Source of the DNA: Chrysomallon squamiferum
Taxonomy: Eukaryota; Mollusca; Gastropoda; Neomphalida; Peltospiridae
Direction: 5' to 3'
Length of the DNA: 64,000 bases
Assembly (NCBI GenBank): GCA_012295275.1
Contig: CM022673.1
Span: forward strand, 7,530,311-7,594,310
This document shows positions 1-64,000 of the stretch, one piece after another. The notes beneath the pieces were generated by a model. That model ran no database searches, was not told the origin of the DNA, and worked only from the letters and a program-made list of their open reading frames with translations. Positions within the stretch are counted from its first letter, which is position 1, and every line of letters starts with the position of its first letter. The position numbers were made by a program, and so were the translations under genes.

Positions 1-28
1 TGCGTGCGTGCGTGCGTGCGTGCGTGTG

Positions 29-64
<36 letters not shown>
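1..64. repeat. (TGCG)n/(TG)n microsatellite
   Basis: TGCG units pass into pure TG at the window edge. The TG tract is followed directly by a 48-base sequence that recurs after another TG tract at 4181. Confidence 0.95.
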
Positions 65-68
<4 letters not shown>

Positions 69-112
69 ACAATAACCTACAGATCACAAGCTTCGCCATC
101 CTGCAACTTGAT
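65..112 (+). repeat. 48-bp dispersed repeat after a TG tract, copy 1
   Basis: TTTGACAATAACCTACAGAT and the following 28 bases recur at 4181-4228 with only two differences. Both copies sit directly 3' of a (TG)n tract. The second runs into (ATAG)n. It is possibly the end of a microsatellite-tailed SINE. Confidence 0.7.
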
Positions 113-118
113 CATGGC

Positions 119-1439
119 TAATCTCGGTCACTGTGGCATTTTCAGAATCCAAAAGGAGATAGCATTTCACAGAGAAAAGAAAAAAGTGAAATCTTTAATG
201 TGTTTCCTTAAAAGAAGAAATAAAAAAAAAAAAAAAAATGTGAGAAAATCAACATTCGCTCGAATGTTAACCTAAAGTGAGAGGTTCTGCTACTGCTGAT
301 GCTACTGTTGTTGTTGTTATTATTATTATTATTATTGTTATTATTGTTGTTATTATTCTACCAATGAATACTACTATTACAATTCAACTAGTGATTTATT
401 ACTATTGTATTACTGCAAGTAATATTATTATAGTTTTTATTGTTGTTCTTGTAGGACACATGATAGTGACATTAATAGTAAATAAAAGTAATGGAATTAG
501 CAGCAGCGGTATTAGTAGTAACTAATAATAATAAATTAAAATGTGTGGCGACGAAAATACAAACATATAACAAAAATCATGTTACAAAGCGTTTAACGAA
601 TATAAATCCAGTTTAATTCAGTTCTCGAATAACAGCGTTTTTAACGCAGTCTTTCATACGCTGTGAAATAAATATATATAAAAAAAAAATGGAGTACTTT
701 TCGTGCTTGTTCAGCGCTAGCAGTTTTCGTCGGTTCCAAAATTGAGACCTCCTGCCGGAACCATTGTAGATTCGCCACTGAGATACGCTAACATAATCTC
801 CGCTCTTAACGGATAATAAACCTCTTATAACTTCCTCTTTTAGCTCAAGTGTACTCAGAATCGTACCGACTTTTGTTTTCTTTGAAAGTGCTATTAAAAC
901 AATTAATTGGAGCAATAAGTTGTAAACAAACCAACAATTAAAACCTAAAAATATATCCGATACTAAAAGGAACAAAACGAAGAAAAAGAGAAGGAAACAG
1001 CGAAGAATAAAGAAAAGTAATAATAATTATTAAAAAAAAACCGCTGATGTTTTTGAATTGGTTAGGCACAAACGCCGATAAATGTGGATTAAAAGAGTCG
1101 TGAACAAAAGGAAGGCGTCTTGTTGATAATGTGATTTAATATTCGCACTGATGCCAATATTCTTAGTATTGTTGATTTAAGAAAAATAAATTTAAAAAAT
1201 GTTTCGTCTTTTCCCCCGTTTTCTTCAATTTCGTTGACGTATGTCGATCATTTAACCTTCATCCTTCTATACCATTTCATCAAACAGTGAGGATTTATTA
1301 TTGGCAAAAATTATAATTCAGAATGTTATGATAGAAAAAAAAAAAAACAACAGCAAGACTGAACTATCCGATAATCCTGACGCATTTAAAGCCCATTAGA
1401 CAAAGTGTTGAAATCTCATTGATTTTTGAAAAAAGTTTG
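119..1439. other. AT-rich DNA upstream of gene 1, no gene seen
   Basis: This stretch holds an A-run near 222-238, TTG/ATT-rich triplet sequence near 300-360 and ordinary AT-rich DNA. The open frames here, including a 120-codon minus-strand one at 613-975, have no coding character that I can recognise. Confidence 0.6.
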
Positions 1440-1898
1440 GTTTTCTCGTTTGCTTTTAAATCTCGCCTGCATTTGGCTGCCCTCCAGTTTGCAGACGACA
1501 AGAGTTACTCGCGCCTGTGACGTCATTTCATAGTCTCTTCTTTAATTCCGCTTCGCTCCAGCATTTGGAACCGAATTGTGTAGCAGACGATACTCGCACT
1601 GAGGCGGGCTGTGTGTGAATAGTAGTACTGGTGCAAAACATTTCGCACGGGCAACTTGATGTTGACATTGTAACAGTGCAAGCATAGAAACCGCTTTAGC
1701 TCGTTCAGAACGTATGTGACATGGCAGAAAGCAAGAAAAACTTCGACGAAAACCTCACGTCTTCTTTTTTTGTCATGATGTTCATGGTCACAGACACAAT
1801 GGGAGCTATACTCCTTGATGCTGTAACGGAGGATTAGCATTCAGTTTTTGTTAAAAAGTCAAGCAGCGTGGACTAACTTATAAGCAAGATAGTTCATT
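1440..1898 (+). promoter_or_regulatory. Candidate promoter and 5' leader of gene 1
   Basis: This island is richer in G+C and CpG than its surroundings and lies directly upstream of the signal-peptide exon. It contains a perfect CRE palindrome TGACGTCA at 1518-1525 and several short GC-rich motifs between 1490 and 1610. A stop codon (TAG at 1890) lies in frame just before the ATG at 1899, so the leader is non-coding in that frame. The transcription start cannot be placed by eye. The role is inferred from position and base composition. Confidence 0.4.
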
Positions 1899-45395
<43,497 letters not shown>

Positions 45396-45514
45396 ATGAA
45401 TTTATTTAGAGGAAATATTCAAACAACGTTATTTTCCCGCATTTCTTTACGTGACCAGTTTTGGGAAAACAAAACGATCACAGCGAGTTTCCGAAACTGC
45501 TCCGGTGTTTACAG
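45396..45514 (+). CDS. Gene 2 exon 1 (candidate first exon)
   Basis: The ATG at 45396 follows an in-frame TAA at 45393. The frame MNLFRGNIQTTLFSRISLRD stays open to a consensus donor TTTACAG|GTAAGA, leaving two bases that complete the first codon of the exon at 46410. The sequence CCCGCATTTCTTTACGTGAC through the donor is almost unchanged in copy B, including bases beyond the donor. A second frame is also open here, and copy B has lost the ATG. A non-coding first exon or promoter is therefore a real alternative. Confidence 0.4.
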
Positions 45515-45782
45515 GTAAGAAAGAGCTCGAATTTCGATTTCTGTGTACAGATTTATTCACTGCAGTTAATATGCACAATTACTGTTGGGTTTTAAATACG
45601 CATGCATATAAAATGTTATACGTATCGTTAAAATGCCGTAAGTTTTGAGTTTTGAATGCGTGCTTTTGTGTTTTAATATGTGGGTCATGCAATAAATAGC
45701 AAACGTGTTATAGATAGCGATCGCTTGATAGGTATGGCGTTTATAAATAAAACAAATATTCTTTCCTTGATAATCGTAACTG

Positions 45783-45822
<40 letters not shown>

Positions 45823-46092
45823 TAGGGAAAAAAATAGTGCTGTATTATTCAATATATAAAAATTCGATATATAATAAATAATAGTAACAAAACTGAAAAT
45901 GTTTTTGCATTTAAATTTTTTATAAAATATAACAAAATAATAATTGTTTAAGTTATTTTGCTAATTATCTAAATATCAATGTAGTCTCGGTTGAAGTAAA
46001 AAGGTAAAGACACTTTGACACTGTTATCTGACATTGTTTATCTAGATGTCCTGAACCAGAATATTCTTGGAGGTCTTATGTCGTTGGGCCTG

Positions 46093-46153
<61 letters not shown>

Positions 46154-47095
46154 CATCATCATCGCCAAGGCTTATATTTAAAAATAAAAATAAATTAAAT
46201 AAAAAAATAAAAAATATTCTTTACTAAGTGGCAAAATATTAATTTCTTTAGTTGGTTTCATTTTCCTTATGAACATATTATAAAGCAGCAAACACTTTTC
46301 TGTGTGTTCTTATTATGTACATGCGTCCAAATCCATTAAAAAAAAAGAGTTAATTTATTCATTTGTTATATGGTTACGTTTTGATAGTTTTATATCGTTT
46401 TATTTTTAGTACTGAAAATAAAAAACCTGGGAAAACATTAGACGTTGAACTGTCATCAAATTTTGACTCAAACCAAACCAAGTCAGTAAACAGACTGAAA
46501 GACAAAATGAGTGGATACACTGTAAGTACTGAACCCTGTCATCTGAACCTTACACTTCTCATATCTATGACTGAAGTTATTAAAAAAAAAAAAAAAAAAA
46601 CTGTCTAGTAGTATCAGATATATATTTTTAATTACCTATTTTATAGTTTTATTATACAAAATATTTTAATGTATGCATACTTTAGTATATGACTAAGTAA
46701 GATTTCCACTTTAATATCGTGTTTTCAGAACAATGGTAGTACAAGAAAACTACCAACTTATGAATTAAACAACATTCTTAATGACACTCTAAAAACGAAC
46801 ATGGTGAGTCCATTTTAGTGATGGTGAAATTTTAATAGTAAAGTTTGCATGTTGTTGTTTTTTTATTATTATTTTTTTTTTTAGTTTTCTTTTTTCCATT
46901 TTCTGTGAAACAAAATATCATGTACAACTTCCTAAACCAATATTTCTTAAATTTATGAATGAATGAAATTTATGTATTACCCATATTTGTAGTGAAAATA
47001 TCAAAGTTCATTATTTTTTCTGTTGTATATTGCATATTACAACTTTAAAACATCATCAAGAATGAACTTGGATTTAATATATTTTTAAATAATGG

Positions 47096-47126
<31 letters not shown>

Positions 47127-50100
47127 CACATATACTCGTGAATATAAATGTCCCTTGATTAAGAAAATCATGACCTTTTTTCAGTTTAATAAATTATTTC
47201 TGACATACTTTAGAAAGTATCCATAACCATGGAATGTATTTTCTTATGTATGGAAAGATGTATATAAAATATTTTTTCTGTTATTCTTAACTATATACAA
47301 TATCTGTAGATTTAAAGCAGTCTTCAGTGAATTGCAAAGTAAAATATTTCTTTCTTTGACAGATTGTGAATGAAGAAAATAGCTTTTCTTATCCAGTGAA
47401 CAAACTAACCCTGGTGAAAACTGAAAAAAAGCGCCTAAAGAAATCAGATATGAAGTATGTAAATTTGTCAGAACTGGATGCAAACAAGCTTGAATATGAA
47501 TCTGAGGTATAGTGCACCAATAAGCCTATGTTTATATATTGCAAAAAACAAAATAATGATAATAAATGAACCAACAACATAAGGAGCTGATAAATTAAGC
47601 CCTTAATATGTTATGTGGTTAGATTTACTTCAGTTCTTGAAAACTTAACTCAGATTATGGTTGTAGGATCAATCCTTGGCAGGTTCACAGAGCTGCTGTT
47701 TTCCCCTATCAACCGTTACTTCTAATTCATAATGTCAGTAATCTCTTGCTGGAATGCACAGAATAAAATCTGAGTGGATGATGAAGTGAATTTGTTAAAT
47801 CATGTGCACCACATTGTTCAAATACAGAGTTTATTTTTGTTGTGACTAAAGTGATTTCCTGTACCATGTTGAAATCAGCAGATTTGTGGCAAGAGATTTT
47901 GATTAAATGGTGTAAAATACCACACCTTTAACGTTTATGGTTATAATGATAATGTATGCATATTTAACTGCTCTGTGTGTGTGTGAGTGACAGAATGTGA
48001 AACATTACAAAACAAAATTTTTAATTAAATGTTTATTACTTTACAGAATGATGAACTCATTATGTCAGTTGAAAAGGTTTGTTTAATTTTATATATTACA
48101 CAGTTGTTTTATTATTTTAAATAAGATTATTTTCTACATCTAATCTAGCAAAATTGAAAGAGAGTTCAGTTAGTCTTCACATCAATAAGTTTATAATTTG
48201 GTTTGTATTTTTGGTGGGTGGTTTTTTGCTTTGTATTCAAGTAAACCATCAGTTTTCCTTGCACATCTGGCAGTTTGATGTATATATCCCATGTATTTAA
48301 TGCAGATAGAAATTTAAATTAAATAAATATTAAATGGAAATTAAATGACTAAATACCATATATTAGTATTGTACCAAAAAAATTAGGTTGTTAAATATAA
48401 GAACAAAATATACAATTTTTTCTAAACCACCAGTGTCTGGAAAATTGATTGTGTACCTGTATCTAGTTATTTTAGGTATATGCTTTTTAATGAAAATAGT
48501 AAATCTTTCAGTTGAAACATAATGATAGTTCAGCAGTGACAGCTTGTAACTTTAAAATCTACAAAACATCATATGCTATTTTCATTATTGCTATTGATCC
48601 TGTGTTCAGTTATAATTCATATCTGTATACAGAGAGGTTATGTTACAAAAAGATTCAAGTAATATTCAATGTACATAAAATTATCTGAATGCTGAAGATA
48701 GTGTGTGTTTGTGTGTGTGTGTGCGTGTGTGAGTGACTGAATGACACATTTACAACTTAATTTAAATACAAACCAGTATACTGTGTTTGTATCCACAGAA
48801 GAAGAAGGTTCAAAAAAACGTACGAAGTGATCCTGTCAAAAAGGTTTGTTTGTTTTGCTGTGACAATTAACACTAACTATTCTATGTGAATGTCTGACCT
48901 TTATGTCCAGTTTTCACTCTTACCATTATCTTCCTTTATCACTGTGTTACTTTTATGTTCATTTGTCACTGCGTTACCATTATGTTCATGTGTGACTGTG
49001 TTACCTTTATCTTCCTTTATCACTGTGTTACCTTTATGTTCATTTGTCACTGTGTGTTACCTTTATGTTCATTTGTCACTGTGTGTTACCTTTATGTTCA
49101 TTTGTCACTGTGTGTTACCTTTATGTTCATTTGTCACTGTGTGTTACCATTATATTCATTTGTCACTGTGTTACCATTATGTACATTTGTCAGTGTCACC
49201 ATTATCTTCATTTGTCACTGTGTTACCTTTATGTTCATTTGTCACCTGTTAGCTTCCTGGATAAAAGGTCTGGTACTTAGACTACATCATACATTTTGTG
49301 TCTCTATGTATTTGTGTGTATTTTAATATTTTATAGGAATATTAGATATTATGGCTAAATCACACATTTATTTTAATACATTATAATTAAGCAAGATAAC
49401 ATATAATTGTAGTTTATATGTGTTTTTCACTTTGAAGCACAATTTATGGTCAAGTTTCAATATATTGAGATCTGAATTTACTATCTCCAATATAATTTTT
49501 ACATAAATATATTTTTGAATTGAAAGTGTCATGTTGTCTGTGTATATATGTTTGTCTTCCACTGACAAATTTAGTACATAATTTCAATGGAAACACAAAC
49601 TTCATTTATGTTGCAGCCGGAAAGTGCTTCCAAAGAAGTACAGGTTGACCTGAGCAAAAAGGTTTGTTTATTTTGTTGTGATAATTAGCACTAATCAACA
49701 CCATCATTAAACAATTATAATGTACAGCAGTCACCTTGACATAATATCAGTTGTCACCATGTTATTGATTGTTGCTCAGATATGATGTAGTTCTCACTAT
49801 ATGACCATAATGTTGAGTTTTCATTCAGTCACAATTATTTTCATTTTATTCAATTGTCACTTCATAACTAATGGGTTTTAATTAGCATTTTATGTCTGTT
49901 ATGTTACTGTATAACCAGTGCATTTAGTTGCTACTGTGCTTTCAGTGTTTCAGTTGTCATTATGTAATCAGTATATCAAATTGTCTCTATGTAACTAGGT
50001 CACTTTGTAGCCATCATGTTTGTCTGTCATTATGTTGCCAGAGCATTCAGCTGTCACTATGTAACCATTAGTTTGAGGTGTCACTATGAAACTAATACAT

Positions 50101-51513
50101 TCAGTTGCTACAGTATATACACAATGTTCATTTGTCATTGTTCCTAATGATAATTAACTGTAAAGAATATGTATTATTGAGACAGCTTGCTTTAGTTTTC
50201 TTGGAGTATGTTTGTTTTTTCATTTTCTTATGTGTCTGCATATCTGTCTGGTGTACTTGATATTTGTTTTGCCTATGTTCCCCAAGTTTGTTCCCTATCT
50301 GTGTAATATGGCATAACTTAGAATAACAGGATGATGATATCAAAGAAGAGGACATTGATCTAAATAAAAAGTTAGTTTATTTTACAGTGGCCTTTTTACA
50401 GAATCTGCCTCTTAATGTCATTTGTCATTTTGTTTCTCTTTTGATTCCCAACAATATAATTTTTCTTTACAGTAACATTTGGTTGTTGTTGTTGTTGTTT
50501 TTTTTGTTGTTTTTTCATAGTAACTTTTGATTAGATTTACTGTAAATTTGTTGTTTGAGATTAACATTTGTTTTGTGGGGTTTTTTGTGGGGGTTTGTTT
50601 TTTCACAGTAATATTTTGTTTTGTTTTACTGTAACATTTCTTTGCTTTGGGTTTTTTTTCACAGTAATATTTGTTTTTCTTCACAATAAAATCTCAATAT
50701 TGTTTACAATCATTCAAAATGAAATTAATTCCTTTTGAAGAATATCTTCAGAGTCCATGACTCCTATCACTGTTTAGTTTTATTACATTATATGTTAATT
50801 TTCATCCTTCAGAACAATAAATGGTGAAAATTACCTTTTTTCTGTTTATTTAAAATACATTATCACAGTCTGTATTAAGTATATTAATAAAAAGTTATAA
50901 ATACTGGTGTATGGTATTAAATGACTGAATTTGAATTTAAGTACAAGAAGAATTAGTATGCTATACTAATTCAAATGTATTTAGATGTACAAAGAAGGAC
51001 ATTTCTCTGATAGTTAGATCTGCAGGTAATGAACCATTTATCTAGCTTCAAACAGTCCCTGCATTGTTTATTTTTCATGTTTTATTTCATATTTGTATTG
51101 AGCCTTCCAAAATTCCAGCAAAACCAGAAATTGGGACCACCTCTGGTTCCAAGCTTGCCGGATAAATGGTTTGGTTCCTGTATAACAAAACCACTCATTT
51201 TTTCTGTCTCTGATCTTTGATATATTTTTTTTCATGATAGATGACGTTTCTCTATAGAGATGTAAAATAGATCATTCAAATTATGTTTATATTCATTTAG
51301 TTTAGATTATTATAAAAAAATTATTTTATTTTAAAGATGTTGAATAATAGAGAATTGTTTTTATTTATGATTTTGTTTCCATTTCAGGTTTCACAATTAC
51401 GTTTAAAGCAGAAACAGAAACTAAAAGAAATGGAGGAAGAAAAGAAGAAGTTTGAAATGAAATTACTCGAAGACAAACATATCAAAAGAGCTGTAGATTA
51501 TATGCAGCAATGA
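45396..51513 (+). CDS. Gene 2: small Lys/Glu-rich coiled-coil protein, family unknown
   Basis: Proposed exons: 45396-45514, 46410-46521, 46729-46803, 47363-47506, 48047-48076, 48799-48843, 49617-49661 and 51388-51513, all GT-AG. The first junction is phase 2; all later ones are phase 0. The sum is 696 nt, or 231 residues, with no internal stop. The protein is hydrophilic and rich in Lys, Asn, Ser and Glu. It has no signal peptide or membrane segment as modelled and ends in an about 35-residue charged coiled coil (KQKLKEMEEEKKKFEMKLL). It is probably intracellular. I do not recognise the family. The whole unit is duplicated at 56.7-63.4 kb. The first exon is the least certain: the exons from 46410 onward could instead be 3' exons of gene 1. 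Confidence 0.55.
45785..46153. repeat. (ATT)n and (TTA)n tracts in gene 2 intron 1
   Basis: (ATT)n at 45785-45822 and (TTA)n at 46095-46153. Both have partners in copy B (57825-57852 and 58134-58197) with different lengths. Confidence 0.93.
46410..46521 (+). CDS. Gene 2 exon 2
   Basis: 112 nt between acceptor TTTATTTTTAG and donor ACT|GTAAGT. It encodes TENKKPGKTLDVELSSNFDS and a further 17 residues to KMSGYT. It begins with one base of a codon, so it can accept either the gene 2 exon 1 donor (45514) or the donor-like site at the gene 1 stop (43618). If exon 1 is non-coding, the ATG at 46507 could start a shorter protein. Copy B keeps only the first 40 bases (58502-58541) and no donor. Confidence 0.6.
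46729..46803 (+). CDS. Gene 2 exon 3
   Basis: A 75-nt phase 0-0 exon, acceptor GTGTTTTCAG and donor ATG|GTGAGT, encoding 25 residues with STRKLPTYELNNILND in the middle. Its partner in copy B is 58828-58902, same length and open. The two differ at 9 bases, and 6 of the 8 changed codons replace the amino acid. Confidence 0.68.
47363..47506 (+). CDS. Gene 2 exon 4
   Basis: A 144-nt phase 0-0 exon, acceptor TCTTTGACAG and donor GAG|GTATAG. It encodes 48 residues including VNKLTLVKTEKKRLKKSD and LSELDANK. Its copy B partner, 59261-59407, is one codon longer. By hand count 32 of 144 aligned bases differ, changing 23 codons, 22 of them non-synonymous, while flanking introns are nearly identical. 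Confidence 0.7.
47590..47900 (+). repeat. Possible tRNA-derived SINE in gene 2 intron 4
   Basis: A box A-like TTATGTGGTTAG near 47611 and a box B-like GTAGGATCAATCC near 47664 lie about 50 bases apart, as in tRNA-derived SINE heads. They are followed by unique-looking body sequence. The same sequence is present in copy B at about 59528-59850, so it predates the duplication. The boundaries are guesses. Confidence 0.3.
48047..48076 (+). CDS. Gene 2 exon 5 (30-nt micro-exon)
   Basis: Acceptor ATTACTTTACAG, donor AAG|GTTTGT, phase 0-0, encoding NDELIMSVEK. Its donor and first intron bases (GTTTGTTTA) resemble those of the exons at 48799 and 49617, so it may be an older member of the same multiplied exon set. 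I found no copy B partner. Confidence 0.5.
48799..48843 (+). CDS. Gene 2 exon 6 (tandem exon unit 1)
   Basis: A 45-nt phase 0-0 exon encoding KKKVQKNVRSDPVKK. The downstream intron start GTTTGTTTGTTTTGCTGTGA closely matches that of exon 7 (GTTTGTTTATTTTGTTGTGA), showing that exon and flank were duplicated together with an 818-base period. Confidence 0.58.
48915..49250. repeat. 29-bp minisatellite
   Basis: About 11 units of 27-29 bases with core TTACCTTTATGTTCATTTG and TCACTGTG. Units are nearly identical in the middle. The open frames over it are artefacts of a period close to a multiple of three plus AT richness. It is absent from copy B. Confidence 0.9.
49617..49661 (+). CDS. Gene 2 exon 7 (tandem exon unit 2)
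   Basis: A 45-nt phase 0-0 exon, acceptor TTATGTTGCAG and donor AAG|GTTTGT, encoding PESASKEVQVDLSKK. Its copy B partner at 60996-61019 is 24 nt (EKSTSNQK), shorter by 21 nt in frame. That fits selection to keep the reading frame. Confidence 0.6.
49700..50150. repeat. Diverged TGTCACTATGTAACCA repeat array
   Basis: Imperfect 25-40-base units around TGTCACTATGTAACCA and TGTCATTATGTTGCCA fill this intron. A related array is present in copy B at about 61080-61540. The pure 29-bp minisatellite at 48915 looks like a fresh expansion of the same motif. Confidence 0.6.
50330..50371 (+). pseudogene. Broken tandem exon unit 3 of gene 2
   Basis: After acceptor TTAGAATAACAG, a 42-base open stretch encodes DDDIKEEDIDLNKK, matching the size and C-terminal charge pattern of units 1 and 2. 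The sibling donor AAAAAG|GTTTGT has lost a G here (AAAAAGTTAGTTTATTTT). Using the remaining GT would end the exon in phase 2 and give a stop a few codons into the last exon. It is probably skipped, or it makes a truncated isoform. Confidence 0.45.
51023..51180. mobile_element. Small MITE-like element with terminal inverted repeats
   Basis: It starts CAGGTAATGAACCATTTATC and ends with the near inverse complement GGATAAATGGTTTGGTTCCTG, about 20 bases of imperfect inverted repeat around about 115 bases. Related ends occur at 62994-63091 (internally shortened, carried by the segmental duplication), at 19273-19345 and, degenerate, near 49250 and 60620. No transposase is present. CAGG ends suggest the Tc1/mariner-pogo type, as inference. 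Confidence 0.45.
51388..51513 (+). CDS. Gene 2 terminal exon: coiled coil
   Basis: Acceptor TTCCATTTCAG, 41 codons and a TGA. It is Lys/Glu/Leu-rich (KQKLKEMEEEKKKFEMKLL), a typical single-helix or coiled-coil segment, ending AVDYMQQ. Copy B keeps only the first 12 codons, with acceptor CAG changed to CAT, and that dead stretch is almost unchanged in sequence. It is a useful internal contrast with the fast-changing live exons. Confidence 0.68.
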   Translation, partial: VSQLRLKQKQKLKEMEEEKKKFEMKLLEDKHIKRAVDYMQQ

Positions 51514-52861
51514 AATTTGTCAGTAACATATCTAATATAATTATTTCAGAACTGTAGAAAACGGTACCTCTTGATTAAATACTAAACTGAAGACATCTTT
51601 CGCTCAAAACTGACTACTCAGTCACAGAATTTGTAACATGAAAACTAAGTTGTCAATTTTTAATATTTCACTAACACTAAGTAAGAATATGGACTGTTAT
51701 TTTTATTTCAAAATGTTAAACAAGAAACCTGACTGGCATGATTTGAATATTTCAGTAACACTAAATAAGAAAATAGTTATTGTAACAAGAAATGTTATTG
51801 AGCTGCATGTTTGATATTTCACTGTCACTAAGGTCATATTCTTTTTATTGCAAAGCCAGCTAATTAATTTTGATTTCTGTTTAGTTCAAGGTTTTCAAAC
51901 GATCCAAGCTACAAACCATATACTGTACACTACATAGTAGTTACTGTTTTACTTTACAGCAATATCTGATGGGTCAGTAAAGATAATTTATTTACAGTTT
52001 CTCCCATCTTACTCTTGAAGTTCGTTAAAAATCAAAATTCTTCAGTCTTCTACAAAGGCAGTAAAGTAATTAGGTCGAAAATTTGAGAGTCGAGATAATG
52101 TTGATTCTAAAACATTTGGGAATCAGTGTTTCACGTCATCAGAATGTTACATACTAAAGAATCCAAACCTAGACTTTGATTTGATTTGAACCTTTAAAAC
52201 CTAGTAAAATCATAACCTACATTATTTGTTTCACAGGTATTTGCACAAATGAATTGTGGCCTTAGGTGTTCAGTTTATAATTACTGTGGTGTTTCTGGGG
52301 TTTTTTAAGAGAATTTTTCTGTAACCAAGTTAAATTCACAAACACTTATTATTATTTCACAAATATAAGAAGAAAAATTACTGGATGAAATTTGATATTT
52401 AACTGATTTCAAATAAAAATAAAAAAGTTCTGGTTTATTTTGTCAGAACCTGTTATGTGAAAATTGATTGACAATCTTTTAGAAAGTAATCTTAATCAGC
52501 TTTTATTTGAAGTTTATGATGTGTTTATTTGTTTTGTTTTGTGTAAAAGGGAATTCCAAATCATAATAAATAATGATTAATCATTCCAAAAAATTATCAT
52601 ATTTATCATTCATTAGACTGAACGTATAAAGTATTGATAAATGTTAATTTTTGATTTTTGTTTTTACCACCTCACTGAAAAACAATTAAATTTGTTTATT
52701 AATATAAATATAATTGTATTAAGTACAGTATCTCCAAATACGTTACAAATATATGTGTCATGTCTTTTAATGCCATGAATTGGAGATTTCTGGGGTAGCT
52801 TTAAACCTTTGACGGCTGAGTGTGGAATATTTAAAATGTCTGTTACAACTATAAAGTGTTG

Positions 52862-53120
52862 AGGAACCCATTGAAATTTAACTGCATTTAAAATATTTAC
52901 TCGTCAACACATTGAGATTTATCTGCATTTAAAATATTCACTCATCAAAACGTTGAGATTTATCTGCATTTAAAATATTCACTCATCAAAACGTTGAGAT
53001 TTATCTGCATTTAAAATATTCACTCATCAACACATTGAGATTTATCTGCATTTAAAATATTCACTCATCAAAACGTTGAGATTTATCTGCATTTAAAATA
53101 TTCACTCATCAAAACACAGG
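52862..53120. repeat. 41-bp minisatellite
   Basis: About six units with core TTTAAAATATTCACTCATCA followed by AAACGTTGAGATTTATCTGCA. Two unit types alternate (AAACGTTGAG and ACACATTGAG), which suggests block duplication of several units. Confidence 0.92.
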
Positions 53121-53259
53121 TCAAACCTCTTGCTTTACATAGGAATATTTTACACTGTTTGACCTTTTTCCCTGACTGTAGGGATTGTCACATGATTACA
53201 AATAGATTTTTTTTTTTCAAAAATATAGAGGGCATGCACATTTGTATTTACAAGTAAAG

Positions 53260-53610
53260 TATTAAGTGATAAATTCACAAGATAATTAAATTATAGTCAA
53301 TAAATTACAAATTAACAACATGTAAAACGATAATTTGTTTGCAGTTACAAATTTATAAGAAACAAAATTATAATTGAATTGTAGTTTCAAATTTACGATA
53401 TACAAAATGATACTTTAATTTTAGGTACAAATTTAGTAGATAAGATAATTTAATTCTAGTCAATAAAATTAGAAGATAAAATAACTAAATTCTAGAAACA
53501 AATGAACAAGATGAAAGATGATAATTTAATTGATTATACAACATTTAATTCTAGTTACAAATTTACAACATATAATTTAATTCCAGGTACACATTTAAAA
53601 GGTGTAAAAT
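53260..53610. repeat. Diverged 45-60-bp AT-rich array
   Basis: Repeated TAATTTAATTCTAG, TTACAAATTTACAA and AAAATGAT blocks recur at irregular 45-60-base spacing. It is probably an old minisatellite. Confidence 0.5.
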
Positions 53611-54108
53611 GATGATTTAAGTCAGAGTTGTTTCTGTTACACTCCGTCCAGGTTGTTACGATTATGTGATATGTTTGTAACAGTGATGGTGTCATTTGTA
53701 ACAATGAAGGTGTTTTTGTAATATTGATTAAACCATTTCCAATGATATATATGATTTGCACAGGATAAATTCATTTGCTCAACTGTAAATTTAAAAATTC
53801 TTGCACATTTCTGTACAGTTGATTTTGTTATGTTCTAGTGTATACCGGTGGCTTAAATATTTACTTATAAATATTTCTTTTCAGCAGTGGGCAGGAATAA
53901 GAAAATTAGAAGTAGCAGATGCTGGTATATTATTTCAGTTAATAGAGGTGGATAAAAAATAAAGGTTTATAATTTTAGACAAACATATATAATTTAAGTT
54001 TTATTAAGTACTTTACAAGAAAATATATTAAAATTTCAATATTATTTTCCAAATATACGAAGTTTTAAAGTTAAATTCAAACAAGGAAAAAAAATACTTA
54101 ACATTTTT

Positions 54109-54146
<38 letters not shown>

Positions 54147-54875
54147 TTTTATGCTTTGGATTTGGGTATTTTCTGTTTGTAAATATAAGATATAGATATA
54201 CATTTATATATGTTTATGCATATGCACCAGTTTTTTACATTTTTCTATTCTGTAATAATATTTACAGCAATCAGTTTATATAAACATAATCTTTTAGAAT
54301 CACAGAAGTATATTAAAAGACGTCCGAGTTACTCTGTTTCCACACTGTGAGGCTTGTAATAACAGTCTGTAGCAATTAAAGTTTACCAAAAATGGAATAT
54401 ATTTCTATACTTAAATAAAATAAAATTTTCAGTACGATATATTCATCCATAATTTGTTTTGGTACAAAATTCATGAGAATACAACAACAAAAAACAAACA
54501 AACAAACAAAAACAATAATCAGCTCATGCTACAAAGTAAAAATAAATCTAAGGGACGTAATTCTTGTTACTTTTAGAATCTTACATTTATGGTTGGAAAT
54601 GGGTCACATTTTAATTGTTACAGCTAATATTACATTTTAGATTATCGGAGTTGGCATGTTACAAGTTATATGGTGAAAATATTGCTTTATGAATGTGTCT
54701 GAACTGTTATTTGCTGATTAAGTTTAAGACTAAATTATTTAATAATACCGTTTACTTTGCTTCTTATCTTTTTTATTTTTTTATTTTATTATTATTAAAA
54801 TGTTGTTTTTTTCATAGATTTAGGAAATTTTTTTTATTAATGTCATTAATAATTGGGTAAATTTTTTCAGGGTAG

Positions 54876-54921
<46 letters not shown>

Positions 54922-55333
54922 TGAAGTTTCTTTTAAAATGCATTTGCTTTTTTTAACAATCATTGACATCATGTGCATTGTGAATGGCTTTAAAACGTTT
55001 TTGTGTGGTAAATATCACAGCTTTCTTTTAAATTAATTTTAATTTTTAAAACATTTTATATGCCCTCTTTTTTAAACTATATTTAATGTGTGTAAATTAT
55101 TTACTGGTAGCATTTCAGTAATTCTCTAACTTTTTTCTTTTGTTAACTATCTTAGATACAGATTAACTGTGTGATAGACAAAATATATATGAAGATGATG
55201 TTTATAGATGCTGTAAATTTCTGTATGTTTGTGAATAATTCACTCTAATATTTTAATTTAATAAATAATATGTCACAGACTGTTTCGCTTTTTATTTCTC
55301 AGTTATATAAAAAACAAATAACAATATTGGGTT

Positions 55334-55370
<37 letters not shown>

Positions 55371-57444
55371 GTAGAAAATGACTAATTCATCCTATAAGTT
55401 ATTCAAGAGAAAATTTAGTTTATTGAAAACTGAAAACAGAAACCACATTATCTTTTTAACATACCTGTTTTGGAATTCAGTTTAAAAACAAAACAAAACA
55501 GACAATTTGTAGGAAGAACGTACATTTTATTTATCCTAGCTTTTACCTATTTCTGTAGGTAACTCATTTAAAATCCAGTCAGTTCTTCTGTTAGTTCTCC
55601 TTTAAGCCATGATGGAAGTGTATTTTATAATTTTAACTGTATTTTGGTGTATTTTCTTCTATATTGTACCAAGTGGTGTTGCATTTTTATCAGGTAGAAT
55701 GAAGGTCCAAGAGGCTCTGAACATTTCATGTAAGCCAGAGAGCCACGATAGCTGCGCCTAATACCCACTGCCTGCCTTGTGTTTTTTATCTCTTCATCTT
55801 TTTTATTTCCCTTGTTCAGTCAGAATACATAAAATAATGGAATCCGATTTATACTTGCAATAGTCCCAGAATTGGCTGGGTTATATATTCTTTCACCACA
55901 GTTCAGTATTTTTCCATTAGATAGAACCACTTATTGTTTTGATGAAACAGGTAGGAATGTCAAATATAAATTGTGAGCAACCATTTCCAGTACAATGTGC
56001 AATTTCTAGTTGTTTTGTAAACTGTCAGCTTGGGCGTCAGTGTATAGTGTTGTGGATTTATGATTCCTTGTAATAGAACAATTTACAAATTTAGAAATTC
56101 TAACCAAACAGTAAATAGCAAACTACTCTTGGACTACATAGTGAAGAATTTAAACCGTAATAAAATCAAGAAAGGATCAATGGAACACGATGAGTACAAG
56201 GTGATACAACTGACAGACTCGACTGAAAGTTCTGTATAAAATGTAAACTGTAAATTCAAACCTTAAAATATGTATTATAGAACAATGCTATTGAATGAAA
56301 AACAAGAAGAGACAAAAAAGACAACCACGTAATTCAAGAATACTTATATTTTATTCCCTATGAGTTAAATTTTGTTTCTACAATGGATTAATAACTGTGC
56401 ATCTGATCAAGCACTGAAATCCTGGTATTAGCACCTCAGACACTAAAACCAGTCAAGATAATTTTTTTCTTTCATTTTCATTCTCTTTTTGTTTCTATTA
56501 TTTATTGATTGATTGATTGATTTATTTATTTATTTATATTTTAAAGTATTCTATGAAAATATCCAGTCGTCGTATACAAAATAGATAACTTCTTTGCAGT
56601 CCTGTCCACACTTTCTGCCACAATATGAAATCATTTAACGTCACCAAACTTTTCTCCAGATTTGGAGAATAATAATAATAATGACAATAATAAAACTGGT
56701 TATTAATCACTACTGAATTGTTGTTGGTTTGGGGGGGGGTTGTATCTTCCTAATCTTCTAACATACTAACCTAAAACAATCCTTGGGTTGACATTCCAGC
56801 TTTTTGATTGGGCCTATGAGTGAAAGTTATATCATCCCAAGAAAATAGCAAAATCCTTACTGTAAATGACGTAATTGTATTGTAGGTACATACCTAACCT
56901 TACGCGTAATTCCATCATCAGAAATGTTAGGTTTCTATCAGAGACTCTGGCTAGTGAACGAAAAAGTGAGATGTTAACAATCGTGAATAAATTCTTTACA
57001 TTATATATATATTTTTTTAAAACTGCTGCAGCTATCCTTATAATAGAAATAAAAGGACTGATGTAATAAAATCTTCTCACGTGTGGATTTCATACAATAA
57101 TGGAGCTATTTCTCGTTCCAGCCTGACCTTACAAATAATGTTTGTCATGATGTGTATACTATATTCTGTATGAGATAATGTATATAAAATTGTTTTCCCA
57201 TGTTATCTGATTGGTTCTTAATCCTGAGTTCTGTAAATAAAATGTACTGATGTTAAATAAACATTTATTTCCTTTCTTCGAACCCAACACTTTCCATTAA
57301 TTATTTCAAAAGCATGAAATTATTAGTATTAGTTACAAATAAGAGAGAAATGAGGGGAACATAATAAAAAGAGTATCATAATGAAAAAAATAAAAAATAA
57401 AAAACAAGAAGAAATGGCACAATCTTAAATAAAATTATGTAGAG

Positions 57445-57547
57445 AAATATTCAAACAACGTTATTTTCCCGCATTTCTTTACGTGACCAGTTTATGGCAA
57501 ACAAAACGATCACAGCGAGTTTTCCGTAACTGCTCCGATGTTTACAG
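57445..57547 (+). pseudogene. Copy B of gene 2 exon 1, coding potential lost
   Basis: The donor TTTACAG|GTAAGA and surrounding sequence are preserved. The ATG position is changed, one G is missing upstream, and a T is inserted (GAGTTTTCCG versus GAGTTTCCG), so the frame used in copy A is broken. If this exon is only a 5' leader, these changes would not matter. Confidence 0.5.
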
Positions 57548-57820
57548 GTAAGAAAGAGCTCGAATTTCGGTTTCTATGTACAGATTTATTTACTGCAGCT
57601 AATATGCATAATCACTGTGGGTTTTTTATATTTTTTATACGTATATATATATATAAATTTTCTTTTATAGGTATCATAAAAATACCGTTGGTTTTGTGTT
57701 TTGAATACGTGCTTTTGCGTTTTTATAAATAACGAATGTGTTATAGATAGCGATCGTTTGATAGTTGTCGCGTTGTCGTAAATGTAACAAATATTCTTTT
57801 GTAGATAACCGTAACTGTTG

Positions 57821-57852
<32 letters not shown>

Positions 57853-58132
57853 GGGAAAATCATTATTTAGGGAAAAACATAATGTTGTATTATTCAATAT
57901 ATAAAAATTTATAATAAATAATAGTAACGAAACTGAAGTCGTATGCATTTAATTTTTTTTTTTTTTATATATAACAAAATAATAATTGTTTAAGTTATTT
58001 AGCTAATTATCTAAATATTAACATAGTCTCAGTTGAAGTAAAAAGGTAAAGACACTTTGACACTGTTATCTGACATTGTTTATCTAGATGTCCTGAACCA
58101 GAATATTCTTGGAGGTCTTATGTCGTTGGGCC

Positions 58133-58199
<67 letters not shown>

Positions 58200-58501
58200 A
58201 CTGCCAAGGATCACATTTAAAAATAAAAAAATAAAAACATATTTTTTACTAAGTGGCAAGATGTCAATTTTTTTAGTTGGTTTCATTTTCCTTATGAACA
58301 TATTACATATGCAAATAATATTAATTTTAATTAAATTCATTCTTGTTTATTTATATATTTTTCATCAGTTACTCATATCAATGTGTTTATAATTTAAGTG
58401 ATTGTTTGTGTGTACAAATTATTTAGCAGCAAACACATTAATGGGTGTTCTTTTGGTGTACATGTATCCACATGCATAAAAAAAAGTTAGTTTATTTATA
58501 G

Positions 58502-58541
58502 TGCTGAAAATAGAAATTCTGGGGAAAAATTAGACCTTTAT
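58502..58541 (+). pseudogene. Remnant of gene 2 exon 2 in copy B
   Basis: About 40 bases after an intact TTTATAG acceptor match exon 2 (GAAAATAGAAATTCTGGGGA). The match then stops; about 70 bases and the donor are gone. It is probably not spliced. Confidence 0.55.
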
Positions 58542-58827
58542 AATGCATTGATTTTATTTTTAGCGTTGAAAAAATTTTTTTTTTTTTTTTTTTGACAAAA
58601 CTAATTTCTTTAACAAGTAGTTAATCAGTGTTACCTTTTTATAGATGAGAAAAATATTGCTATTCTAAAATCAATTTACACATATATATATATATATATA
58701 TATATATGAGAAAATAGTTATCAGTTTATTAAACAAATGAAATTTATTAGCATGTTTGTTACCAGTTTTAACAATTAGAACAAGTATATGACTAAGTAAG
58801 ATCTCCATTTTAATATTTTGTTTTCAG

Positions 58828-58902
58828 AACAACAGTAGTACAAGAAAACTAACAACTTATGAATTAAACAACATTTATAACCACAATCTAAAAATGAACA
58901 TG
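58828..58902 (+). CDS. Copy B exon 3
   Basis: 75 nt, phase 0-0, acceptor TTGTTTTCAG and donor ATG|GTGAGT, open. It encodes 25 residues containing STRKLTTYELNNIYNH. It has same length and signals as copy A, with changes concentrated in the second half of the exon. Confidence 0.55.
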
Positions 58903-59260
58903 GTGAGTACTTCTGTCCATTTTAGTAATGGTGAAATTTTAATAGTAAAGTTTGCATCATCTTGTTTTTCTCTTTTCCTGTGAAACAAAGCATGTACAGT
59001 TTCCTAAACCAGTATTTCTTAAATTTATTATTGGTTCATCCAATAATGAATGAAATTTATGTGTTAGCCATATTTGTAGTGAAAATATCTAAGTTCATTA
59101 TTTTCTCATACTTCAGAAAGCATCCAAAACCACGGAATGTATTTTCTGTGGAAAGATGTACATAAAAGATTGTTGCTGTTATTCTTAACCATATACAATA
59201 GCTGTAGATTTAAAGCAGTCTTCGGTGAATTGTGAAGTAAAATATTTCTTTCTTTGACAG

Positions 59261-59407
59261 ACTGAGAATGAAAATGCTGACGTTTCTAATACAGTCAAAA
59301 AACTAACCCTGGTGAAAGATAAAGAAAAGAACCTAAAGAAATCAGATCATGTGAAGTATATAGCTTTCCCAGAACTGGATGCAAACAAGTCTGAATATCA
59401 CTTGAAG
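59261..59407 (+). CDS. Copy B exon 4
   Basis: 147 nt, phase 0-0, acceptor TCTTTGACAG and donor AAG|GTATAG, open for 49 codons. The blocks KLTLVK, LKKSD and ELDANK are shared with copy A, while the residues around them are heavily replaced. One codon (CAT) is inserted in frame. Confidence 0.58.
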
Positions 59408-60382
59408 GTATAGTGTACCAACAAGCCTATGTTTACATATTTCAAAAAAATATAATAATAATAATAAATGAACCAACAACATAAAAAGACCTTAATATGC
59501 TATATTTAGCTGGAGAAAAACAGGTTGTTATTTGGTTAGATTTAATTCAGTTCTAGAAAAATTAACTCAGACTATGGTTGTAGGATCAATCCTTGGCAGG
59601 TTCACAGAGTTGCTGTTTCCCCTATCAACCTTTACTTCTAATTCATAATGTCAGTAATCTCTTGCTGGAATGCACAGAACAAAATCTGAGTGGATGATGA
59701 AGTGAATTTGTTAAAGCATGTGCACCACATTGTTCATATGCAGAGTTTATTTTTGTTGTGATTAAAGTGATTTCTTGTACCATGTTGAAATCAGCAGATT
59801 TGTGGCAAGAGATTTTGATTAAATGATGTAAAATACCACACCTTTGGTGGGTGTTTTTTTTGCTTGTTTTATGTTCAAGTAAACCATCAATTTTCGTGAA
59901 TACTTTATTCAAAAGCCTCTCAGGACCAAAAGAGGTGAAATAATAATAAAAATTCAGAAACGCACATCTTTCAGTTTGATGTATACATCCCATGTATTTA
60001 ATGCAGCTAGAAATTTAAATTAAATAAATGTTAAATGGAATTAAATGACTAAATACCGTATATTAGTACAAACTGTATCAATAAAATTAGGTTGTTAAAT
60101 ACAAAAACAAAATATTACATTTTTTCTAAACCACCAGTGTCTCGAAAATTGATTATGTACATGTATCTAATTATTTTAGGTATATGCTTTTTAATGAAAA
60201 TAGTAAATCTTTCAACTGAAACATAATGATAGCAGTGACAGCTTGTAACTTGGAAATCTTCAAAACATCATTATTGCTATTGATGCTATGTTAAGTTCTA
60301 ATTAATATCTGTATACAGAGAGGTTATGTTACAAAAAGATTCCAGTAATATCCAATGTATAAAAATTATTTGAATCTGAAGA

Positions 60383-60385
<3 letters not shown>

Positions 60386-60426
<41 letters not shown>
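60386..60426. repeat. (TG)n microsatellite in copy B
   Basis: A pure TG tract. The copy A counterpart near 48705-48735 is short and interrupted. Confidence 0.93.
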
Positions 60427-60427
<1 letters not shown>

Positions 60428-60995
60428 TGAATGACACATTTACAACTTAATTTAAATACAAACCAGTGTACTGGAATAACTGGAATTACTGGAAAAGAGG
60501 CTTTAGAAGTGTATTAAACTGTATATGTCAAATACAGTTTTATTCTTACTTTCTCATTATTTATTTTATATTTAAACTATTTATTAAGCCTTAGTCCAGA
60601 ACTTCAGATCACCTCCATTCCCAAAGCTTCCTGAATAAATGGTCTGGTACCTAGACTTCATCATAGATGTTGTTCCTCTGTTTATGTATTTGTGTGTATT
60701 TCATTATTTTATAGGAATATCAGATATTATGGCTAAATCACACATTTATTTTAATATATTATAATTATGCAGTATAACATACAATTGTACATTAATTATG
60801 TATTTTACTTTGATGCACAGTTTATGGTTAACTTTTAATGTATTGAGATCTGATGTTCCAATCTCCAGTATAATTTTTACATAAATATATATTTTTAATT
60901 GAAAGTGTCGTGGTTGTCTGTGTGTATATATGTTTGTCTTCCACTGACAAATTTAGTACATAATTTCAATGAAAACACAAACATTTTTCTTGCAG

Positions 60996-61019
60996 GAGAA
61001 AAGTACTTCCAACCAAAAG
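60996..61019 (+). CDS. Copy B exon 7 (24-nt micro-exon)
   Basis: Acceptor TTCTTGCAG, donor AAG|GTTTGT, encoding EKSTSNQK. It is shortened by seven codons relative to copy A without losing phase or splice sites. A micro-exon this short is a tentative call. Confidence 0.42.
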
Positions 61020-62843
61020 GTTTGTTTATTTTGTTGTGATAATTAGCACTAATCATTACCATCATTAAAAAATTATAGTGTACAGCTGTCACCTTATCAT
61101 AATATCAGTTGTCGCATTGTTATTGGTTCTTGCTTTATTCATTATGTCCAGTATCATTATATTGCCAGTTATGATGCAGTTCTCACTATATGACCATAAT
61201 GTTGAGTTTTCATTCAGTCACAGTTGTTTTCATGTTTTTCAATTGTCACTTCATAACTAATGGGTTTTAATTAGCATTTTATGTCTGTTATATTACTGTG
61301 TAACCATTGCAATTAGTTGCTACTGTGCTTTCAGTGTTTCAGTTGTTATTATGTTATCAGTATAAATATGCAACTAATATGTTCAGCTGTCACTTTGTAG
61401 CCATCGTGTTTGTCTGTCATTATGTTGCCAGTGCATTCCGCTTTCACTATGTAACCATTAGTTTGAGGTGTCACTATGATACTAATACATTCAGTTGCTA
61501 CAGTATATACATAATGTTCATTTGTCACTATTTATATTAAGACCAGTAATTCCTTTTGAATCAATATGCTATGTTTTTTTGACTTTATCTGTAACCAAAT
61601 GATCACTGGTTTAACATAATTTCTGAATGGACTACAAGCTTTTTAGAAATTTGAAAATATCTGCTTATTTTATTATGTGTAATGTGCAGTGAATTATGAT
61701 GTGAATTTAAAAATACAGTTAAAAAGATTTCTCGATATTTAAAATTTAAAAAGGTAATTTCTTTTCTTTTCTAAAATCATTGTGTTTCCAAATAAAAGAA
61801 GTCATTTTTTTTAATTATCCATTTTATAATTATCATTTATCATTAAAGCATCCATGTTACCTATGTGTCTGTCTACATATTGTATCTCTATCAATAAATC
61901 TCTTTAAATCTATTGATCTATATAATATATCAATTTGTCCAATAATGATTGGTATTCAATGATAAATAACTCTGAGACTGAAATAATTGTGTTTAACATT
62001 AGAAGATTTTCATTTTTATGATTTATTTACTAGCAGCAAAAAGAAATAATTATAATAACTTAAAAGAAAAAGAAAAGGGAAAGACGGTTTGTTTATGTAT
62101 GTTATTTAAATATAATGAAACTGAGTGATTAAGAGAAAGAAACAAATTGCATGTAATAGAAATAAGTCAGTTAACTGTTATTGGAAAACAAATCTATGTA
62201 AAAGGTGGGTTTTTTCCCACAGAAATGCCAGGTAATCCAATCCCAAAGCTTTGGTTGTTTTTATGTCTTATATTAGCACACTGCTTTGTTTATTAGCTAA
62301 AATAACAATCATAATAGAAATAACAGTTATAATAATTACTGTATATTTGTAATTTAAATAAGTCATTATTATTATTATCAGAATTATAGTGACCGAATTT
62401 TGGTCAGAATTTTAAATTATTTTATTTTAAAATCTATTTCCTTTTTTTTTTTCTTTTATCTTTTATCTTCTTTGTAGATTTTTGTTTGTATTTCTTCTTA
62501 TTATTATTATTATTTTTTTTTTTTTTTTTTTTTTTTTTTTATTAAATTATATGTTAATTGTCATTCTTCAGAACAATAAATGGTTTAAATTAGCTTTTTT
62601 CTGTTTATTTAAAACGCATTATCGCAGTCTGTATTAAGTATATTATTAAAAAGTTATAAATACTGGTGTATGGTATTAAATGACCGAATTTTAATTTAAG
62701 TACAAGAAAAATCAATATCCTGTACTAATTCTAATCTGTGTATAAAGAAGGACACCTCTCTGATGGTTTGATCATTAATGTTAATGTTGTTGGTATCTTT
62801 GATTAACTGGATATTTTCATTAATCTGATTGGTTTTTTTTTAG
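61020..62843 (+). other. Copy B intron, no further exon seen
   Basis: It contains the diverged TGTCACTATG array (61080-61540), plain AT-rich DNA, and a T-run at 62512-62540. Near 62570 a CTTCAG|AACAATAAATGG is shared with 50810 in copy A. It looks acceptor-like, but no donor follows. Confidence 0.5.
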
Positions 62844-62903
62844 AAAGAAGTATCTACAGTATTAGGAAGCAACATGATGGCAAATAAAAAACTAAAAGAC
62901 ATG
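62844..62903 (+). CDS. Copy B 60-nt exon, unit 1
   Basis: 60 nt, phase 0-0, acceptor TTTTTTTTAG and donor ATG|GTAATA, encoding KEVSTVLGSNMMANKKLKDM. No equivalent remains in copy A, where about 230 bases are absent between TCTCTGATAG and the MITE start. A second copy follows at 63394. Confidence 0.5.
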
Positions 62904-63330
62904 GTAATATAAATTATACATTATATTTTGTGGTAATAAGATTTGGAATCACATACATACTCTCTCTCATTTCTTTTATTTTCTGTCTGACTGCAGGTAA
63001 TGAACCATTTATCTGGCTTCAAGAAAGCCAGCTATTTTTAATCTGGACCACCTCTGGTTCCAAGTTTGCTGGATAAATGGTTCGGTTCCTGTATAACAAA
63101 ACCAATCCTTTTCTCCTGATCTTTCAATTCTGTTTTTCTTCTGTGTCTCAAGACTTTTCTTTTGTATGATAGATGATTTTTTTTTCTATAGAGATATAAA
63201 ATAGATAATTCAAAACAATTTTTATATTCATTTAGATTAAATTATTATAAAATTATAATTTTATTTTAAAGATGTTGAATAATATAGAATTATTTTTTAT
63301 TTATGATTTGTTTCCATTTCATGTTTTAGA

Positions 63331-63366
63331 ATTACGTTTAAAGCAGAAACAGAAACTAAAAGAAAT
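63331..63366 (+). pseudogene. Dead fragment of the gene 2 terminal exon in copy B
   Basis: The first 12 codons after the acceptor region match the copy A coiled-coil exon essentially base for base. The acceptor CAG has become CAT, and the fragment runs straight into a duplicated intron and 60-nt exon unit. The original stop and most of the coiled coil are lost. Confidence 0.65.
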
Positions 63367-63393
63367 TTTTCATTAATCTGATTGTTTTTTTAG

Positions 63394-63453
63394 GAAGAAG
63401 ATAATATTGTATTAGGAAGAAACATGAGGGCAAATAAAAAAGTAAAAGAACTG
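63394..63453 (+). CDS. Copy B 60-nt exon, unit 2
   Basis: A tandem duplicate of 62844-62903 with period about 550, phase 0-0, acceptor TTTTTTTAG and donor CTG|GTAATA, encoding EEDNIVLGRNMRANKKVKEL. It differs from unit 1 at 12 of 60 bases, in nine codons, all non-synonymous. The flanking intron bases differ much less. Further units may follow past the window. Confidence 0.5.
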
Positions 63454-64000
63454 GTAATATAAATTAAACATTATATCTTGTGGTAATAAAAAGATGTGGA
63501 ATCACATACATACTCTCTCTCTTCTTTTATTTTCTATCTGACTGCAGATAACGAACTATTTTTTAAACTGACTACTTTTAGATTTGGTGCACTCTAACTC
63601 CCCAATCAGTGGCAATTATTTTAGTTTCCATGACATATACACTGAATGATGCCAGCTTAAGTGAGACTGTTGCTGTGTAGAGATGATCCTCTCACAGTAA
63701 ATTATTATTATACATCTGTACAGGACTAATGACTGTTAAATAAAATGTTTCTGTTCTTTCTTAATTTTTTTTTATCCAGTATATGATGCATGGGATGGTA
63801 TGAAATTTAATTATATTAAGAAATGTGTTAATTTGTACCTGTATCTTTTAAATAAAAAATTTCTTCTCCCTTTTCATCCTATTTATTACACATTCTATAA
63901 TAATTAAAGACATTTTAAGAATTTTAACTGATTAATAAAGATCAAACAGACCCTGCTTTAAGTGTTTAATAGTTTCATTGTTTATTTTTCTAGTATTATT

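Follow-up and report, generated by a model that had tools for sequence, protein, structure and literature searches.

Replacement changes outrun intron divergence in a three-copy tandem gene array of a snail genome

Genes in which replacement changes outrun the introns around them are uncommon, and mark sites of recurrent selection. In animals, many of the familiar examples encode secreted proteins of gametes, venom or immunity; venom toxins, for instance, are secreted, and many are cysteine-rich. For abalone sperm genes, Metz et al. reportedly found in 1998 that replacement changes run ahead of intron divergence. Passages of PMC9022041 and PMC2704960 describe the abalone acrosomal proteins lysin and sp18 as tandem paralogues under positive selection, and the abstracts of PMC2711939 and PMC2474615 describe snake venom toxins as multigene families whose coding regions change at an accelerated rate. 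Two further systems are distinguished by their exons. Schistosome micro-exon genes (MEGs) have small, symmetric, skippable exons, accelerated protein change and a lineage-restricted distribution; their products are all said to carry a signal peptide, and the three highest dN/dS values quoted for mature regions are 1.10–1.14 (passages of PMC4350168). The short internal exons of aphid bicycle genes are nearly all in phase 2; these genes diverge rapidly, their homologues are hard to detect by sequence, and signal sequences, and CYC motifs, occur in many of their proteins (passages of PMC9168663).

Here we describe a snail gene that we judge, at a probability of roughly 85%, to form a three-copy tandem array, perhaps lineage-restricted, with a protein under recurrent diversifying selection. 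Among the papers listed by a literature search on positive selection and change faster than introns, none is titled for a gene family of this kind.

The array and its predicted exons

The gene was originally predicted to be duplicated. It belongs instead to an array of three neighbouring tandem copies on one contig, spaced about 11.9 kb apart: copies A and B lie in the window (the whole 64-kb stretch of DNA that was analysed), and copy C lies beyond it, 11.9 kb past copy B. When the 404.6-Mb genome was searched with the A protein, 9 of the 12 matches up to E = 10 fell inside the array; the other three all have E values of at least 1.7, and no further significant copy was found in this genome. 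The genome is a mollusc's, judging by its 27 matches to PF14830, the family of mollusc-type haemocyanin. Upstream of the array, at 29250–43622, lies a Ser/Thr-rich transmembrane gene, possibly KIAA1549-like, an identity that we do not claim; a PF12877 search gave zero matches in this genome and likewise zero in every control genome.

Judged from sequence, the copies would be transcribed and spliced as set out in Table 1. The AG/GTAAG border of exon 1 is identical in copies A and B. Copy C has the same ATG exon 2 as copy A, and an in-frame TAA upstream of it there supports the start codon; the ATG side of this exon has no counterpart in copy B. Internal exons are modelled in phase 0. Frames and splice sites are kept, as predicted: across the 24 exons listed in the analysis, 23 lengths are multiples of three (the exception being the terminal exon of copy B), and the applicable splice dinucleotides are intact except at the donor of the duplicate exon 5' in copy C.

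Table 1. Predicted exons of copies A and B (positions are those of the window)
Feature	Position	Strand	Remarks
A exon 1, putative 5' untranslated	45440..45514	+	no ATG inside; 3' border is a GT donor; 5' end approximate
A exon 2, with start codon	46411..46521	+	ATG at 46507 (MSGYT); 5' border inferred from AG acceptor
A exon 3	46729..46803	+	75 nt, phase 0-0
A exon 4	47363..47506	+	144 nt; positive selection strongest here
A exon 5	48047..48076	+	30 nt; no excess against flanks
A exon 6	48799..48843	+	45 nt; no significant excess against flanks
A exon 7	49617..49661	+	45 nt
A candidate exon 8	50330..50370	+	no aligned counterpart in B; shifted donor would break frame; probably skipped or dead
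A terminal exon 9, with stop	51388..51513	+	accelerated
B exon 3	58828..58902	+	
B exon 4	59261..59407	+	147 nt, one codon more than A
B exon 7	60996..61019	+	21 nt shorter than in A; frame kept
B first 60-nt exon of two	62844..62903	+	
B terminal-exon fragment	63331..63366	+	extra to B's own terminal exon
B second 60-nt exon of two	63394..63453	+	
B own terminal exon	64325-64449 (extended coordinates)		125 nt; just beyond window end

In copy B the ATG part of exon 2 is missing, exons 5 and 6 have no aligned counterpart, and the frame is shifted near the C-terminus. For these reasons it looks damaged, and may be dying. The frame change adjoins a run of A, and the reads were nanopore and Illumina, according to a genome paper that we take to be this assembly's, so it could be a sequencing error. 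Copy B does not end in a dead terminal exon, as had been thought, since it has one of its own; the piece so described is an extra fragment, and is indeed unchanged, 36 of its 36 bases being identical to copy A.

Replacement change measured against introns

The earlier hand counts were exactly reproduced. Between copies A and B, exon 4 differs at 32 of 144 aligned bases, changing 23 codons (22 replacements), and exon 3 at 9 of 75, changing 8 codons (6 replacements); the two 60-nt exons of copy B differ at 12 of 60, changing 9 codons, 9 of 9 by replacement. The intron stretch chosen for comparison, 47650–47930, has 11 A–B differences in 280 (3.9%), and is a low point among non-coding DNA, which diverges by 10.2% where alignable (360/3539, whole A–B alignment) and by 8.5% in the three-copy intron and flank blocks (203/2402). 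Exons are faster than introns, as the original prediction held, and its 'several times' amounts to 2.0- to 2.2-fold in raw exon differences and 2.5- to 4-fold at the replacement sites of exon 4. Among 3464 windows of 144 filtered non-coding columns, the most divergent holds 29 differences, versus 32 in exon 4; when simple repeats are kept, a single window of 3787 reaches 32.

Counted by NG86 for the pairs A–B, A–C and B–C, in that order (114, 154 and 135 codons, the last total taking in one 60-nt exon pair), dN is 0.276, 0.209 and 0.237, dS is 0.113, 0.121 and 0.114, and intron divergence, K, is 0.090, 0.087 and 0.095. Comparing exon with intron divergence, the check proposed originally, returned unequal rates (dN 0.21–0.28 versus 0.087–0.095). 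Replacement changes differ sharply from intron changes (Fisher, p = 7e-12, 2e-8 and 4e-9), and synonymous changes do not (p = 0.49, 0.33 and 0.54). Within exons alone, each pair taken singly gives weak evidence of dN above dS (p = 0.02, 0.07 and 0.03). Intron counts across the three copies draw on five of seven blocks (the two omitted are that upstream and an alternative one for exon 7), and the exon-9 block takes in 3' flank. Gap placement in exon 7 of copy B is a matter of choice, giving 5 differences in 24 one way and 6 another. All the tests reported here assume that sites are independent, and take no account of conversion among the copies.

A joint codon and intron likelihood, fitted to exons 3, 4, 5, 6, 7 and 9, gives an omega of 3.05 (LRT 75.6, p = 4e-18), with equality of synonymous and intron rates not rejected (p = 0.53). 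The model does without the coding part of exon 2 (15 bases, with no difference between A and C), candidate exon 8, which only A has, the 60-nt exons, for which A gave no counterpart, C exons 5', 6' and 7, and all of B exon 9 past codon 33. This main fit is made without simple repeats and windows of low identity; when both are restored, omega is 2.72 (95% CI 2.15–3.39). In the array, then, replacement substitutions are fixed about 2.7–3 times faster than neutral intron change. The signal is specific to frame: in exons 3, 4 and 9 the LRT is 19.1 in the true frame versus 0.2–3.1 in the five others, and stops number 0 versus 8–39. Simulation puts the chance of zero stops at P = 0.01 (78 changes from C), 0.07 (40) and 0.13 (B), and the missing stops are only modest evidence.

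Might the exons be older rather than faster, having escaped a gene conversion between copies that homogenised the introns? Intron similarity is indeed a mosaic. In the exon-3 block the closest pair is B and C (5/213), in the exon-9 block A and B, and in the exon-7 block, as by a narrow margin in the exon-4 block, A and C. Branch-unique non-coding changes are also uneven across six blocks (chi2 47.4, p = 8e-7), which fits conversion. Older exons, however, would hold old synonymous changes, whereas dS, at 0.11–0.12, is close to the intron rate. Moreover, the excess appears in one reading frame only, and the data reject a model with omega = 1 and a free exon-wide rate (LRT 19.6, p = 1e-5), omega becoming 3.75 when exons are given their own rate; for exon 9 by itself, that model is not rejected (p = 0.07). 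We regard conversion as a very unlikely source of the excess. A local mutation hotspot under the exons, owing to transcription, DNA structure or repeats, is scarcely credible, for it would raise synonymous changes equally, and these are not raised. Flanking sequence up to 25 nt from a splice site shows 4–5% difference, versus 19% in exons 3, 4 and 9, and splice-signal constraint contributes to that low flank value. It is true that some non-coding windows are high too (up to 29/144) and that some 25-nt flank bins reach exon level (19–24%, with two 3' bins at 33–47%); these bins probably reflect repeats or misalignment.

The damage to copy B—the absent start-codon exon, the absent aligned exons 5 and 6, and the C-terminal frame change—raises a different question, whether one or more copies are pseudogenes drifting under relaxed constraint. 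This we hold to be highly improbable. Drift lifts the replacement rate to that of introns, not beyond, whereas omega is 2.7–3.0 with a lower bound of 2.15; and frame is kept in 23 of the 24 exons. The branch of copy A, which is largely intact, by itself gives an omega of 3.5 (p = 2e-7, unfiltered introns), compared with 3.5 for B (p = 6e-7) and 1.7 for C (p = 0.047). Branch-unique changes agree: 40/368 in exons versus 89/2402 in introns and flanks for A (p = 6e-8), 33/368 versus 105/2402 for B (p = 4e-4), and 26/368 versus 100/2402 for C (p = 0.012). The excess is clear on branches A and B, and weak on C.

Exon by exon, exon 4 carries the strongest signal, and those of the terminal exon and of a 60-nt exon are less certain. 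Taken by itself, exon 3 is not significant (p = 0.08). Between B and C it differs at 7/75, against just 5/213 in the introns there (p = 0.016). The first 60-nt exon of B differs from the second at 12/60 versus 7/132 in flanks (p = 0.003); against copy C, the second differs at 11/60 versus 6/127 (p = 0.004), and the first gives p = 0.08. None of six comparisons of exons 5–7 with their flanks shows a significant excess: three lie below their own flanks (C5/C5' 2/30, A5/C5 3/30, A6/C6 3/45), and the others are C6/C6' (5/44 versus 4/104, p = 0.09), A6/C6' (p = 0.51) and C7/C7' (p = 0.43). Diversifying selection on the array protein is well supported, and remains the best explanation, as originally proposed, with the third copy added, exon rates freed, five wrong frames tried, introns unfiltered and branches taken singly.

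The predicted protein and its possible role

In all three copies the predicted protein is hydrophilic, with 38–42% charged residues and 0–2 cysteines, and no signal peptide is evident from hydropathy (maximum 15-residue mean, 0.25–0.42). With the A protein as query, Pfam gave no match up to E = 1, Egg_lysin included, although distant membership below Pfam's reach is possible. A collection of some 5.8 billion predicted proteins yielded 86 candidates for the A protein, none up to E = 10; with the three-copy alignment as query, none of the best 8000 candidates scored reached E = 10. This collection may hold few eukaryote genes, and the status of 'orphan' is therefore provisional. PDB sequences gave no match to the C protein.

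Such a composition suggests a largely disordered protein of the cytosol or nucleus, and makes an intracellular conflict likelier than a secreted gamete-recognition protein. Selection for gamete recognition, by a lysin-like sperm or egg protein, would account for a signature shared with abalone sperm genes, whose acrosomal proteins likewise combine tandem duplication with positive selection, in passages of the papers cited above. We think it unlikely, for there is no hydrophobic N-terminal stretch, cysteines number 0–2, and copy A has no Pfam match; an Egg_lysin search found no match in this genome, but as it found none in its controls either, it carries little weight.

Under our preferred reading of diversifying selection, unequal crossing-over and gene conversion would mix the three copies, of which mosaic intron similarity is an indirect sign, and with all exons in phase 0, whole exons could be gained, lost or skipped without damage to the frame. 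Selection would go on altering the C-terminal exon, which is charged, the central part of exon 4 and probably also the 60-nt exon; the short motifs KLTLVK, TYELNNI and LKQKQK would remain fixed. The protein may act by binding an antagonist or partner that itself keeps changing; candidate conflicts are chromosome segregation or gametogenesis, and host–virus or host–symbiont interaction. Because the protein looks intracellular and no relative was found, naming that partner would reveal the conflict that drives it. Tentatively, and at well short of even odds, we suggest a new molluscan orphan family—non-secreted, charged and modular, with small phase-0 exons—in which whole exons turn over and amino acids diversify about three times as fast as neutral change. 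If so, the family would point to an intracellular genetic conflict so far unrecognised, such as meiotic drive, antiviral defence or the control of bacterial endosymbionts, in a snail probably of hydrothermal vents.

Comparison with described systems

The parallel with lysin, drawn originally, applies to evolutionary pattern and not to protein. Like lysin and sp18, the array belongs to a mollusc and comprises positively selected tandem paralogues whose replacement changes exceed intron divergence; unlike them, it encodes a charged, probably disordered protein with no Pfam match or lysin domain found, spread over many tiny phase-0 exons. As far as the cited passages describe these systems, it resembles MEGs in its accelerated protein change, possible lineage restriction and small, symmetric, skippable exons (15–147 nt, 23 of 24 being multiples of three), bicycle genes in its rapid divergence, elusive homologues and short internal exons of nearly uniform phase, and venom toxin families in being multigene with accelerated coding change. 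The want of an evident signal peptide, on hydropathy only, separates it from all of these. In addition, its omega of about 3 differs from MEG values, its internal exons are in phase 0 rather than the phase 2 of bicycle genes, and its 0–2 cysteines set it apart from the many cysteine-rich venom toxins. With three copies, exon gain and loss, and one copy that may be dying, the array is a natural experiment. It would join a known class, genes under diversifying selection, with a replacement rate above the neutral reference in the true frame only.

Three tandem copies

The stretches that the original prediction assigned to a duplicated gene do form a tandem duplication, as self-BLAST of the window and a full alignment show, but the copies, termed A, B and C, number three, the third lying past the window. 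A DNA query from the exon-4 region finds three loci in the 404.6-Mb, 22-contig assembly, all on the contig that carries the window (G000:C9:7530311-7594310) and spaced by 11.9 kb. The A protein finds 12 matches in this assembly up to E = 10, nine inside the array and three outside it, the latter at E 1.7 or worse.

Copy A is modelled with seven coding exons (2-7 and 9; the numbering follows this copy), joined in phase 0 and reading through to a 159-residue protein. Copy C has its start exon, and its listed exons have open frames; exons 5-7 are locally duplicated (duplicates are marked by a prime), the exon 5' donor is broken, and there is one 60-nt exon. One choice among the duplicates, omitting 5', gives 209 residues. 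An in-frame stop directly upstream of the exon 2 ATG in C supports MSGYT as the start. In copy B the part of exon 2 that carries the ATG is missing, and no exons 5 and 6 align; exon 7 is 21 nt shorter, still in frame, and the frame shifts near the C-terminus. B may be a pseudogene, or, as its sequence would allow, could use an alternative start, an ATG at the 3' end of exon 3. The copies are probably mixed by unequal exchange and gene conversion: the most similar pair switches from block to block (six blocks; chi2 47.4, 10 df, p = 8e-7), as expected of such mixing.

Table. Features of the array and its surroundings. 'Extended' numbering continues that of the window past 64,000
Feature	Coordinates	Numbering	Remarks
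Inverted pair	13506-13829 / 16686-17002	window	~320 bases, 84% identical (window self-BLAST); possibly a small mobile element
Large open Ser/Thr-rich stretches	29250-43622	window	upstream of array
Hydrophobic segment in this interval	~42330-42410	window	one, by eye; then a charged stretch
Intron segment	47650-47930	window	copy A
Minisatellite, copy A	48897-49245	window	intronic, 3' of exon 6; 27- and 58-base units; none listed for B's part of the window
Tandem repeat	52869-53116	window	41 bases, six copies; downstream of copy A
Terminal exon of copy B	64325-64449	extended	outside window
Copy C	68.7-79.5 kb	extended	
Minisatellite, copy C	74580-75470	extended	longer than in A
Run of N	112501-117500	extended	exactly 5000
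PF14830 matches	24882028-24951449	G000:C6 (another contig)	27, single cluster; molluscan haemocyanin family

Together, the Ser/Thr-rich stretches, the hydrophobic segment and the charged stretch suggest a membrane-protein gene upstream of the array. PF12877 has no match in this genome and none in control genomes either, so that search is uninformative for the region. The PF14830 cluster (Table) marks the genome as that of a mollusc.

Exons against introns

Recounting the aligned exons of A and B reproduced the earlier hand counts: 32 differences in 144 bases of exon 4 (23 codons, 22 replacements) and 9 in 75 of exon 3 (eight codons, six replacements), with 12 in 60 between the two 60-nt exons of B (nine codons, all replacements). 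The 11 differences in 280 counted in the intron segment (Table) were also reproduced, but this is a low point, not a typical rate: of 3539 alignable non-coding sites, 360 (10.2%) distinguish A from B. Exon 4 is still exceptional. The worst of 3464 non-coding windows of 144 filtered columns has 29 differences; with simple repeats kept in, one of 3787 reaches 32. Exons 3, 4 and 9 differ at 19%, and flanks within 25 nt of their splice sites at 4-5%. Farther out, divergence is 19-24% in three bins at 75-150 nt and 33-47% in two bins more than 350 nt away on the 3' side; these are taken for repeats or misalignment.

Rates were counted (NG86) over exons common to each pair (3, 4, 7 and 9 for AB; also 5 and 6 for AC; 3, 4, 7, 9 and one 60-nt exon for BC) and referred to five intron/flank blocks aligned in all copies. 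For AB, AC and BC, respectively, dN is 0.276, 0.209 and 0.237, dS 0.113, 0.121 and 0.114, and intron/flank divergence 0.090, 0.087 and 0.095. Replacement sites thus outpace introns, as originally predicted (p = 7e-12, 2e-8 and 4e-9), and synonymous sites do not differ from them (p = 0.49, 0.33 and 0.54). Without introns, dN against dS gives p = 0.02, 0.07 and 0.03.

Introns and codons were also fitted jointly on the three-copy tree with common branch lengths and kappa; all likelihood p-values are approximate, since sites are taken as independent and conversion between copies is ignored. Omega, the replacement rate relative to the neutral rate, is 3.05 (LRT 75.6 against neutrality, p = 3.6e-18), or 3.75 when exons are allowed a separate overall rate (omega = 1 rejected, LRT 19.6, p = 1e-5). 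In this fit, synonymous and intron rates do not differ significantly (p = 0.53). Intron columns free of identity or repeat filters (2539) give omega 2.72 (95% interval 2.15-3.39) and, by branch, 3.5 for A (p = 2e-7), 3.5 for B (p = 6e-7) and 1.7 for C (p = 0.047).

Controls and distribution of the signal

In a fit to exons 3, 4 and 9 at fixed branch lengths, the true frame gives an LRT of 19.1, and the signal disappears in five wrong ones (moved by one or two bases, or on the opposite strand), where the LRT is 0.2-3.1. The wrong frames hold 8 to 39 stop codons and the true frame none. Frames are kept, as originally noted, but open frames by themselves are weak evidence: under simulated neutral change, the probability that no stop arises is 0.01 for 78 changes from C, 0.07 for 40 changes and 0.13 for B. 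Two internal replicates agree. The 60-nt exons of B differ from each other at 12/60 (flanks 7/132, p = 0.003), and from that of C at 11/60 for the second (flanks 6/127, p = 0.004) and 10/60 for the first (flanks 11/129, p = 0.08); exon 3 of B and C differs at 7/75, introns of the same tract at 5/213 (p = 0.016).

The signal is unevenly spread. By counting, dN/dS over the three pairs is ~4 to 6 in exon 4, 0.75 to 1.8 in exon 9 and 0.7 to 3 in exon 3. Joint likelihood gives omega 3.9 for exon 4 alone (p = 6e-13; p = 2e-5 with its own free rate), 3.85 for exon 9 (p = 1e-9; p = 0.07) and a non-significant 1.8 for exon 3 (p = 0.08). When exons 5-7 were set against their own flanks in six comparisons, no difference reached significance: three exon pairs diverge less than the flanks, two (C7/C7' and A6/C6') match them, and C6/C6' diverges more (5/44 against 4/104, p = 0.09). 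The shortened exon 7 of B diverges more from A, with six replacements in eight codons, but in an alignment that is itself a choice.

The protein and comparable systems

The A, B and C proteins are 38-42% charged and strongly hydrophilic, have 0-2 cysteines, and are classed as disordered by the charge-hydropathy line; hydropathy finds in them no hydrophobic stretch fit for a signal peptide. About two-thirds of replacements in exons 3, 4 and 9 alter the residue's chemical class (AB 30/45, AC 32/48, BC 33/45; chance level not computed), and some motifs, KLTLVK and LKQKQK among them, are identical across copies. We infer conflict as the source of selection: the product would bind, in the cytosol or nucleus, a changing partner that forces its contact surfaces to change, while the conserved motifs would carry out a constant job.

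The parallel originally drawn with abalone lysin holds for the evolutionary pattern, which is the one that Metz et al. (1998) name in their title for sperm genes of abalone, but not for the protein, in which neither of the two lysin features tested was seen: an Egg_lysin domain (Pfam, A protein) and a secretion signal (hydropathy). Small same-phase exons, as in this gene, also occur in schistosome micro-exon genes (PMC4350168) and aphid bicycle genes (PMC9168663), the products of which are reported to carry signal sequences for the most part. We call this gene, with function unassigned, a member of the tandem, positively selected genes.
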